Source: Pseudothermotoga elfii DSM 9442 = NBRC 107921 (GTDB lineage: Bacteria; Thermotogota; Thermotogae; Thermotogales; DSM-5069). From it: a stretch of DNA of 64,000 nt. Below, in pieces: positions 1-64,000 of the stretch; the stretch's first letter is position 1; every line of letters begins with the position of its first letter. The notes under the pieces are model-generated. The model saw only the letters and a program-made list of their open reading frames with translations. It did not search any database and was not told the DNA's origin. Where the stretch lies: contig NC_022792.1 of assembly GCF_000504085.1 (NCBI RefSeq), positions 1,702,001-1,766,000 on the forward strand. Reading direction: 5' to 3'. Made by a program: the position numbers and the translations under genes.

Positions 1-57
1 ATCGTGGTAACGGTGATTTATTTTTCTGCCGCGCAGAAGAGAGTTCATTACCAATAG
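1..57 (+). CDS. ABC transporter permease, C-terminal end only (partial)
   Basis: Frame 1 is open from the window edge and ends IYFSAAQKRVHYQ then TAG at 55-57. A short hydrophobic stretch followed by a basic tail is the usual end of a MalF/UgpA-type inner-membrane permease. A MalG/UgpE-type permease starts 12 bases later, and such permeases are normally encoded in that order. The family call rests mostly on this context because only 18 residues are visible. Confidence 0.6.
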   Translation: MVVTVIYFSAAQKRVHYQ

Positions 58-69
58 AGGTGAAATGTG

Positions 70-909
70 ATGAGAAAATCAACCAGAAAAACTATAAAAG
101 TTGTGACAACTGAGATATTTCTGATAATAGCAAGCATTTTTATGTTTGCACCTGTTTTTCTGGCAATTGTTATGAGCATTCAACCACCAGAATTTGTCTT
201 TTCTTATCCTCCCAAATTTCTCCCACAAGGATTTTTCACCAAAAATTATCTCGATGCTTTCAAAATAGTTCCATTTGCAAGAATGATGCTGAATAGTGCA
301 ATAATAGCTGTTTTGATTACCTTTGGAAAATTGATCAGCGGTACACTTTCAGGTTATGCATACGCAAACTTTCAATTTAGGGGAAGCAGGATTTCTTTTT
401 ACATACTTTTTGCGACACTCTTTATACCTTCTGAAATAGTCTTGATAGTTCCCCTTTTTAAAATAGTCAGTAAATTCGGCTGGACAAACACATATATGGC
501 CATGACAATACCATTTATGGCAAGTGCAACGAACACTTTCCTGATGCAACAGCATTTCAAAACTATTCCGAGAGAATTTGAAGATGCAGCAAAAATTGAT
601 GGAGCAGGTTCAATGCAGTATTTTTTCAGGATCGTACTTCCTCTTTCAAGACCTATTATAGCTGGAGCAGCGATAATAAATTTCACATACGCATGGAATA
701 TGTACCTTTGGCCATTGATAGTGGCGATGGAAGATAAAATGAAAACAGTTCAAGTTGCCATAAACATGATCATAAACGCGGAATCTTCCAACAACTGGGG
801 AATAATAATGGCCGGGACAGTGATTGCTCTGGCACCGACACTTTTGCTGTTTTTCACACTTCAGGATTTGTTTGTAAAATCACTTGTAAGTACCGGAATA
901 AAGGGATGA
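70..909 (+). CDS. Carbohydrate ABC transporter permease, MalG/UgpE type
   Basis: An inner-membrane permease of 279 residues, the usual size for the family, with about six hydrophobic segments. The EAA loop that contacts the ATPase is clear in the middle of the protein (EFEDAAKIDGAGSMQYF followed by PLSRP). The first membrane segment lies near residues 15-40. The Shine-Dalgarno-like GAGGTGA at 58-63 favours ATG 70 over an in-frame GTG at 67. It lies just after the partial permease and would pair with it to import a sugar or glycerol phosphate; the substrate cannot be told. No ATPase or binding protein is adjacent inside the window. A sugar-type binding protein lies far away at 59173. The gene ends one base before a convergent gene, with no terminator visible. 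Confidence 0.9.
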   Translation: MRKSTRKTIKVVTTEIFLIIASIFMFAPVFLAIVMSIQPPEFVFSYPPKFLPQGFFTKNYLDAFKIVPFARMMLNSAIIAVLITFGKLISGTLSGYAYANFQFRGSRISFYILFATLFIPSEIVLIVPLFKIVSKFGWTNTYMAMTIPFMASATNTFLMQQHFKTIPREFEDAAKIDGAGSMQYFFRIVLPLSRPIIAGAAIINFTYAWNMYLWPLIVAMEDKMKTVQVAINMIINAESSNNWGIIMAGTVIALAPTLLLFFTLQDLFVKSLVSTGIKG

Positions 910-910
910 A

Positions 911-1648
911 TCATTTGAACCTGTACCAGAGAATACCTATTATTTCATGAATTGCCCACAGGTTTGCTGTTAAAGCATCTCTATTTGGTAAATAATCAGA
1001 CCAACCGAGCTTGGAGTGATTGTAAAGATAGCCTGTTGGGCATGGATGAACTGTGAATCTGGCCTTAGAAAATGAATAAATGGCACGCTTCATGTGAATT
1101 GCTGATGTTACGACAACCACGTTTTGAAAACCTTTCTCTCTGCAGATTTGCGATGTAAAAATCGCATTTTCAAAGGTTGTTTTTGCATCTGGCTCGATTA
1201 TTATCGCCTCTGCCGGAAAACCTAACGATATGGCTAAATCTCTCATGACTACTGCCTCTGGAGGTTGATTCAGCAATGGTAACATTCCTCCAGATATTAT
1301 CAGAAAAGAATCAAAGTCCTTTGCTATCCGGACGCCTTCGAGCAATCTTACTATAGAACTTTGTGATGGCTGATAACCATTAGGAGTCTTAACAATACCT
1401 CCACCAAGAACAACAACAGCATCAATCTTTTTCGGGATAGAAATTTCATAAGATCTTTCAAGAGGTAAAACAAGTGTTAGAGCACCAAGACCACTGGAAA
1501 AAAAGTAGAAACAAAGCGCAAGAAAAATCATAAAAATCGCCGTGTTTCTACTTTTTTTAAACTGCAAAATGCCTATTAATAGAAACAATGTCACGAAAAA
1601 ACCTGGAGGAAGAAGAAAAGCTTCAACAACCTTTTGAAATACAATCAT
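911..1648 (-). CDS. YdcF/SanA-like DUF218 membrane protein
   Basis: Two N-terminal membrane segments (about residues 10-30 and 37-58) precede a DUF218 domain. The domain has the glycine-rich VVVLGGGIV strand near residue 80, EPDAKTTFENA near 155 and VVTSAIHMKRA near 185. Relatives include SanA and ElyC, envelope proteins linked to vancomycin sensitivity and peptidoglycan lipid-carrier metabolism, but the biochemical activity of the family is poorly defined. The ATG at 1648 has GGAGG six bases upstream; an in-frame TTG at 1660 is the alternative. The start lies inside the end of the M20 amidohydrolase gene (26-base overlap), so the two are translationally linked. Confidence 0.8.
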   Translation of the reverse strand: MIVFQKVVEAFLLPPGFFVTLFLLIGILQFKKSRNTAIFMIFLALCFYFFSSGLGALTLVLPLERSYEISIPKKIDAVVVLGGGIVKTPNGYQPSQSSIVRLLEGVRIAKDFDSFLIISGGMLPLLNQPPEAVVMRDLAISLGFPAEAIIIEPDAKTTFENAIFTSQICREKGFQNVVVVTSAIHMKRAIYSFSKARFTVHPCPTGYLYNHSKLGWSDYLPNRDALTANLWAIHEIIGILWYRFK

Positions 1649-2825
1649 TTTTTCCTCCAAGCATACTCAAAACTAAACTTACATGCATCTGTGTACCAAC
1701 AAGCAAGGAATCTTCATCAATATCAAAGTACGGTGAATGGTGAGATCTTTCCAGACCTTTTTGCGAGTTTGACGCACCTATGAAATAAAAAACACCCGGT
1801 ACTTCTTTCAAAAAGAACGACATATCTTCTCCACCCATAGTTGGAGGTACCTCAACGACATTTTCTTTGCCAAAAATACCTTCAGCAATTTTTCGAACAT
1901 AATCTGTTAATTTTTCATCGTTCACGAGAACAGCTGTGCCATCTTTATGGTCTATTTCAAAATCTAACTCGTGAGCCATACACACACCCTGTGTAATTCT
2001 TTTTATACTTTCTTTTACCAAATTTCGACTATTCTCGCTCAACGTTCTAACAGTTCCCTGCAAAATGGCCGTTTCAGGTATGATATTGAATGCACTTCCT
2101 GCTTGAACCTTTCCAACTGTGACAACAACACTCTCAAACGGATCTATTTTTCTACTAACAATGGTCTGAAGAGCCATTACAAGCTCGGCAGCCGCAATTA
2201 CTGGGTCTTTGCAGTAATGTGGTTGAGCACCATGACCGCCCTTACCTTTGAGAATAATCTGAAATTCATCTGCGGCGGCCATGAGTGCACCACTTCTGAT
2301 ACCAATCTTTCCACAATCAAGCTGTGACCAGAGATGCACACCAAAAGCATAATCGACATCTGGATTTTTCAAAACACCTTCCTCTATCATTGGTAAAGCC
2401 CCACCTGGCGGGAATTTTTCTTCTGAAGGCTGAAAAACGAATTTCACATTTCCGCTGAGTTCAGATTGATGGGCTTTCAATATTTTTGCCGCAACAAGTA
2501 ACATGGCTGTATGGCCATCGTGCCCGCAAGCATGCATTACACCATCGATCTTTGATTTATAAGGAACATTATTCAGCTCTTGTAATGTGAGTGCATCCAT
2601 ATCTGCCCTCAAAATAATTGTTTTACCAGGTTTTGCACCTTTGAGCAATGCAACAACGCCTGTTTGAGCCACATTTCTTTTAACTTCTAATCCTACTGAT
2701 TCAAGATACTCTGCTACCTTTTGCGAAGTTCGGTGCAATTCAAAACCAACCTCAGGGTACATGTGAAAATCTCTCCTCAGTTGAATCAACTCGTCTTTAT
2801 AAGATAAAACTTCCTGGCTTATCAC
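1623..2825 (-). CDS. M20D family amidohydrolase (N-acyl amino acid hydrolase-like)
   Basis: A 400-residue dinuclear metallo-amidohydrolase of the hippurate / indole-acetyl-amino-acid / N-acetyldiaminopimelate deacetylase group. Metal-site motifs are ADMDAL (about residue 74), MHACGHDGHTAM (about 97-108), PSEEKFPPGG (about 132) and GGEDMSFF near the C-terminus. The dimerisation domain carries KGGHGAQPH. It should release an acyl or acetyl group from an amino acid or peptide in the cytoplasm, but the substrate is not resolved by sequence. Start GTG 2825 has GGGGGTGA upstream. The gene ends within the DUF218 gene and follows the ThiS-like gene by 15 bases. Confidence 0.88.
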   Translation of the reverse strand: MISQEVLSYKDELIQLRRDFHMYPEVGFELHRTSQKVAEYLESVGLEVKRNVAQTGVVALLKGAKPGKTIILRADMDALTLQELNNVPYKSKIDGVMHACGHDGHTAMLLVAAKILKAHQSELSGNVKFVFQPSEEKFPPGGALPMIEEGVLKNPDVDYAFGVHLWSQLDCGKIGIRSGALMAAADEFQIILKGKGGHGAQPHYCKDPVIAAAELVMALQTIVSRKIDPFESVVVTVGKVQAGSAFNIIPETAILQGTVRTLSENSRNLVKESIKRITQGVCMAHELDFEIDHKDGTAVLVNDEKLTDYVRKIAEGIFGKENVVEVPPTMGGEDMSFFLKEVPGVFYFIGASNSQKGLERSHHSPYFDIDEDSLLVGTQMHVSLVLSMLGGKNDCISKGC

Positions 2826-2840
2826 ACATTCACCCCCTGA

Positions 2841-3041
2841 TTAACCTGCTGATGTAACTCGGTGTATTTCCACATTTGAATCTATTTTTACCATTCTATC
2901 TTCTGTATATATTTCGCCGTTTACAAGAACAACGTGCTCTTCGCTGTTTAAACCCAATTTTTTTAGAATATCTATTACCTTTATAGACCCTTCAAATTTG
3001 TATGTTCTTCCCTGATAATTAACTGTTATTCTATTATCCAC
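2841..3041 (-). CDS. ThiS/MoaD-like ubiquitin-fold sulfur-carrier protein
   Basis: This 66-residue protein has the beta-grasp pattern of ThiS/MoaD/TtuB proteins: ITVNYQGRTYKFEG, a helix (VIDILKKLGL), VVLVNGEIY, then a strand running to the end (NVEIHRVTSAG). Such proteins carry sulfur as a C-terminal thiocarboxylate for thiamine, molybdopterin or 2-thiouridine synthesis. The usual Gly-Gly end is here Ala-Gly; the codons GCA GGT then TAA are clear. No ThiF/MoeB-type activating enzyme is in the window. Start GTG 3041 overlaps the end of pduL by 16 bases. A sulfur carrier for tRNA thiolation is the most plausible role, but this is inferred. Confidence 0.72.
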   Translation of the reverse strand: MDNRITVNYQGRTYKFEGSIKVIDILKKLGLNSEEHVVLVNGEIYTEDRMVKIDSNVEIHRVTSAG

Positions 3042-3610
3042 ACCAGATCACCGTTTTTTAACAAAGCGGCATTCGCTTCATCTGTATCGACGTGGAACTC
3101 AAGAGCGAATTTTTCACTGACTCTAACCAGGACATCATCGAATATGAGTCTGCGTCCCTCTTTTTCACAGACCACTTTTACAATATCTTTATCTTTAACT
3201 CCATAGTGTTGAGCATCTTTTGGATGCATGTGAATGTGCCTCTTGGCTAAAATTACTCCTTTGTCTTTTATAACCGTTCCCTTGGGACCTACTATGACTA
3301 TACCCGGCGTGTTTTCTATATCCCCTGAATCTCTCACAGGAGGATTCAGCCCAAGCTTGAAAGCATCTGTTCTTGAAATTTCTATCTGTGTGTTGTTTCT
3401 TGCTGGTCCGAGTACTCTTACTTGTTCGATAGCGCCTTTGGGACCTACTATTATTACCTTCTCATCTGCCGCATATTGTCCAGGTTGCCCCAGATCTTTC
3501 ACAGGTTTCAATTCATAGCCTTTTCCAAAAAGTATTTCTATATCTTCCTTAGAAAGATGAACATGCCTGTTGCTGACGCCAACAACAATACCAGGTTGTT
3601 TTTTATCCAC
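3026..3610 (-). CDS. pduL: Phosphate propanoyl/acetyltransferase PduL (PTAC)
   Basis: A 194-residue PduL-type phosphotransacylase, which exchanges CoA and phosphate on acyl groups (acetyl-CoA to acetyl phosphate). The two zinc-binding histidine motifs are visible as SNRHVHLS (H16, H18) and KRHIHMHP (H125, H127, H129). The phosphate-contacting region contains R71 in LGPARNNTQIEIS. It lacks the N-terminal encapsulation extension of microcompartment versions, and no shell-protein gene is nearby, so it is probably a free cytoplasmic enzyme for acetate formation, as known for PduL homologues in acetogens. Start GTG 3610 has AGGAGGT seven bases upstream and overlaps the end of yqeH by 8 bases. Confidence 0.9.
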   Translation of the reverse strand: MDKKQPGIVVGVSNRHVHLSKEDIEILFGKGYELKPVKDLGQPGQYAADEKVIIVGPKGAIEQVRVLGPARNNTQIEISRTDAFKLGLNPPVRDSGDIENTPGIVIVGPKGTVIKDKGVILAKRHIHMHPKDAQHYGVKDKDIVKVVCEKEGRRLIFDDVLVRVSEKFALEFHVDTDEANAALLKNGDLVWIIE

Positions 3611-4706
3611 CTCTCATACCTCCTCTGTAAGGATTAACAAGTGCTTTTCTTTTTTTAACAATTACATCGTTGATAGTTTTAACTTTTGCCTTAAATGGGC
3701 CTCTTCTTACACTTAACCATCCAAGACCAGCTATAGCAAGCTCTTCTCCTGTATTTAACTCAAATTCCTCTTCTTTCCAATTTAATGAATCCATTGAAAG
3801 CTCTTTTGGTTTAAAAGGCGGCACAAGCAATCTGCCATATTGCTTAACGTGCAGATTATCTGCTTTCGAAGTACCGGTAACATGAAATTTTACAGACTCA
3901 CTTGCAAATATTTGAAAAATTGGTGGCAGCTCTGTATCAAAAGAGAAATCTAACCTGCACAGACCTCCAATAAATATTGTTTGACCTTTTTGAGGCTTAA
4001 AAGTCATTCTACTCAGGGATTTCTGAGAAATCTTTTTCTGAGATCCAGGTTCCAGAAAATCTATTATCCTGCGATTTGAAAATATCCCTGGTGTGTCAAA
4101 GATATCCGTATTTTTCACAGTTGCTTTTATCAAATCAAGTGTGGTACCCGGAAAAGGTGTAACATTAACATCGACACCGGTTAATTTCTGAAAAATAGAA
4201 GATTTTCCAACATTAGTCATACCAATGAAAATCACATTTTCATAAAGCGAGAGTGCCCTTAGAAGAGATCTCGTTCCATAATTTTTCGCTGCGCTCGTCA
4301 GATATACGTCCCTGAACCTTTGCCCTTTCAGCCTTTCTTCAACCCAGGATTTGATCTCACGAATCGTGACAGCTTTTGGAAGAAGATCTATCTTGTTCAC
4401 AACAATTATTTTATTCAGATCTTTCAAAATTTCTGCAAGCAATGGATCATAACTTCCTTCAAAATCGCTTATATCCAAGACCCAGACAACAACTTCAAAT
4501 TTTCGAACAAGCTTTGACAACTTTTTGACAAAATCATTTGTAATCTTTACTGATTCAAGCTTTCCATAATGCCTCATTCTGAAGCATCTCTGGCAAAGAA
4601 TATCTTTCCCCTCTGCTCTTCTTTTCTGAAAAACTTCTAAGGGTACATAGCCAGGTTTTCTTTGATTTTCATGCTGTATCTGAGCTCCACATCCTCTACA
4701 TTTCAT
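3603..4706 (-). CDS. yqeH: Circularly permuted ribosome-biogenesis GTPase YqeH
   Basis: A 367-residue GTPase whose motifs appear in permuted order: G4 NKID (104-107), G5 TSAA (137-140), G1 GMTNVGKS (162-169), G2 within PGTT, then G3 DTPG (204-207). The N-terminal zinc finger has C3, C6, C38 and C41. This is the YqeH architecture, a 30S-subunit assembly factor in Bacillus. The start is fixed by the zinc finger and by the absence of an in-frame alternative, but the Shine-Dalgarno sequence lies about 28 bases upstream across a hairpin (see the separate entry at 4715). It lies 49 bases downstream of yqeG, the same pairing as in Firmicutes. Confidence 0.92.
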   Translation of the reverse strand: MKCRGCGAQIQHENQRKPGYVPLEVFQKRRAEGKDILCQRCFRMRHYGKLESVKITNDFVKKLSKLVRKFEVVVWVLDISDFEGSYDPLLAEILKDLNKIIVVNKIDLLPKAVTIREIKSWVEERLKGQRFRDVYLTSAAKNYGTRSLLRALSLYENVIFIGMTNVGKSSIFQKLTGVDVNVTPFPGTTLDLIKATVKNTDIFDTPGIFSNRRIIDFLEPGSQKKISQKSLSRMTFKPQKGQTIFIGGLCRLDFSFDTELPPIFQIFASESVKFHVTGTSKADNLHVKQYGRLLVPPFKPKELSMDSLNWKEEEFELNTGEELAIAGLGWLSVRRGPFKAKVKTINDVIVKKRKALVNPYRGGMRGG

Positions 4707-4714
4707 ACAAAATT

Positions 4715-4740
4715 CAGTGCTCGCTGCACTGTTTCCTCCT
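4715..4740 (-). promoter_or_regulatory. yqeH Shine-Dalgarno plus hairpin between it and the AUG
   Basis: Reading the minus strand, AGGAGG (4740-4735) is followed by AAA and then a perfect six-base-pair hairpin CAGTGC-AGCGA-GCACTG (4731-4715). Eight more bases lead to the yqeH ATG at 4706. The linear SD-to-AUG distance is 28 bases. If the 17-base hairpin is looped out, it becomes 11. No nearer SD is visible. This could be a structure-dependent start, possibly temperature- or protein-regulated; the function is inferred. Confidence 0.5.
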
Positions 4741-4755
4741 TTTTGAATCTCTAAC

Positions 4756-5241
4756 TCACTTGCGAATTATTTTCAGCACAATCCGCTCGAAAAATCTCAG
4801 TATTCTGGTGAAAAAAAACTCATGTCTGCTTAAAGGTTCTACTTTTACTGTATACACACCAAGTAAATTTCCCGCCAGAATATCTGTGAAAATCTGGTCA
4901 CCTATCATTACAACACGATTAACTGGTATCTGATTGTCTAAAAGAAATTTCTTTATTTTAAAAGTTAATGGTTTTCTGCTTCTCCATATGATATGGGCAC
5001 CATCGAGAGAAATCTTCCTCGGTCTTCCGTTTGAAGCTATCAGAATCTTTCCTCTCTTACTGTTTATTTCATCTATAACATATCGAAACCTCTCTTCTAT
5101 TTTTGAAGACCTCCATAAACCAAGCGTGTTGTCAAAATCGAAAATAAACACATCTTTGCCATTGAGAATAAACTTTCCTATATCTATCTTATCAACACTT
5201 TCCAGAAATTCATCGGGTTTCAGTAATTTAAATACGCCCAT
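4756..5241 (-). CDS. yqeG: YqeG family HAD phosphatase (class IIIA)
   Basis: A 161-residue HAD-superfamily protein. Motif I is DVFIFDFDNTLGLW (nucleophile DFDNT), motif II is IASNGRPRK, and motif III/IV is VMIGDQIFTDILAGN. It matches the YqeG/PGP1-like group; a plastid relative is a phosphatidylglycerophosphate phosphatase, but for bacterial YqeG the substrate is not settled. It precedes yqeH, as in many Gram-positive genomes, and its start overlaps the end of the DUF4911 gene by 14 bases, indicating one operon. Confidence 0.85.
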   Translation of the reverse strand: MGVFKLLKPDEFLESVDKIDIGKFILNGKDVFIFDFDNTLGLWRSSKIEERFRYVIDEINSKRGKILIASNGRPRKISLDGAHIIWRSRKPLTFKIKKFLLDNQIPVNRVVMIGDQIFTDILAGNLLGVYTVKVEPLSRHEFFFTRILRFFERIVLKIIRK

Positions 5242-5455
5242 CGTTTTCTCTACACTCCACTACCTCGAAATCTACATGCTTTCTTACCGTTTCGAGAAAC
5301 TCAAGAAGTTCCTGAAGCATATCAGCAGGAACAAGTATTCTCAAAAGCCCATTTTCATATTTTCTCATATTCACAAAATTGTCTTCTACTTCGAGAATAT
5401 AACCAAGTTTATGAACATCTTCGCTTTTTATTCTCAGGTAAACATCATATTCCAT
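5228..5455 (-). CDS. DUF4911 family small protein
   Basis: A 75-residue protein with alternating beta strands and one amphipathic helix (YDVYLRIKSEDVHKLGYILE, then LRILVPADMLQELLEFL). It resembles the DUF4911 family found in Thermotogota and Firmicutes, where the function is unknown. ATG 5455 has AGGAGGT well placed upstream. It heads the yqeG-yqeH-pduL operon, and its promoter must lie in the 74-base divergent gap shared with rplI. The conserved link to yqeG/yqeH suggests a translation or ribosome role, but nothing in the protein shows it. Confidence 0.6.
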   Translation of the reverse strand: MEYDVYLRIKSEDVHKLGYILEVEDNFVNMRKYENGLLRILVPADMLQELLEFLETVRKHVDFEVVECRENDGRI

Positions 5456-5475
5456 ATGCTGACCTCCTTACCAAA

Positions 5476-5502
5476 TTGATCTTTTTGATTATAAGATATA
5501 AT
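5476..5502 (+). promoter_or_regulatory. Probable rplI promoter
   Basis: TTGATC (5476-5481) and TATAAT (5497-5502) are 15 bases apart, slightly short but with a perfect -10 box. They lie about 28 bases before the rplI start, in the divergent gap. Confidence 0.4.
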
Positions 5503-5529
5503 CATAAAGAAATGAAAGGGGGTATTGTT

Positions 5530-5985
5530 TTGAAAGTAGTACTTCTAAAAGATATACCTGGTATTGGAAAAACTGGTGATATGAAAGAGGTTAAAGATGG
5601 CTATGCAAGAAATTTTTTAATACCTCGTGGATTGGCAAAAATGGCAACCGAAGGAGAAATTAAAAGGATCAGGAACGAAAAAATTCTAAAGGAACACAAA
5701 GAAGATCTGACAAAAAAGAAAAGCGAGGAGATATTGAAAACCCTTCAAAAACAGATTCACAAAGTTCCGGCAAAAGTTGGAGGTGGCGGAAAATTATTTG
5801 GTGCGTTGACTTCTACAAATTTATCAGAGATCCTTTCAAAAAACTCAGGTGTTGAAATTGACAAAAAGTGGATAAACATTGATAAGCCACTCAAAGAAAC
5901 GGGGCTTTACGATATCGAGATGAGGCTTCCTGGCGGAGTCAGAGGAACTATAAAAGTTGAAATCGTCGGAGAGGAGAAAGGGTGA
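5530..5985 (+). CDS. rplI: 50S ribosomal protein L9
   Basis: A 151-residue protein, close to the family's usual length. The N-terminal rRNA-binding domain begins KVVLLKDIPGIGKTGDMKEV and continues with the conserved GYARNFLIPRGLA. A long connecting helix (about residues 45-80, rich in Lys and Glu) leads to the C-terminal domain. The start is TTG 5530, with AAGGGGG seven bases upstream; longer in-frame starts would add residues unlike L9. It is followed five bases later by the tRNase Z gene. Confidence 0.97.
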   Translation: MKVVLLKDIPGIGKTGDMKEVKDGYARNFLIPRGLAKMATEGEIKRIRNEKILKEHKEDLTKKKSEEILKTLQKQIHKVPAKVGGGGKLFGALTSTNLSEILSKNSGVEIDKKWINIDKPLKETGLYDIEMRLPGGVRGTIKVEIVGEEKG

Positions 5986-5990
5986 GTTAG

Positions 5991-6830
5991 CTGATACTTC
6001 AGATATATTCCAAGGCTCTTTATTCTACATGGGTTTACTACGCACCAGAAAGAATTCTGTTTGATGCCGGTGAGGGAGTTTCTTTGACAATGTCCAACAA
6101 AATATATGCCATAAGATATATTTTTTTAACACATGGCCATATTGACCACATATCTGGATTGTGGACCATAGTGAACACAAGGAATAACTCTATGGGAGAT
6201 AGAGAAAAGCCATTGACTGTCTACTACCCTAAAGGAAATACAGCTATCGAAGATTGGATAAATTTCATCAAACAAGCCAACAATGACCTGCGGTTTGAAT
6301 TCAATCACATACCTGTTAGTGCAGGAGAAAAAGTGTTTCTTCGTCAGGCAGGAAACTTTGCAAGATATGTTGTGCCATTCAAAGTCAAGCACACTTCGCA
6401 GGATATGAGTCTGGGTTACAGTATAATAGAAACGCGCAGGAGATTAAAAGAAGAGTACCGCAACTTACCTGAAAAAGAGATATCGGAACTTTCAAAAAAG
6501 CTTGGTTCAAACAACATAACAGAGTTTTATGAGAAAAAAATCTTGACAATCTCTGGTGATACGTTCGGAATAGACCCCGAAAATGCAAGAGATAGTGAAA
6601 TTCTTTTACACGAATGTACATTTCTTAGAAGCAGTGACAGGAAGATGAATGCTCATGCTTCCCTGGAAGAGGTTCTCGACATTGCGAAATCAGCGGAAGT
6701 CAAGAAGTTGATCCTTTACCACATATCTTCAAGATACAGCGGCAAAATAGATAGATATCTCAAAAATATTAAAGAAGCAAATAATTTTGATATACATTAC
6801 GTTGATCCAGAAGTTGTTTTCACCATATAA
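5991..6830 (+). CDS. rnz: tRNase Z (ribonuclease Z), Thermotoga type
   Basis: A metallo-beta-lactamase-fold nuclease that matures tRNA 3' ends. Visible are FDAGEGVS (24-31), THGHIDHISG with H48, H50, D52 and H53, SGDTFGID, HECTF and the terminal LYHISSRYS. As I recall it, the T. maritima enzyme, which cleaves after an encoded CCA, shares the same opening (SKALxSTWxYY) and the GDREKPL insert. An ATG-, GTG- or TTG-limited start (TTG 6084) would delete the conserved first 31 residues. The frame is open back to a TAG at 5988-5990, leaving CTG 5991 or ATA 5994 as the start. AAAGGGTG at 5977-5984 gives CTG 5991 a six-base spacing, so I chose it. Confidence 0.88.
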   Translation: MILQIYSKALYSTWVYYAPERILFDAGEGVSLTMSNKIYAIRYIFLTHGHIDHISGLWTIVNTRNNSMGDREKPLTVYYPKGNTAIEDWINFIKQANNDLRFEFNHIPVSAGEKVFLRQAGNFARYVVPFKVKHTSQDMSLGYSIIETRRRLKEEYRNLPEKEISELSKKLGSNNITEFYEKKILTISGDTFGIDPENARDSEILLHECTFLRSSDRKMNAHASLEEVLDIAKSAEVKKLILYHISSRYSGKIDRYLKNIKEANNFDIHYVDPEVVFTI

Positions 6831-6843
6831 GGGAGGTGAAACA

Positions 6844-7278
6844 GTGGAACCTTATCTCTTCTGGCTAATTCTGGGAGTAATTTTTGTGGTTGGTGAAATA
6901 TTCACTCCATCTTTTTTTCTTTTCTGGTTTGGGATAGGCGCTTTCGTTGCATCCGCCGTTAGTGTGAGTTTTGGTACACTGGCTCAGATTATGGTATTCA
7001 TCCTGGTATCTGGATTGCTTGTTATTCTCACAAGACCTCTGACAAAGAAATTAACAAAACAAGAACCTCGTAAGATACACATAGATGAGATAATAGGTCA
7101 GATAGCTACAGTAATTGAAACCATAGACAATAAGCAGGGAAAAGGTCTGGTTAAGATTAATGGGGACCTCTGGCGAGCATATTCAAAAGACGAGCAAGTA
7201 ATAAATGAGGGAGAAAAAGTAAAAATAATCAAAGTAGAAGGTTCGCATGTTATCGTTGAAAAGACAGGAGGTGAGTAA
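6844..7278 (+). CDS. NfeD-like membrane protein
   Basis: A 144-residue short-form NfeD protein. Three hydrophobic segments (about residues 4-25, 29-45 and 48-66) are followed by a soluble OB-fold domain containing [29 protein letters not shown] and [18 protein letters not shown]. NfeD proteins associate with SPFH/stomatin proteins, and one lies directly downstream with a two-base gap. GTG 6844 follows GGGAGGTGA. The pair probably forms a membrane microdomain or quality-control complex; this role comes from the family. Confidence 0.88.
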
Positions 7279-7280
7279 CT

Positions 7281-8198
7281 GTGATAATAGCCCTTGGAAT
7301 AATAGCCTTTTTAATACTTATAATTGCTGCAACTGGTATTAAGATTGTTCGACCGTATCAAAGAGGTCTGGTAGAGAGATTGGGTAAATTTAACAGAGAA
7401 GCTGGGCCGGGATTACACTTTATCATCCCGTTCTTTGACAGAATGACGCGCGTCGATTTGAGAGAAATGGTTATCGATGTTCCTCCCCAGGAGGTTATAA
7501 CAAAAGACAATGTTGTAGTGACAGTTGACGCTGTGATTTATTATGAAGTCACAGATGCTTACAAAGTAGTTTACAACGTAAGCAATTTTCAGTTTGCCAC
7601 GTTAAAGCTCGCTCAGACAAATTTGAGAAACGTTATAGGCGAATTGGAACTTGATCAGACGCTCACATCAAGAGAGAAAATAAACACAAAGCTCAGGACC
7701 GTCCTCGATGACGCTACTGACAAATGGGGTGTGAGAATAACGAGAGTCGAAATCAAGAAAATAGATCCACCAAAAGATATAACCGATGCGATGAGCAAAC
7801 AAATGAAAGCTGAGAGAACTAAGCGAGCGGCTATCCTCGAAGCAGAAGGTATAAAACAGGCAGAGATACTCAAAGCTGAAGGTGAAAGAAATGCTGCTAT
7901 ATTAAAAGCAGAAGGCCAGGCTGAAGCAATAAAGAAAGTGGCTGAAGCAAATAAATTTAAATTGATAGCAGAAGCTCAGGGTCAGGCCGAAGCAATACTC
8001 AACGTTTTCAAAGCGATTCATGAAGGAGGACCAACAAATGATCTTATAGCAATAAAATATCTTGATGCGCTGAAAGATATAGCGAACGGCAAAGCAACCA
8101 AGGTATTCCTGCCTATGGAAGCCTCCGCAATTCTCTCAAGTATAGCTGGTATAGCTGAAGTTCTGAAAAAAGAACCTGAAGGGGAGGAGAAAAAATAA
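7281..8198 (+). CDS. SPFH domain protein, QmcA/stomatin paralogue
   Basis: A 305-residue protein with one N-terminal membrane anchor (residues 1-19). An SPFH domain follows, with [28 protein letters not shown] and [13 protein letters not shown] coiled coil of repeated Ala-Glu-Gly units (about 195-260) then leads to a C-terminal region with an [16 protein letters not shown] motif. Such proteins oligomerise into large membrane-bound cages and can regulate membrane proteases such as FtsH. Start GTG 7281 lies two bases after nfeD, and the next gene begins two bases after its stop, so all three are co-expressed. Confidence 0.92.
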
Positions 8199-8200
8199 AC

Positions 8201-8713
8201 GTGGCCGATTTTATTAAAGATCTGTTTCTCGGGTTATCTTATTCTTCAATAGGCATAGTAACAGCACTACCTGTAGTCTGGGCAAATTTTTCCGGGGCGG
8301 TGAATATGACGCTCGCCCCCTTTTCTTCCGTAAATACGATTGTTACGCTCGGATTACTTCTAACCTATACATCTGCCTTTGGCCAATATTCTTTGAGGGA
8401 TTTTTTTGTATGTGTTTTGATCGCCTTCCTGTTTCACGTGGGAAGATTGTCTGTTTATCTTGAAAACGAAGATAAGAGATTCAGGGTGCTATTTCTTTCC
8501 CTCGGTTACACGAAAAAAGAATATGTCGTCTTATATTTGCTTAAAAGATCTATAAAGAGAAATATGGCCTCCCTTTTAACTTGCTGGGGGTTGTTCAGCA
8601 CTGTTTTTGTTGTGAACAGAGTATCATCAGGACATGAATTAAGCAAACTCCTGATAGGTACTCTTCTCATTATCTTAGGTTTTACATCAGCTTCACTCGA
8701 TCGAAAGGAATAA
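8201..8713 (+). CDS. Membrane protein of unknown function in the NfeD-SPFH operon
   Basis: I do not recognise this 170-residue protein. It has about four hydrophobic segments (near residues 12-30, 38-58, 66-86 and 120-160). Between the third and fourth is a charged cytoplasmic-looking loop (YLENEDKRFRVLFLSLGYTKKEYVVLYLLKRSIKRN). That loop resembles the cytoplasmic segment of some FtsX- or YbbM-like permeases, but the match is too weak to name a family. Start GTG 8201 is two bases after the SPFH gene, so a role with that complex is likely by context only. The 53 bases downstream contain the next gene's SD and a possible TAGAAT -10 box. Confidence 0.6.
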   Translation: MADFIKDLFLGLSYSSIGIVTALPVVWANFSGAVNMTLAPFSSVNTIVTLGLLLTYTSAFGQYSLRDFFVCVLIAFLFHVGRLSVYLENEDKRFRVLFLSLGYTKKEYVVLYLLKRSIKRNMASLLTCWGLFSTVFVVNRVSSGHELSKLLIGTLLIILGFTSASLDRKE

Positions 8714-8766
8714 ATTCCGACTAATAAGGTAGAATATTTATAGAGAAAACATTAGGAGGTGCAAGC

Positions 8767-9429
8767 ATGCCATTAATAAATGAAAAGGACGTAAAGTACT
8801 TAAAAAAAGTATTTTCAGAACAATTAGTGGACCCTGTAAAAATTTTGATCTTTGTTGACGATGCCAGTGAATGTGAATATTGCGATTTAACAAAACAAGT
8901 CCTGGAAGAACTTTCTGCAGTTGACAGCAAGATAGAGTTTTATGTTTACCATGTTAAAAAAGACAGGGAAGTTGCCGAAATATACAAAATTGAAATGGCA
9001 CCAGCAGTTGTATTTCTGAACAAAAACGGTGAAGACACGAGAATCAGATTTTACGGCATACCGTCCGGTCATGAATTTTCAAGTTTGATACAGGATATAA
9101 TAACCGTTTCATCTGGTAAACCAGCATTTTTCAATGAAGATCAGATTGAGAAGATTCGTTCTATAAAATCGCCAGTCAAAATAAGGGTTTTTGTTACACC
9201 AACGTGCCCCTATTGCCCCAAAGCCGTTCTTATGGCCCATAACGCTGCTTTCATTAATCCAAATATTACAGCGGAAATGATAGAGGCGAACGAGTTTCCA
9301 GAATTGAGTATGAACTATGGTGTTTCTTCGGTACCTCATACTTTCATAAATGATCAGCGTGATTTCGTTGGAGCATATCCAGAAAACATGTTTTTACAGG
9401 AATTGCTAAAGGCTGCGGGGGAAAATTAG
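8767..9429 (+). CDS. Protein disulfide oxidoreductase (glutaredoxin-like, two thioredoxin folds)
   Basis: The 220-residue protein has two tandem thioredoxin folds, each with a redox pair: CEYC (C36, C39) and CPYC (C147, C150). Cis-proline contexts are MAPAVVF and SVPHTFI. This is the PDO family of hyperthermophiles, which forms and shuffles intracellular disulfides and is reduced by a thioredoxin reductase. The reductase gene follows with a one-base gap, supporting that partnership. The start ATG has AGGAGGT six bases upstream. Confidence 0.93.
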   Translation: MPLINEKDVKYLKKVFSEQLVDPVKILIFVDDASECEYCDLTKQVLEELSAVDSKIEFYVYHVKKDREVAEIYKIEMAPAVVFLNKNGEDTRIRFYGIPSGHEFSSLIQDIITVSSGKPAFFNEDQIEKIRSIKSPVKIRVFVTPTCPYCPKAVLMAHNAAFINPNITAEMIEANEFPELSMNYGVSSVPHTFINDQRDFVGAYPENMFLQELLKAAGEN

Positions 9430-9430
9430 A

Positions 9431-10372
9431 ATGTTCTTTGAAGTTGGTTCCACAAAATCAATAAAAGATTACTATGATATTATCACAATAGGCGGTGGTC
9501 CAGCTGCTCTGAGTGCAGCAGTTTATGCAAAAAGGGCAGGTTTGAGTGTGCTTGTTGTGGAAAAAGTTCTTGAAGGCGGGCAATTGAACCTCACAACATA
9601 TATAGATAACTATTTAGGTTTCCCAAATATTGAAGGCCAGGAATTGGCAAGAAAAATGAAAGAACATGCAGAATCTCTCCAGACTGAATTTCTGAACAAC
9701 CATGTTATTGAATTGAATGTGGAAAACAGCGAAATGGTAATTAAAACGGAAGAAAGAATTGTAAAATCCAGAGTTGTAATGATTGCAACAGGGGCAGATC
9801 CAAAAAAACTTGAAGTTCCGGGAGAGAGAGAGTTTCTGGCAAAAGGTATATCTTACTGTGCAACCTGCGATGGATATTTTTTCAAAGATAAAGATGTCGC
9901 CGTTGTAGGTGGAGGCGACACAGCTTTGAACGATGCGCTTTATTTATCAAAAATAGCAAAATCTGTTACTGTGATACATAGGAGGGACAAACTCAGAGCA
10001 GTCAAAATACTTCAGGACAAGGCTTTTAGCAACGAAAAAATAAAATTCGCATTTGACAACGTGGTTGAAAGATTTCATGGAGATAAAAAATTAGAAAGAA
10101 TCGTTCTGAGAAATGTCAAAACTGGTCAGATTAGTGAATTAAAAGTAGATGGAGTTTTTATAGCGATCGGCTTGAAACCAAATTCAGAGCTTGTGAAAGA
10201 TATTGTGAAAGTTGATGAGCAGGGATATATATTCACCGATGAATGGATGCAAACAAACATACCAAGACTTTATGCAATAGGTGATGTGAGGAAAAAGAAC
10301 GTCAGACAGATTATTACAGCTGTCTCAGACGGAGCAATCGCCGCAATTCATGCTGCAGAAAATTACTTTTAA
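9431..10372 (+). CDS. trxB: Thioredoxin-disulfide reductase
   Basis: A 313-residue FAD/NAD(P)H-dependent reductase. The FAD-binding motif is TIGGGPAALSAAVYAKRAG (from about 19), the redox-active pair is SYCATCDG (C143, C146), the NAD(P)H-binding motif is VVGGGDTALNDAL (from about 158), and the C-terminal FAD motif is YAIGDVR. Length and layout are typical of low-molecular-weight bacterial TrxB. It is translated with the upstream PDO, its likely substrate. The operon ends at a strong terminator one base after the stop codon. Confidence 0.96.
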   Translation: MFFEVGSTKSIKDYYDIITIGGGPAALSAAVYAKRAGLSVLVVEKVLEGGQLNLTTYIDNYLGFPNIEGQELARKMKEHAESLQTEFLNNHVIELNVENSEMVIKTEERIVKSRVVMIATGADPKKLEVPGEREFLAKGISYCATCDGYFFKDKDVAVVGGGDTALNDALYLSKIAKSVTVIHRRDKLRAVKILQDKAFSNEKIKFAFDNVVERFHGDKKLERIVLRNVKTGQISELKVDGVFIAIGLKPNSELVKDIVKVDEQGYIFTDEWMQTNIPRLYAIGDVRKKNVRQIITAVSDGAIAAIHAAENYF

Positions 10373-10403
10373 GAGGGTAGAGATACCCTCTTTTAATTTT
10401 TTT
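10373..10403 (+). terminator. Intrinsic terminator after trxB
   Basis: A perfect seven-base-pair stem, GAGGGTA (10373-10379) and TACCCTC (10384-10390), has a GAGA loop. It is followed by TTTTAATTTTTTT. Confidence 0.9.
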
Positions 10404-10443
10404 CTAATCCCCACTTTGTATGATTTTTTCAGGAGGTGGGGTT

Positions 10444-11292
10444 ATGAGAAAATATGCCTTGTGCGTGATGTTTTTCGTACTACTCTTCGTACTACTCATA
10501 AGTGGTTGCATGAATCTTTCAAATACAGGAGAAATTGAAATCTATTTGACTGATGCCGTTTTACCGGTGAGTGATATCCAGAAACTTGATGTAACGATTG
10601 ACAGAATTTTATTAATGAGCGACACAGAAGACGCTTCAATCGTTGTAACAGACGAGGCCACAGCAGTGAATTTACTCGATCTAATAGGAACAGAGATCGG
10701 TTTTCCGGTAATTCAGGCTTATGGCACTTTTACCCAGATCAGATTTGAAATAAGCTATGCTACTATAACCGTTAATGGTCAGGAATACACTCTCGAAATA
10801 AACTCAGATTCTTTGAAATATCCATTCACAGAACCGATCGATGTAAATGAAAAAACTGTGATCGTTCTGGACTTTGATCTGTCAAGATCCATAAAGTACA
10901 ATGGTTCATGGAACAGTAGTAATCCTGATCCAAGTAAATTTCGCGTGACACCAGTTGTTCATGTGAGATACGGAAAACTGTACGATATCAATGGAAGAGT
11001 AGTAAATTCAAACAATGAAGGAATTGTCCATGCGCTCGTTGCTCTATTCGATACAGAAGAAGCCACCGTGGTTGCATCAACCTTTACTCATAAAAAATCC
11101 AATAACTGGGAAGATGGAGAATTCAGGATATTGAAAATAAAGCCCGGCAAATACGAATTACAAATATTCAAAGAAGAAACTTACAGCACCTGGGACGATG
11201 CCGATGAAATCATTTCTGCCACACCAGATGCTACAGCAGATGTGCAGGTTGAAAACCATGATATTAACAATATAGAGATTTTGATCGAGTGA
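10444..11292 (+). CDS. DUF4382 lipoprotein
   Basis: A 282-residue exported lipoprotein. The signal peptide ends in a lipobox LLISGC, giving a lipidated Cys near residue 22. The DUF4382 domain (about residues 28-185) begins GEIEIYLTDAVLPVSDIQKLDVTIDRI and ends near FRVTPVVHVRYG. The C-terminal 90 residues look like a carboxypeptidase-regulatory or SdrD-B-like beta sandwich (DINGRVVNSNNEGIVHALVALFD, then KIKPGKYELQIFKE). The function of DUF4382 is unknown. ATG 10444 follows AGGAGGTGGGG. A 12-base tandem duplication lies in the signal-peptide coding region. It stands alone between a terminator and the nadE promoter. Confidence 0.8.
   Translation: MRKYALCVMFFVLLFVLLISGCMNLSNTGEIEIYLTDAVLPVSDIQKLDVTIDRILLMSDTEDASIVVTDEATAVNLLDLIGTEIGFPVIQAYGTFTQIRFEISYATITVNGQEYTLEINSDSLKYPFTEPIDVNEKTVIVLDFDLSRSIKYNGSWNSSNPDPSKFRVTPVVHVRYGKLYDINGRVVNSNNEGIVHALVALFDTEEATVVASTFTHKKSNNWEDGEFRILKIKPGKYELQIFKEETYSTWDDADEIISATPDATADVQVENHDINNIEILIE
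10474..10497 (+). repeat. Tandem 12-base duplication in a signal peptide
   Basis: TTCGTACTACTC occurs twice without a gap (10474-10485 and 10486-10497), encoding FVLLFVLL in the hydrophobic core of the DUF4382 lipoprotein signal peptide. The unit is a multiple of three, so gain or loss keeps the frame and only changes core length. Confidence 0.9.
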
Positions 11293-11300
11293 TATAGGTA

Positions 11301-11306
11301 TATAAT
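11301..11306 (+). promoter_or_regulatory. Probable nadE -10 box (leaderless transcript)
   Basis: TATAAT ends six bases before the nadE GTG start at 11313, so transcription would begin at or next to the start codon. A TTGATC-like -35 at 11281 would be only 14 bases away, so the upstream element is uncertain. No Shine-Dalgarno sequence is visible. Confidence 0.4.
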
Positions 11307-11312
11307 TACTAT

Positions 11313-12158
11313 GTGAAAAACTGTATTGATGAAATCTGTGAATTCATATCAAATTTCGTAAAAGAATACAGTTATAAAGGTGCTGTGGTAGGCATCAGTG
11401 GTGGGTTAGACTCAGCAGTTGTAGCTGCCTTGTGTGTGAGGGCACTCGGTGCAGAGAAAGTTTTTGGATTGATTCTACCGGAGAGAGATTCTTCTAAAGA
11501 ATCAGTAAAAGATGCAAAAACTGTTTGTGAAAATTTGAAAATACATTACGAAATAAAACCTGCCACTCCAATGCTCAGAAAACTTGGAATATACAAACTC
11601 TTCCCACCAGCGTTTTTATTTCCAAAATCCGTTCAGGAAAGATATGTACTTGGAAAATGGCAGAAACTTTCAAATGACCCATTTATAGATGATCTTTTAA
11701 ATAAAGGGAACAAAGAATTTTTAAAAGGGCTGGCATACTACAGATCAAAACACAGAATTCGGATGTGCATCTTATATTTTGAAGCAGAAAAGAGAAATTA
11801 TGCTGTGGTTGGGACAACAAACAAAACAGAGTTCTTAACAGGTCTTTATGTAAAATGGGGAGATGATTCAGTTGATATTGAGCCAATAGCACATCTTTAC
11901 AAAACCCAGATTTTTGAGCTTGCAAGACATTTAAAAATACCCGAAAAAATTCTGAAGAAACCACCTTCACCAGATCTCATACCCGGCATAACGGATGAAT
12001 ATGCATTTGGAATGAGTTACCAGGAACTTGACAGAATCTTGCAAAAGATCGAACAAAAGAAAGATTTGAGCGGCGAGCCGATTGAAAAAGTTAACAGGGT
12101 CATAAGAATACTTCAGGCAGCAAAATATAGAGAAATCAAATCTTTCAGAATTTTTTAA
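11313..12158 (+). CDS. nadE: NAD synthetase (ammonia-dependent form)
   Basis: A 281-residue N-type ATP pyrophosphatase that amidates deamido-NAD to NAD. The PP-loop is VVGISGGLDSAVVAAL (about 25-40), and VVGTTNKTEFLTGLYVKWGDDSVDIEPIAHLYKT carries the conserved binding residues. It has no N-terminal nitrilase-type glutaminase domain, so ammonia is the likely nitrogen donor. Compared with short NadE it has an insertion of about 40 residues near 85-130 (LGKWQKLSNDPFIDDLLN). The start GTG has no SD and lies seven bases after a TATAAT box. Confidence 0.93.
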   Translation: MKNCIDEICEFISNFVKEYSYKGAVVGISGGLDSAVVAALCVRALGAEKVFGLILPERDSSKESVKDAKTVCENLKIHYEIKPATPMLRKLGIYKLFPPAFLFPKSVQERYVLGKWQKLSNDPFIDDLLNKGNKEFLKGLAYYRSKHRIRMCILYFEAEKRNYAVVGTTNKTEFLTGLYVKWGDDSVDIEPIAHLYKTQIFELARHLKIPEKILKKPPSPDLIPGITDEYAFGMSYQELDRILQKIEQKKDLSGEPIEKVNRVIRILQAAKYREIKSFRIF

Positions 12159-12188
12159 AAAAGAGGTGGGTGAAACTCACACCCACCT
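12152..12188 (-). terminator. Intrinsic terminator of the ABC exporter operon
   Basis: On the minus strand, AGGTGGGTG (12188-12180), a seven-base loop and CACCCACCT (12172-12164) are followed by CTTTTTT. The nine-base-pair stem touches the stop codon of the exporter gene. On the plus strand no T-run follows, so it mainly serves the minus-strand operon but may also block nadE read-through. Confidence 0.8.
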
Positions 12189-14056
12189 TATGCTTCAACC
12201 AGTGCACCAAGAAACTGGCTTTTGTAAAGATCTGCATAGAAACCATTTTTCTCGAGAAGTTCTCTGTGCGTACCTTTTTCTATTATTTTTCCTTCGTTCA
12301 TGACCAGTATTAAGCTGGCATTCCTTATAGTGGAAAGTCTATGAGCAATGATAAAACTCGTTCTATTTTTCATCAGTTCATCCATAGCCTTTTGAATATA
12401 TATCTCTGTGAGAGTATCAACATTACTGGTTGCTTCATCAAGTATAAGTACGTCGGGATCAGATAGAAAAGCTCTTGCAATGGTTATCAGCTGTTTCTCA
12501 CCATAAGAAATATTCGTTGCTTCTTCATTTATAACTGTGTTATAACCATCTGGAAGAGCCATTATGAAATGGTGTGCTTGAGCCATTTTAGCAGCCCTTA
12601 TTATTTCTTCTTCCGAAGCACCATCTTTACTATAGGCTATGTTCTCCTTTATAGTTCCGCTGAAAAGCCATGTGTCCTGAAGGACCATACCAAAGCATTT
12701 TCTCAGACTTTTTTTATAAATTTCTCTGATATCTATTCCGTCAAGTTTTATACTTCCGCTTTGAATTTCATAAAATCTCATCAACAAATTCACAAGAGTA
12801 GTTTTTCCAGCCCCTGTCGGTCCAACTATTGCTATTCTCTGCCCGCTTTTTACTTCTATATTCAAATCTTCTATAAGAGGTTTTTCAGGAACATAGCTGA
12901 AATACACCCTTTCAAAACTGACATCACCATGAACTTCGTTTACTTCTATAGCGGTCTGGCTGTCTGGAAGTTCTTCCTCTTCATCAAGAATCTCAAAAAC
13001 TCTTTCAGCAGCTGCTATTGTTGACTGGATAAGATTAGCAATATTCGAAATTTGAACTATAGGCTGTGTAAATTGCTGCGAGTACTGAATAAAAGCCTGA
13101 ACATCACCAATCGTAATTGCCCTTCTTGTAACAAGAATACCGCCTACGACAGACACGATAACATATCCAAGATTTCCGATAAACCTCATGAGAGGCATTA
13201 TCATTCCGGACAAAAACTGTGCTTTCCAGCTTGCTTCATAAAGTTGTTCGTTTATTTTTTCAAATTTTTCTACCGCTTCTTGCTCCCTGCGAAAAGCCTT
13301 TATGACTGTGTGCCCTGAATAAACTTCTTCTGTATGACCGCTGAGCTCTCCTAAGGTTTTCTGCTGTTTTGAAAAATGTTTCTGAGAATATTTAGCAATA
13401 AAAACAGTGGCAATGATGCTTAACGGTAAAGTTAGTAAAGTCACTCCTGTAAGCAGAGGACTTATTGTTAACATCATAATAACTACACCAACTATGGAAA
13501 TAATCCCGGAAACAAACTGAATCAGACTCTGCTGAAGTGTGTTGCTTATGAGATCTACATCATTTATGACGCGACTTAATATTTCTCCGTGTGTTTTTGA
13601 ATCATAAAATTTCAAAGGAAGTCTTGTAAGCTTCTCAGATATATCTTTTCTCATCTTCATAACCACTTTTTGAGAAACACCAGCCATTATAAACTGTTGA
13701 ATATAGTTCAAAAGAGCACTCAGACCATATAAAAGACTAACTTGAATGAGAATCCTTGCAACATAAGAAAAATTTATGCCTGCATTTGGTAATTTAAGCA
13801 TTTTTGCCATAACCCCACGAAAAATTTCGGTAGTCGCTTTTCCAAGTATTTTCGGGGCAAAAATTGTCAGTACAGTAGCAACAATTGTTATGCCGAGCAC
13901 TATAATTACAGGAATAATATATGGTCCAAGATACGTTATCAACCTTTTCAAAGTCGCTTTGAAATTTTTTGCCCTGTCAGACGAAATCATCAATGGTCCT
14001 GCACCAGGTCTCGGGCCTCTCGAAGGAAGTGGTTGTGAACGCTTTTCATTTGCCAT
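12188..14056 (-). CDS. Heterodimeric ABC exporter, catalytic half (TM288-like)
   Basis: A 622-residue half-transporter. A cytoplasmic N-terminal tail of about 40 residues is followed by six membrane helices (about 40-340) and an ATPase domain with Walker A GPTGAGKTTLVN, Walker B LILDEATSNVD and an H-loop in IIAHRLSTIR. The catalytic Glu after Walker B is present, but the signature motif is the deviant ISYGEKQ rather than LSGGQ. This matches the TM288 side of the T. maritima TM287/TM288 multidrug exporter, whose dimer has one consensus and one degenerate ATP site. ATG 14056 has GGAGGTGATT upstream and lies inside the end of the partner gene. Confidence 0.92.
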   Translation of the reverse strand: MANEKRSQPLPSRGPRPGAGPLMISSDRAKNFKATLKRLITYLGPYIIPVIIVLGITIVATVLTIFAPKILGKATTEIFRGVMAKMLKLPNAGINFSYVARILIQVSLLYGLSALLNYIQQFIMAGVSQKVVMKMRKDISEKLTRLPLKFYDSKTHGEILSRVINDVDLISNTLQQSLIQFVSGIISIVGVVIMMLTISPLLTGVTLLTLPLSIIATVFIAKYSQKHFSKQQKTLGELSGHTEEVYSGHTVIKAFRREQEAVEKFEKINEQLYEASWKAQFLSGMIMPLMRFIGNLGYVIVSVVGGILVTRRAITIGDVQAFIQYSQQFTQPIVQISNIANLIQSTIAAAERVFEILDEEEELPDSQTAIEVNEVHGDVSFERVYFSYVPEKPLIEDLNIEVKSGQRIAIVGPTGAGKTTLVNLLMRFYEIQSGSIKLDGIDIREIYKKSLRKCFGMVLQDTWLFSGTIKENIAYSKDGASEEEIIRAAKMAQAHHFIMALPDGYNTVINEEATNISYGEKQLITIARAFLSDPDVLILDEATSNVDTLTEIYIQKAMDELMKNRTSFIIAHRLSTIRNASLILVMNEGKIIEKGTHRELLEKNGFYADLYKSQFLGALVEA

Positions 14057-15791
14057 TAGAATCACCTCCGACTGCTTCTTCTTCTGAAAGCTGCGATAAA
14101 ACTATATCTTTATAAACAGGGCATGTGTTCATCAATTGCTTGTGATTTCCTATTCCCTGAACCTTTCCATCTTTGATGACTATTATCTGGTCTGCATTCA
14201 TCACAGTGGCTACCCTTTGAGCAACTATTATGACCGTTGCATCTTTAACTTCTTTTAGCAATTTTGCCCTGACACGGGCATCTGTTTTGAAATCAAGCGC
14301 AGAAAAAGTATCATCAAAAAGGTATATCTTTGGTTTTCCAGCTATGGCACGTGCTATAGAAATTCTTTGTTTCTGTCCACCTGATAAATTTGTGCCTCCT
14401 TGAGCTACAGGAGAATTCAAACCTTCTGGCATTTTCTGGGTGAATTCATCTACTTGAGCTATCTCTGCCGCACGCAATACATCCTCATTACTCAATTCAT
14501 CTCTCCCAAAGCGTATGTTGTCTGCTATCGTTCCTGAAAAAATAACGGCTTTCTGAGGCGCATAACCTATCATTCCACGCAATCTTTCCAGTGGAATATG
14601 GCGTACATCAACACCGTCTATTTTCACAGCACCTCTGGTAACATCGTAAAATCTCATAATCAAATTGAGAATGGTTGTTTTACCAGAACCGGTACTTCCA
14701 ATAATTGCCGTCATTTTTCCCGGTTGAGCTTCAAACGAAATATTTTCCAGAGCAGCTTCTTTTGCACCGGGATAGTAAAAACTTACATCTTCGAATCTTA
14801 TTACACCTTTTCCAGCCGGCTCGGTAGGATCTGATGGTTGCAAAACTGTGGGGGTTGTCTTCAAAACCTCGATAACTCTCTGTGCAGAAACAGAGGCACG
14901 TGGTAGAAATATAAATATCATAGATATCATTATAAAAGAGAAAAGAATTTGTATCACATACTGCATAACCGCCATCATTGAACCAACCTGCAACTGTCCC
15001 ATGTCAATTTGCTTTGAGCCAAACCATACAAGAGCGATTATGGTGAAATTCATCACTATCATCATTATTGGAAATATGACAGCGCCTATTCTGTTAACCT
15101 TCAGTGCTGTCTGAGTAAGATCCACATTCGCTTTCTCAAATCTTTCTTTTTCGTGATCTTCTTTATTAAAAGCCCTTATGACTCTCACACCAGTAACTCT
15201 TTCTCTCAAAACGAGATTCAATCTGTCTATCTTTTTCTGCATACTCTTGAACAGTGGCATAGTTTTGCTAAAAATAAAATACATTGCAACAGCAGCGATC
15301 GGAACAGAAACCAGAAGTATCATAGTAAGTTTCGCATCTTTTGACACAGCCATCACTATACTGCCAGCAGCAATTACAGGAGCTCTTATGACCATTCTGA
15401 GTATCATCACAGTAGCCTGCTGTATCTGAGTAATATCATTTGTAGTTCTGGTAATCAAAGAAGCTGTGCTGAACTGATCAATTTCTCCAAGAGAAAAACT
15501 CTGGACTTTTTTGAAAATGTGATTTCTCAAATCTTTGCCAAGGCCCATAGCTGCTTTTGAAGAGGTTAAACTCATAAAAATTATTGCCAAGACCTGAATT
15601 AAAGAAACAAGAAGCATCTTGGCACCTGTTTGCCATATATAGTCAACATTGCCTCTTGTAATACCTTTATCCACTATTTGAGACATCAAATCAGGCAAAT
15701 AAAGTGTCACATAAGAATCAACTACAACCAGTGCAACAGTAATAAGTGCCAAATGTGTGTATGGCTTCAAATATTTCAAAATCTTAATCAT
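14046..15791 (-). CDS. Heterodimeric ABC exporter, degenerate-site half (TM287-like)
   Basis: A 581-residue half-transporter with six membrane helices (about 15-300) and an ATPase domain. Walker A is GSTGSGKTTILN and the signature is canonical LSGGQKQRISIARA. Walker B reads IYLFDDTFSALD, so the catalytic Glu is replaced by Asp. The switch His is also changed, with VAQRVATV where the H-loop His is expected. Its defects complement those of the downstream partner: a canonical signature here completes the partner's intact Walker B site. It overlaps marR by 8 bases and the partner by 11, so the pair is made together. It probably exports drugs or lipophilic compounds. Confidence 0.93.
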   Translation of the reverse strand: MIKILKYLKPYTHLALITVALVVVDSYVTLYLPDLMSQIVDKGITRGNVDYIWQTGAKMLLVSLIQVLAIIFMSLTSSKAAMGLGKDLRNHIFKKVQSFSLGEIDQFSTASLITRTTNDITQIQQATVMILRMVIRAPVIAAGSIVMAVSKDAKLTMILLVSVPIAAVAMYFIFSKTMPLFKSMQKKIDRLNLVLRERVTGVRVIRAFNKEDHEKERFEKANVDLTQTALKVNRIGAVIFPIMMIVMNFTIIALVWFGSKQIDMGQLQVGSMMAVMQYVIQILFSFIMISMIFIFLPRASVSAQRVIEVLKTTPTVLQPSDPTEPAGKGVIRFEDVSFYYPGAKEAALENISFEAQPGKMTAIIGSTGSGKTTILNLIMRFYDVTRGAVKIDGVDVRHIPLERLRGMIGYAPQKAVIFSGTIADNIRFGRDELSNEDVLRAAEIAQVDEFTQKMPEGLNSPVAQGGTNLSGGQKQRISIARAIAGKPKIYLFDDTFSALDFKTDARVRAKLLKEVKDATVIIVAQRVATVMNADQIIVIKDGKVQGIGNHKQLMNTCPVYKDIVLSQLSEEEAVGGDSNGK

Positions 15792-16227
15792 GGCACCACT
15801 CCTTAGTGTGTTTTTTTAAATTCTCTATTATGCGGTCCAAAAATTTCAAAAACTGATCTTTTTCACTCGAGGAAAAACCATCCATAGCTATCTTTTCCAC
15901 CTTTTCCATTTTGCTTTTGAGAATCTCTGCCATATGACTTCCCTTATCCGTCAGATAAACCCGCTGAAATCTTCTGTCACTTTCGTCCTGCTCTCTTTGA
16001 ATTAAGCCGGATTTTTCCATTCTTCGAAGCATTATTGCAACAGTGGCCGGACGGACATTGAGCTTTCGTGCAATTAAATTTTGAGTAATACCCTCATTTT
16101 TGGCAACAAGCATCAATAGTGGAGGTTGCCCGGGATGAATATCATGTTTTTCAAGTTCGTCATGAACAATGTGAAAGTGAAGTCGACTTATGATAAAAAA
16201 ACGCTTAAAAACCATATCTTCGTTCAT
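15784..16227 (-). CDS. MarR family transcriptional regulator
   Basis: A 147-residue winged-helix protein. The recognition region is NEGITQNLIARKLNVRPATVAIMLRRMEKSGLI (about 52-84), and the wing is REQDESDRRFQRVYLTDKG. N- and C-terminal helices would form the dimer interface. It heads the exporter operon, and a 13-base palindrome just upstream is a candidate site for autoregulation and drug-induced release. ATG 16227 has AAAGGAGGTGATC upstream. Confidence 0.92.
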   Translation of the reverse strand: MNEDMVFKRFFIISRLHFHIVHDELEKHDIHPGQPPLLMLVAKNEGITQNLIARKLNVRPATVAIMLRRMEKSGLIQREQDESDRRFQRVYLTDKGSHMAEILKSKMEKVEKIAMDGFSSSEKDQFLKFLDRIIENLKKHTKEWCHD

Positions 16228-16248
16228 AAAGGATCACCTCCTTTTATG

Positions 16249-16261
16249 TCTAATAGTTAGA
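16249..16261. promoter_or_regulatory. Candidate MarR operator palindrome
   Basis: TCTAA-TAG-TTAGA is a perfect five-base-pair palindrome with a three-base spacer, 21 bases upstream of the marR start. A TTGACA (minus strand, about 16268-16263) lies beside it, and a possible weak promoter (TTGATG with TAACTA) would place the -10 inside it. Position and symmetry fit repressor binding. Confidence 0.5.
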
Positions 16262-16318
16262 TGTCAATATAATATCATCAAAAAATACCGCACTGGCAAT
16301 AATGAAACAAAAAGAAAT

Positions 16319-16347
16319 GCTTTCTTTTCGAAATCGAAAAAGAAAGC
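16319..16347. repeat. Inverted repeat upstream of bioY
   Basis: GCTTTCTTTTCG (16319-16330) and CGAAAAAGAAAGC (16335-16347) pair over 12 bases with one bulged A and an AAAT loop. A TATAGAAT-like -10 begins three bases downstream at 16350, so the repeat covers the expected -35 region. It may be an operator, or a weak terminator-like hairpin. It does not match the BirA operator consensus as I know it. Confidence 0.4.
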
Positions 16348-16375
16348 TTTATAGAATAATTCTGGAGGTGAATAA

Positions 16376-16939
16376 ATGGAGGTTCAAAAACTTCAGGCAC
16401 AGCAGAGTATTTTTTCGAAAATCTTGCTTTCAACAATTTTTGCAGTTATGACAGGAGCTGCCGCACAGATCAAAATCCCTCTTCCCTTCAGTCCCGTACC
16501 AGTTACAGGACAAACGTTAGTGGTTTTGCTTTCACCTTTACTCATTGGAAGATTGTCAGGCGTGAGCCAGATAATATACGTTCTGGTAGGTATTGCTGGT
16601 ATGCCCTGGTTTGCTGGTCTTAAAGTAGGACTGAGCATCGTTATCGGTCCAACAGGGGGATATCTTATCGGTTTCGTTATTGCTTCTTTTGTCCTCGGAA
16701 GTATTTTCGAACAAAAAAATAGATCTTCAACTTCAACGTTGTTATGGCTTGCTTTTGCAAATTTTGGTATAATCTACGCAATCGGTTTGCTGCAGCTTTA
16801 CTGGTGGTTTGCAATAAAAGGATCTCACCTTACGCTCATAAAGCTTCTCTCAATGGGAGCAATTCCGTTCATACCGGGCGATCTGACCAAAATTCTTCTC
16901 GCAGCAGGCATTTATTCTATATATAAAAAATTAAAGTGA
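16376..16939 (+). CDS. bioY: Biotin ECF transporter S component BioY
   Basis: A 187-residue membrane protein with six hydrophobic segments. It carries the BioY hallmarks AQIKIPLPFSPVPVTGQTLVVLL (about 25-47) and a C-terminal IPFIPGDLTKILLAAGI. BioY binds biotin and either works alone or shares a general EcfA-EcfT energising module. No bioM/bioN or ecfAT genes are adjacent, suggesting a shared module elsewhere. ATG 16376 has GGAGGTG upstream. The gene is transcribed alone and ends at a hairpin shared with the convergent rubredoxin gene. Confidence 0.94.
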   Translation: MEVQKLQAQQSIFSKILLSTIFAVMTGAAAQIKIPLPFSPVPVTGQTLVVLLSPLLIGRLSGVSQIIYVLVGIAGMPWFAGLKVGLSIVIGPTGGYLIGFVIASFVLGSIFEQKNRSSTSTLLWLAFANFGIIYAIGLLQLYWWFAIKGSHLTLIKLLSMGAIPFIPGDLTKILLAAGIYSIYKKLK

Positions 16940-16956
16940 ACCCCTGAGGGGTTCAC
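16925..16956. terminator. Bidirectional hairpin between bioY and rubredoxin
   Basis: GTGAACCCC (16936-16944), TGA, GGGGTTCAC (16948-16956) form a perfect nine-base-pair stem. On the minus strand it is followed by TTTAATTTTTT, making it a good terminator for the rubrerythrin operon. The stem contains both the bioY stop and the rubredoxin stop codon. The plus-strand tail is not T-rich. Confidence 0.8.
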
Positions 16957-17117
16957 TCTTCTACTGGTTCAAAATCTTCCTTCGACGCTCCGCATACTGG
17001 GCAAACCCAATCGTCTGGAAGATCTTCAAAAGATGTTCCTGCAGGGATATCGCTATCTGGATCTCCCTCAGCAGGATCGTACACATACCCGCAAATTATA
17101 CATCTGTACTTGACCAT
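16953..17117 (-). CDS. Rubredoxin
   Basis: A 54-residue iron protein with the two knuckles CIICG (C6, C9) and CPVCG (C39, C42) that bind one Fe. Other conserved residues are [30 protein letters not shown]. It is an electron carrier, here probably serving rubrerythrin, whose gene lies 11 bases upstream. The SD GGGGGCGAG precedes ATG 17117. It is too short for a 60-residue ORF cutoff. Its TGA stop lies inside the stem of the shared terminator hairpin. Confidence 0.96.
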
Positions 17118-17128
17118 CTTCTCGCCCC

Positions 17129-17632
17129 CTAAAAATTAACGAATTGAGAAGCACCTGCACCACATACCGGACATTTTTCTGGTGCATCTCCCTCAACGGT
17201 GTAACCACAAACACTGCAGATGCTTATCTTATCAGCTGGGTAATCCTTACCTTGTTCGGCAAGTTCCTTGGCTTTTTTATACATAACAGCATGGATCTTC
17301 TCTGCCTCTAACGCATAGTGAGTACTTCGAACAGCTTCGTTCTCTTTCTGAAATTTTGCAACTTCATTGTAAACAGGATACATTTCTTCTACCTCAAAAT
17401 TCTCTCCGTCTATACATTGTTGTATATTTTCTGAAATGGATTGTATCATCTTAAGAGCTTGGTAATGATTTCTTGCATGAACATATTCAGCATAAGAAAT
17501 GGCACGAAACAACTTCGCCAGATTTTTAAACCCTTTTTTCTCAGCTTCCTCAGCAAAAATTGCATATTTCATATGAGCCATACTCTCTCCTGCGAAGGCA
17601 TCTTTAAGAAATTTTTCTGTCATCTCTCTCAT
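17129..17632 (-). CDS. rbr: Rubrerythrin
   Basis: A 167-residue protein with an N-terminal ferritin-like diiron domain. Carboxylate ligands lie in helices containing [53 protein letters not shown] and [16 protein letters not shown]-terminal rubredoxin-like domain has [21 protein letters not shown]. It reduces hydrogen peroxide to water using electrons from rubredoxin, a standard defence in anaerobes. ATG 17632 has AAGGAGG upstream and a clear promoter (17667-17696). Confidence 0.96.
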
Positions 17633-17666
17633 ATTTCAACCTCCTTATTAAATGAATCTGATTTAA

Positions 17667-17696
17667 AGTATATCATTCAATTAACATTATGGTCAA
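17667..17696 (-). promoter_or_regulatory. Rubrerythrin-rubredoxin operon promoter
   Basis: On the minus strand, TTGACC (17696-17691) and TATACT (17672-17667) are separated by 18 bases, about 35 bases before the rubrerythrin start. Confidence 0.65.
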
Positions 17697-17713
17697 GTTG
17701 AACTGATATTGTT

Positions 17714-17742
17714 TTGAAAAATACATATTCTGGATCTATACT
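17714..17742 (+). promoter_or_regulatory. Promoter of the AlkP-superfamily gene
   Basis: TTGAAA (17714-17719) and TATACT (17737-17742) have an ideal 17-base spacer. Transcription would begin near 17749, essentially at the cluster of GTG codons that start the gene, so the transcript may be leaderless. Confidence 0.65.
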
Positions 17743-17746
17743 TTAA

Positions 17747-18940
17747 GTGGTGGTGCCTGTGGTCTTGAAACAAATCAGCGAAAACTTATTCAAACCAGAC
17801 TACGAGCAATATTCGCTTGTGAATGTTTCTAATGCTATTTTATCACACTTTGGTTGCCCGGCGCATTATCCAGAATACCCATTTGGTCTGGAAAAACCGG
17901 GTCTTATGGAAAATGTCAACAAAGTTATACTATTTCTTATAGATGCTATGGGCATGAACAGTTTGAACAAAATATTGATTAAAAATCCCATCTTTAGCGA
18001 AAGTGATATCCTGCAGGCTTCTTCAGTATTTCCCACGACAACAAGTTCTTCGCTGGCGTCAATTTTAACCGGCGTGACTCCTGTAGAACACGGTATACTG
18101 GGTTATACTCTATATCTAAAAGAATTTGGCACGCTGGTCAATATGATAGAACTTTCCTCACCGACAGTTGGAAAGCTGGGGGCAAACCTGTCTTCAAAGA
18201 AAATCTTACTTTCAGAGACGATATTTGAGAAACTATCAAAAGCCGGAGTTAAAGGGTGCGTGCTTACATCAAAAAATATCAGAGGATCTGGTTTTTCAAA
18301 TTTGATAAATGCCGGTGCTTCAGTAAAAAGTTATCAGAGTTTTGGAGATCTGTTTGAAAAATTAAAAGAAATGCTTGACGAAAATGGAAAACTTTTTGGT
18401 TTTGTATACTGGGGATTGCTCGATTCTATCGGGCACAAACTTGGTGTTAATTCTCAAGCATTTGAGCGAGAACTTCACTGGCTTTTGAGAATGATAAAAG
18501 AAGAAATCTCGAAAAATCTGAAAAGCAATACCCTGGTTTTGATAATAGGAGATCACGGACAGATATTTACCCCGTGGCAAAATGAAATCTGGTGGTCGTG
18601 GAAAGACGAAATAGCTTCTTTTTTCGATTTACCTCCTGGAGGCGAAATGAGAATGATGCACATTTATACACGTTTTCCAAAAGAAGTGGTAGAATATATC
18701 AAAGAAAAGTACCCTTCAGAGGCATTCGCCATAACAAAACACCAGGCTATCGAGATGGAACTTTTCGGAAAATCACCAAAGAAGGAAAACTTGGAGAGAA
18801 TCGGCGATGTCATATTGATTGCAAGAAAAGATTATTCTTTTTATTTTAAACTCACAGGAAGAGAAGAGAGCTTAAAATCGAAGCATGGTTCTTTGAGTCT
18901 GGACGAGTTGCTCGTACCAATAATATTGATCAGGGGGTGA
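17747..18940 (+). CDS. Alkaline phosphatase superfamily phosphodiesterase/pyrophosphatase
   Basis: A protein of up to 397 residues in the type I phosphodiesterase/nucleotide pyrophosphatase group. The metal-binding LFLIDAMGMNSL lies near residue 65, the nucleophile Thr region VFPTTTSSSLASILTGVTPVEHGILG near 95-120, YWGLLDSIGHKLG near 222, and IIGDHGQ near 265. A late SKHGSLSLDELLVPIILI carries the last ligands. The substrate is unknown; nucleotide, phospholipid or phosphonate esters are possible. Starts at GTG 17747, 17750, 17753 or 17759, or TTG 17765, are all possible; the predicted transcription start near 17749 argues against the first. Confidence 0.85.
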   Translation: MVVPVVLKQISENLFKPDYEQYSLVNVSNAILSHFGCPAHYPEYPFGLEKPGLMENVNKVILFLIDAMGMNSLNKILIKNPIFSESDILQASSVFPTTTSSSLASILTGVTPVEHGILGYTLYLKEFGTLVNMIELSSPTVGKLGANLSSKKILLSETIFEKLSKAGVKGCVLTSKNIRGSGFSNLINAGASVKSYQSFGDLFEKLKEMLDENGKLFGFVYWGLLDSIGHKLGVNSQAFERELHWLLRMIKEEISKNLKSNTLVLIIGDHGQIFTPWQNEIWWSWKDEIASFFDLPPGGEMRMMHIYTRFPKEVVEYIKEKYPSEAFAITKHQAIEMELFGKSPKKENLERIGDVILIARKDYSFYFKLTGREESLKSKHGSLSLDELLVPIILIRG

Positions 18941-18950
18941 TTGATTCTTA

Positions 18951-19394
18951 TTGAAAAATCCTACTTACGGCAATGTTGACATCGAAGCTGTAAGGGAAAT
19001 CATACAAGATTTCAATGATGGAAACCCTTCCAAAATATATATTGGTACCGATAGCGATGCGAGAGATGGTGTGGTAACTTTTGCAACAGCTTTGGTGGTT
19101 TACAAAATAGGAATTGGTGCAACCTATTTTTACACTCTAAAAAGAGAAAGAAAGCACTATGATATCTTCAGCAGATTATTTGAAGAAACATATCTAAGTC
19201 TGGAAATGGCAAGTTTTGCAAAAGAAATGCTTCAACTATATCATCCAGAGATACATATAGACGTTGGTTATAATGGTGCCAGCAGAGATGTTTTATCAAG
19301 TGTTGTCGGTTATGTGAAAGGTATGGGATACAGTTACAAACTAAAACCATGGGCATTTGCAGCAACCAAGGTGGCTCACAGGCACACAAAGTAA
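18951..19394 (+). CDS. YkuK/DUF458 ribonuclease H-like protein
   Basis: A 147-residue protein. The RNase H-fold signature begins KIYIGTDSDARDGVVTFATALVVYKIG (D at about 34 and 36) and later shows IHIDVGYNG and a C-terminal VAHRHTK. It matches the YkuK family, whose activity is not established. Start TTG 18951 has AGGGGGTGA about ten bases upstream. It follows the phosphodiesterase by ten bases and precedes a lipoprotein gene by 16, so it is probably co-transcribed with both. Confidence 0.78.
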   Translation: MKNPTYGNVDIEAVREIIQDFNDGNPSKIYIGTDSDARDGVVTFATALVVYKIGIGATYFYTLKRERKHYDIFSRLFEETYLSLEMASFAKEMLQLYHPEIHIDVGYNGASRDVLSSVVGYVKGMGYSYKLKPWAFAATKVAHRHTK

Positions 19395-19410
19395 GTTGGG
19401 GGGAGTACGT

Positions 19411-19884
19411 ATGAGAATATTAGTGATCTTTACAATTATTCTTTTGGCCATGATTATGAGCGGATGTCTTTCTCTTCTTGAACCGGATATTGGAGCATTC
19501 GCAGAACAAACAGTTTACGATTTGAACAGATATCTTAAAGGCAATCTGGATGAAAATCAATTGATAGATACTTATGTGCACCTGACCGATCTTGCTACCA
19601 GCAGTGATGCTGAATATTACGGCAGTATGTTGCTGAACCTTTTCTCAAATAGCGCAAGTGAAGTAGAATTGATATCTTATGGGGAAACCAGTGTGAAATC
19701 ACCTCAAGAACTTCAGCAGCCACCATCATGGGTTGAAAAAATATACACGTTGAACCTGTTGCTCAAAACAAACACCGCAAAAACTTCAGATAGTTTTGCA
19801 ATGCTAATAATCGATGGAAAGCCCTATCTTTTAACTGTTTATGCTTCTGGTAGTTCGATAGTTTGTTATCCCAAAATTCCCTGA
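19411..19884 (+). CDS. Small lipoprotein of unknown function
   Basis: A 157-residue protein with a signal peptide and lipobox IMSGC, giving a lipidated Cys near residue 18. The mature part is mostly alpha/beta, with an extended helix (FAEQTVYDLNRYLKGNLDENQLIDTYVHL) and a C-terminal beta region (FAMLIIDGKPYLLTVYASGSSIVCYP). I recognise no family. ATG 19411 follows GGGGGGAG. Two more exported proteins follow with gaps of 17 and 16 bases. Confidence 0.72.
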   Translation: MRILVIFTIILLAMIMSGCLSLLEPDIGAFAEQTVYDLNRYLKGNLDENQLIDTYVHLTDLATSSDAEYYGSMLLNLFSNSASEVELISYGETSVKSPQELQQPPSWVEKIYTLNLLLKTNTAKTSDSFAMLIIDGKPYLLTVYASGSSIVCYPKIP

Positions 19885-19901
19885 GCGAGGAGGCGATAAT
19901 T

Positions 19902-20603
19902 ATGAAGAAAGTCGCCCTGCTTGTTTTAATATTTCTCTGCGCAGCAGGTTTTGCAGCAAATTATGGGGTGTACTATGATCAGACGATCGGCAAAAGTACA
20001 GCAATTTTTGTGTCAAACCTGAGTGAAGAAAAGGCATATTTCAGAGTGGTCGTTTACGATTACAAGGGAAACACTATTTGGCAAAATAGTTACAGATCAA
20101 ATGAATTTGAAACTGTTTGGGTTGATTTATCTCAGGTAATTCCTCAATCTGACGAAAACTGGGGCCTTGTTTTAATTCAAAGTGATCAACTTCTTTACAT
20201 CTCTGCTCTTTACAAATCTGATGATGTACTTGTTGGTAGAGATCATGTGATCGAGCCAGTACAGGTATCATCAGATGCAAAATATTACTGGTATGGGCTT
20301 AATTATACGAACTTTGTAGAATCACAAACTGCCTTTAGTATTATGAACACCTCTGACAGAGAAGCCGATGTAATCATAGACATATACAGCTATGAAGGGG
20401 ATTTTTTAGACGAGTTATCAGGGACAATCTCTCCAAGAGCAGCAGCTTACATTAATCTTTCAGAAGAGATTCAAACAGGATCGATGGGAGTTATAGATAT
20501 CAGAAGTACAGAGCTACTTATACTTGGTGTAGAATACTATGATAAAGGCGGGCTCTGGGGCATTGAAAACATAGTTGACTGGTATACAACCACCAGCTGG
20601 TAA
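19902..20603 (+). CDS. Exported beta-rich protein of unknown function
   Basis: A 233-residue protein whose signal peptide is cleaved after about residue 18 (LIFLCAAGFA). Beta strands and Trp/Tyr-rich turns appear twice in a similar pattern: STAIFVSNLSEEKAYFRVVVYDYKGN near residue 30 and TAFSIMNTSDREADVIIDIYSYEGD near 145. Each is followed by a variant of V/A-Y-I/V-xLS. This looks like an internal duplication of a roughly 110-residue domain. It has no known family that I can name. ATG 19902 follows GAGGAGG. Confidence 0.7.
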   Translation: MKKVALLVLIFLCAAGFAANYGVYYDQTIGKSTAIFVSNLSEEKAYFRVVVYDYKGNTIWQNSYRSNEFETVWVDLSQVIPQSDENWGLVLIQSDQLLYISALYKSDDVLVGRDHVIEPVQVSSDAKYYWYGLNYTNFVESQTAFSIMNTSDREADVIIDIYSYEGDFLDELSGTISPRAAAYINLSEEIQTGSMGVIDIRSTELLILGVEYYDKGGLWGIENIVDWYTTTSW

Positions 20604-20619
20604 TTCAGGAGGAATAGAG

Positions 20620-21492
20620 ATGAAAAAGCTTCTTATTTTGATTGTGTTTATTTTGCCAGCAGTTGTATTTGCAGGCTATACGCTTGTTGTAAAAACAGAG
20701 CCGTTTGCATCTGTTTATGTAAATGGCATATACGCCGGAATGTCCGATATTGACGGAGTTCTGGAAATCACGTTGAGTTCGTCAGGCGAGCACAGAATAA
20801 CTGTTCGCAAATCCTGGTACATAATTTTTGATGATTCTGCATACGTTTCATATCCTGGTGTAGTTGTTTTCCATGCCCCCTTGAAAAGAGCAGGTATGTT
20901 GAGGGTATATTCAAATGTCTATCCAGTCGAAGTATACAGTGAAGATCAGTATCTTGGAAAAGTTAACAGTGTGCAGGACACAATTTACGTTCCTGAGGGC
21001 AGTCTTTACATAACTTTCAAATCCGCTGGATTTATACCAGAGACAAGATTGGTAAATATCTCCTATGCTAAAGAAACGAGCGTGAATATAAGCCTTATAG
21101 AAGAAGTGTTATCGATAAATCTTAAGATTGAGCCCGAGATATTTTCTCCAAACGGAGACTGGTACCAGGATTATACAACCTTCTATATATATCTGTCCAA
21201 ACCTGCTACACTGAGCATTCAAGTCCTGGACAAAGACAAAAAAGTGGTATGGCAATGGTCAGGAAAAGGAAAAGCAGGTTCAAATCAAATCAATTTTTCA
21301 GGCAGCGGCATATCAGATGGAGCATATACCGTAATAGCTTTTGCACAGACAGAAAAAGAGAGCTTCACGGCAACCAGTGTTTTGACAATAGATAGGAGCA
21401 GTTATACATACACAAAAGAAATAGTCTTAACGACAGCTGCAATAGCAGTTACCGGGCTTCTATTTATGTTTTTGATTTCAGCAGGCTTGTAA
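20620..21492 (+). CDS. PEGA-domain surface protein with FlgD-like Ig domain
   Basis: A 290-residue protein with a signal peptide ending near residue 17 (PAVVFAGYT). Two PEGA-like segments follow: LVVKTEPFASVYVNGIYAGMSD (about 20-41), then LRVYSNVYPVEVYSEDQYLGKV with YIPETR-like repeats (about 95-165). A FlgD-like Ig domain follows (FSPNGDWYQDYTTFYIYLSKPATLSIQVLDKD, about 175-260), and a C-terminal membrane helix (about 270-288) anchors it. PEGA domains are linked to surface layers and cell-wall attachment. It is last in the exported-protein operon and overlaps the convergent radical SAM gene by 29 bases. Confidence 0.78.
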   Translation: MKKLLILIVFILPAVVFAGYTLVVKTEPFASVYVNGIYAGMSDIDGVLEITLSSSGEHRITVRKSWYIIFDDSAYVSYPGVVVFHAPLKRAGMLRVYSNVYPVEVYSEDQYLGKVNSVQDTIYVPEGSLYITFKSAGFIPETRLVNISYAKETSVNISLIEEVLSINLKIEPEIFSPNGDWYQDYTTFYIYLSKPATLSIQVLDKDKKVVWQWSGKGKAGSNQINFSGSGISDGAYTVIAFAQTEKESFTATSVLTIDRSSYTYTKEIVLTTAAIAVTGLLFMFLISAGL

Positions 21493-22396
21493 TTTTGTAA
21501 GTTGATGGAACAGGCTTCACTGTAACCTTTTTCTTTTCATCAGTCTGAATCCAGCCGTTCATATTCATTCGAACAGCCGTGTTTACAATTTGTTCGTATT
21601 CTTCCTTTTCCAGTTTTCTGCTTATAAGAAGGTTCTGTTTTGCTTTGAACAAAGGATTGTATTGAGACATTAGCGAAACAGGTACACTTGGTGACAGACC
21701 ATAAAAAACAAACTCTAAAACTTTTTCACTTTGTGATACATTATTTGGCAACACGAGATGACGAACAATTAAACCTTTTATTTTTCCGTACAACTCCCTG
21801 AATGCCCCAACTTGCTTGTGCATTTCTATCAATGCTTTTTTTGCAACAGTGAAATAATCATTCACCTTAGACAAAGCCATCCCAGTTTCGTCGTCGGCAT
21901 ATTTCAAATCCGCTAAATAAACATCAACAACGCCTTCAATTAAGCGTAGAATATCGACAGATTCATAGCTGCTCGTGTTATAAACAACAGGAAGATCAAA
22001 ACCTTCTCTTTTCGCAATTGAAAGTGCTTCAATTATAAAAGGAAGATGAGGAGTTGGAGTAACAAGATTCAGACATTTCGCATTGTGACTCTGTAGATCA
22101 AGGAAAATTTCAGCGAGCTCTTCTGTACTTATCTCAACCCCATCAGCTTTCTGACTGAAATTCATATTTTGGCAATAGACACACCTAAGGTTGCATCCAC
22201 TAAAAAAAATTGTTCCCGCACCAGTTTCACCACTTATAGGGGGCTCTTCTCCAAAATGAAGCACGACACTCATTATCTTAACTTTGCTGCCAATTTTACA
22301 TCTTCCTGTTGTTTCATATCTATTCACCCCACACTGCAAAGGACACAGTTTGCATCGAAAAAGATTATCTTTCAGGATACTGATAATGTCATTCAA
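21464..22396 (-). CDS. Radical SAM protein, PflA-like (COG1313 type)
   Basis: A 310-residue radical SAM enzyme. An N-terminal four-Cys region (CKLCPLQCGVNRYETTGRCKIG) precedes the AdoMet cluster motif FFSGCNLRCVYCQN (CxxxCxxC). LHFGEEPPISG and the later TPTPHLPF and YLADLKYADDETG are typical of the pyruvate-formate-lyase-activase-like group of unknown substrate. No glycyl-radical enzyme gene is in the window. A longer ORF exists upstream inside murA. TTG 22396 is preferred because it overlaps the murA stop by 8 bases, is preceded by GGTGGTTGAG, and starts the conserved part. Confidence 0.85.
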   Translation of the reverse strand: MNDIISILKDNLFRCKLCPLQCGVNRYETTGRCKIGSKVKIMSVVLHFGEEPPISGETGAGTIFFSGCNLRCVYCQNMNFSQKADGVEISTEELAEIFLDLQSHNAKCLNLVTPTPHLPFIIEALSIAKREGFDLPVVYNTSSYESVDILRLIEGVVDVYLADLKYADDETGMALSKVNDYFTVAKKALIEMHKQVGAFRELYGKIKGLIVRHLVLPNNVSQSEKVLEFVFYGLSPSVPVSLMSQYNPLFKAKQNLLISRKLEKEEYEQIVNTAVRMNMNGWIQTDEKKKVTVKPVPSTYKITSLLKSKT

Positions 22397-23648
22397 AATA
22401 CTCAACCACCGCCGAAAGCCGTGAAAGTTTTTCAACGATATTCTCATAACCTCTGAAAATCTGATCAACCTCATTTATAGATGTTGTTCCGCTTGCCATC
22501 AGACCTGCTATGACCAGAGCAGCAGCTGCTCTCAAATCAGTTGCATTCACCTGCGCCCCGCTCAAGTTCTCCACTCCATAAATGATAGCTGTGCCATCGT
22601 TCACCTCTATTTTTGCACCAAGCCTTCTCAGTTCATCTACGTGCTGAAATCTCGATTTGAAAACTGTTTCAGATACCGTAGATGTTCCCGTAGCTATCGA
22701 TAAAAAAGTAATGATTTGAGGCTGGAGATCTGTTGGATAGCCAGGATATGGAGTAATCTGAACCTTGACAGGCTGAGGCCTTTGATTCATTTTTATGCGA
22801 ATAGCTGTCTCATCAATCTGCTGAATTTCAACACCGGCGCTTCTGAGCACGTCAAAAAGCGCAACAAGATGGGAAACCTGAAGATTTTCTATTACGGCAT
22901 CCCCCATAGTTGCAGCAACAGCTATCGCGTAAGTACCTGCCTCGATCCTATCAGGTATTATTCTGTGAGTGCATTCACGAGTTTTTTCCACGCCAAAAAT
23001 CTCAATACGTCTTGTTCCTGCCCCGAAAACTTTGCATCCCATATCATTCAAAAAATTAGCCAAATCTTCTATTTCTGGTTCCATAGCCGCGTTTTCCAGA
23101 ATTGTGTGAGTACCGTCCAAAATAGCCGCGGTTGTCATTATATGTTCTGTAGCACCAACGCTTGGAAAAGGAAGCGATATTAAAACTTCTTGTGGTCTTT
23201 CACCAAGTTCAGCTGTGACAATACCATGTTCTATGTTTATTGAAAAACCTAACTTCTGCAATCCCTCTATATGGTAATCCACAGGCCTGACACCTATAGA
23301 ACAGCCCCCAGGAAGTGAAACAGAAGCCTTTCCATATTTGGCAGCAAGTGGACCTAAAACATTAAAAGATGCTCTCATTTTTCTGACAAGCTCGTATGGA
23401 ATATCTGTGTTTGGTTTCTCTGGTGGATTAACAGAGAGCACATTTTCAGCAAAACGTGTTTTGCAACCGGCTGAATTGAGTATGTCTATCATTGTTCTAA
23501 CATCCATCAAATCTGGAACATTCTCAAGCAAAACACCTCTGTCACAGATAAGTGACGCTGCAATAATCGGCAAAGCCGCATTTTTCGATCCGGAGATTTT
23601 AACAGCCCCATTTAATCTGGCTGGGCCTTCGATAATTAATTTTCCCAC
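22389..23648 (-). CDS. murA: UDP-N-acetylglucosamine 1-carboxyvinyltransferase
   Basis: A 419-residue enzyme of the first committed step of peptidoglycan synthesis, transferring enolpyruvate from PEP to UDP-GlcNAc. K22-N23 in SGSKNAALP and the catalytic Cys in LPGGCSIGVRPVDYH (C116) are present; having Cys rather than Asp there normally means fosfomycin sensitivity. The two inverted alpha/beta domains and the closing GYPTDLQPQI segment are intact. Start GTG 23648 has CAGGAGG upstream and shares one base with the stop codon of the degenerate GGDEF gene. Confidence 0.96.
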   Translation of the reverse strand: MGKLIIEGPARLNGAVKISGSKNAALPIIAASLICDRGVLLENVPDLMDVRTMIDILNSAGCKTRFAENVLSVNPPEKPNTDIPYELVRKMRASFNVLGPLAAKYGKASVSLPGGCSIGVRPVDYHIEGLQKLGFSINIEHGIVTAELGERPQEVLISLPFPSVGATEHIMTTAAILDGTHTILENAAMEPEIEDLANFLNDMGCKVFGAGTRRIEIFGVEKTRECTHRIIPDRIEAGTYAIAVAATMGDAVIENLQVSHLVALFDVLRSAGVEIQQIDETAIRIKMNQRPQPVKVQITPYPGYPTDLQPQIITFLSIATGTSTVSETVFKSRFQHVDELRRLGAKIEVNDGTAIIYGVENLSGAQVNATDLRAAAALVIAGLMASGTTSINEVDQIFRGYENIVEKLSRLSAVVEYFE

Positions 23649-24220
23649 TAAGAAACCTCCTGACTCATATCCTTAATAAATTGCTCAAGATTCTCGCCAT
23701 CGTCGGGATAAGATCTAAAAGCTATCTTCACATATGCTTCTACAGAACTCTTTATGGACCTGTCAACTCTTTCAACCACCTTAGTGGCGATATCCTTTTT
23801 TACATCTGTAAGTAAAACAACAAAACTGTCCTCAGAAAATCTTCCCACACTATCCATAGGCACACGGACCGTGCTCTTGAGTATTTTTCCAACACTTGAC
23901 AGGTGCTTTTCGAATTGGTCATTGCAATCAAGCAAGCGGACCATTATTATAGCATAGCTTCTGTTTTCTTCGAAAGCTTTCTGGTGATAATAAGCAATCA
24001 GGCGATTTATATGCTCGGTAGAGTAAACACGTGTTAAAGGATCGATTATCCTGCTTGTACCAATATCTTTGACAAAATCATCATATAACTCGAACTGTTT
24101 TTTTATGAACTGGTTGTATTCCTGAATCATTTGTTCCATCTGTGCATCACGTGCCCGATAATATTCGAGTTGATCCTCCAGAACCTTAATTTTTTTTAGC
24201 AACTCTTCCCGCTCTTCCAT
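23648..24220 (-). CDS. Degenerate GGDEF-domain protein with coiled coil
   Basis: A 190-residue protein. An N-terminal coiled coil (about residues 1-58, with LLKKIKVLEDQLEYYRARDAQ) is followed by a GGDEF-like domain. DPLTRVYSTEHINRLI corresponds to the usual DxLTGLxNR start. The active-site loop reads GRFSEDSFVVLL in place of GG(D/E)EF, and the substrate Asp/Asn contacts are largely lost, so cyclase activity is unlikely. It may be a binding or regulatory remnant. ATG 24220 has AAGGAGG upstream. It is co-transcribed with murA, which raises a link to cell-wall synthesis. Confidence 0.72.
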   Translation of the reverse strand: MEEREELLKKIKVLEDQLEYYRARDAQMEQMIQEYNQFIKKQFELYDDFVKDIGTSRIIDPLTRVYSTEHINRLIAYYHQKAFEENRSYAIIMVRLLDCNDQFEKHLSSVGKILKSTVRVPMDSVGRFSEDSFVVLLTDVKKDIATKVVERVDRSIKSSVEAYVKIAFRSYPDDGENLEQFIKDMSQEVS

Positions 24221-24331
24221 TTGAACGCCTCCTTGAAAAACCATCTCTTGGTATATAATAACATCGAAATAGTTCAATCTGCTCTCAACATTTTCAACTA
24301 ATTTCCGATTTTTCCCATAGGGGGAGATATT

Positions 24332-26374
24332 ATGAAAAGATTGATTTTAGTAATTTTTGTAGCTGCTGTTATAGCTTTGGTAATTTCTTGCGGTTCACCT
24401 GTTGTTACAAACCAACCTCCTGAATTTATTTCATCTTACCCGGAAAATGGAGTTTCAGATGTGCCTACAGACACAACGCTGCATTGGGAATTCAAAGATC
24501 CTGAAAATGATCCTCTTTCATATACTGTCAAAATCGGTATGAGTGAAGACGATCTCATAGAAAAATACAATGGAACAAAAAACGAGTATAAGCCACAGCT
24601 GGAACCTTCAAAAACTTACTACTGGCAAATAATCGCAGATGATACGAAAAATAAATCTACATCAAAAATTATGCAATTTTCTACAGTAAAAGTTAATGCA
24701 AGCCCAGAAAAGCCGAAGCTAATTTACCCAGTGGGTGTACAGAACGTAAACTATAGCTCAGTAACTTTTGAATGGAGCTGCGTTGATCCAGATAAAGATC
24801 CACTAAAATTTGAACTTTATATCAACGGAACATTCGTTGCAACTGCAACAAACGGCAGATATACTAAAACAAATTTTCAGCCTGATACAGAATATAGCTG
24901 GTATGTAAAAGCCTTCGATGGAGAATATACTTCTCAAAGCGATGTGGTTTCCTTCAAAACAGCTATGATTGGCGAGAACAGAGCGCCAAATACACCCCAA
25001 TTGATATCTCCACCAGATGGTGCTCAATCTTTGGAAATTCCCGTAAATCTTCAATGGAGCTGTTCTGACCCCGATGAGGATAATCTGACTTACGAAGTAT
25101 ATTTAGAAGATCACCTTGAAAGCACAACTTCTGACAGCAGCTATATTTTGAGCAACCTCTCTCCAAACACCACTTACAGGTGGTACCTGAAAGTGAGTGA
25201 TGGAACAAATCAGATTACTGGGCCTGTTTGGGAATTCACAACTAAGGGCATTCCAAATAATCCCCCAGAGCAACCTGCTAACCCTTCACCAGAAGATAAT
25301 TCAAATGTTTATCAGACAGAAGTGACTCTTAGCTGGTCATGCTTTGATCAGGACAACGACAAATTATTCTACAATGTTTACTTTGGTGAAAGCTCAAATC
25401 CACCTCTGATCCGTCAAAACATAGAAAATTCAGCGGTTGTGATTCAGGATCTTGAAACTGGAAAAAGATATTTCTGGAAGGTAGTGGCAACAGACGGATC
25501 AACATCAACAGAAGGGCCATTATGGACATTCGATGTTGCCTCTGAAGACGAAGGGGCAATACTGTTAGCACTGACAGACAGTGGCGTTCATAAATTGGAT
25601 TTTTCAAGCCTTGCAAATCCATCAACAAGTGAGATAGCAACTTTCACTGGAAATGATATATGTTACTATGACGACACATTATATGTTATAGGGAATACAC
25701 TGAATATTTTGCAAGATTCGTCTTTAGCAACTTCGACTTTTGGAGGAAACTATATATCTGTATCAACACTGATCCCACTTCAGAGAATCATTGCAGGAGA
25801 ACTTTACGCAATTGTTACTGACGAAAGCAGTATTTCGTTGCTCGATGTGTCTGATCCAGAAAATGTTTCTCATATAAGCTCGCTTCCAATACAAGGAGAA
25901 GGCAGGATCTTTGTGCAAGGGGAGAAAATATTTGTCTGTAGCAGTAACAGTTTGAAAATCATAGATGCTACGATACCTCAGGAAATAAATGAAGAAGAAA
26001 CCATTCCATGTGAGGCAAAAGATGTTGTGGTAGTGGATAATTATTGTTATGTCCTCACATCAGATAGAGTTCTGAAAATAAATATCGGAACGCTTGAAGA
26101 AGCCGGGCAGTTTGAGATTGACGGGGAAGGCAAAAGAATAAGGTATGGATCAGGTTATATCTATGTTTTAACAAACAGTAAGTTGATGAAATTAAATGAA
26201 AACCTCTCAAAGGAAGATGAAGTTGATGTCATTGGCGAAACATTCATAACAACCTCAGAACAAATCTACCTGTCTTATCAAAATACGGTCACAATCTTTG
26301 ACAACAATTTTAACGAGATAAAACGGCAATCTTTTAATACAGGAAATATAAAAGAGCTAATACTGCCTTACTGA
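24332..26374 (+). CDS. Lipoprotein with four fibronectin-III domains and a beta-propeller-like tail
   Basis: A 680-residue surface lipoprotein. The signal peptide ends in the lipobox VISCG (Cys near residue 20). Four fibronectin type III-like domains (about 28-125, 126-215, 220-306 and 310-404) share LxWxCxDxDxDxLxYxVY, YxLxPxTTYxWxVxAxDG and a closing FxT. The C-terminal 270 residues hold LVIVD-like propeller repeats (ISLLDVSDPENVSHISSLPIQG, LKIIDATIPQEINEEETIPCE). Such proteins usually act in adhesion or polysaccharide binding at the surface; no catalytic domain is visible. It starts 14 bases after a GGGGGAG region at 24318. Confidence 0.8.
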   Translation: MKRLILVIFVAAVIALVISCGSPVVTNQPPEFISSYPENGVSDVPTDTTLHWEFKDPENDPLSYTVKIGMSEDDLIEKYNGTKNEYKPQLEPSKTYYWQIIADDTKNKSTSKIMQFSTVKVNASPEKPKLIYPVGVQNVNYSSVTFEWSCVDPDKDPLKFELYINGTFVATATNGRYTKTNFQPDTEYSWYVKAFDGEYTSQSDVVSFKTAMIGENRAPNTPQLISPPDGAQSLEIPVNLQWSCSDPDEDNLTYEVYLEDHLESTTSDSSYILSNLSPNTTYRWYLKVSDGTNQITGPVWEFTTKGIPNNPPEQPANPSPEDNSNVYQTEVTLSWSCFDQDNDKLFYNVYFGESSNPPLIRQNIENSAVVIQDLETGKRYFWKVVATDGSTSTEGPLWTFDVASEDEGAILLALTDSGVHKLDFSSLANPSTSEIATFTGNDICYYDDTLYVIGNTLNILQDSSLATSTFGGNYISVSTLIPLQRIIAGELYAIVTDESSISLLDVSDPENVSHISSLPIQGEGRIFVQGEKIFVCSSNSLKIIDATIPQEINEEETIPCEAKDVVVVDNYCYVLTSDRVLKINIGTLEEAGQFEIDGEGKRIRYGSGYIYVLTNSKLMKLNENLSKEDEVDVIGETFITTSEQIYLSYQNTVTIFDNNFNEIKRQSFNTGNIKELILPY

Positions 26375-26388
26375 AAAATAAAAGCAAG

Positions 26389-26416
26389 TTGACTGATACA
26401 AATTGTGTGATATGAT
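26389..26416 (+). promoter_or_regulatory. rpmE promoter
   Basis: TTGACT (26389-26394) and TATGAT (26411-26416) are separated by 16 bases. Transcription would begin near 26423, about 36 bases before the L31 start. Confidence 0.65.
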
Positions 26417-26458
26417 TGATAAGGTATGAAAAGACAATTTTCAAGAGGTGATAATGCA

Positions 26459-26674
26459 GTGAAGGAGAAAATTCATCCGGAGATGAAACTTGTCACGGTA
26501 AAATGTGCTTGTGGCGCAGAGCATAAATTCTATACCACACTCGAGAATGTTAGAATTGACGTTTGCTCAAACTGCCATCCTTTATACAAAGGTATGAGTG
26601 GCGCAAGTCTTGTTATAGACAGCGAAGGTAGAATTGAAAAGTTCCGCCGCAAATATAAAGATCAGCAATATTGA
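26459..26674 (+). CDS. rpmE: 50S ribosomal protein L31 (zinc-binding type)
   Basis: A 71-residue L31 with [20 protein letters not shown], then [16 protein letters not shown]. Cysteines in CACG and CSNC show the zinc-containing (C+) form, consistent with no need for a zinc-free paralogue in this region. GTG 26459 has GAGGTG eight bases upstream; the upstream in-frame ATG at 26426 would add residues unlike the family. An S1 RNA-binding protein follows after 32 bases. Confidence 0.95.
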
Positions 26675-26706
26675 GAAGCCATAAATTCTTCGAGGAGGGG
26701 CATTTT

Positions 26707-27060
26707 GTGACAAAGGTTGGAGATGTTGTGAAAAGCAAAGTAACTCAAATAACCAAATTTGGAGCAATAGTTACACTTGAGAATGGAGAAGCTGGTTTTA
26801 TCCACATTTCCAAAATAGCAAATCAGTACGTTAAGAACGTGGAAGATTTTCTCAAGCAAGGTCAGGAAGTAACGGCAAAAATTATTGGAAAAACCAAGGA
26901 TGGAAAATGGGAATTGTCCCTGAAAGAGCAGAAAGAGTCTGATCAAAAGGGTTCTGGCAAAGCTGATTTCGAGAGAAAACTCGCAAAATTCATGAAGGAA
27001 AGCGAAAGAAAAATGGCGGAATATCGAAAGAGAGTAGAGAAAAAGGGTGGGAGGTTCTAA
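26707..27060 (+). CDS. S1-domain RNA-binding protein (YabR/GSP13-like)
   Basis: A 117-residue protein with one S1 domain (residues 1-75: KVGDVVKSKVTQITKFGAIVTLENGEAGFIHISKI, then GKTKDGKWELSLK). A highly charged Lys/Arg/Glu C-terminal tail (about 80-117) follows, as in general stress protein 13-type ribosome-associated proteins. GTG 26707 has GAGGAGGGG upstream. It probably binds ribosomes or mRNA and is co-transcribed with rpmE. Its last four bases overlap the convergent L,D-transpeptidase gene. Confidence 0.8.
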   Translation: MTKVGDVVKSKVTQITKFGAIVTLENGEAGFIHISKIANQYVKNVEDFLKQGQEVTAKIIGKTKDGKWELSLKEQKESDQKGSGKADFERKLAKFMKESERKMAEYRKRVEKKGGRF

Positions 27061-28256
27061 AGCAAATCTTCCAGTTTTTTCGGAAAAGCTTCCATACTTT
27101 TTATGACGATTACCTTAGTACCAAGATCAATGAAAGCATCTAAGGTTTCTATATCTTGATTCAGCATTCGTATACAGCCGTGGGAAATTCTTTTTCCAAT
27201 TTCCCACGGTTTTGTTGTGCCGTGTATACCGTAAGTCGGATTCGAGAGTTGCAAATATCTCGTACCAAGACCATTTATAGGCGAACGTGGAGGTATATAT
27301 TCTCCATACCAGTATAATGCTGGATCAATTTCTTTTTTTACAATCCAGTACACGCCGGGTGGTGTGGTATCGCTTTTTCCAATAGCCACAGGAAATGATT
27401 TCACAAGCGTGCCATTGTAATACAAAGCGAGGCGGGCTACTGTGGTGTTAACCACAATTGTTGTTAAAGACGCATCAAATCTAACTTTCGCGAGCTTCAA
27501 TATCTGCCCGGAAATAATCTTGCTTCCATCCTGCAAGCCGTTAACTAACTCAAGATCAGCTGTTCTAAGATTATACATATTGGCTATGGACCAGAGTGTC
27601 TCACCAGGTTTGACAGTGTGCTGGTAAGGTGGTACATATTCTGCAAAAAAAGGAACCGTGTTTCCTCTCAAAAAATTTGCGATACCATTGAAAACAAATA
27701 CGTCTCTGCTTAATGTCTTCTTTAGCCCATGTGGTAAAAGGAATTCTAAATCTATTTTGTGAATGCCATCTTTCAACCCGGTATCTGTATAGAGATATAA
27801 AAGATTTGAAAATCTGAATTTTTTGAAAGACAAACCCTGAAATTCACATCCAGTGAATAGCCACTTTTCGGGAATTTTTACGATAACATACATTCTTCTT
27901 TTCTCTGTATCTGTAAACAAAAAGATATCTGGATTGGATCTGTAACAAGAGATATTTAAAACAGGTGGATTTGTTCCTTTCATTATATTGCCGAATACAT
28001 TTTCACCAAAAACTTCTGGCACAATCCAGTCTGTTTTGGAAACATCAAACAAAACATTCATATCGCTGTCCAATTTGGCAAGCCTGTGGCCTGTCTGTGA
28101 AAAGATATAAATTCTCTGCATTTTTGCAGGTGTGTAAAGAGGTTTTATCTTCAGAGTAATTAAATCATTCTCAAAAGAATCAACTATTACCTCGTGATCT
28201 ACTCCAAAAATCAGCAAGTTCAGTAAGAACAGCAAGAGCAATACGCTCTTTTTCAT
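27057..28256 (-). CDS. LysM and L,D-transpeptidase (YkuD) exported protein
   Basis: A 399-residue protein. After a signal peptide (about residues 1-20, MKKSVLLLLFLLNLLIFG) comes a beta-rich region of about 190 residues without a recognised domain. A LysM domain follows (YQHTVKPGETLWSIANMYNLRTADLELVNG, about 210-255), then a YkuD catalytic domain with IHGTTKPWEIGKRISHGCIRM and the nucleophile Cys near 361. It should form or edit 3-3 cross-links in peptidoglycan in the periplasm. ATG 28256 lies 77 bases inside the end of coaBC, an unusually long same-strand overlap. Confidence 0.88.
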   Translation of the reverse strand: MKKSVLLLLFLLNLLIFGVDHEVIVDSFENDLITLKIKPLYTPAKMQRIYIFSQTGHRLAKLDSDMNVLFDVSKTDWIVPEVFGENVFGNIMKGTNPPVLNISCYRSNPDIFLFTDTEKRRMYVIVKIPEKWLFTGCEFQGLSFKKFRFSNLLYLYTDTGLKDGIHKIDLEFLLPHGLKKTLSRDVFVFNGIANFLRGNTVPFFAEYVPPYQHTVKPGETLWSIANMYNLRTADLELVNGLQDGSKIISGQILKLAKVRFDASLTTIVVNTTVARLALYYNGTLVKSFPVAIGKSDTTPPGVYWIVKKEIDPALYWYGEYIPPRSPINGLGTRYLQLSNPTYGIHGTTKPWEIGKRISHGCIRMLNQDIETLDAFIDLGTKVIVIKSMEAFPKKLEDLL

Positions 28257-29373
28257 CAGGACCAACTCTCTTTAAAGTACCATCCTTCTTTATTATCAAT
28301 ACAGTATTTTTATCACTTCCCATAGCATCAACCTGATTTGCTACTATCATATCCAGATTTTTTCTCTTGAGCTTTTCGATTGCATAATCTTCTAAGGATT
28401 GAGATTCTACGGCAAAACCAACAAGAATTTTTTCACCTTTTTTTCTCCCAAGTTCACCAAGTATATCTACTGTCTTTTTAAAAGATATATTTAATTTATC
28501 TGCCCCTTTTTTAATTTTTATATCACTTTTTTTAGTCGGTGAGTAATCTGCAACAGCAGCGGCCATAATTACTCCATCTGATCTGTTAAATCTTTTTTCT
28601 ACCTCTCTATACATCTGATCTGCACTTTCAACTTTCACAAAATCTTCTACAAAATAAGGGGCAACAAGTGATGTCGGACCTGAAACCAGAGTAACATTTG
28701 CACCAAGTCGAACAGCAACCTTCGCAAGCTCATATCCCATCTTGCCACTGGAACGATTTGAAAGTACCCTCACAGGATCTATACTTTCCCATGTTGGACC
28801 AGCTGTAATAAGGAGATTCATACCTTTTAAAGGCTTTTCAGATGCCAGCACGTATATAGCTTCCTGTACAATTTCATTTTCTGGATACCGGCCACGACCA
28901 GATTCACCGCAGGCCAGATGACCAACCGATGGTTCCAGTACCCACCATCCTCTTTGTTTCATTGCCTGCAAATTATATTGAGTTACCTGGTTTTCATACA
29001 TCCTGTAATTCATCGCAGGTATCAGAAGTTTTCTATCTTTCTCGTACGCAAGGCAGACCATTGTCAAAAGATTATCAGCAAAGCCATTTGCCAGTTTAGC
29101 TATGGTATTTGCAGTTGCAGGAGCAACAACAAGAATATCTGGCCATTTTGAAAGCTCGGTGTGAGGTATCCAGCCATTCCTCACATCAAAAGAATCTTCG
29201 TCTGTATAGACCTCGCAATTACCAACAGCTGAGAAAAGCGTCTTTGAAACAAGTTTCTGGGCGCTCTCAGTCATAATAATTTTCAATTCATGTCCGGCTT
29301 TTCTCAAGGAACTGACAAGCCCGACAACTTTATAAATAGCTATACAGCCCGTCGCTCCTATGAGAATTTTCAT
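28180..29373 (-). CDS. coaBC: Bifunctional phosphopantothenoylcysteine decarboxylase/synthetase
   Basis: A 397-residue CoA-pathway enzyme. The N-terminal CoaC flavoprotein domain (1-175) has the catalytic H71 in HTELSKWPD and the C155 substrate lid HLACGESGRGRYPE. The CoaB domain (about 180-397) contains TAGPTWESIDPVRVLSNRSSGKMGYELA and the lysine-rich IKKGADKLNISFKKTVDIL. Both halves look intact. It follows rpoZ by two bases, the conserved gmk-rpoZ-coaBC order. Other CoA genes in the window are panC and coaE. Confidence 0.95.
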   Translation of the reverse strand: MKILIGATGCIAIYKVVGLVSSLRKAGHELKIIMTESAQKLVSKTLFSAVGNCEVYTDEDSFDVRNGWIPHTELSKWPDILVVAPATANTIAKLANGFADNLLTMVCLAYEKDRKLLIPAMNYRMYENQVTQYNLQAMKQRGWWVLEPSVGHLACGESGRGRYPENEIVQEAIYVLASEKPLKGMNLLITAGPTWESIDPVRVLSNRSSGKMGYELAKVAVRLGANVTLVSGPTSLVAPYFVEDFVKVESADQMYREVEKRFNRSDGVIMAAAVADYSPTKKSDIKIKKGADKLNISFKKTVDILGELGRKKGEKILVGFAVESQSLEDYAIEKLKRKNLDMIVANQVDAMGSDKNTVLIIKKDGTLKRVGPDEKERIALAVLTELADFWSRSRGNS

Positions 29374-29375
29374 AA

Positions 29376-29609
29376 CTACTTCACTTCCGGAAGCAATATT
29401 TTCAATATCTCTTCATTTTTAATCCTGATATACCCTTCCTGCAATTCCTTGAAAGCCATAGAAATTAAATTTCCATCGGGAGTTGTCACATACGCTTTTG
29501 CATACTCCTTTAACGCTTCTGCCCTTTTTGCTACTGCGACTGGTATAGCGTATTTGTAAGGTATTCTCTTAGACAAATAGTCGTAGTTTATCACTGGTTT
29601 ACTCAACAT
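29376..29609 (-). CDS. rpoZ: RNA polymerase omega subunit
   Basis: A 77-residue protein with the omega pattern [26 protein letters not shown] and a C-terminal [17 protein letters not shown] corresponding to the conserved AxxEIxxGKI segment. It helps assemble the beta-prime subunit. ATG 29609 has GGAGGTGG upstream; the longer ORF would add residues from inside gmk. It overlaps gmk by 11 bases and coaBC follows at once. Confidence 0.9.
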
Positions 29610-30225
29610 AGCCACCTCCATTTTCAAAAAATTTGTGCATCCCAAGCCTGTCAAGAGCTCTCTTAACTCTTACCTGTTCAGCAACAATTATAGAGCAAAG
29701 TTGATCAACTGATTCCTGAAGATTTTCATTCACTATCAAATATTCGAATTGCGGGATAAAAGACAGCTCTCTTTTTGCATCTTCCAATCTCCGCTCCAAA
29801 TTAGTTTTATCCTCCGTTCCACGCTTTACAAGCCTCTGTTTTAATTCTTCAAAAGAAGGTGGAGCGATGAATATATACACAGCATCCCCGGCTTTTTTCA
29901 TAACCGTCATTGCACCCTGAACATCTATATCCAGAAGAACATTTTTCCCGTTTTCGAGTTGTTCTTCAACAAATTTTTTTAACGTTCCATAGTAGTAACT
30001 GTGCACAACAGCCCACTCGAGAAACTCACCATTCTCCACCATTTTCATAAATGAAGGCTCACTGACAAAAAAGTAATCTTTTCCGTCAATTTCACCAGGC
30101 CTTTTAGGTCTTGTTGTACAGGACACAGAAAAAACGATATTTTTTACTTTTTTAAGAGTTAACTCGATAATGGAGGTTTTTCCGACTCCTGATGGTCCGC
30201 TGACGACATACAGAACTCCTTTCAC
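29599..30225 (-). CDS. gmk: Guanylate kinase
   Basis: A 208-residue nucleotide kinase that phosphorylates GMP to GDP. The P-loop is [14 protein letters not shown] (about 8-21). GMP-binding residues lie in [20 protein letters not shown], and the catalytic/lid region is [22 protein letters not shown]. Length is typical. It lies between a RemA-like gene and rpoZ, the order seen in many Firmicutes and Thermotogota. Confidence 0.96.
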
Positions 30226-30229
30226 CTTC

Positions 30230-30505
30230 TTACCTCACTTTGTTCAAATTTTCTTCTATCTCTATCATAGATTGCTTGAATCTCTGAGCTATCGTCTCAG
30301 GCTGGATAGCGCTCAATATTATGTGATTGCTATCGGTGATCAATATTGCGCGCGTTTTCCTTCCGTAGGTTGCATCAATCAATTTTCCTTCATCTTTTGC
30401 CTCATCTTTGAGTCTTTTCAATGGTGCAGATTCAGGATTTACAATGGCAATAACACGATCCCCAGAAATTACATTCCCAAAACCAATGTTAATCAAACCA
30501 TACAT
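30230..30505 (-). CDS. RemA family protein (DUF370)
   Basis: A 91-residue protein starting [28 protein letters not shown], the DUF370/RemA signature, with a later [27 protein letters not shown]. In Bacillus, RemA is a DNA-binding regulator that forms rings and controls biofilm-matrix and osmoprotection genes. In the gmk operon of other phyla the role is not known. ATG 30505 has GGAGGTG about nine bases upstream; GTG/ATG codons four residues earlier are less likely. Confidence 0.88.
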
Positions 30506-30529
30506 TGCGGACCACACCTCCTGAGAAAA

Positions 30530-31408
30530 TCATTCAATATTTTGGACCTGTTCCCTGAACTGAGATACCAACACCTTCATTTTTAAAGCAAAATCTGAAA
30601 TTTCCTGACTCTGGGATTTAGAGAGAATTGTGTTGACTTCTCTAAGCATCTCTTGAGCAAGGAAATCCAAGTGATTACCCATAGGCTCATCAGATGACAG
30701 AAGTTTAACAGCTTTTTCAACATGGCTGGCAAGTCTTGTAAGCTCTTCCCTAATATCCGCCCTCTGAACCAAAAATGCGACTGAATTCTCGAGCAGGGTA
30801 TCATTTAGCTGAACTTCATCGCTCAACAATCTTCTTACATCCTGAATGATCTTTTCTTTAATTTTTTGTTGCATACTTTCAGCGAGATTTGATACCCTTT
30901 CACAGAGATCTTTTATCTGGTCGAGTATCGCAAGCAAATCTCCTGCAAGTTTCGAACCTTCATTTGACCTATCTCTGTTAAGTTCAGTAAGAGCGCATTT
31001 AAGAACTTCCTCAATCAATGAGAAAATTTCCTTTTCCTGCTGTTGAGAAAGCTCAAACCTGATAAGATCTTTGAATCTCAAAAGATTATCTAAATTAACA
31101 GGTTCTGGTATACCAAGTTCATTCACCAGACTTTCAAGTGCATCATAATAACTCTTTGCAAGACCTGTATCTATTTTAACTGCATTTGAAGGTGAGAGAA
31201 ATTCTACAAAAATTCTCAGAGATACCTTGCCTCTTTTAATAAATTCTTTGACAGAATCTATCAATTGATTCTCGCGACCAAGCATAAACGATGGAGACTG
31301 AATATCCACCGTAAAATATCTTGAATTTAAAGATTTTAACTCACATTGAATCCGATAGCTGTCTGTAATCTTTTCACATCTTGCATAACCCGTCATACTC
31401 TTTGGCAA
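30530..31408 (-). CDS. yicC: YicC family endoribonuclease
   Basis: A 292-residue YicC protein: SMTGYARCEKITDSYRIQCELKSLNSRYFTVDI at the N-terminus (YicC_N), and the C-terminal DUF1732 domain with ADIREELTRLASHVEKAVKLL, GNHLDFLAQEMLREVNTILSKSQ and the final VLVSQFREQVQNIE. In E. coli, YicC is reported as an RNA-cleaving enzyme. It heads the yicC-remA-gmk-rpoZ-coaBC operon. Start TTG 31408 follows AGGTGGGG, with an extended -10 promoter 21 bases upstream. Confidence 0.93.
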   Translation of the reverse strand: MPKSMTGYARCEKITDSYRIQCELKSLNSRYFTVDIQSPSFMLGRENQLIDSVKEFIKRGKVSLRIFVEFLSPSNAVKIDTGLAKSYYDALESLVNELGIPEPVNLDNLLRFKDLIRFELSQQQEKEIFSLIEEVLKCALTELNRDRSNEGSKLAGDLLAILDQIKDLCERVSNLAESMQQKIKEKIIQDVRRLLSDEVQLNDTLLENSVAFLVQRADIREELTRLASHVEKAVKLLSSDEPMGNHLDFLAQEMLREVNTILSKSQSQEISDFALKMKVLVSQFREQVQNIE

Positions 31409-31428
31409 AATATCCCCACCTTTGACTG

Positions 31429-31437
31429 ATTATACCA
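31429..31437 (-). promoter_or_regulatory. Extended -10 promoter of the yicC operon
   Basis: The minus strand reads TGGTATAAT (31437-31429), an extended -10 (TGnTATAAT) with no good -35. Transcription would begin near 31422, leaving a short leader of about 14 bases before yicC. The remaining 97-base gap shows no other feature, including no clear terminator for bamA. Confidence 0.55.
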
Positions 31438-31505
31438 TTTCTCGGCTCGGTAAAACCTTTTACATTTAGAAAATAATTCATATCTCTTCATAACTTGCTT
31501 TTTCT

Positions 31506-33692
31506 TCAAAAAGCTGTGCCAAATCTGAAAAATGGCTTGAAGTTGTCAAAAGTCCAGTTTCCATCGAAATTATAGGCTACTCCAAATCCTATCACTCCAA
31601 GCATTGGAATAGCTATGTCCATCTCTGGACCAGCTGTAACATTTATGTCTGGCTGCAGAAGAGACTCGCCAGTTCCACCGACATCGACAAATGCAAGTAA
31701 ATAAATTGGAATAGTCTGAGATTTGAGATCATATCTCAATTCCGCACTGCCAACCCATCCTGCTTTATCCTTAACACTGCTTGTCCCTCTGACACTGTCA
31801 ATACCGTAGAACAAAATGGTCTCTTCAGTGGCACCAGATATTTTGTAACTTTCTCCAAGAAGTGTTGTGGCAAAAGCCCTGAATGCAACCGAAAGTGAAT
31901 CTTCATATAAAGGCATAAACATTCTGGCATCTACTCTCAATTTCCAGTAACTTCTGTCGTCAAGTATTCCAAATAACCCTGCCTTTGAAACGCCCGTGTA
32001 AAGATATTTACCGTTCATGGCAAATATCGAATTGTCTCTCGTATCATAGGAATAATTGCCTGAAAGTATCAAAGTGTTTTCCGTACCAATCGATGAATAT
32101 CTCTGTTCATAAGTAACTCCTGCTCCAAAGGCATGTCCTTCACGTCTCAAAGTTGTAAAATTACCTCCAAGCTGGAGTATATTCGTAACAGACGAGTCGT
32201 CGGTTGTATTTTCATATTTGAACAGAGCTCCGAGAGTTGCAGGAAGTTCGAAGGGTTTTCTTACAGAATACTCAAAGCTAAAAGATCTACTTGAAAGACC
32301 GAGTGTTCCGCTTATGGAAAAACTCTGACCATAACCAAACGGATTTATAGTAGCAAGAGTGACCTCGCCATAAAACCCCTCGTACCACTGCTTCCCTTCA
32401 GAAGGCGGAGTCCATGCTATACCACCATTGAAATCGAATTTTCTCTGCTTTTCGCCGATATTTATCATTACTTTCACTTCTGTGGAATCCGATGTTCCAA
32501 CTGGGTAAGCACTTATAGATTCAAAAAACTGTGTCCTGTTCAGAGCAGAAATTGTATCATAAAAATCCTTTTCTTTGAGAGCCTCGCCTTTTTCAAAAGT
32601 GATCAAGTCATCTATGACATATTTCTTAGTCAAAGACAATCCATCAAATTCAACAGAAGAAACGTACTTCTCATGAACATTCAGCAGCAATGTATTCTCT
32701 TTTTCCTGTGCTGTGACGAAAACCATCGGATAACCCTTTTCATCATAATAATCGATCAGATTTTGCATAGCTTTCAATATCTCTACATTGCTGACATATT
32801 GACCGGGCTGTAATTTGATGATGCTCTGGAGTTCTGAAGATGAAATCAATTTATTCCCAGCTATCTCAACGTTGTCATAGACCTTCCCATCATCGATAAT
32901 TTTTCTGAGAGAAACATTGATTTTCAAAGCAGCTGCTTTCTCATCAACTCCAGGTATATCCATCTTTTCAAAATTTATTGAAGTTTCTTCACCAAAATAC
33001 ACATATTTGCTGAGTACACTCATAACAGACGAAATACTCTGAATAGTTGGATAACATCGTTTAATATCTTTCGTGAAAATCCTCAATATACTCGGTGTGG
33101 TGTAGAAATCTTTGAGTGTATCTATTTTCATCTGTTTCCTTATCTGTGAAAAATCCAATCCATCGGTCTCTCCATCAAAATATATTTCCCACAAAGCGTA
33201 TTCAATTACCTGGAAAATATAAACCCCTTCTTTAAAATCACCGTTCACTTCTACCAGAAAATAACCTGCATCGTCAAATTTTTTCTTTATTGCTTGAAGA
33301 GACTCTTTGACTTTTTCTATGCTCAGTGCTCTGTTTTTTTCAAGAACAACAGCAGACTGAAGATTGTCTTTCTTAATCAACTCAGGGCCAGTTACTTCGA
33401 TTTTCCAATCTGTCACAACCGGGTTCTCCTGAACCTTCAGATTCAAGACATATCCTTTATCAGTTGAAATAAGCTCAGGTTCAAGCGAAGAAAAATATCC
33501 AGTATCAAAAATCTTTTTCGCAAGTTCCTGAACCCCCTGATCTGTCAAATCAACGTTCACATAATCTCTAACCAGAAAAAGCAATTCAGAAGCTTCAACC
33601 GTTTCAAGACCTGTGAAAGTAACATCACTTATTACTATTCCCCAGCTAACAGCGGCAAAAAAAGTCAGAAAAAAAGTCAGCCAGAACTTCAT
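31506..33692 (-). CDS. bamA: BamA/Omp85 outer-membrane assembly protein
   Basis: A 728-residue protein with a signal peptide (about 1-18). Several POTRA-like repeats span about 19-360: VISDVTFTGLETVEASELLFLV, YDNVEIAGNKLISSSELQSIIKLQPGQYVS, VSSVEFDGLSLTKKYVIDDLITFEKGEAL. A C-terminal 16-strand-type barrel spans about 400-728. The barrel has the conserved DSVRGTSSVKD-like loop in place of VRGF/Y, and the protein ends in the aromatic FRFGTAF needed for barrel insertion. It inserts beta-barrel proteins into the outer membrane (toga). It follows the HATPase cassette by 12 bases. Confidence 0.92.
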   Translation of the reverse strand: MKFWLTFFLTFFAAVSWGIVISDVTFTGLETVEASELLFLVRDYVNVDLTDQGVQELAKKIFDTGYFSSLEPELISTDKGYVLNLKVQENPVVTDWKIEVTGPELIKKDNLQSAVVLEKNRALSIEKVKESLQAIKKKFDDAGYFLVEVNGDFKEGVYIFQVIEYALWEIYFDGETDGLDFSQIRKQMKIDTLKDFYTTPSILRIFTKDIKRCYPTIQSISSVMSVLSKYVYFGEETSINFEKMDIPGVDEKAAALKINVSLRKIIDDGKVYDNVEIAGNKLISSSELQSIIKLQPGQYVSNVEILKAMQNLIDYYDEKGYPMVFVTAQEKENTLLLNVHEKYVSSVEFDGLSLTKKYVIDDLITFEKGEALKEKDFYDTISALNRTQFFESISAYPVGTSDSTEVKVMINIGEKQRKFDFNGGIAWTPPSEGKQWYEGFYGEVTLATINPFGYGQSFSISGTLGLSSRSFSFEYSVRKPFELPATLGALFKYENTTDDSSVTNILQLGGNFTTLRREGHAFGAGVTYEQRYSSIGTENTLILSGNYSYDTRDNSIFAMNGKYLYTGVSKAGLFGILDDRSYWKLRVDARMFMPLYEDSLSVAFRAFATTLLGESYKISGATEETILFYGIDSVRGTSSVKDKAGWVGSAELRYDLKSQTIPIYLLAFVDVGGTGESLLQPDINVTAGPEMDIAIPMLGVIGFGVAYNFDGNWTFDNFKPFFRFGTAF

Positions 33693-33704
33693 TATGGCAC
33701 CTCC

Positions 33705-34244
33705 TCATTTGATACTTTCTTCAAGTTCCTCTATTATCTCATAAACAATCTTTATCGCTTTCACAGAAGAAAAGTCCGGTAGATATTTTTTCAATTCACC
33801 ACTTGAAATAAAATAGGTTTTTCCATCTTTGAATCTATTCACCTGAAGTTCGACATCTGTAGCTGATAATATCAGGGTAGATAAACACCCTGCAAGGTCA
33901 CCTATACTCTGACAATCTACATGATTTGTATCAAAACACGCTTTCACAAATGTTCCAGCGCCTTTGGCGCTCCTGATTTCTACAGCCCCACCGGTTGCTT
34001 CAGCAGCTTGTTTCAAAAAAGGCAATCCAAGACCAAATTTTCTTATTCTGTGATCTCTTGTTGTGTAAAAAGGATCAAAAGCAGTTTTCAGCTGTTCATC
34101 GTCCATTCCACATCCATCATCTTCAACCTGGAAACAAAACCAATTTTTATTTTCTTCTATCGTTAAGGTTATCTTTTTTGCTTCCGCTTTAAACGAATTC
34201 TGCGTTATGTCCATTATGTGATCAGCTATGGTTCGCAATCCCAT
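33705..34244 (-). CDS. Stand-alone histidine-kinase-type ATPase (HATPase)
   Basis: A 179-residue GHKL ATPase domain without a dimerisation/histidine domain. The N-box is DHIMDITQNSFKAEA, G1 is VEDDGCGMDD, the F-box is FDPFYTTRDHRIRKFG, and G2 is GLGLPFLKQAAEATGG. The C-terminal 60 residues (INRFKDGKTYFISSGELKKYLP) are variable. With no H-box it cannot be an ordinary sensor kinase; it may phosphorylate another protein or only bind ATP. Related genes accompany [FeFe]-hydrogenase loci in anaerobes. It overlaps the PHP gene by 19 bases. Confidence 0.82.
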   Translation of the reverse strand: MGLRTIADHIMDITQNSFKAEAKKITLTIEENKNWFCFQVEDDGCGMDDEQLKTAFDPFYTTRDHRIRKFGLGLPFLKQAAEATGGAVEIRSAKGAGTFVKACFDTNHVDCQSIGDLAGCLSTLILSATDVELQVNRFKDGKTYFISSGELKKYLPDFSSVKAIKIVYEIIEELEESIK

Positions 34245-34948
34245 ATAGACAGGATCCTTTCTCGTTCTGGTATTGATAAGACACTGAATACTTCTTTTAA
34301 GTTCAGCTTATGCAGTTTGAATCTTGTGAATCTACAGCCTATTTCATCTGGAGTATGCGCATCAGAATTACTCAAAACCACAAAACCAGAATCAATAGCC
34401 TTTTTCCATCCTTCCCTGGTGCGTGCTTCAACGACCTTTACCCGGTCGTCTTTCGGAAAAACCCCTAATTGATACAATATACCAAACCTTCGCTCGATAT
34501 GAGCATAGACAGGTATTCCTTCATAAAAGATTATGGTATCTACCAACTCTTTCAATCTTAATTGAAGGGCACTCCCAAGAAAAATTTCTTCAACTTTCAC
34601 AAATTCGTCTTTCTCATTGACAACTACCTGATATCCCATTAGCTCTGGATCATAAGGAAAAACTGGCAAAAACTTTCTAACATATTTGCAGAATCTGTCT
34701 AATTTTTCAAAAGAACTGAAATAAGCAAGCACATGTACTTCTTCAAGAGAGGTTAGTTCTACACCGGGCAGAAGCAACCGGTACAGTCTCTTTTTAAAAC
34801 TTTTCACATTATTGCACGCATTGTGGTCAGTTATTGAAAGAATATCTATACCTTCACTGTCTGCTTTCTGAGAAACCACACCCGGTACCATTGTTATGTC
34901 TGCACATGGTGACAGGCATGAATGCAAGTGCAAATCTGCTTTTATCAT
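34226..34948 (-). CDS. PHP-domain phosphoesterase
   Basis: A 240-residue PHP-fold metallo-phosphoesterase. Metal motifs are DLHLHSCLSPCAD (about 5-17), LSITDHNACNN (about 38-48), VYAHIERRFG (about 148) and SNSDAHTPDEIG (about 203-214). These define a complete three-metal site. The substrate is unknown; related single-domain PHP proteins hydrolyse nucleotides or phosphate monoesters. It is coupled by ATGA overlap to the upstream DRTGG gene and is part of a conserved signalling cassette. Confidence 0.85.
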   Translation of the reverse strand: MIKADLHLHSCLSPCADITMVPGVVSQKADSEGIDILSITDHNACNNVKSFKKRLYRLLLPGVELTSLEEVHVLAYFSSFEKLDRFCKYVRKFLPVFPYDPELMGYQVVVNEKDEFVKVEEIFLGSALQLRLKELVDTIIFYEGIPVYAHIERRFGILYQLGVFPKDDRVKVVEARTREGWKKAIDSGFVVLSNSDAHTPDEIGCRFTRFKLHKLNLKEVFSVLSIPERERILSIWDCEP

Positions 34949-35277
34949 GGTTTAATACCAATCGAATAAAGTAAACCAGCTATCTCAAAAGGAGATTTTT
35001 CTGTTCTAAGTAAACATATGTTTTCATGTTGAGCCTTTGAAACAGTCTCCTCAGGATATTTGTGAGCATTGCACAACACAATCGCTCTTATTCCAGAAAT
35101 TGCGGCTACAGCAACAATATTAACATGGGATTGCACTGTTATCCACACAGAGGAAGGTTTCGCGTGCGACATTACTTCACTCAAAAGATCACCAGTGCAA
35201 CCATGAACTACTTCTTCCTTGCAATCTCCACAAACAACCTCTAAACCAATTTTGCTGACCATCTCAGAAATCTTCAT
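34945..35277 (-). CDS. DRTGG-like domain protein (second copy)
   Basis: A 110-residue protein with the fold pattern of stand-alone DRTGG domains: a leading VSKIGLEVVCGDC and a core WITVQSHVNIVAVAAISGIRAIVLCNAHKYPEETVSKAQHENICLLRTE. It ends FEIAGLLYSIGIKP, nearly the ending of the 117-residue paralogue two genes upstream. DRTGG domains occur in phosphotransacetylase and CBS-domain regulators and probably bind a ligand. The partner could be the neighbouring kinase-like proteins. Stop and start codons overlap with both neighbours by four bases. Confidence 0.78.
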   Translation of the reverse strand: MKISEMVSKIGLEVVCGDCKEEVVHGCTGDLLSEVMSHAKPSSVWITVQSHVNIVAVAAISGIRAIVLCNAHKYPEETVSKAQHENICLLRTEKSPFEIAGLLYSIGIKP

Positions 35278-36221
35278 CCCTTATCCTCCTTCCTCGTCAG
35301 AAATTCCATTTCAACAACTACCCCTGCTCCGACCTTTGACATAACCATCATGTTATCAGAGCATCTTTTAATGTTTGCAAGACCCATTCCTGCTCCGAAC
35401 CCAAGCTCCCTGACATAATCAGGTGCGGTAGAGTAACCTTCACGCATAGCAAGCTCGACATCTTCTATTCCTTTTCCGTGATCTTCGACTCTTACAAACA
35501 CACTGTCAGGTTTTATAAAGCAATATATACCACCAGAACTGCCGCTATGAATCACAACATTGGTTTCGGCTTCATAAGTAGCTATTGCAACTCTTCTTGC
35601 TGTTTTCTCATCAACACCTTTCGCAAGGAGAAACTGTCTCAATCTTGAAGCACCTATACCAGCCAGATTAATATCGTAATAATCTATTGGAAAGTAAAAA
35701 TCTGCACCCGATTTATCAAGTCGCTCACCAGTTAGAAGAGATCTTGCGAAATATTCGGGGCTATCCAAAACCTCCCGCCGTCTTTCGTCATGGAGGTATA
35801 CCAATCCCAACTTTGTCAAGAGAGCCATCATAACATCGTTTTTTGTGACTATTCCAACCAGTTTGTTTTCTGAATCTACTACCGGGAACCTGCCGTAAGG
35901 CCATTTTTCAAAAACCTCTATCACATCTTTTAAAGTAGAATTGCTCTGAATTGACACAACATTTTTCGTCATTCTCTCTTCAACGGTGTCATCCACATAA
36001 CCACCTTCCAGAGCTTTTATGATATCTTCGATGCTCACTATACCTATAAGTTTTCGTTCAGAATCAACAACAGGTAATCCAGAGATTCTTTTTATACGAA
36101 GTATTTCTTTGACCTGCCTCAAGGTTCTATCAGGTTTAACTGAGATGACATTCGAATTCATGATTTCTGTGATGGGCATATCCAGAAAAAAACTCTGCAC
36201 GCGATCAAGAATCTTTTCCAC
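35274..36221 (-). CDS. CBS-pair protein fused to an anti-sigma-type HATPase
   Basis: A 315-residue fusion. A CBS pair (about 18-72 and 85-140: MNSNVISVKPDRTLRQVKEILRIKRISGLPVVDSE, then MTKNVVSIQSNSTLKDV) is followed by a linker. A HATPase domain of the SpoIIAB/RsbW group spans about 195-310: ATYEAETNVVIHSGS (N-box), VEDHGKGIEDV (G1), LGFGAGMGLANIKRCSD (G2). CBS pairs bind adenine nucleotides, so the kinase may sense cell energy charge. Start GTG 36221 has only a weak SD, but coupling to the upstream gene (six-base gap) may help. Confidence 0.87.
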   Translation of the reverse strand: MEKILDRVQSFFLDMPITEIMNSNVISVKPDRTLRQVKEILRIKRISGLPVVDSERKLIGIVSIEDIIKALEGGYVDDTVEERMTKNVVSIQSNSTLKDVIEVFEKWPYGRFPVVDSENKLVGIVTKNDVMMALLTKLGLVYLHDERRREVLDSPEYFARSLLTGERLDKSGADFYFPIDYYDINLAGIGASRLRQFLLAKGVDEKTARRVAIATYEAETNVVIHSGSSGGIYCFIKPDSVFVRVEDHGKGIEDVELAMREGYSTAPDYVRELGFGAGMGLANIKRCSDNMMVMSKVGAGVVVEMEFLTRKEDKG

Positions 36222-36227
36222 AGAGCA

Positions 36228-36581
36228 TCACACTTCCCAAATTGGTTTAAGTCCTCTGGAATAAAGCCTACCACAGGCTTCAAACATCGTCATTTTGGTT
36301 ATAGCAAGGACTATATTTGATAACTTTGCCATTTCTATTGTCTCGTCCGGAAGGCGATCCCTTCTTACTATTATGACTGCTTTTATACCTACAACATCAG
36401 CTGTTCGCACAACCTGTGGGGTTGTCAATCCTGTCAAAAGGACCATATTGGGTCTCGCAAGCGCAAGAATATCGCTCATTAAATCAGAGACAGTCACATA
36501 TTCAAAATCAAGCTCGTCGATCATTTCCTCACCTGTGATAACTCTGGCTTTCAATTCAGATAGAATTTCAGAAAGTTTCAT
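36228..36581 (-). CDS. DRTGG-like domain protein (first copy)
   Basis: A 117-residue stand-alone DRTGG domain: [88 protein letters not shown] in segments, ending [16 protein letters not shown]. It is paralogous to the 110-residue protein at 34945, and the two flank the CBS-HATPase gene. ATG 36581 overlaps the thyX stop (ATGA) and has AAAGGAG upstream. It is the first gene of the signalling cassette. Confidence 0.82.
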
Positions 36582-37243
36582 GGATTCACTCCTTTCAGCA
36601 AATCGCCTTCGTAACGATATCTAATAAAAGATTCATAGGTCCATGGACAGATACTCTTAAAAACCTGAGCAACAGCCAGTGCAAATTGCTGCATTTCCCA
36701 TTGAGAATGAGAATCTGCCCTTAAAGACAAAAAGTTCATCAAACTTCTGGCATTAACTGACCATATAAATTGAGTGTAAGTAGCAAACGGTAAAACTACT
36801 CTTGCCAGTTCTTTGGGAATTTTCATATCGATCAAGCATTTGTAAGCTTCATGGGATTTTTTGTAAGACTCTTCAATAAGCTTGCTTGCTTTCTGCAAAT
36901 CATTTTCATTCAATCTTTCGCCGTATCTTTTATACAGATCTGGCAAATAGAATTCTTCTGCCAGTTCTGTGTATCTACCACTCAACTCGTTGTAAGATGC
37001 TATTCTGTGTCTCATCCACTGTCTTGCCACAAAAATGGGACATTTGATATGAAAAGTGAATACAATGTGCTCAAAGGGCGACTCGTGCCCGCTCCTTAAA
37101 AGATACTCAATCAATTTTCTGTCTCTCTCCTCATCAATCAGATCTCTTCCGTGAGATATTCTTGCCGCTTTAACTGCTGAAAAATCGTCCCCCATGTGAT
37201 CCAGCAATTTTACGAAACCTCTGTCAAGTACCTCGATAGTCAT
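36578..37243 (-). CDS. thyX: Flavin-dependent thymidylate synthase
   Basis: A 221-residue ThyX with the signature [13 protein letters not shown] (78-90), preceded by the conserved [22 protein letters not shown], and the C-terminal [22 protein letters not shown]. It methylates dUMP using methylene-tetrahydrofolate and FADH2, leaving tetrahydrofolate intact, so little folate reduction is needed. Here it follows folE2, the first folate/pterin enzyme, with a one-base gap. The start ATG overlaps nothing. Confidence 0.97.
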
Positions 37244-37244
37244 C

Positions 37245-38021
37245 TCAATCCTCCTTGTCTTTCATAACGCAGGCATAGGCGCTGTGATCATGTATAGATT
37301 CGAAACTTTCAACTTCAACCCTGTACCAGGAAATTCTTTCATCTCTGTTCAATCTTACAGCTATTTCCCTTGCCACGTCCTCTACAAATCTGGGATTATC
37401 ATAAGCATGCTCTGTCACAAATTTTTCATCTACCCTCTTCAAAATAGTGAACACTGGAGAGCTTGCTGCTTGCTCTGCTGCATCTATTAATTCCTCGAAC
37501 CAGATCATTTTCTTGGACTTGATATGTATCCATGCCATGGCTCTTTGATTGTGTGCGCCCCGTTCGCTTATTTCCTTAGAGCAAGGGCAGAGTGTCATTA
37601 TGGGTACGCCAACAGACATGGTAAATTCGTATAATTTTTCCGTTTTCTGCCCCTCAATGCGACATGTATACTTTAAGAAACTTTCTATACTGGAAACAGG
37701 CGCTTTTTTCAGAATAAAATAGGGAAATTCTATTTCAACTCTCGCAACACTCGCGTTGAGATTATTTCTGAGTTCTTCAAGCATATTTTTGATAATCTTT
37801 GGGTCAATCCCCAATCTGTATCTGTTTAGAACCTCAACAAACCTGCTCATGTGTGTTCCCCTAAAATTCACGGGAAGATCAACATACATGTTTATAGTCG
37901 CAACCGTATCCTGATAACCGTTGTTTCTATCCATCACAGTCACGGGATATTGTAAATTTCTTATACCAACTCTCTGAAGATAGATGTTTCTATTATCCGG
38001 TTGATTTTGCACATCTTTCAT
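37245..38021 (-). CDS. folE2: GTP cyclohydrolase IB (FolE2/MptA family)
   Basis: A 258-residue enzyme that converts GTP to dihydroneopterin triphosphate for folate and queuosine. Hallmarks are [19 protein letters not shown] (CPC at 145-147), [28 protein letters not shown] and the C-terminal [17 protein letters not shown]. This type uses various metals and, as known for Bacillus, takes over from the zinc enzyme FolE in zinc shortage. The neighbourhood fits both ideas: queD (uses the same product) starts immediately upstream, and a zinc-type ABC importer precedes that. Confidence 0.95.
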
Positions 38022-38378
38022 CTATTCACCTCTGTAGCTCACAAACGAATTCTCACTCTCCCAGACGCTCACTTCATATAATCTGTATCGCTGCGTTGAA
38101 AGAGGATTTTTTAGTTTATCCCAAACCCACTTTGCGATATTCTCAGCTGTTGGCTGAGATATTATTTCATTCAGATATCTGTGGTCAAGAACCGAAATAA
38201 CCAGCTCATTAACTGTTTTTTTTAAATACAAAAAATCAACGACCATCCCTTCTTCATCAGGATCTCCTTCAACTGTTACCCTGAGCTTATAAGTATGTCC
38301 ATGAAGCTCTTCACATTTGCCGTGATATTTTTCCAGTCTATGTGCCGCATCAAAAGTAAAATCCCTCGATAAATACAT
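38022..38378 (-). CDS. queD: 6-carboxy-tetrahydropterin synthase
   Basis: A 118-residue QueD/PTPS protein. Zinc ligands are in FDAAHRL (H13) and ELHGHTY (H26, H28), with the catalytic Cys in HGKCEELHGH (C22). VLDHRYLNE and PTAENIAKWVW are also conserved. It turns the FolE2 product into the queuosine precursor carboxy-tetrahydropterin. ATG 38378 shares one base with the znuB stop (TGATG). A much longer ORF upstream is inside znuB and not real. Other queuosine genes are not in the window. Confidence 0.94.
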   Translation of the reverse strand: MYLSRDFTFDAAHRLEKYHGKCEELHGHTYKLRVTVEGDPDEEGMVVDFLYLKKTVNELVISVLDHRYLNEIISQPTAENIAKWVWDKLKNPLSTQRYRLYEVSVWESENSFVSYRGE

Positions 38379-39169
38379 CAAAACCATCCTTTCTTCAAAA
38401 AAAGCATCGAGAAAAAAATCACACTTTGTACAACCACAATAATAGGCCCGACAGGTACATCTATCCAGATAGACAATGTTATTCCCACGATTGATGAAGA
38501 TATACTGAGAATTGGTGCGAGGCAAAACATTTTTCTGTAATCTTTCAAAATAAGATTCGAACTTGCTGCCGGCACTATCAAAAAAGCTGACACAAGAATT
38601 ACCCCAACTGTCCTGACAGAAATAACTATCGTAGCAGCGAGAAGAATCAAGAATGAATAGTAAACAACTTCCGTTCTTACTCCCATTGCTTTCAGAAATT
38701 CTTTATCGAAGGTCATATAAATAAGCCGATCTTTCCAAATCAATGTGAATAAAATCGCAAGTGTGGCAATCAGAAATAGAAAAAATAAGTCTTTGTTTGA
38801 AACAGTCAATATATCGCCAAATAGATAAGACATTAAGCTTCGCTGCTGTTTTTTGACAGAAAACAAAATTATACCAATTGCCATCGATAGAGAAAAAAGG
38901 ATACCAACACCGGTATCTTCATGAACACCTTTCTGTGATAGATAACCCAGTAGTATTGCAGAGAGAATTGAAAACAAAAGCGCTGTAAAAAAACTTGAGG
39001 CATTGAAAACAGCTCCCACTGCAGCAGCAGCAAAAGCTATGTGTGCAATGCCATCACCAAAAAAGGACATCCTTCTTAAAACAACATGCACACCCACCAG
39101 CGAAGTCGACAAAGCTGTTAAAATACCAGCAAAAAATGCTTTCAAAAGAAAAAAGTACATATCAATCAT
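38378..39169 (-). CDS. znuB: Metal ABC transporter permease (ZnuB/MntB type)
   Basis: A 263-residue inner-membrane permease of the ABC-3 family with about eight hydrophobic segments. Conserved features are LVGVHVVLRRMSFFGDGIAHIAFAAAAVGAV, MSYLFGDIL and TVGVILVSAFLIVPAASS. Zinc, manganese or iron are possible substrates; zinc is favoured by the neighbouring folE2. ATG 39169 overlaps the ATPase gene by 8 bases and is preferred over two upstream or downstream Met codons by its GGTGAT SD. Confidence 0.88.
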   Translation of the reverse strand: MIDMYFFLLKAFFAGILTALSTSLVGVHVVLRRMSFFGDGIAHIAFAAAAVGAVFNASSFFTALLFSILSAILLGYLSQKGVHEDTGVGILFSLSMAIGIILFSVKKQQRSLMSYLFGDILTVSNKDLFFLFLIATLAILFTLIWKDRLIYMTFDKEFLKAMGVRTEVVYYSFLILLAATIVISVRTVGVILVSAFLIVPAASSNLILKDYRKMFCLAPILSISSSIVGITLSIWIDVPVGPIIVVVQSVIFFSMLFLKKGWF

Positions 39170-39899
39170 CTTTATCACCATGATCATGGATTATGGGTTT
39201 CACTTTGTAACCGTACAGTTTTTCAAAAAATTCCCTGGAAATCAAAGAATTCTCACACAAGTCATGCTCAAGCATTTTTTGATTTATACAAAAAACCCCA
39301 TCTGAAAAATCCATGACAAACCCTATATCGTGGCTGACCATTAAAACTGTCATATCATTATCTACAAAACTTTTTACCATCGTATAAAACATTTGCTGAC
39401 TTCTTGTATCAAGTCCCGTGGTGGGCTCATCGAGAATCAATAACTTCGGTCTGGAGACGATTGCCCTCGCAATGAGAACTCTCTGCTGTTGACCACCGCT
39501 TAATTCGGAAAAAAAAGCATTTTTGAAATCACTCATACCAACTTTTTTCAAAGCATCGTCTATGAGTTCTTCTTCTCCCATGTCTCGTTCGCGCAAACCC
39601 ATTTTTACAACATCGTATACTTTTATGGGAAAAAAGCGTTGGGCAGACAAGCGCTGAGGCAAATAACCAACCGTATAAATACGCAGGTATTTTTGATTTG
39701 AAAGGCCAAATATTTTTATTTCACCACTTTCAGGTTTTATGAGATTCAAGATAGCCTTCACAAGAGTGGTTTTTCCCCCACCATTTGGGCCAATTATCGT
39801 ATAAAGGCCGCTCTTTTTAACACAAAAATTGACTTTTTCCAGAATAATTTTTCCATCTATAGAAACTGTTAAGTCCTTAACCGTTAATGGCTTTTCCAA
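39162..39899 (-). CDS. znuC: Metal ABC transporter ATP-binding protein (ZnuC type)
   Basis: A 245-residue ATPase: Walker A GPNGGGKTTLVK (about 38-49), Q-loop YLPQRLS, signature LSGGQQQRVLIARAI, Walker B LLILDEPTTGLDT and H-loop VSHD. The C-terminus is rich in His and Asp (PIIHDHGDKDD), often seen in zinc uptake components. No substrate-binding lipoprotein is in the window, so it must be elsewhere. It heads a run of twelve same-strand genes reaching to bamA. Start TTG 39899 follows GGAGAGG; the 75-base divergent gap holds the promoters but no clear Zur box. Confidence 0.9.
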   Translation of the reverse strand: MEKPLTVKDLTVSIDGKIILEKVNFCVKKSGLYTIIGPNGGGKTTLVKAILNLIKPESGEIKIFGLSNQKYLRIYTVGYLPQRLSAQRFFPIKVYDVVKMGLRERDMGEEELIDDALKKVGMSDFKNAFFSELSGGQQQRVLIARAIVSRPKLLILDEPTTGLDTRSQQMFYTMVKSFVDNDMTVLMVSHDIGFVMDFSDGVFCINQKMLEHDLCENSLISREFFEKLYGYKVKPIIHDHGDKDD

Positions 39900-39974
39900 A
39901 AACCTCTCCTCCTACAGACTAATTTTATCATTCAATAATGGGTAGTGTAGAATATTGTTCAAGAGGTGAGAAAG

Positions 39975-40793
39975 TTGGAGAAAAAAGACAGGTTATCTCA
40001 GATTTCCGAAAGGCAAAAGAGAATCGAACAAAATCTTTCCAGAATCAAACACAAAATAGCTGTTCTCAGCGGTAAAGGAGGTGTTGGAAAAACAACTGTG
40101 GCTGTGAATATAGCAGTTGCTCTGGCCGAAGAAGGTTTCGAAGTTGGTCTTGCAGATCTGGATATTCATGGTCCTAATGTAGCCCGAATGCTTGGATTAA
40201 GAGACGAACCATTTATGAAAAATGGACTAATACAGCCACCAAAGTTTCTGAATAATCTTAAAGTTCTTTCAATGGCAATGCTTCTCAATGATGGGCAACC
40301 TGTTGTATGGAGAGGACCATTAAAACACACTATTATTCAGCAGTTCCTTGGTGACGCCGATTGGGGTGATCTGGATTTTTTGATATTCGATTTACCACCA
40401 GGAACAGGGGACGAAGCACTGAGCCTCTTTCAAATCGTTAAACTCGATGGAACACTGATCGTCACTACCCCGCAACGTGTTGCGATTGACGATGTTCTGA
40501 GGGCAATCAATTTTGTTCATGAAATGGGGCAATCAGTAATCGGGTTTGCGATGAATATGTCTTATCTCATCTGTCCTAATTGTAAAACCAGAATCAATCC
40601 TTTTGGCGAGAAAACCACAGGTGAATTAATTGATTTAACGGGTGTGGAATGCCTTGGAGAAATACCCATGGATCCAGCAATAGCTTCATACTCAGACGCT
40701 GGAAAACCTGTTGTTTCGTATATGAGAGGCTCCGAGGCAGAGAAAAGTTTCAGAAATATCGTTGCAGGTATACTTTCTAAAATTGGAGGTTGA
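39975..40793 (+). CDS. mrp: Mrp/NBP35-type iron-sulfur carrier ATPase
   Basis: A 272-residue P-loop ATPase: deviant Walker A VLSGKGGVGKTTVAVNIA (about 33-50), ADLDIHGPNVARMLGL, WRGPLKHTIIQQFLGDADWGDLDFLIFDLPPGTGDE, and the bridging-cluster pair CPNC in NMSYLICPNCKTRINPF. It assembles or transfers iron-sulfur clusters. The N-terminal Cys-rich extension of eukaryotic NBP35 is absent. The SD GAGGTGA (39964-39969) points to TTG 39975 rather than GTG 39966. Confidence 0.93.
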   Translation: MEKKDRLSQISERQKRIEQNLSRIKHKIAVLSGKGGVGKTTVAVNIAVALAEEGFEVGLADLDIHGPNVARMLGLRDEPFMKNGLIQPPKFLNNLKVLSMAMLLNDGQPVVWRGPLKHTIIQQFLGDADWGDLDFLIFDLPPGTGDEALSLFQIVKLDGTLIVTTPQRVAIDDVLRAINFVHEMGQSVIGFAMNMSYLICPNCKTRINPFGEKTTGELIDLTGVECLGEIPMDPAIASYSDAGKPVVSYMRGSEAEKSFRNIVAGILSKIGG

Positions 40794-41923
40794 TCGATAT
40801 ATCTATTTTTGCATCTCTAGCTCATTTTATCTCGGATTTTTATGTCTCATTTCTTACACCGCTTGGCCCATACTTTATGGATAAGTACCAAATTACAGCA
40901 AAACAGATCGCATTTTTTATTACGGCAATATCTTTCATCTCGTCTGTCTTTCAGATATTCTTTGGAATAATTGCTGATAACGTTAAAGACAGATTTCGAT
41001 TCATTTATTTGCTCACAGCGACAACAATTTTTCTGATAAGCTTGATCGACTTTGCCCATAGTATAGTAACTTTGTTCATTTTATTTCTTGTAGCTTATTT
41101 TGCTAATTCAGCTTTTCATCCAGCAGGTGCATCTTTATCCCACAGTGTTTCGGAAAGAGGAATGCCAATTTTTGTATCTGCCGGGACGATAGGAGCAGCA
41201 CTTGGCCCGGTTTTTGTAACTGCGTTTTCATATTTTAATTTGAAACACCTCTGGATAATTGGCTTACCACTTTTAGCTCTTTTAGCTCTATTTATCAAAC
41301 CTGAAAGAGCCAAATATACCAGGCCAGACAAACCAAAAGAAAAATTTCATTTTTCGAAGATCTCAACTCTTATGGATTTATGGATTATGGTAACCATGAG
41401 AACACTCATAATGTCTGTCGTGCATCTTTATGCTCCAATTTTGTCTGTACAAAGAGGGTATTCTCTGATTTTTGGTGGTAGTCTATTATCGATAGGTATA
41501 GCTGTGGGGGTTTTCACAACTGTATTGGGAGCGTGGATAAGCAAAAAAATTGGCAATAATCTTGTTAATTTCGCGAGCTTTCTTGGTATGAGTGTAGCTT
41601 TGTTTATGCTAATAACTTCATCGAGTGCATTCTCGACGATCTTAAGCTATACATTGATCGATGCTTTTGGTTATCTGACCATGTCTTCCAACGTTACTCA
41701 AGCTCAGATAACCCTGCCAAATCATACATCGTTTGCTTCGTCTTTCGTCATGGGATTCGCATGGGCATGCGGAACAGGACTCAGATTTCTCCTGATAATG
41801 CCCTTTGGCGACAATATAACCATCGTTTTTTACACAACCGCTTTCATATCTATCGCGATGGCTATCTTCACCATGACCTGGCACAGAATAAAATCAAAAA
41901 AACAACCACTCAGGGGGAGTTGA
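40790..41923 (+). CDS. MFS transporter (fosmidomycin-resistance-like)
   Basis: A 377-residue major facilitator with twelve hydrophobic segments. The opening ASLAHFISDFYVSFLTPLGPYFMDKY and FGIIADNVKDRF (loop 2-3) and AFHPAGASLSHSVSERG (after helix 4) are typical of the Fsr/YfkF-like group. Substrate unknown. GGAGG (40785-40789) directly abuts the only standard start, TTG 40790, which is abnormally close. A non-standard start at ATC 40793 or ATA 40799 would fit the SD better. It overlaps mrp by four bases. Confidence 0.85.
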   Translation: MIDISIFASLAHFISDFYVSFLTPLGPYFMDKYQITAKQIAFFITAISFISSVFQIFFGIIADNVKDRFRFIYLLTATTIFLISLIDFAHSIVTLFILFLVAYFANSAFHPAGASLSHSVSERGMPIFVSAGTIGAALGPVFVTAFSYFNLKHLWIIGLPLLALLALFIKPERAKYTRPDKPKEKFHFSKISTLMDLWIMVTMRTLIMSVVHLYAPILSVQRGYSLIFGGSLLSIGIAVGVFTTVLGAWISKKIGNNLVNFASFLGMSVALFMLITSSSAFSTILSYTLIDAFGYLTMSSNVTQAQITLPNHTSFASSFVMGFAWACGTGLRFLLIMPFGDNITIVFYTTAFISIAMAIFTMTWHRIKSKKQPLRGS

Positions 41924-41924
41924 A

Positions 41925-42929
41925 ATGGAACCAAGAAAGGTCGCCATGTACTATACTCTGATTTATATCGCAATTTTTATAATTCTCAGCCTCATATACA
42001 GAAATTTTTTCAATACTGTCTTGCTAACCTTCATAGCTGTCATGATAGTCGATGCCGTAGCGAGTTTTATAACCAGATTTCTTCATGTTCCAAAAAGAAT
42101 AGCGACGGTAATAGCGTTGTTGATATATTTTTTCGCTCTCATATGGGGACTTGTTATGATCGTACCAAACGCCTTTACACAGATAGCGGATTTTTACAAA
42201 CTTATCACAGATATCATTGAAAAAAGAACCTGGGAACAGTATATAAATAACGAAGAGTTGATAAATGCACTTAACGCACTTGTAGATTTCATAGAGCCAA
42301 GCATTGCGCAACTTGCTAATTATTTGCTCAGAGAGGCAGCGGCTCATATTCCGGGTGTAATTGTTGTACTGTTTTTCTCAATACTTGGTGCAGTTTATGT
42401 CTCTCTATATGCGCATCATATAGTTCAGGTTGTTCCGCTTCTGTATCCAAGAAAATGTAGAGATGGGATAAATGAATTTTTATCCGAACTGAAAATAAAT
42501 ATGCGTAGATTTATAGGTGTTATAGCTTTAAATGCCGTCATAGTTGGAATAGCGTTTGCTCTGCTTTTCAGATTCATGAATTTACCCTACGCACCTTTGA
42601 TAGCTTTCTGGGCATTTCTAACCAATTTTATACCCATTGTTGGAGTAATTTTCGAATTCATACCAATTTTTCTCTTCTCACTTTCTCTGGGGCTGACAGG
42701 AATGTTCTGGATAATTACCTTTTCAATACTAATTCACCTTTCAGTCTTTATATTTTTCTTCGAAGCCATGAAGGGTTATGCACGGGTAAATCCTGTTTTA
42801 ATGATATTCTCAATACTCATAACCTCTGAAATATTCGGCCCGGTTGGCATATTTTTCGGGGTTCCTGCAGCAGTTTTTGTTGTAGTTTTCTACAAACAGT
42901 TCATTAAAGCTCAATTAGAAAGTGAGTGA
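41925..42929 (+). CDS. AI-2E family membrane transporter (PerM/YdiK-like)
   Basis: A 334-residue protein with the AI-2E transporter layout: N-terminal hairpin helices (about 10-75), an amphipathic extracytoplasmic region (about 85-150) and C-terminal helices including PYAPLIAFWAFLTNFIPIVGVIFEFIPIFLF (about 222-252). It ends FGPVGIFFGVPAAVFVVVFYKQF. Members export autoinducer-2 or act as ion antiporters, and the substrate here is unknown. The start is one base after the MFS gene, with AGGGGGAG as SD. Confidence 0.88.
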   Translation: MEPRKVAMYYTLIYIAIFIILSLIYRNFFNTVLLTFIAVMIVDAVASFITRFLHVPKRIATVIALLIYFFALIWGLVMIVPNAFTQIADFYKLITDIIEKRTWEQYINNEELINALNALVDFIEPSIAQLANYLLREAAAHIPGVIVVLFFSILGAVYVSLYAHHIVQVVPLLYPRKCRDGINEFLSELKINMRRFIGVIALNAVIVGIAFALLFRFMNLPYAPLIAFWAFLTNFIPIVGVIFEFIPIFLFSLSLGLTGMFWIITFSILIHLSVFIFFFEAMKGYARVNPVLMIFSILITSEIFGPVGIFFGVPAAVFVVVFYKQFIKAQLESE

Positions 42930-42938
42930 AAAACCTTA

Positions 42939-43619
42939 ATGAAATACCAGATGGTTTATTTTGATCTGGATAATACTTTGCTCGATTTTTCCCGTTCTGA
43001 AAAGGAAGCTCTAAAACTAACACTGCTGGAGTACGGGATTTTAATAAACGAGTCGCAAATAGAACTGTATATAGAAATAAACAAAAAATGGTGGCAGGCA
43101 TTTTCGAAAGGCCTTTACAGTAAAGATTACATCGTCAGAGCAAGATTTAAAGATTTTCTGGAGAAAATCGAAGCAAAAAGAGTAGAATACAGTGAAGCTG
43201 CAGAAAAATATTTAAAAAATCTCTCCAACCTGGCTTATTTCATGCCAGGTGCTGAAGAATTTTTGACGAAGATGAAATTATCTGGCCAAAAAATGGCTGT
43301 GCTGACAAATGGTGTTCGGGCTGTTCAGGAAAAGAGGGCAAAAATTCTAAAACTTGACAGGTTTATCGAGTTCATTTTAAGCTCAGAGCAAGTTGGTAAA
43401 CCCAAACCAGATCCTGCTTTATTTGTAGAAGCTTCTCGACTCAGTGGAATCTCTTTGAGTGAATGTGTTTATATTGGCGATGATCCAGAGGTAGATTTCA
43501 AAGCTGCTAAAAACGCCGGCACAGAATTTATCTTGCTTGATTATGCCGGCGTTTATCCAGATTTTGAACACAATAGGGTAGAAAACTTCGACGAACTCTA
43601 TTTAAAACTAAGCATGTGA
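42939..43619 (+). CDS. HAD-superfamily hydrolase (YjjG-like nucleotidase type)
   Basis: A 226-residue HAD phosphatase. The motif I nucleophile is VYFDLDNTLLDFSRSE (D9, D11), a helical cap spans about 20-85, motif II is VLTNGVRAVQ, motif III is KPKPDPALF and motif IV is IGDDPEVDFKAAKNAG. It resembles YjjG/YfnB pyrimidine 5'-nucleotidases, but substrates in this family cannot be read from sequence. It is the last plus-strand gene, and its 3' end overlaps pepF by 12 bases on the opposite strand. Confidence 0.88.
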   Translation: MKYQMVYFDLDNTLLDFSRSEKEALKLTLLEYGILINESQIELYIEINKKWWQAFSKGLYSKDYIVRARFKDFLEKIEAKRVEYSEAAEKYLKNLSNLAYFMPGAEEFLTKMKLSGQKMAVLTNGVRAVQEKRAKILKLDRFIEFILSSEQVGKPKPDPALFVEASRLSGISLSECVYIGDDPEVDFKAAKNAGTEFILLDYAGVYPDFEHNRVENFDELYLKLSM

Positions 43620-45290
43620 ATTTATCCAGCAATAAACTTCCTCGGCAACTGTGCGAATGCTCTCATCTTCAAACGGCGATGAAAGTTTCGACACCTTCAA
43701 AAGTTCTGTGAAAGGCAAACTACCACCGACATCACACAATTTTACGTAATCTGCAAAAGCACTTCTAAAATCTGAACGCGATCTGATCCAGAACTGAAAT
43801 GCACATATTTGGGCAAGTACATAGTCAATATAATAAAATGGGTTCTCGAATATATGCATCTGCTGGTGCCATCTTCCACCATTTTCTAAGAACTGATTGC
43901 CGTCGTAATCAATCTCGGGCATGTAAGTTTTTTCAATATCTCTCCAAATTTTCCTTCTTTCCCTGGGAGTCATATCTGGATTTTCATAGACAAGGTGCTG
44001 GAATTCATCAACACATGTCCCGTAAGGTATAAAATTCAAAGCACCCCACAGATGAACAAGTTTTGCCTTTTCTGCCTGTTCTTTGTAGAATAAATGCATC
44101 CACGGCCATGCAAAAAACTCCATACCCATCGAATGAATCTCGCATGCCTCAAGTGTTGGCCAGTGATACTCAGGAATATCAAAATTTCTGCTTCTGAAAA
44201 CCTGGAAAGCGTGCCCGGCCTCGTGAGTTAAAACCTCGACATCATGCTCGGTGCCATTAAAGTTTGCAAAGATAAAAGGGGATCTATAGTTTGGCACAAA
44301 ATGGCAAAATCCCCCTGGGTATTTTCCATCTCTGGCCTTCAAATCCATCAATTCATTTTGCAACATAAAAGAGAAGAATTCATCAGTCTGTTGAGACATT
44401 TCTGCGTACATCTCTCTTGCTTTGCGGACAATTTCGTCTTCATCTCCTTGAGGTTTTGGATTTCCCTGTTTTAATATAACGGAAAGATCATAATATTTTA
44501 ATTTTTTCAATTCAAGATGTTCTGCTTGCTTTTCTCGCAACTTAGCTACTACAGGAACGATATATCTTTTGATGGCCTCTCTAAGCTTTTCAACCATCTT
44601 TTCGTTATAATCTGAGCGAGTAAGTCTATCGTAACCAAGTTGTGTAAAGCTTACATAACCAAGTTTTCTGGCTATCTCAGTTCTCAATCTAACAAGCCTG
44701 TCGTATATTTGATCAGACTTCTCTTCGTTTGCTGAAAAAAATGAATATAATGCTTCTGCGGCCTCTTTTCTTTCATTACGTTCTTTTGAAATCATTAACG
44801 CCCTCAATTGTGGTATTGTCATCTTCTTTCCTTTGAAGCTGATTTGGGCGGATGAAACAAGCTGTGCATACTGAGTTGAAAGTTTGTTTTCTTCGACAAG
44901 GTCATCGAGAATTTCGGGTTTGAAAGTTTTTACAGTTAGAGACGCGATATTGAATAATTGTTTTCCGTAGATTTTTTCGAGATCATCTCTAAAATTAGAA
45001 TCAAGTAGGGTTCTATAAAACAGAGTTGTCAACCCCTCAACAACAGGTGTTGCCGTGTCAAAAAAGTCTTTTTCGGCTTTGTAGAATTCATCATTTGTGT
45101 TCATGCAGTAACGTATCATGCAGATTGAAGAAGCTGTTGAAAAATCTTCTCTCATTTTGTTCAACTGCTTAACAATAAGATCAGCTTCCTGAAAAGTCTT
45201 TGCTTTTCTCAAATCTGCAACAGTTTTTTCGAAATCAACTTTGAACTGTTCCAAATCAGGCCTTTTGTAAACAAACTCCGAGAATCTCAC
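43608..45290 (-). CDS. pepF: M3 family oligoendopeptidase (PepF type)
   Basis: A 560-residue zinc metallopeptidase. The catalytic motif is LTHEAGHAFQVF (HEAGH at 356-360), with the third ligand downstream in LEACEIHSMGMEFF. The helical N-terminal region fits the oligoendopeptidase F group, which cleaves short peptides in the cytoplasm. Start GTG 45290 has AGGGGG at 45303-45298; GTG 45296 would be too close. It is a single-gene unit, and its promoter in the 160-base divergent gap with aspS is not clear. Confidence 0.9.
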   Translation of the reverse strand: MRFSEFVYKRPDLEQFKVDFEKTVADLRKAKTFQEADLIVKQLNKMREDFSTASSICMIRYCMNTNDEFYKAEKDFFDTATPVVEGLTTLFYRTLLDSNFRDDLEKIYGKQLFNIASLTVKTFKPEILDDLVEENKLSTQYAQLVSSAQISFKGKKMTIPQLRALMISKERNERKEAAEALYSFFSANEEKSDQIYDRLVRLRTEIARKLGYVSFTQLGYDRLTRSDYNEKMVEKLREAIKRYIVPVVAKLREKQAEHLELKKLKYYDLSVILKQGNPKPQGDEDEIVRKAREMYAEMSQQTDEFFSFMLQNELMDLKARDGKYPGGFCHFVPNYRSPFIFANFNGTEHDVEVLTHEAGHAFQVFRSRNFDIPEYHWPTLEACEIHSMGMEFFAWPWMHLFYKEQAEKAKLVHLWGALNFIPYGTCVDEFQHLVYENPDMTPRERRKIWRDIEKTYMPEIDYDGNQFLENGGRWHQQMHIFENPFYYIDYVLAQICAFQFWIRSRSDFRSAFADYVKLCDVGGSLPFTELLKVSKLSSPFEDESIRTVAEEVYCWINSHA

Positions 45291-45394
45291 AACCACACCC
45301 CCTGTTCACATTGTCAATATCAGTTTATCATTATCTTTACCTTATGTCATCATCAGTTCGTCTATAATCATAACAGTAAGTATCAAAAAACATT

Positions 45395-45423
45395 TTGAAT
45401 GATATCATTATTCTAACTATAAT
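45395..45423 (+). promoter_or_regulatory. aspS operon promoter
   Basis: TTGAAT (45395-45400) and TATAAT (45418-45423) have a 17-base spacer. Transcription would start near 45430, 21 bases before the aspS ATG, just ahead of the SD AGGAGG. Confidence 0.75.
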
Positions 45424-45450
45424 GTTTTCGCAAAAACAGGAGGATGAAAG

Positions 45451-47208
45451 ATGCTGAGAACCCATACATGCGGTGAATTAACTATCAAAGATGTGGGTAA
45501 GAAAGTCATTCTTGCAGGGTGGATCGACAGAATTAGAGATCTTGGTGGAGTGAAGTTTTTAATGCTGAGAGACAGATACGGTCAAACCCAGATTATTCTT
45601 TCCCAAAATTGTCAGATAAACCTGCGTAGGGAATCTGTCGTGCAAATCGAGGGTGTAGTCCAAAAAAGGCCTGAAGAAACTATAAACAAGGACCTTTTGA
45701 CAGGAGAGATAGAAGTTTTTGCAGAAAAAGTAAATGTTTTTTCATCACCCGAAAAAGATCTGCCTTTTTACCCGGGAGAAACAAAATTACCAGCCGAAGA
45801 AATTAGACTGAAATACCGCTACATTGACCTTCGGAGGAAAGAAGTTTCAGACAGAATAATTACAAGACACAAAGTTACCCAATGCATCAGAAATTATTTA
45901 AGCAAGAATGGTTTCATCGAAGTGGAAACTCCGTTCTTGACGAAGAGTACCCCGGAAGGCGCGCGAGATTTTTTAGTACCTTCTCGACTGAAACCAGGTA
46001 CTTTCTACGCACTCCCTCAATCACCTCAACTTTTTAAGCAACTGCTTATGATCGGTGGCATAGACAGATACTTTCAAGTGGTTCGGTGTTTCAGAGACGA
46101 AGACCTGAGGGCAGATAGGCAACCAGAATTTACTCAAATAGATATAGAGATGTCTTTTAATACTATGGATGATGTCCTGGAGATAACAGAAGGCATGATT
46201 AAACATCTTTTCAAAGAAGTGCTCCAGGTAGATTTGCCAGGCAAACTTGACAGACTTACTTATAACGAGTGTATGAACAAATACGGTTCAGACAAGCCGG
46301 ATCGAAGAATTGGCATGGAATTTTTTGATCTTTCCAAACACTTTAAAACATGTGAATATCACGCGATAAATGCTGAGCTTTCCAGTGGCGGTGTTGTAAA
46401 GGGATTCGTTGTTCGGGATTTCGCAAATAAGATGAGCAGAAAACTTGCCGATGAACTAAACGAAATAGCAAAATCACTCGGTGGTGGTGGCATACTGTGG
46501 TTTTCATTTGATTCGCCTGAATCGATTAAAGGTGCTGGGGCAAAATATTTGCAGAAAAACTACAATTCAGTTGCAAAAGAGCTTTCAATAAACTATAATG
46601 ATGTTTGTGTACTTTCGGCAGGTAAAATTGACATAGTTAACACAGTGCTTGGTGAAGTAAGAAAAATTCTGGGTGAGAGGTATTTCTCTGATCTGCGGAA
46701 AGGATTTGATATTTTTTGGGTTACGGACTTTCCAATGTTTGAATATAGTGAAGAAGAAAATAGATTCGTTGCTCAACATCATCCATTCACTATGCCAAAC
46801 CTTGATGATCTAAAAAAGTACAAAAACAGCGATCTTTCAAAGATCCGAGCTCAATCTTACGACATCGTAATAAATGGGTTCGAAGTGGGCTCAGGCAGTA
46901 TAAGAATTCACGATGCTGAACTCCAGAGAGAGATTTTCAAATTGATGCGGCTTACCGAAGAGGAAGTAAAATTGAAATTCGGTTTTCTTTTAGAAGCGTT
47001 TCAATATGGTGCACCACCACATGGAGGTATAGCGCTTGGACTGGATCGATTAACTGCTATAATTTGCGGTGTACCTACAATAAGGGAGGTTATAGCTTTT
47101 CCAAAAACATCGAGTGGTATTTGTCCACTGACAGGTGCACCAGATGTTGTAAATCAGAAACAACTTGATGAACTAAAAATAATTCTGGGGGGCGATCACT
47201 GTGAATGA
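45451..47208 (+). CDS. aspS: Aspartyl-tRNA synthetase
   Basis: A 585-residue class II synthetase of the bacterial type. An N-terminal OB anticodon-binding domain (1-105) is followed by motif 1 around NGFIEVETPFL, motif 2 FRDEDLRADRQPEFTQIDIEMSF, a GAD insertion (about 290-400) and motif 3 GIALGLDRL. It charges tRNA-Asp. Whether it also makes Asp-tRNA-Asn cannot be decided from the window, as no gatCAB or asnS is seen. It leads a long plus-strand operon through stas, cmk, ispH, S1, der and plsY. Confidence 0.96.
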   Translation: MLRTHTCGELTIKDVGKKVILAGWIDRIRDLGGVKFLMLRDRYGQTQIILSQNCQINLRRESVVQIEGVVQKRPEETINKDLLTGEIEVFAEKVNVFSSPEKDLPFYPGETKLPAEEIRLKYRYIDLRRKEVSDRIITRHKVTQCIRNYLSKNGFIEVETPFLTKSTPEGARDFLVPSRLKPGTFYALPQSPQLFKQLLMIGGIDRYFQVVRCFRDEDLRADRQPEFTQIDIEMSFNTMDDVLEITEGMIKHLFKEVLQVDLPGKLDRLTYNECMNKYGSDKPDRRIGMEFFDLSKHFKTCEYHAINAELSSGGVVKGFVVRDFANKMSRKLADELNEIAKSLGGGGILWFSFDSPESIKGAGAKYLQKNYNSVAKELSINYNDVCVLSAGKIDIVNTVLGEVRKILGERYFSDLRKGFDIFWVTDFPMFEYSEEENRFVAQHHPFTMPNLDDLKKYKNSDLSKIRAQSYDIVINGFEVGSGSIRIHDAELQREIFKLMRLTEEEVKLKFGFLLEAFQYGAPPHGGIALGLDRLTAIICGVPTIREVIAFPKTSSGICPLTGAPDVVNQKQLDELKIILGGDHCE

Positions 47209-47533
47209 TATCAAAGTGAAATTTGAACAGCAGCAGATGAAGTTAATCTGTAAGATTGATGGTGATTTTGACGCATATCATTCTGCAGATATAAAAAAAA
47301 TGATAAAGGAACAGATAGAAACATCAAACCACAGAAAATTAGTAATTGATATGTCTGATGTACCTTATATCGACAGCGCAGGACTTGGAACTATGGTCGC
47401 CATCTTGAAAGATGCGAGAAATTATGGAAAAGAAGTAATTCTTACTTCGATGAGGCAGAATGTGAAGCGCATTTTTGAAATGACGAGGCTCGACAAGGTT
47501 TTTCAGATTGTTGACACACCGGAGGAGGCATGA
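47201..47533 (+). CDS. STAS anti-sigma factor antagonist
   Basis: A 110-residue SpoIIAA/RsbV-like protein. The phosphorylation site is in YIDSAGLGTMV (likely S59), preceded by KLVIDMSDVP. The unphosphorylated protein sequesters an anti-sigma kinase; phosphorylation frees the kinase. The CBS-HATPase at 35274 is a possible partner elsewhere in the window, but they are not adjacent. Start GTG 47201 overlaps aspS by 8 bases, and cmk follows with a one-base gap. Confidence 0.9.
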   Translation: MNDIKVKFEQQQMKLICKIDGDFDAYHSADIKKMIKEQIETSNHRKLVIDMSDVPYIDSAGLGTMVAILKDARNYGKEVILTSMRQNVKRIFEMTRLDKVFQIVDTPEEA

Positions 47534-47534
47534 A

Positions 47535-48206
47535 TTGAACCGCTTTTTAATAGCTATCGACGGACCTGCTGGTTCTGGGAAATCTTCAGTTGCAAAACTT
47601 GTTGCACAGAAAATGAATATGAATTACCTTGATACAGGAGCCATGTACAGAGCCGTGGCACTTTATTTGCATTCGAAGGGCCTTTCGGCAAAAGACGATC
47701 TAAAAAAACATCTGGCAGAGATAGATATTGAATATATCGACGGAGAACTCTATTTAAATAAAAAGAAGGTTTCAGATGAAATAAGATCATCAGAAGCAGG
47801 AAAATTAGCATCAGATTTTGCAACAATACCTGCAGTTCGAGAGCGATTAACTCAGATACAAAGACATATATGCCAAAATGGAAAATTTGTGGTAGAAGGA
47901 AGGGATATTGGAACAGTTGTTTTACCCGAAGCAGATGTAAAGATTTTCCTCACAGCTTCTTTCAAAGAACGTGTGAGGAGAAGGTTCGAAGAATTGAAAG
48001 CAAAAAATATGAACCTTACGATGGAAGATATTGCAGATCAAATAAAGATCAGAGACAGACAAGATTCAAGCAGATCAATAGCTCCCTTGAAACCTGCTGA
48101 GGACGCCATCGTAATAGATACCACATCCAAAGACATAAACGAAGTGGCAGACGAAATATGCCAGATTGCCTTCAGGAGGATAAAAGTTGAGGATAATTGT
48201 TGCTGA
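47535..48206 (+). CDS. cmk: Cytidylate kinase
   Basis: A 223-residue CMP/dCMP kinase: P-loop AIDGPAGSGKSSVAKLVA (about 7-24), DTGAMYRAVAL, the FVVEGRDIGTVVLPEADVKIFLTAS segment and the lid RDRQDSSRSIAPLKPAEDAIVIDTT. Start TTG 47535 has GGAGGAGG six bases upstream; the upstream in-frame TTG would extend into stas. It overlaps ispH by 20 bases. Confidence 0.95.
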   Translation: MNRFLIAIDGPAGSGKSSVAKLVAQKMNMNYLDTGAMYRAVALYLHSKGLSAKDDLKKHLAEIDIEYIDGELYLNKKKVSDEIRSSEAGKLASDFATIPAVRERLTQIQRHICQNGKFVVEGRDIGTVVLPEADVKIFLTASFKERVRRRFEELKAKNMNLTMEDIADQIKIRDRQDSSRSIAPLKPAEDAIVIDTTSKDINEVADEICQIAFRRIKVEDNCC

Positions 48207-49023
48207 GGATATTGGTTTCTGCTCTGGAGTTCGCAGAGCATTGAAGATGACTTTATCTGAGATCAATGAAAATGAGAAAATTTACACGCTTGGTGAAATT
48301 GTACATAACAAAACAGTTGTTGATTCTCTAAGGAAAAGAGGAGTAAACGTACTTCAAGAGAATATTATACCCGAAGATGCAAAAAATTCGTCTTTGATAA
48401 TACGCGCACATGGTATATCCAGAGATCAGCTATTTGAGCTGCAAAAAGTTTTCAAGAAAATTGTAGACACAACCTGCCCCATAGTACATAATCTTTTTCA
48501 AACTGCAAGCAGAATACATCAAGAAGGGTACAGAATAGTTGTATTTGGAAAAGAAAGTCACCCCGAAATGTCTGCTTTAAAGGGTTATGTTAAAGATGCC
48601 ACGATAACTTTGAAACCACCAGAATTATCCGGAAGAATTTGCATTATGTCACAAACAACTATGTCCATCGATGAATTTTACGACTTCGTTGTAAAATCAA
48701 TCAGTCAATCAAAATTCAGCGAAATAAGAATCATAAACACCGTGTGCGAAATCACAGCAAGAAGAGAAAAAGAAGCGCAAAAGATAGCTAAACAGGTTGA
48801 TTTAATGATTATAATAGGTGGAAAAAACAGTTCAAATACTTCAAAACTAACAAAAATAGCTTCGAAATTTACAAGAGCGATCCAAATAGAAACTCCTGAA
48901 GAAGTTGATAAAATTAATTTTGATAAGGTAGAGATGATAGGTATCACAACAGGCACTTCAACGCCTGAAGAAGATGTAAAAACAGTTATCGACAAAATTA
49001 AGTGTAGGAGGGAAAGGAAATGA
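48187..49023 (+). CDS. ispH: 4-hydroxy-3-methylbut-2-enyl diphosphate reductase
   Basis: A 278-residue iron-sulfur enzyme, the last step of the MEP isoprenoid pathway. Cluster cysteines are C12 (GFCSGVRRA), C97 (DTTCPIV) and C187 (NTVCEIT). Substrate residues include H40, H75 and H125, and the SSNTSKL motif. TTG 48187 follows AGGAGGATAAA. It is coupled by ATGA overlap to an S1-domain protein, mirroring the fused or adjacent IspH-S1 arrangement in several anaerobes. Confidence 0.95.
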   Translation: MRIIVAEDIGFCSGVRRALKMTLSEINENEKIYTLGEIVHNKTVVDSLRKRGVNVLQENIIPEDAKNSSLIIRAHGISRDQLFELQKVFKKIVDTTCPIVHNLFQTASRIHQEGYRIVVFGKESHPEMSALKGYVKDATITLKPPELSGRICIMSQTTMSIDEFYDFVVKSISQSKFSEIRIINTVCEITARREKEAQKIAKQVDLMIIIGGKNSSNTSKLTKIASKFTRAIQIETPEEVDKINFDKVEMIGITTGTSTPEEDVKTVIDKIKCRRERK

Positions 49024-50639
49024 CTGATGAACACGAAAAGATGGAAAATTTTCAAGAATATCTTGATTTCGTTGAAACCAATCCCGGGAGTGTCGTAGAG
49101 GCTGTGGTGACCAGGATAAATCCAGCAGAAGGCATTTCTGTAGACTTTGGTGGTAAAGGTGAAGGGATAATTCAGCAAAATGAGTTAATTCACTCCATTG
49201 AAAAATATTCAGTAGGTCAAAAAATCAAAGCTCAAATCCTAAAAATCAATGATGAAGAAGGATATGCTCTGCTATCAGAGAAAAGACCTTACATAAGAGA
49301 AATGAGAAATACATTGAGAAAAGCGTATGAGTCTAAAATACCCGTCAAGGGCAAAATAGTACAAACTATTCCGGGAGGATACCGGGTATTAATATCCAAT
49401 ATTTTTGACGCCTTCTTGCCGGGTTCTCAATCTCTGCTTAAAAGAAATCAATCTTTTCAAGAAAAAGAAATGAATTTCCTGATAATTGAGTATTCTGTTC
49501 GTAGAAACAAGCTCCATATAGTTGTTTCCAGAAAAGCACTTCTGGAACGGTTAAAGAAAGAATTTTTCAACACTCACAAAGTTGGAGATGAAATTGAGGG
49601 AACAGTGGAAAGTATCAGGATGAATCATGCAATAATTGATTTTGATGGAATAAAAGCCTTTTTACCAAGATCAGAAATGTCGCACGATCCTTCGGTTTCA
49701 CCAGATGATATTCTCAAGAAAAACGATCAAATAAAAGTCAAAATAATAGAAATTAACCCAGCAAGAAGCTCTATAACAGTGAGCTTGAAAGCTCTGGAAC
49801 CTGACCCATGGCTGAAAGTTTCAGAAAGATATTCTGTAGGAACAGTTGTTCAGGGAACAGTCAAAAGCATAATGCCGTTTGGAATCTTTTTGAACCTCGA
49901 ACCAGGGCTTGACGGACTGATACACATCTCCGAGGTTTTCTGGACGAGCAAAAAAGCAGATCTTCACAAATATTTCAAGATAGGCCAAATTGTTCAAGCC
50001 GAAGTGATAGAAATAGATCCGGAAAAACACAGAATTGCTCTGAGTTATAAAAAAGCCAAAGGAGATCCATGGGAAGAAGTCGTACAGAAATACAACGAAG
50101 GAGACGTGGTAAGCGGCAAAATAGTAAGAATCTTACCAGCAGGTGTTATTGTGGAACTGGAAGATGGTGTCAGTGGTTTTGTACCAAAATCAGAACTTTC
50201 CTGGAACAAAGTAAAGGATCCAACAGATCTGTTCAAGGAAAAAGACAGATTAAATGTCAAAATATTATCAATAGACAAACAGAAAAGACGAATGAGGCTC
50301 AGTGTGAAACAATTAACACCAGACCCATGGGATGAAGTTGTTACAAAACTTTCTGAAAACTCCGTAGCTAAAGCCCTGGTGAAATCAAAAGTGAATTCCG
50401 GCTTTATAATAGAATTGAAGGATTTCTCTATCGATGGATTAATGCCTGCGAGTCACGCAGATGAATCTTTAAAAGAGGGAGACGAAGTAGAAGTACTTGT
50501 TTTGAGGCTTATACCCGAGCGAAGGAAGCTTCTGGTGAGTCAGAAAAAACTCGAGGAGAAAAAGGCTTACGAAGAATATAAAAGCAAAATTGATGAATCA
50601 ACAGTAAAAAGAACGCTCGGTGACAGGATGAAGAGTTAA
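49020..50639 (+). CDS. rpsA: Ribosomal protein S1-like protein with six S1 domains
   Basis: A 539-residue RNA-binding protein. Six S1 repeats are visible at about 21-85, 99-167, 184-252, 270-341, 356-427 and 443-505; repeats 4 and 5 are best conserved (VVQGTVKSIMPFGIFLNLEPGLDGLIHISE; VVSGKIVRILPAGVIVELEDGVSGFVPKSE, both in segments). A basic C-terminal tail follows. S1 recruits mRNA to the 30S subunit. It overlaps ispH by four bases, with der starting one base after its stop. Confidence 0.92.
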   Translation: MTDEHEKMENFQEYLDFVETNPGSVVEAVVTRINPAEGISVDFGGKGEGIIQQNELIHSIEKYSVGQKIKAQILKINDEEGYALLSEKRPYIREMRNTLRKAYESKIPVKGKIVQTIPGGYRVLISNIFDAFLPGSQSLLKRNQSFQEKEMNFLIIEYSVRRNKLHIVVSRKALLERLKKEFFNTHKVGDEIEGTVESIRMNHAIIDFDGIKAFLPRSEMSHDPSVSPDDILKKNDQIKVKIIEINPARSSITVSLKALEPDPWLKVSERYSVGTVVQGTVKSIMPFGIFLNLEPGLDGLIHISEVFWTSKKADLHKYFKIGQIVQAEVIEIDPEKHRIALSYKKAKGDPWEEVVQKYNEGDVVSGKIVRILPAGVIVELEDGVSGFVPKSELSWNKVKDPTDLFKEKDRLNVKILSIDKQKRRMRLSVKQLTPDPWDEVVTKLSENSVAKALVKSKVNSGFIIELKDFSIDGLMPASHADESLKEGDEVEVLVLRLIPERRKLLVSQKKLEEKKAYEEYKSKIDESTVKRTLGDRMKS

Positions 50640-50640
50640 T

Positions 50641-51948
50641 ATGGCAACAGTTGTTATAGCTGGAAGGGCGAATGTCGGAAAATCAACGCTTTTTAACAGA
50701 CTTATCGGACGCAGAAAGGCAATAACAGAAAAGATAGAAGGTGTTACTCGTGATATTATAAAAGGTCTCGTTGTTTACAACGAGACCTCTTTCCTTCTGT
50801 ACGACACGTGTGGAGTATTTGAATCAACCCGAGATCCCGTTCTCCTTGCAATGCGTGATAAAGCCTTCGAGGCATTTCGAAAAGCAGATCTCATTTTATT
50901 CGTTGTGGATGGAAGAAGCGGCATTACATCAGAAGATGAATATGTTGCTCAACAATTGAGAAAAATCGCCAAGAAAGTTCTTATGGTAATTAACAAGTCT
51001 GAAAATATGTCCGTGGTTGAAAAAAACCTTCCTGATATAATGAAACTCGGTTTTGCCGAATATATTCCTGTTTCTGCTCAACATGGCAACAACATAGACG
51101 AATTACTTGATAAAATTACAAATCTGCTGAGAGAATCTGGCGAGAAATCAATGCTTTTTAAAGAATCTTCACCGAAGATCGCGATTGTTGGAAAACCTAA
51201 CGTTGGAAAATCATCACTTTTCAACGCTCTTCTGAATATGGACAGAGCCACTGTTACTCCTGTACCCGGCACAACGAGAGATCCTGTGGATGAAATGATC
51301 GAAATTAATGGCAAAAAGTACATACTTGTTGACACAGCTGGCATGAGGAGAAAGAGCAGAATAGAAAGAAAAACAATCGAGCAATTCAGTATAAGCAGAA
51401 CGATTGATACCATACAATCTGCTGATGTTGTTTTGCTTGTTATAGATGCAACCGAAGGCGTTACCAGGCAGGATAAAAGAATTGCTGATTTGATACTCAG
51501 CAGTGGTAGAGCCATGGTTTGTGTGATTAATAAATTTGATCTTGTAAACGTACGTAAAAAAGACTATGAGGCAGCGCTTTTCACTGAGATGCCATTCATT
51601 AATTTCTGTCGAATAGTTTTTACCAGTGCTGTCAAAAAAAGTGGCCTGGAAAAACTTTTCAATGCTATAGATGAGGCGTACGAATCTTACTGCCGAAAAG
51701 TTCCTCAACAACTCTTGAGTAAGCTTGCATCACAACTTCCATTGCTTTCGCCTGCCCTTAGCAGAAAAAATTTGAGGATTTATTCCATAAAGCAAATAAA
51801 GATAAAGCCACCGAAATTTGTTATCATGGTTAATAAAAAAGAGCTCACCGACTATCAAACAGAGAAAACATTACAAAGATTTATAAGAGAGAGGGTAGAT
51901 CAATTTACTGGAACACCATTGGTGATAGAATTCAAAAGTAGGAGATGA
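50641..51948 (+). CDS. der: Ribosome-biogenesis GTPase Der
   Basis: A 435-residue protein with two tandem GTPase domains: GRANVGKSTLFNRLIGRRKA (about 7-26, with VTRDI for G2 and DTCG for G3) and GKPNVGKSSLFNALL (about 184-198, with TTRDPVDE, DTAGMRRKSR and NKFD). A C-terminal KH-like domain (about 350-435) follows. It acts in 50S subunit maturation. In the first domain the G4 motif is NKSE instead of NKxD, a common variation to check. plsY is coupled downstream. Confidence 0.96.
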   Translation: MATVVIAGRANVGKSTLFNRLIGRRKAITEKIEGVTRDIIKGLVVYNETSFLLYDTCGVFESTRDPVLLAMRDKAFEAFRKADLILFVVDGRSGITSEDEYVAQQLRKIAKKVLMVINKSENMSVVEKNLPDIMKLGFAEYIPVSAQHGNNIDELLDKITNLLRESGEKSMLFKESSPKIAIVGKPNVGKSSLFNALLNMDRATVTPVPGTTRDPVDEMIEINGKKYILVDTAGMRRKSRIERKTIEQFSISRTIDTIQSADVVLLVIDATEGVTRQDKRIADLILSSGRAMVCVINKFDLVNVRKKDYEAALFTEMPFINFCRIVFTSAVKKSGLEKLFNAIDEAYESYCRKVPQQLLSKLASQLPLLSPALSRKNLRIYSIKQIKIKPPKFVIMVNKKELTDYQTEKTLQRFIRERVDQFTGTPLVIEFKSRR

Positions 51949-51950
51949 TT

Positions 51951-52550
51951 ATGAATTATATACTTATTGGACTGATTTCCTATTTTTGCGGAGCAATACC
52001 ATTCAGTTATCTTCTACCGAAATTGAGAAAAATCGACATCAGAAGAACCGGTAGTGGGAATGTTGGTGGCACAAATGCTCTCAGGGCTGCCGGCCCTGTT
52101 ATCGGCTTTATTTGTATGGTTCTTGATGGCGTTAAAGCCTTTGTGCCTGTACTTGTTTTTTCTCTGATTTTTAAAGATATTCATTATACAGGAATATCTT
52201 CCATTTTTGCTGTCCTTGGCCATGATTTTCCAGTTTTCCTGAGGTTCAAAGGCGGAAAAGGTGTTGCAAGTACCACAGGGGTATTTTTTGCACTTTGCCC
52301 GATTTGTGGCTTTACTTTCCTCGCAACCTGGATCAGCATAACTCTTTTAACAAAATATGTTTCACTGGCTTCGATAGTAGGTATGTACGCAGCTTCGTTT
52401 GTTGCTTTCTTCTTTAACAAAGACTACGGAGTGTTGTTTTTGTTGCTCTCAACCTTATCAACGTTAAGACACTCGGAAAATATCGAAAGATTGGTCAACA
52501 AATCGGAAAGAAAAACTGACTTGATAAAAATAATTAAAAAGAGGGGGTAA
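51951..52550 (+). CDS. plsY: Glycerol-3-phosphate acyltransferase PlsY
   Basis: A 199-residue membrane enzyme with about five helices. Conserved loops are GSGNVGGTNALRAAG (about 36-50) and GHDFPVFLRFKGGKGVAS (about 86-103). It transfers acyl from acyl-phosphate to glycerol-3-phosphate, the first step of phospholipid synthesis. ATG 51951 has AGGAGATG upstream; an ATG two codons earlier is also possible. The C-terminal 25 residues are soluble and charged. It is followed two bases later by the secreted propeller gene. Confidence 0.93.
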   Translation: MNYILIGLISYFCGAIPFSYLLPKLRKIDIRRTGSGNVGGTNALRAAGPVIGFICMVLDGVKAFVPVLVFSLIFKDIHYTGISSIFAVLGHDFPVFLRFKGGKGVASTTGVFFALCPICGFTFLATWISITLLTKYVSLASIVGMYAASFVAFFFNKDYGVLFLLLSTLSTLRHSENIERLVNKSERKTDLIKIIKKRG

Positions 52551-52552
52551 GC

Positions 52553-54157
52553 TTGAGAAAATTACTTTTTCTGCTTTTTGTATTGCACTGCGTGTTGATC
52601 TATCCTATAGTTAATGAAGAACAAGCTCGAGAGCTGTTCTCACAGGCTTTATTGCACTGGTATCAGGGAGATGTTTCAAACGCGAGAAATCTCATGGAGC
52701 AGGCTCTTTCTGGTCTGATATATGTTGCTGACATACCTGAGTTCTGGTTTTTCACTTCAAAAATCGATATAGATACCAGGGCAGTTGAAAAAGCACAGGA
52801 AAATCTCAAAACAGTTCTTGTAGTAAGTCCTGGAAAAGCTGAGGTACTTTCTTTAATAAAAGAAATCGAGGTGCTTTCAAACCCCATAAAATTCTCAACG
52901 CCAACAGTATTTGATGAGATCTTAACAGTTCCTGGTTTTACCAGAGGAGTAGAATACTTCTACACACCGAATGCCGTGGCTTTCTATGAAAATTCCTTAC
53001 TTATAGCCGATGAAGCAAATAAAAGGTTGATAAGATACGAAGAAGGTAAGTACCAAATCTACAAAATAAGTATCTCCCCTCGGAGCATCGCTGCTTTTCC
53101 TGAATCTCACGTATATATATCGGGAGATGGAAAACTGATCGAGTACGATCTTCAAAACCTCTCTGAGAAAGTCATAGGTGATGGATTTATTAACCCCATC
53201 CTTGCAGGATTTGATAGAGTCAACAGACTATGGGGAGCAGATGTTGATAGAATCTTCACGTGCGACGGTGGAAAAATTACATTTTTTAACCCTGAAGGCT
53301 TTCATATAATTGGAGATATCGAGATAACTCCAAACGGGATATGGATACTTGACACATTTGCAAATCAGCTTATTCTTCTTGATTATTCGATGAATGTAAT
53401 AAAAACATATCCTTCCTACAATGCTTGGAATTTTGAAATCAGTTTATCAGGTGAACCTGTAATTATTACAAAAAACGGCACACTCTCGATAGTGAAAGAC
53501 GATGGTTTGCACGACCTGTTTACTCCGACAGGTAATACCGTTCTTTTCGAGTACCATTATCCATACCTTATGCTAATGGATTGGAAATCCCATAGTGTGT
53601 CAGTCCGATTGATGAAATCTCAGGAGCCAGTAATAGTCAAAGTAGATAATCTGAGTCTTAGCGAAGAATATATCGATCTTTCAATCAGAGTTGAAAATAT
53701 ATCTGGTGAACCGCTGCCGTTTATTCGACAATTAATTCAGGTTCGTGAAGGTGGAGGACCAGTTTTTTTCAACATCTCGGCAAATTATCTGAAACTTGAA
53801 TGGTTGAAAGCTACCTCAGAATTTTTCAGCGATCTTCTTCCGAAAATAAAAAGAGGTTCCCTCTATGGCGTATTATTCGATAATACTCCAAAAGAATGGA
53901 AAAGAACAGATCTCGTAACACTTAGAGGAAAAAACATTAAACTTTTTTCCCGTTCGCAGGTAACGGATTTAGAATTGCTATCTGGAGGCTTTGGACCAGT
54001 AAATTCCGAAAGAGAAATATGGCAGCCTGTCTGGTCCATATCTTTCAAGCGCACAAGGCCTATCCCATCGGATATTGTCCCGGTTGCTGTCGAGGTAAAA
54101 ATTGGCCAGGAGGTTTATTCAGACACTATATATTACACAAGAGGAATGGTGGAATGA
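52553..54157 (+). CDS. Secreted TPR-plus-propeller-like protein of unknown function
   Basis: A 534-residue protein. A signal peptide (about 1-18) precedes two TPR-like helical repeats (about 20-110: ARELFSQALLHWYQGDVSNARNLMEQALSG). A propeller-like region follows (about 125-370) with NHL-style blades (NAVAFYENSLLIADEANKRLIRYEEGKYQIYKI; WGADVDRIFTCDGGK; GIWILDTFANQLILLDYSMNV). A C-terminal domain of about 160 residues is beta-rich. No enzyme motif is seen. It is coupled by ATGA overlap to a cytoplasmic-looking TPR gene. The function is not recognised. Confidence 0.68.
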   Translation: MRKLLFLLFVLHCVLIYPIVNEEQARELFSQALLHWYQGDVSNARNLMEQALSGLIYVADIPEFWFFTSKIDIDTRAVEKAQENLKTVLVVSPGKAEVLSLIKEIEVLSNPIKFSTPTVFDEILTVPGFTRGVEYFYTPNAVAFYENSLLIADEANKRLIRYEEGKYQIYKISISPRSIAAFPESHVYISGDGKLIEYDLQNLSEKVIGDGFINPILAGFDRVNRLWGADVDRIFTCDGGKITFFNPEGFHIIGDIEITPNGIWILDTFANQLILLDYSMNVIKTYPSYNAWNFEISLSGEPVIITKNGTLSIVKDDGLHDLFTPTGNTVLFEYHYPYLMLMDWKSHSVSVRLMKSQEPVIVKVDNLSLSEEYIDLSIRVENISGEPLPFIRQLIQVREGGGPVFFNISANYLKLEWLKATSEFFSDLLPKIKRGSLYGVLFDNTPKEWKRTDLVTLRGKNIKLFSRSQVTDLELLSGGFGPVNSEREIWQPVWSISFKRTRPIPSDIVPVAVEVKIGQEVYSDTIYYTRGMVE

Positions 54158-54633
54158 AAATTGAGAAGATTTTTCAGGAAGCCTACACAGCGTCGCAATC
54201 CGGCGATTTATCAAAAGCTGAGTTTCTTTATAAAAAATGTTTAGAAATTCAGCAAACACCGGAAGTGTGGAATAACCTTGGAAATGTTTACAGAAAACAA
54301 GAAAAAAATGCCAGGGCTATAGAATGTTATCAGAAAGCTATCGAAATGGACAAGAATTTTCTGCCTGCATATACAAATATGGCCTGCACTTTATTGAATC
54401 TTGAAAGATATGACAGTGCGAAACTTATCTTAACCAGAGCCTTACAGCTTAACAGAGACGACAGTACGGTCAAAGCAATGCTCATAGTTTGTCATCTTGC
54501 CTTGAAAGAAACTATCGAAGCAATTGACCTGTATGCTGAAAATATAAATGATAACCAATTAGCTGAAGAATTGAGAGAGTACGGCGTTCTGGAAAAGCTC
54601 AAAGAATTGAGAAAAACGTGGAATAGATACTAA
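54154..54633 (+). CDS. TPR-repeat protein
   Basis: A 159-residue protein of about four tetratricopeptide repeats: IFQEAYTASQSGDLSKAEFLYKKCLEI, VWNNLGNVYRKQEKNARAIECYQKAIEM, AYTNMACTLLNLERYDSAKLILTRALQL and TVKAMLIVCHLALKETIEAIDLYAEN. It has no signal peptide, so it probably acts as a cytoplasmic adaptor. Start ATG overlaps the stop of the upstream secreted protein (ATGA), so their levels are linked. It ends four bases into the convergent sigma-factor gene. Confidence 0.85.
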   Translation: MKIEKIFQEAYTASQSGDLSKAEFLYKKCLEIQQTPEVWNNLGNVYRKQEKNARAIECYQKAIEMDKNFLPAYTNMACTLLNLERYDSAKLILTRALQLNRDDSTVKAMLIVCHLALKETIEAIDLYAENINDNQLAEELREYGVLEKLKELRKTWNRY

Positions 54634-55250
54634 TTTTGAAAAAAGATAGTTATAAGAAGTGGGTCTATCTTTGTTTTGACTATTCTCTTAAATTTCTGTA
54701 CAGTATTATCGACTTTCTTAAAGTTCACATTCAATTCCTGCTCTATTTGTTCATAACTCGATCCATTTATCCACATACTGATTATCCCCTGTTCCAGATC
54801 GGTAAGATGCCCGTTTACTTTTTCCATAACTATTTCTAAGACAGCTTGGCGCACTGTTGAAGTCCCTGCGTCTTCGAAAGAATAACCGGTTTCATCAGAT
54901 TCTTCATCAGTTATGGAATCGACGCTCAAAGCATCTGTCAACATTCTGTTCTTCCTCCGGTTAAGAAAGGTGAGAAAGGACTTCAACTCCGATTCTACAC
55001 TTGTCCAGGCAAAAGAAGTGAATCCTCCTTTATCAGACTGGTAATAATAAACTGCCTTGATCAAACCAACCAGACCGTTTTGAACCAGATCTTGAAACTC
55101 TGCCCAGGGCGCATAATATTTTGAGGAAATTTTTACAACCATAGGATAGAATTTCTCTACCAAAAGGTCTAAGGCTTCTTTAAGCCCGCTTTGAGCAAGA
55201 TTCACAAGTTCTTCCGTTCTCTTAGTTCTCAAACTGTATTTTACATTCAA
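54630..55250 (-). CDS. Small sigma-70 family factor (SigH-like)
   Basis: A 206-residue alternative sigma factor. Region 2 contains EFQDLVQNGLVGLIKAVYYYQSDKGGFTSFAWTSVESELKSFL (about 50-92) with the conserved tryptophan for promoter melting. Region 4 is weak but shows a helix-turn-helix-like LTDLEQGIISMWINGSSYEQIEQELNVNFKKVDNTVQKF (about 142-180). A linker rich in Asp, Ser and Glu (110-135) separates them. It is closest to SigH/SigF-type small factors; the targets are unknown. Its start overlaps the HAD phosphatase gene by four bases, and no anti-sigma gene is adjacent. Confidence 0.82.
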   Translation of the reverse strand: MNVKYSLRTKRTEELVNLAQSGLKEALDLLVEKFYPMVVKISSKYYAPWAEFQDLVQNGLVGLIKAVYYYQSDKGGFTSFAWTSVESELKSFLTFLNRRKNRMLTDALSVDSITDEESDETGYSFEDAGTSTVRQAVLEIVMEKVNGHLTDLEQGIISMWINGSSYEQIEQELNVNFKKVDNTVQKFKRIVKTKIDPLLITIFFQN

Positions 55251-56053
55251 ACGTGATACCCACTTTCAATCATTTTGGCGAGTTGACCTATATTTTCCAC
55301 TATAAGATCTGGTTTTCTTGCAACAGATTTCAGATCATGCAAGGTCGTCTCACCAGATAAAACAAGTATTGAAAAAACACCTGAATTGTAGGCAAATTCC
55401 ATATCGGTATAGAGCCTGTCACCAACCATCGCTATCTTATCAGGAGATACGCCGGTTTTCCTGACAATCATTTTTAGCATCAGAGGGTTCGGCTTTCCAA
55501 CGATATAATCAGGTTTCCTCAAAGTGGATTTTTCTATCAATGCCATAAAAGAACCCGCATCAGGTACTGGCCCATGCAATGACGGGCAATTTACATCCAG
55601 ATGAGTTGCTATGTATTTCAGGCCCTTTCTTAAAAACAAACACCCGAGAGAAAGCTTACGATAGTTGATCTCTGTATCATATCCAAGCACCACTAATTGT
55701 GGGTTTTGCTCAGTATTTTTATGTCCGTAACTCTCCAGTGTTTTTACAAGTGATTCAGTACCTATTGTAAAAAGATCCACATGACCAAATCTTTCCTCAA
55801 GGAAAAGAGCCGTAGCCTCACCGGAGGTAAAGATATCTTCAGGAGTTACATCGACCCCAAGTTTTTTCAGTTTTTCTACATAATCAAAATTGTTCTTTGA
55901 AGAATTATTTGTTAAAAACATAACCCTCTTTTTTTGCTTTCTTACCACATGAAGAAAATCCAGCGCGCCTGTTACAAGTTTATCTCCAATGTAAAATGTT
56001 CCATCCATGTCTAAGAGAAACAGATATACTTCATTGAGATTCAGTGCCTTCAC
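55247..56053 (-). CDS. HAD-IIA phosphatase (NagD/p-nitrophenylphosphatase type)
   Basis: A 268-residue HAD phosphatase. Motif I is FLLDMDGTFYIGDKLV (D15, D17 counting from GTG 56053), motif II is VMFLTNNSSKN, a C2 cap follows, and motif III/IV is VGKPNPLMLKMIVRKTG then AMVGDRLYTDMEFAYNSG. NagD-like enzymes remove phosphate from sugars or nucleotides; the substrate is not predictable. GTG 56053 has no SD, whereas GAGGTGAAGG (56056-56047) is well placed for a CTG start at 56044, three codons later. It precedes the sigma-factor gene. Confidence 0.87.
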   Translation of the reverse strand: MKALNLNEVYLFLLDMDGTFYIGDKLVTGALDFLHVVRKQKKRVMFLTNNSSKNNFDYVEKLKKLGVDVTPEDIFTSGEATALFLEERFGHVDLFTIGTESLVKTLESYGHKNTEQNPQLVVLGYDTEINYRKLSLGCLFLRKGLKYIATHLDVNCPSLHGPVPDAGSFMALIEKSTLRKPDYIVGKPNPLMLKMIVRKTGVSPDKIAMVGDRLYTDMEFAYNSGVFSILVLSGETTLHDLKSVARKPDLIVENIGQLAKMIESGYHV

Positions 56054-56100
56054 CTCATAAATACGATACCAGAATAGCTGCCTTCTGAAAAGATGTAACC

Positions 56101-56129
56101 TTGAAATTGCACTACCGATCTGGTAATAT
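56101..56129 (+). promoter_or_regulatory. rpmB promoter
   Basis: TTGAAA (56101-56106) and TAATAT (56124-56129) have a 17-base spacer, about 32 bases before the L28 start. Confidence 0.6.
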
Positions 56130-56160
56130 TATTAAGCGGTTTGAGAAAGGGGTATGAGAG

Positions 56161-56358
56161 ATGGCAAAAAGATGTGAAATATGTGGAAAAGGACCTGTAG
56201 CTGGCAAAAACGTCAGTCACTCCAATAGACACACTCGAAGAATGTTCAGACCGAACCTTCAGAAAATTCGTGTGATTACCGAAGATGGAACTGTCAGGAC
56301 TATGAGAGTCTGTACCAGATGTCTCAAGGCAGGCAAAGTTCAAAAAGCAACAGCATGA
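56161..56358 (+). CDS. rpmB: 50S ribosomal protein L28
   Basis: A 65-residue protein: [34 protein letters not shown], then [16 protein letters not shown]. Two CxxC pairs (CEIC, CTRC) show the zinc-ribbon form. ATG 56161 has AAAGGGG eight bases upstream. It is transcribed alone, between its own promoter and a strong GC-rich terminator. Confidence 0.97.
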
Positions 56359-56359
56359 A

Positions 56360-56390
56360 CGCGCGGGTTTATCCGCGCGATTTTGTTTTC
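56360..56390 (+). terminator. Intrinsic terminator after rpmB
   Basis: CGCGCGG (56360-56366), loop GTTTAT, CCGCGCG (56373-56379) form an all-GC stem in an AT-rich region, followed by ATTTTGTTTT. Confidence 0.9.
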
Positions 56391-56403
56391 AACTTTCCAG
56401 ATA

Positions 56404-56432
56404 TTGAAAACAGCCTTCACGTTTGATAAAAT
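56404..56432 (+). promoter_or_regulatory. apt-pgi operon promoter
   Basis: TTGAAA (56404-56409) and TAAAAT (56427-56432) have a 17-base spacer, with transcription expected near 56439, about 30 bases before apt. Confidence 0.6.
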
Positions 56433-56469
56433 GTACCTGTGCGATTCTTCCGAAAAGGATGGTGGACAG

Positions 56470-56982
56470 ATGGATTTGAGAAAATTCATCAGAGATATTC
56501 CTGATTTTCCATTTGAAGGAATTATTTTTAGAGATGTTACTCCCCTCTTGAAAAACCCTCAGGCTTTCCAGGCAGCTATAGATAAAATGGCAGAAACTGT
56601 GTCTGATATCGATTTCGATTTAATTGTTGCTCCAGAAGCAAGGGGATTTATTTTTGGTTCTGCTCTTGCTTACAAACTTCACAAAGGCTTTATTCCGGTT
56701 AGAAAACCTGGAAAATTGCCTTACGAAACAACATCAATTGAATATGATCTCGAGTATGGGACAGCCAAGCTTCAAATTCATTCTGATGCAATAGATAAAG
56801 GAGAGAAAATCCTGCTTGTTGATGACGTTCTTGCGACAGGTGGTACAGCAAATGCAATAGCACAGCTTGTGAAAAAACTCGGTGGCGAGGTTGCGGGAAC
56901 ATGCTTCTTAGTTGAATTAACATACTTGAATCCAAGAGAAAGACTCAGAGATTACCTCATCAGAACTGTTATCTCTTACTGA
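56470..56982 (+). CDS. apt: Adenine phosphoribosyltransferase
   Basis: A 170-residue purine-salvage enzyme that makes AMP from adenine and PRPP. The N-terminus [26 protein letters not shown] and the loop PEARGFIFG are typical. The PRPP motif is [15 protein letters not shown] (about 115-129). ATG 56470 has AAAGGATGGTGG upstream; a longer in-frame ORF reaches back through the rpmB terminator and is not real. pgi follows after 12 bases. Confidence 0.96.
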
Positions 56983-56994
56983 GGGGGAGTAGAA

Positions 56995-58350
56995 ATGCTC
57001 CGTTTCGATTTCAGTTTTATGTTCGAGCCAAATACAAAAGGAGGAATAAATGAAGAAGAATTCAACTCTGTAAAACAAATCATATCAAAATCCGTAGATA
57101 GAGTTGTTAAGAATCGACCAGCATTTGTCAGCGTTGTTTTTGACAGGAGTCATATAGATTCGATTGAAGACATCAGGCAATGGGTTCTTTCTTTCGACAG
57201 CCTTGTGGTAGTTGGAATTGGTGGTTCGAACCTTGGAGCAGTAGCTCTTGCAAATGCACTCACACCACTTAATTGGAATCATCTTTCAAAACAAGAAAGA
57301 AACGGCTATTTGAAGATCTTTTTTCTTGAAAACGTTGATCCAGACCAATCTGCTGCTATTCTCGATGAAATTGATCCCCGCAAGACTCTTTTCAATATAG
57401 TATCAAAATCTGGTTCAACTGCTGAATGTCTTGCACATTATCAAATAATCAGATCGCTTTTGCAATTGCGAGGAATAAATACTACCGAACACTTAATTTT
57501 CACAACAGACCCCACAAAAGGTTTTTTAAGACGCGTAGCGAATCAGGAGAAAATTCGAACACTTGATATCCCTGAAAATTTAGGAGGAAGATTCAGTGTC
57601 CTTTCTCCTGTCGGGCTTTTGCCAGCAATGGCATGTGGCGTAGATATCAAAGCTCTGCTTGATGGTGCAAAAGATGCATATCTCAAATGTGCAGACATAA
57701 ATGTTGAAAAAAATCCTGCCGCTATGATAGCCGCGTGTCACTATTTAAACAAGAAAAAAGGTAGAAACATCACAGTTATGATGCCATATTCAAATAAATT
57801 ATACTCACTTGCCGATTGGTTCAGACAGCTCTGGGCTGAAAGTCTTGGAAAGAAATATTCCCTGACAGGGGAGGTTGTCAATGAAGGATTAACACCAGTA
57901 AAAGCGCTCGGCGCGGTAGATCAACATTCACAATTGCAACTTTACAACGAGGGCCCTGATGACAAAACAATAATCTTTTTAGAAGTTGAAAAACACGAGC
58001 GTGATATATTAATACCATCTACTCATAAAGATGACGATATCTCCTATCTCAGCGGTAAAACTCTCTCAACGCTCCTGAAAAGTGAGTTAACTGGCACAGA
58101 AAGAGCGCTTGCTAACAATGGTCGTCCAAGCATGAGGGTTGTGTTTCCGACTATAAACGCTTACGATATGGGGCAATTTTTCATGTATTTTGAGTTTACA
58201 ACAGCACTGATGGGTAACCTTTTGAATATTAACCCTTATGACCAACCGGGTGTTGAGCTCAGCAAGAAAATAACATATTCCCTGATGGGTAGGAAGAATT
58301 ACGAAGAAACAGAATTTGCAGAACCTTCCAAAAAGGTTGTGATAGATTGA
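56995..58350 (+). CDS. pgi: Glucose-6-phosphate isomerase
   Basis: A 451-residue glycolytic isomerase in the short bacterial form. It shows VVGIGGSNLGAVALANAL (about 74), VSKSGSTAECLAHYQI (SIS phosphate-binding), GGRFSVLSPVGLLP and WAESLGKKYSLTG. GAVDQHSQLQLYNEGP (about 302-317) carries the conserved His. The second gene of the apt operon, overlapped by the next ORF by four bases. Confidence 0.96.
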   Translation: MLRFDFSFMFEPNTKGGINEEEFNSVKQIISKSVDRVVKNRPAFVSVVFDRSHIDSIEDIRQWVLSFDSLVVVGIGGSNLGAVALANALTPLNWNHLSKQERNGYLKIFFLENVDPDQSAAILDEIDPRKTLFNIVSKSGSTAECLAHYQIIRSLLQLRGINTTEHLIFTTDPTKGFLRRVANQEKIRTLDIPENLGGRFSVLSPVGLLPAMACGVDIKALLDGAKDAYLKCADINVEKNPAAMIAACHYLNKKKGRNITVMMPYSNKLYSLADWFRQLWAESLGKKYSLTGEVVNEGLTPVKALGAVDQHSQLQLYNEGPDDKTIIFLEVEKHERDILIPSTHKDDDISYLSGKTLSTLLKSELTGTERALANNGRPSMRVVFPTINAYDMGQFFMYFEFTTALMGNLLNINPYDQPGVELSKKITYSLMGRKNYEETEFAEPSKKVVID

Positions 58351-58580
58351 AAGATTACATAGTAAAGATCTTCGATCCGTCCATGATCTATTTTTTGAAA
58401 GAGAGCCCTTTCGGCGACGATATTTACGTTGTTGTAGTCAAGGAAAGTGAAAAGATTGCTGAGAAACTTTCAAAACTTTATCAGCAGGCAAAAGATGAAA
58501 TAGCTGTTGTGGTTTTAACGCTTGAAGAATACAGAAATTTTGAAACATTGCTCTCAGAAAAAGGAGAAAAATTGTATTGA
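58347..58580 (+). CDS. Small conserved protein of unknown function between pgi and coaE
   Basis: I do not recognise this 77-residue protein. It has an alpha/beta pattern (DYIVKIFDPSMIYFLKESPFGDDIYVVVVKESEKI, then a helix IAEKLSKLYQQAKD and a strand EIAVVVLTLEEYRNF) compatible with a ferredoxin-like or nucleotidyltransferase-fragment fold, but no motif is diagnostic. Start TTG 58347 overlaps the pgi stop (TTGA), and its last four bases overlap coaE, so it is translated with both. Translation coupling on both sides supports it being a real gene. Confidence 0.6.
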   Translation: MKDYIVKIFDPSMIYFLKESPFGDDIYVVVVKESEKIAEKLSKLYQQAKDEIAVVVLTLEEYRNFETLLSEKGEKLY

Positions 58581-59170
58581 AATTCGTAGTAGGTCTGACA
58601 GGCAAAATGGGGTCTGGAAAAAGTACAGTTGCATCTATTTTAAAAGAATTTGGCGCAAAAGTAATAAACGTTGATCTGATTGGACACTCTGTACTTTCGA
58701 ACGAGAAAGTGAAAGATTCCCTAAAAAAGATCTTTGGAGAATCAATCTTTCTGAAAAACCAAATAGATAGGAAAAAACTTGCCCGCGTAGTGTTTTCAGA
58801 TCTGAACAAACTTTCCTCCTTAGAGAAAATAGTTCATCCATTAATACGTATTGAAGTTGAAAAACAAGTAGAATCATCAGATGGCTTGATCGTTATAGAC
58901 GCAGCTATTTTACACAGACTCAAACTGGATAAAATATGCGATATAGTGATTTTAATAAAATCACCAGAAGATAAAATAATACATCGCCTTAGGGAAAAAG
59001 GAATGAATGAAGAGGAAATTCGAGAACGTTTAATGGCTCAGCACGACATTGTTGAAACAGATCTGGTCATAGTGAATGATTCCGATCTATTAGATTTACG
59101 TCGAAAAATAAAGAATTTTTACAATGAGGTGATAAAATCAAAACTGTATCATTCAACAGGGGAGGTGTAG
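58577..59170 (+). CDS. coaE: Dephospho-CoA kinase
   Basis: A 197-residue kinase of the last CoA-synthesis step. The P-loop is GLTGKMGSGKSTVASILKEFG (about 6-26), NVDLIGHSVL and the acceptor region KLARVVFSD follow, and the lid is LREKGMNEEEIRERLMAQ. Start TTG 58577 has AAGGAGAAAAATTG context and overlaps the upstream small gene by four bases. coaBC and panC are elsewhere in the window. Confidence 0.94.
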   Translation: MKFVVGLTGKMGSGKSTVASILKEFGAKVINVDLIGHSVLSNEKVKDSLKKIFGESIFLKNQIDRKKLARVVFSDLNKLSSLEKIVHPLIRIEVEKQVESSDGLIVIDAAILHRLKLDKICDIVILIKSPEDKIIHRLREKGMNEEEIRERLMAQHDIVETDLVIVNDSDLLDLRRKIKNFYNEVIKSKLYHSTGEV

Positions 59171-59172
59171 TT

Positions 59173-60432
59173 ATGAAAAAACTTTTTCTGGTGACTTTGC
59201 TTGTTCTGGTAATCACTCTGGGTTTTGCAAAAGTTAAGGTGACTTTTTGGCATGCTATGGGCGGAGGACATGGCAAAACTTTGCAGGAAATCGTTGACTT
59301 TTTCAATCAGCAACATCCAGATATCGAAGTTGAAGCGGTTTATATAGGAAACTACAGTACATTACAGCAGAAACTACTCGCTGCAGCACAGGCGGGAGGT
59401 CTCCCAACAATCTCGCAAGCATATTCAAACTGGACAGCAAAACTGATCTATTCTGGGATAGTTCAGCCACTCAATGATTTCCTCACTGATCCAAAAATAG
59501 GTCTAAGTTCAACCGAGTGGCAGGACATTTGGGAGCCAATGAGAATGAACTGCACTTGGGACAAAACCGTTTACGCAGTTCCGTTCAACAAAAGCATCTA
59601 TGTTATGTATGTCAATACAGATGCACTAACACTTGCCGGTTTGAACATCCCGGAGACAATTGGAGAGCTGAAAAAAGCAGCCATACTCATGACTGAAGAT
59701 TTTGACGGCGATGGTACGATAGACCAATATGGATTCGCATTCCGCTCAACGGTGGATCATTTTGAGGTGTTTCTCGCGTTGAACGGCGGTGACATTCTTG
59801 CAAAAGATGAGAATGGAAAATGGAAAGTAACTATCAACAGCTCCGAATCAAGAGAAGTTCTTCAATTCCTGTTAGATTTGAAAGACAAATACGCATTTGT
59901 ACAGGGAGGTTACTTAGACGGTCCTTTCGGCGAAGGAAAAATAGCGATGTTTATAGAAACAGTAGCCAGTAAACCCTATGTTGCGAGCGCTTCTCAAGGA
60001 AAACACGGCTGGAGTTGGGCACCGCTCCCGGTTTGGAAAACACAAAATGCACTGTTTGCAGGAACTGATTTAATCATGTTCAGTACGGCAAAAGATGAAG
60101 AAAAGAAAGCTGCATGGGAATTCATGAAATTTTTAATTTCTCCAGATATAACGGCATACTGGGCGACAAAGACAGGATACCTACCTGTCAGAAAAAGTGC
60201 AACAGAAACCGATTTGTGGAAGAAATTCCTTGCAGAAAATCCAGATGCGGAGGTTCCTTTGAAACAATTACCCAATGGTGTTTTTGATCCACAACTTGGT
60301 GTCTGGGCAGAGATAAGGACCATAGTCGGAAACATGGTTAACGACGTTCTGTACGGAAAGAAAACAATAGATGAAGGTTTATCCTGGGCTGAACAGGAAA
60401 TTGCAAGAGAACTTCAAAGAGAAGGACTGTAA
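59173..60432 (+). CDS. Extracellular sugar ABC-transporter binding protein
   Basis: A 419-residue periplasmic binding protein of family 1. The signal peptide is cleaved near residue 19 (VITLGFAKVKVTFWHAMGG). Typical segments include IVDFFNQQHPDIEVEAVYIGNYSTLQQKLLAA, AVPFNKSIYVMYVNTDAL and AWEFMKFLISPDITAYWATKTGYLPVRKS. It is related to UgpB/MalE types that bind glycerol-3-phosphate or oligosaccharides; the ligand is not predictable. No permease or ATPase follows, so the remaining transporter parts must be elsewhere; permeases at the window start are candidates only by type. A terminator follows. Confidence 0.92.
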   Translation: MKKLFLVTLLVLVITLGFAKVKVTFWHAMGGGHGKTLQEIVDFFNQQHPDIEVEAVYIGNYSTLQQKLLAAAQAGGLPTISQAYSNWTAKLIYSGIVQPLNDFLTDPKIGLSSTEWQDIWEPMRMNCTWDKTVYAVPFNKSIYVMYVNTDALTLAGLNIPETIGELKKAAILMTEDFDGDGTIDQYGFAFRSTVDHFEVFLALNGGDILAKDENGKWKVTINSSESREVLQFLLDLKDKYAFVQGGYLDGPFGEGKIAMFIETVASKPYVASASQGKHGWSWAPLPVWKTQNALFAGTDLIMFSTAKDEEKKAAWEFMKFLISPDITAYWATKTGYLPVRKSATETDLWKKFLAENPDAEVPLKQLPNGVFDPQLGVWAEIRTIVGNMVNDVLYGKKTIDEGLSWAEQEIARELQREGL

Positions 60433-60434
60433 TT

Positions 60435-60460
60435 AAAAGGGGGCTGCTGAGCCCCTTTTT
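60435..60460 (+). terminator. Intrinsic terminator after the sugar-binding protein
   Basis: GGGGCT (60440-60445), loop GCTG, AGCCCC (60450-60455) extended by A/T and G-T pairs (60435-60439 with 60456-60460), ending in TTTTT. It lies 18 bases before the kdd start, so kdd depends on read-through or a promoter close to it that I could not find. Confidence 0.85.
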
Positions 60461-60477
60461 CATCTGGAGGTGACTTT

Positions 60478-61509
60478 GTGCGCGGAGATCCATTCGGACT
60501 TCATAGAGTTATAGAACCAAAGGGTAAATTACCTCAACCTGCCTGGAAAATTGACAACGATACTTCGAAGATATATGACAACGAAATTTTGATAGATGTC
60601 ATAAAACTGAACATAGATGCTGCATCTTTTACACAAATTAAAAATGAAGCTGGGAAAGATGAATCAAAAGTAGCTGAGAAAATTATGCAAATAGTTAAAG
60701 AACGTGGTAAGATGCACAACCCAATAACAGGTTCTGGGGGAATGCTGATAGGGAAAATCAAAAAAATTGGAAAAGACCTGAAAATAGATGCAAATGAAGG
60801 TGATAAGATAGCAACACTCGTTTCATTGAGTTTGACGCCTCTGAATTTGAAAAAAATCACAAAAGTTCACCTTGACAAAGAACAGGTTGATGTTGAAGCT
60901 GAAGCCATATTGTTTGAAACGGGGGTTTTTGCAAAATTACCTGAAGATATGCCAGAATCAGTGGCACTGGCTATCTTAGACGTAGCTGGTGCTCCGATAC
61001 AAACCGCAAGACTTGTTTCGCCTGGAGATACTGTTTTAGTAACTGGTGCTGCGGGAAAATCTGGTGTACTTTGCTGTTACGTAGCAAAGAAATATGCCGG
61101 GCCGACTGGCAAGGTTATTGGCCTGGTTCATTCAGAAAAATCTGTAGCTGAGCTTGAAAATCTAAAAATAGTTGACAGAGTAATGGTCTCAGATGCTCAG
61201 GATGCAGTTGGAACCTACAAAAAATTCATGGAAATGAACGGCGGTGAACTTGCAGACGTTGTTATAAACGTTGTGAATGTTCCTGACACGGAAATGGCTT
61301 CTGTGATGTGTTGTAAAGAACGCGGTAAGGTTTACTTTTTCTCTATGGCAACCAGTTTCACAAAAGCAGCTCTTGGAGCTGAAGGTATAGGCAAAGATGT
61401 GGATATGATTATCGGGAATGGTTATGCAAAAGACCATGCAAAGTTCGCTTTAGAAATTGTGAGAGAAAACAAGAAACTTTATGAACTATTCCTTAAAAGG
61501 TATGGATGA
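60478..61509 (+). CDS. kdd: L-erythro-3,5-diaminohexanoate dehydrogenase
   Basis: A 343-residue NAD-dependent dehydrogenase of the Kdd family. The opening DPFGLHRVIEPKGKLPQPAWKIDN matches the family, with NITGSGGMLIG-like PITGSGGMLIGKI (about 81) and LVTGAAGKSGVLCCYVAKKYAGPTGKVIGL (nucleotide binding, about 182-215). Kdd oxidises 3,5-diaminohexanoate to 5-amino-3-oxohexanoate in anaerobic lysine fermentation. None of the other pathway genes (kamA, kamDE, kce, kal) are in the window. Start GTG 60478 has GGAGGTGACTTT upstream. Confidence 0.88.
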   Translation: MRGDPFGLHRVIEPKGKLPQPAWKIDNDTSKIYDNEILIDVIKLNIDAASFTQIKNEAGKDESKVAEKIMQIVKERGKMHNPITGSGGMLIGKIKKIGKDLKIDANEGDKIATLVSLSLTPLNLKKITKVHLDKEQVDVEAEAILFETGVFAKLPEDMPESVALAILDVAGAPIQTARLVSPGDTVLVTGAAGKSGVLCCYVAKKYAGPTGKVIGLVHSEKSVAELENLKIVDRVMVSDAQDAVGTYKKFMEMNGGELADVVINVVNVPDTEMASVMCCKERGKVYFFSMATSFTKAALGAEGIGKDVDMIIGNGYAKDHAKFALEIVRENKKLYELFLKRYG

Positions 61510-61517
61510 GGTGAAAA

Positions 61518-62042
61518 ATGAGACATATCGATGATTTTACAATAGATTATTTTCATGACAGTCAGGAAGCCATGAAACTTTATGAGACAATACAGAATCT
61601 GGAAAAAGATCTGTCAATAACTCTAAAAATCGGAAATAACGAATACTTTGGGAATATCAATGTGGCAGCTTATACAGTTGAGAATGAAAATGAATTTCCA
61701 TCTCTCACAGCTCTGATAGCTTTGCATGGAGAAAGCACCATCAACACGCTCACAGAGAAAGGCGCTGATTTTTCTGAAACCAGTTTGCTTGGAGAGCTTT
61801 CATTCATAAAAAACTTTTCAAAACACCTTGCAACGTTGATCTGGCTTGATAGTCTTGAAGAAGATTTTGCCCTGATAGAACTTGGAAATGGTGTGATATG
61901 CATAACAAAATATTCGGATATCAAAAATATTAATCAGGAAGAGCTGGCCAAGAAAATTGTGCGGGAATATGCAAAAAGGCATTTCGGTGCAGAAAGAAAC
62001 TACACTGTAAAAGTACGAACAGGTTCTTTAATTGATTTTTGA
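61518..62042 (+). CDS. Protein of unknown function downstream of kdd
   Basis: I do not recognise this 174-residue protein. It is acidic, with predicted helices (DYFHDSQEAMKLYETIQNLEKDLS; ELSFIKNFSKHLATLIWLDSLEEDFALIELGNGV) alternating with beta strands (ITLKIGNNEYFGNINVAAYTVENE). There is no signal peptide or membrane segment. ATG 61518 follows the kdd stop by eight bases, so they share a transcript. Its final 10 bases contain the -35 element of the tRNA-Ser promoter. Confidence 0.6.
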   Translation: MRHIDDFTIDYFHDSQEAMKLYETIQNLEKDLSITLKIGNNEYFGNINVAAYTVENENEFPSLTALIALHGESTINTLTEKGADFSETSLLGELSFIKNFSKHLATLIWLDSLEEDFALIELGNGVICITKYSDIKNINQEELAKKIVREYAKRHFGAERNYTVKVRTGSLIDF

Positions 62043-62059
62043 ACACCTGTTGGTATAAT
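62032..62059 (+). promoter_or_regulatory. tRNA-Ser promoter
   Basis: TTGATT (62032-62037) and an extended TGGTATAAT (-10 at 62054-62059) have a 16-base spacer. Transcription would begin near 62066, five bases before the tRNA. The -35 lies within the preceding gene. Confidence 0.75.
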
Positions 62060-62070
62060 GAAAATAAAGC

Positions 62071-62159
62071 GGAGGCGTGTCCGAATTGGCTAAGGAGCCG
62101 GTCTCGAAAATCGGTGGGCTTTTAAGCCCTTGTGGGTTCGAGTCCCACCGCCTCCGCCA
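62071..62159 (+). tRNA. tRNA-Ser, anticodon CGA (codon UCG)
   Basis: The acceptor arms GGAGGCG (62071-62077) and CGCCTCC pair exactly, with discriminator G and an encoded CCA at 62157-62159. The anticodon stem CCGGT/ATCGG encloses the loop CTCGAAA, so the anticodon is CGA. The long variable arm GGGCTT-TT-AAGCCC is the class II feature of tRNA-Ser. The T arm is GTGGG-TTCGAGT-CCCAC. Length is 89 bases with the CCA. Confidence 0.96.
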
Positions 62160-62181
62160 GTTTTTATAGCGAGGTGAAATA

Positions 62182-63027
62182 ATGGTAGTTGTCAAAAACA
62201 TAGACGAAATGAAAAAGATATGTAGAGAGTTGAGAAAAGAAAAAACAATAGGCTTTGTTCCAACAATGGGTTATCTGCATGAAGGACATCTTTCCCTGGT
62301 CAGACGTTCAAAAAAAGAGAATGATATAACTGTTGTCAGCATATTTGTCAATCCAACGCAATTTGGTCCAAATGAGGACTATAATTCTTACCCAAGAAAT
62401 TTAAATCGTGATGCGTCTCTTCTCGAAAAAGAAGATGTTGATTATGTTTTTGTTCCCGAAATTGAACAAATGTATCCAAAAGATTATTCTACCTACATCA
62501 ATGAAGAGAGTCTTTCAAGACACTTATGTGGCAGATCAAGACCAGGGCATTTCAGAGGTGTCTGCACAGTTGTAACCAAGTTGTTCAACATAGTGAAACC
62601 CAACCGTGCATATTTTGGCCAGAAAGATGCACAACAGTTTCGTGTAATAAGAAGAATGGTCAGGGATTTAAACATGGACGTAGAAGTAATAGAATGCCCG
62701 ATTGTGAGAGAGCCAGATGGTCTTGCAATGAGTTCAAGAAATATTTATCTATCAACTGAAGAAAGGAACCAGGCGCTTGCATTGAACAGATCCCTGAAAA
62801 TTGCGGAAAATCTATACAGGTCTGGCGAAAAAAATACCGAAAGAATGAAAGAAAAAATAGTACAGTATCTGTCTTCCTTCGATAAAATAAAAATAGATTA
62901 CGTAGAAATAGTTAGTGAGGAAACCCTTGAACCTGTTGAAAAAATCGAAGGAAAAGTCATTGTTGCCATTGCGGCTTGGGTTGGGAAAGCTCGCCTGATC
63001 GACAACACTATTTTAGGAGAAATATAA
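62182..63027 (+). CDS. panC: Pantothenate synthetase
   Basis: A 281-residue enzyme joining pantoate and beta-alanine with ATP. The nucleotidyl-transferase HxGH motif is in [15 protein letters not shown] (about 27-41), followed by [32 protein letters not shown] and the KMSKS-like MSSRN. Size is typical. GAGGTG precedes ATG 62182. It is the third CoA-pathway gene here (with coaBC and coaE), but the three are not in one operon. Confidence 0.96.
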
Positions 63028-63028
63028 A

Positions 63029-63517
63029 TTGATACTGGATGTTTTCATAATAGCACTCTTACTTTCCCTCATTCTGAAAAAAAGAATTTTCCATCTTGAC
63101 AAACTCGAAATCAAAGCGATTTATTTGTTTCCCGTGCCTTTTATTATACAAATACTCCCTTTTCAACAAAGAGGCCTCTTGATGGCTATCTCTTATGGAT
63201 TACTTTTTACTGCAATGATGTTAAACTGGAAAATCAACGGTTTTAAATTCATGGCAGCTGGTTCAGCTATGAATGCGCTCGTGATACTTTTCAACAATGG
63301 AAAAATGCCCGTTTATGAACCTTTTGCCAGAATGCTTGAACTCGACCTGACAGTGAAACACACATTTGTTTATTCTTTTTCTGAAAAACTTATCCTTGGA
63401 GATTGGATACCCATTATCCTTCCATGGGCCAGAAAATTTCTCATAAGCCCTGGAGATATTCTCATATATGCAGGGGTGTTTATCTTCTTTTTAACCATCG
63501 AAAAAACCCATCGATAG
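63029..63517 (+). CDS. DUF5317 membrane protein
   Basis: A 162-residue protein with about five hydrophobic segments (1-15, 30-48, 50-65, 75-90 and 140-158) and a conserved-looking NNGKMPVYEPFARML stretch followed by KLILGDWIPI. It fits the DUF5317 family, found in Thermotogota and clostridia and of unknown function. Start TTG 63029 is one base after panC and has TAGGAG upstream; they are probably co-transcribed. Confidence 0.7.
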   Translation: MILDVFIIALLLSLILKKRIFHLDKLEIKAIYLFPVPFIIQILPFQQRGLLMAISYGLLFTAMMLNWKINGFKFMAAGSAMNALVILFNNGKMPVYEPFARMLELDLTVKHTFVYSFSEKLILGDWIPIILPWARKFLISPGDILIYAGVFIFFLTIEKTHR

Positions 63518-63541
63518 CTTTCAAACATAAGCCATTTTCGT

Positions 63542-63567
63542 CATATCAAAATTGTATTTATGATATG
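63542..63567. repeat. Inverted repeat before the SpoIID-like gene
   Basis: CATATCA (63542-63548) and TGATATG (63561-63567) form a perfect seven-base inverted repeat with a 12-base spacer. It covers the likely promoter region of the next gene (TATGAT at 63559-63564), so it could be a regulator site. It is AT-rich and could also be chance. Confidence 0.35.
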
Positions 63568-63589
63568 ATAACTATATGGAGGTGATCGT

Positions 63590-64000
63590 ATGAAAGTACT
63601 AACTTCTTTCTTTTTGATTGTCTCCGTTTTTCTATTTGCAACCACTTTTCCAGCAAGAATAAGTGTTTTATTGAGCAATGAATTAGACAATGCGGGAACA
63701 ACAAAAGGTTATGTTTTTAACGAGGTGAAAATCGAGTGTTTAAGTGAAACATCTATCGAAGCCCAATCTTTTGAAAAAGGATCCGTGGTAATAATCAAAC
63801 CGGGAGCAAACGGATTGTTAATGAATGATACACAGATCAACTCAGATTCAATAACAATTAAGGGAATGATCAAGGTTCTTTCGGCAAAGCGCTCCTATGG
63901 AACACCCGTTTATGAAGACACCATCTTAGTAAAAATGATCGATAAGGGGATAATACTTATAAACGAATTAGACATCGAAAACTACGTGAAATACGTTGTA
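63590..64000 (+). CDS. SpoIID/LytB-like exported protein, N-terminal part (partial)
   Basis: The first 137 residues are visible; the gene runs off the window. A signal peptide (about 1-18, FFLIVSVFLFA) precedes ARISVLLSNELDNAGTTKG. The sequence then continues with beta strands to IDKGIILINELDIENYVKYVV, the segment preceding the conserved SpoIID core. SpoIID is a lytic transglycosylase in sporulating bacteria; in non-sporulating ones the homologues act on peptidoglycan. ATG 63590 has GGAGGTGATC upstream. The catalytic part is not in view, so activity cannot be judged. Confidence 0.75.
   Translation, partial: MKVLTSFFLIVSVFLFATTFPARISVLLSNELDNAGTTKGYVFNEVKIECLSETSIEAQSFEKGSVVIIKPGANGLLMNDTQINSDSITIKGMIKVLSAKRSYGTPVYEDTILVKMIDKGIILINELDIENYVKYVV

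Follow-up and report, generated by a model that had tools for sequence, protein, structure and literature searches.

The 64,000 nucleotides analysed here (the window) carry, between thyX and bamA, five closely packed genes, here named A to E, whose products resemble parts of signalling systems. A preliminary description had noted that such genes typically accompany [FeFe]-hydrogenase operons and that no hydrogenase lies near them here, which raises the question of what the set serves at this locus. On the evidence set out below, the window cassette represents an uncharacterised module associated with electron-bifurcating enzymes, in a form that has a CBS input and lies apart from such enzymes, and it most likely tunes the enzymes by which anaerobes make or consume hydrogen.

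Locus and genome context

The ORF listing of the window confirmed the cassette, in the order A-B-C-D-E, at 33705-36581 of the reverse strand (chromosomal position 1.7357-1.7386 Mb), with the ORFs, strand, sizes, spacing and thyX-bamA setting as first described (Table 1). A and B are separated by 6 bp, B-C, C-D and D-E overlap by 4, 4 and 19 bp respectively, and, on the flanks, thyX shares 4 bp with A and bamA lies 12 bp from E. The functional sense of the linkage to thyX and bamA is not evident in this genome. The five products are small and, judging from sequence, apparently soluble. The window cassette encodes neither a STAS protein nor a sigma factor nor a DNA-binding regulator. Pfam analysis of A-E detected neither a HisKA/DHp domain, E included, nor a receiver domain, and the phosphorelay proposed earlier for these genes is therefore not borne out. 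Two STAS proteins are encoded in the genome, both outside the cassette; the one in the window (47201-47533) was considered as a cassette member and rejected, its neighbours being aspS and cmk.

Table 1. Genes, domains and invariant serine codons of the cassette (window positions).
Feature	Position	Strand	Size	Description
A	36228..36581	-	117 aa	Stand-alone DRTGG-domain protein
A, S36 codon	36474-36476	-		Invariant residue
B	35274..36221	-	315 aa	CBS pair and SpoIIAB/RsbT-like GHKL kinase domain
B, CBS pair	about 35826-36170	-		
B, GHKL kinase domain	about 35307-35645	-		
C	34945..35277	-	110 aa	Second DRTGG protein, paralogue of A
C, S33 codon	35179-35181	-		Invariant residue
D	34226..34948	-	240 aa	PHP-family phosphoesterase
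E	33705..34244	-	179 aa	GHKL ATPase without DHp domain

The genome has three PF02906 genes. None of its hydrogenase genes lies beside the cassette, the nearest [FeFe] genes being found at 0.98 and 1.42 Mb. The operon at 0.98 Mb, which is approximately 0.75 Mb away from the cassette, has the order Fdx - HydS - SpoIIE - HydC - HydB - HydA - Rex-like (HydS and SpoIIE named by Pfam, the other genes by inspection). The cassette is merely unlinked from hydrogenase here, and a SpoIIE phosphatase and the sensory hydrogenase HydS accompany HydABC. The absence of a hydrogenase noted previously thus holds locally, but not for the genome, which has this HydABC operon, nor for a family of Thermotogota (f5) in which the cassette is linked to HydC-HydB.

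Products of the cassette

Protein B possesses two CBS domains (2.7e-32) and a HATPase_c_2 domain (9e-9) according to Pfam, also matches TIGR01925 (2.3e-14), and is encoded by a single copy in this 2.17 Mb one-contig genome. A homolog of B without CBS domains matches SpoIIAB (1til, 6e-7). Residues E217, N221 and D247 are kept together with the glycine-rich lid in 110 sequences, the Glu/Asn pair in 110/110, and the predicted kinase site of B is accordingly complete and of the SpoIIAB type, that is, of a GHKL Ser/Thr kinase with a catalytic Glu and a Mg-binding Asn. The S/T-x-x-D motif for adenylate is kept in both CBS repeats, and the pair, judged from these conserved motifs only, is a putative adenine-nucleotide site. 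In a tree built from the kinase domain of B, which has few columns, the CBS label needs three changes, two of them forced by well-supported branches; a single origin of the CBS-B fusion is not supported by this tree, with the count of changes being soft.

With A and C, the Pfam DRTGG sequence scores are below the curated cut-offs, and when solved DRTGG relatives were sought by sequence only, neither protein had a significant true match; a structure search succeeded with A. Its AlphaFold model (pLDDT 96) shows the DRTGG fold, and the best Foldseek match is the CBS-DRTGG region of pyrophosphatase 3L2B/3L31. D33 and S36 of A are kept in 95/95 homologs and T50 in 94, while D30, S33, H51 and N53 of C are kept in 98/98. 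The two DRTGG proteins may be phosphorylated, the invariant serine of the D-L-[ML]-S motif being the candidate site. In the AlphaFold model of A, S36 is found at the start of a helix, and the conservation of S36 in A and S33 in C could possibly be structural.

The Pfam PHP sequence score of D is also below the curated cut-off. Nevertheless, its PHP fold is supported by solved PHP relatives and by intact metal ligands (H7, H9, D41, H42, E64, H72, H150, D196 and H198), which are invariant in 106/106 homologs. C15, in an LSPC motif, is an invariant residue as well. D resembles PHP enzymes of the nucleoside bisphosphate phosphatase/RNase AM type. E has a HATPase_c domain (Pfam, 3.6e-18), with a small alpha/beta domain following the GHKL ATPase at the C-terminus. 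N16, D42, G44 and D110 of E are kept in 83/83 homologs, D12 is conserved, and Foldseek places its model nearest to MutL-type and histidine-kinase ATPase domains. The identities first given to the DRTGG, CBS-kinase, PHP and HATPase products are upheld by Pfam (B and E), the model of A and the metal ligands of D, and the sites expected of a kinase, a CBS nucleotide sensor and a phosphoesterase are intact.

Retention in the Thermotogota

B is present in 79 of the 101 genomes of Thermotogota surveyed. All four of A, B, D and E are found in 77 of these 101, and all four are missing in 19; the five mixed cases are all incomplete assemblies, and none occurs among the 82 good genomes. C was counted less strictly than the other four, being reached through the A profile.

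The arrangement of the genes differs between families. Families f1, f9 and f11 have thyX-A-B-C-D-E-bamA, and A-B-C-D-E-HydC-x-HydB is seen in four loci of f5. E is separate in f2 (in genome G019, E at 1151649 and A-D at 1418003-1420278), A-B and C-D-E lie on different contigs in f4 and f8, and the set is scattered as A / B / C-D-E in f3 (in genome G012, profile search places A at 1278607, B at 488600 and C-D-E at 1709103-1710685). From the neighbourhood view f3 seemed to have lost A, C, D and E, which proved wrong, as profile searches place them at other sites. A gene of approximately 126 aa upstream of B in f3 was considered as a diverged A and rejected, having no match to the A model; by eye, its product resembles a CoA-binding protein.

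Since retention is all-or-none, and the genes are kept even where they lie dispersed at two or three sites, A-E constitute a functional unit that is inherited as a set. That the set survives repeated dispersal supports such a unit more strongly than operon linkage does; the co-loss is in part the loss of one operon, so that effective events are few, perhaps a handful. The survey shows clear co-occurrence, as expected of the conserved signalling cassette originally proposed and contrary to the possibility, raised at the same time, that the five genes would not be found together in other genomes. It had also been considered that a hydrogenase operon might be linked in relatives with no role specific to the cassette. 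Such linkage does exist in f5, but retention after dispersal argues for a specific role.

In the Thermotogota, PF02906 presence does not track the cassette (p=0.17), many hydrogenase-bearing members being without it, and hydrogenase presence as the sole predictor of the cassette was rejected as not significant. The SpoIIE of the HydABC operon was identified in 46 genomes, 45 of which have B, and B is present without SpoIIE in 34 genomes.

Occurrence in other phyla and linkage to HydBC

Relatives were collected by scanning contigs of public genomes with the PHP protein alignment, loci being picked by the PHP gene alone, and the best 80 of 561 are considered here. Judged by their NCBI titles, these 80 span at least 18 named phyla (Thermotogota and 17 others), and in most of the 80 loci A-B, C-D and D-E are adjacent in order. 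This same order across the Thermotogota and at least 18 named phyla excludes a chance arrangement. HydB lies nearby in 47 of the 78 non-Thermotogota loci in this set of 80, and in 24 of the 35 with full flanks. Some cassette loci have no HydB nearby. There are 23 genomes without a bifurcating enzyme near the cassette; 18 have some PF02906 protein (four of them showing only a single weak F-type match, see below) and the remaining five, with Nitrospirota-type loci, have none.

The cassette genes are seen beside HydC, HydB and HydA, as was to be expected from the earlier statement that such genes accompany hydrogenase operons. Loci L083 and L144 have a single run of Fdx-HydS-SpoIIE-A-B-F-C-D-E-fdx-HydB-HydA-HydC, and in the clostridial loci L124, L135, L136 and L147 E is situated between HydC and HydB. 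The subunit beside HydBC could be classified in 32 loci: 20 have an [FeFe]-hydrogenase, eight a molybdopterin protein and four an HdrA-like protein. As this third subunit varies, the common factor is HydBC.

Exchange of the input module

Between B and C, 39-40 of the best 80 of 561 loci have an additional gene, F. Its product (approximately 450 aa) has [4Fe-4S] motifs at the N-terminus, an H-domain, and the motif Cx2Cx4Cx15-17C at the C-terminus (the latter in 39/39). No PAS domain was detected in the F proteins scanned. Neither the window cassette nor its neighbourhoods in the Thermotogota contain F. By raw locus counts, F occupies the B-C position in 0 of 18 loci with a CBS-type B and in 40 of 54 without CBS; as F never co-occurs with the CBS pair, the input module has been exchanged. 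The loci with neither F nor CBS have molybdopterin partners in five of six cases, and some of them, of Nitrospirota type, possess a histidine kinase and receiver proteins. In three loci (L096, L099 and L122) HydC itself carries a fused receiver domain. These fusions point to control at the protein level and are the best hint that it acts on the enzyme.

Proposed function and alternatives

It is probable, in our assessment, that A-E form a dedicated regulatory module of HydBC-based (NuoEF-like) bifurcating enzymes, the enzyme in this genome most likely being the unlinked HydABC hydrogenase. The genomics support a regulatory role, and for the direction of control, the phosphoacceptor, the ligand and the protein contacts we infer the following scheme. 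The CBS pair of B, docked with A and C, would read an adenine nucleotide (AMP/ADP/ATP or Ap4A), the state of which would gate the SpoIIAB-like kinase domain of B. This kinase may then phosphorylate a partner, for which the D-L-[ML]-S serine in A, in C or in both is the likeliest candidate, and SpoIIE and/or D may remove the phosphate or destroy the nucleotide signal. E would relay the outcome either to the bifurcating enzyme or to its expression. Most other phyla would use a group D-type sensory hydrogenase protein as input and not a CBS pair, and some Nitrospirota a histidine kinase with receiver proteins. More tentatively, an undescribed, ancient, cross-phylum system may control flavin-based electron bifurcation, with the DRTGG pair replacing STAS as phosphoacceptor, with interchangeable inputs (H2-sensing hydrogenase-like, CBS or histidine kinase) and with an A-E core that acts on HydBC at the protein level.

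The likeness of B to SpoIIAB, seen in the 1til match of its homolog and in TIGR01925, would also suit a conventional anti-sigma or partner-switch kinase that acts on a distant STAS protein, with a transcriptional outcome and with the DRTGG proteins as nucleotide-binding scaffolds only. The genome has two STAS proteins, one of them in the window, and SpoIIE is rarely found without B. However, the STAS gene of the window stands outside the cassette, and no STAS or sigma gene was found in the cassette loci checked with Pfam, where part of the neighbours were annotated; this explanation is considered unlikely. It is rather improbable that the kinase and ATPase domains have no protein kinase function at all and belong to a nucleotide-signal circuit, in which D makes or degrades a messenger read by the CBS and DRTGG domains. 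The type of PHP enzyme that D resembles and the match of A to an Ap4A/AMP-binding CBS-DRTGG region are in keeping with such a circuit, but most phyla keep B, D and E without a CBS pair, and the Glu/Asn kinase pair of B is universal in the sequences compared.

The tight linkage to HydC-(fdx)-HydB could be explained by an accessory role as well, with A-E assembling HydBC complexes, inserting their cofactors or controlling their quality, E as a chaperone-like GHKL ATPase and D as a processing phosphoesterase. The model of E is close both to GHKL ATPases of the MutL type and to histidine kinases, and the published wording on HydE allows assembly or signalling (PMC3315566). Against this, sensor-type inputs replace one another between B and C or stand beside the cassette, B is a kinase of SpoIIAB type and not a chaperone, and hydrogenases are found without the cassette in several genera; an assembly role is given the same low probability as the nucleotide circuit. 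The conserved thyX-A-E-bamA order of f1, f9 and f11 might suggest unrelated housekeeping genes of a thyX-bamA operon, or a general stress module, but the same order and content recur in other phyla with HydBC and without thyX or bamA, and the genes are kept as a set after dispersal. Such a reading is strongly disfavoured and appears highly implausible.

As to the regulatory role that we prefer, the regulated object suggested is the HydBC core, which is common to several bifurcating enzymes and not only to hydrogenase. Should this core be regulated, it would bear on the balance of H2, NADH and ferredoxin in anaerobes and on the engineering of H2 or ethanol yield in thermophiles.

Comparison with known systems

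In partner switches of the SpoIIAB/RsbW type, the kinase has a STAS-domain substrate encoded alongside and is opposed by a PP2C-type phosphatase (SpoIIE/RsbU). B shares with SpoIIAB/RsbW-RsbT systems the GHKL kinase with its Glu/Asn pair, and the SpoIIE of the HydABC operon is a candidate for the opposing phosphatase; however, the STAS antagonist is missing from the cassette, which instead has a pair of DRTGG proteins together with a PHP enzyme and another GHKL ATPase. The CBS-DRTGG region of family II pyrophosphatase (3L2B, 3L31; cdnPPase type) combines the same two domain types as B and A, but here CBS and DRTGG are on separate chains and there is no pyrophosphatase domain. Antiphage PHP proteins of the TrlF/Ppl type have a large ATPase fusion, whereas D consists of PHP only. 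Antiphage defence was rejected as a function, with only weak partial matches being obtained, that of D to Ppl extending over 39 residues.

In comparison to operons of the HydBC-class bifurcating enzymes, HydC and HydB are absent at the cassette here but present in f5. Group C HydS is known from Thermotoga maritima (PMC10055695), and in the present genome HydS lies beside SpoIIE in the HydABC operon and is not adjacent to A-E, as it is in L083 and L144. Clostridial bifurcating hydrogenases have kinases, phosphatases and PAS sensors upstream (PMC3492117). In the hydCEBDA operon of Acetobacterium woodii, HydE is a histidine-kinase-like ATP-binding protein that does not belong to the enzyme and "may be involved in assembly or signalling" (PMC3315566). 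The likeness of E to it is drawn from position; HydE is encoded within the hyd operon, whereas E is distant from HydABC here.

No description of A-E as a unit was found in the literature searched, which was mostly that outside subscription journals, and an earlier mention is possible. Among the closest published systems is that of TamHydS, of group D (M2e), with which F shares the defining architecture (PMC8163306, PMC13104023). TamHydS is reported to be flanked by a histidine kinase-like ATPase, with a bifurcating hydrogenase encoded downstream (PMC8163306); the published account of its operon omits A, C, D and E, and the window cassette differs in having no F, with a CBS pair fused to B instead. 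A 2026 paper describes the interaction partners of group D sensory hydrogenases as unknown and calls their identification critical (PMC13104023). A-E supply candidate signalling partners for these [FeFe]-hydrogenases, long studied biochemically without a known partner, in a system where the sensor is exchangeable for a CBS pair and the partner candidates are inherited as a set.

STAS gene and hydrogenase loci

The STAS-domain gene of the window is one of only two found in the genome, and its product is a possible substrate of a partner-switch kinase. In the HydABC operon of P. elfii, HydC-HydB-HydA are preceded by genes for Fdx, the sensory hydrogenase HydS and a SpoIIE phosphatase, and are followed by a Rex-like gene.

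Positions of the STAS-domain gene, its neighbours and Hyd features
Feature	Location	Strand	Remark
STAS-domain gene	window 47201-47533	+	flanked by aspS and cmk
aspS	window 45451-47208		neighbour of STAS-domain gene
cmk	window 47508-48206		neighbour of STAS-domain gene
HydABC operon	L040 (G000:C1:972001-990000), locus 6.6-14.6 kb		
HydC (NuoE-like)	L096:7508-8371		N-terminal response-regulator receiver domain
HydC (NuoE-like)	L099:11576-12445		N-terminal response-regulator receiver domain
HydC (NuoE-like)	L122:2490-3359		N-terminal response-regulator receiver domain

The three receiver-HydC fusions adjoin the A-E cassette or a partial copy of it. In L085, L120 and L130, HydC carries a fused FAD-binding segment at its N terminus, and HdrA-like partner subunits are encoded close by.

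Cassette surroundings in other Thermotogota

In an f5 genome (G069:C78:28479-31690), only C (DRTGG protein), a truncated D (PHP phosphoesterase) and E (GHKL ATPase) of the cassette were found, adjoined by a HydA gene; this represents either cassette decay or an assembly artefact. In family f3, the dispersed B (CBS-kinase gene) is preceded by a conserved gene (L044-L047, L049, L055) whose ~126 aa product looks like a CoA-binding protein. In the Thermotoga-like family f2 (L048, L050, L051), a gltX-like gene lies 3' of D, and immediately upstream of A (DRTGG protein) is a gene for a ~130 aa product with a C-x-x-C-P-A-K motif, which by eye is similar to RseC/SoxR-reducing proteins.
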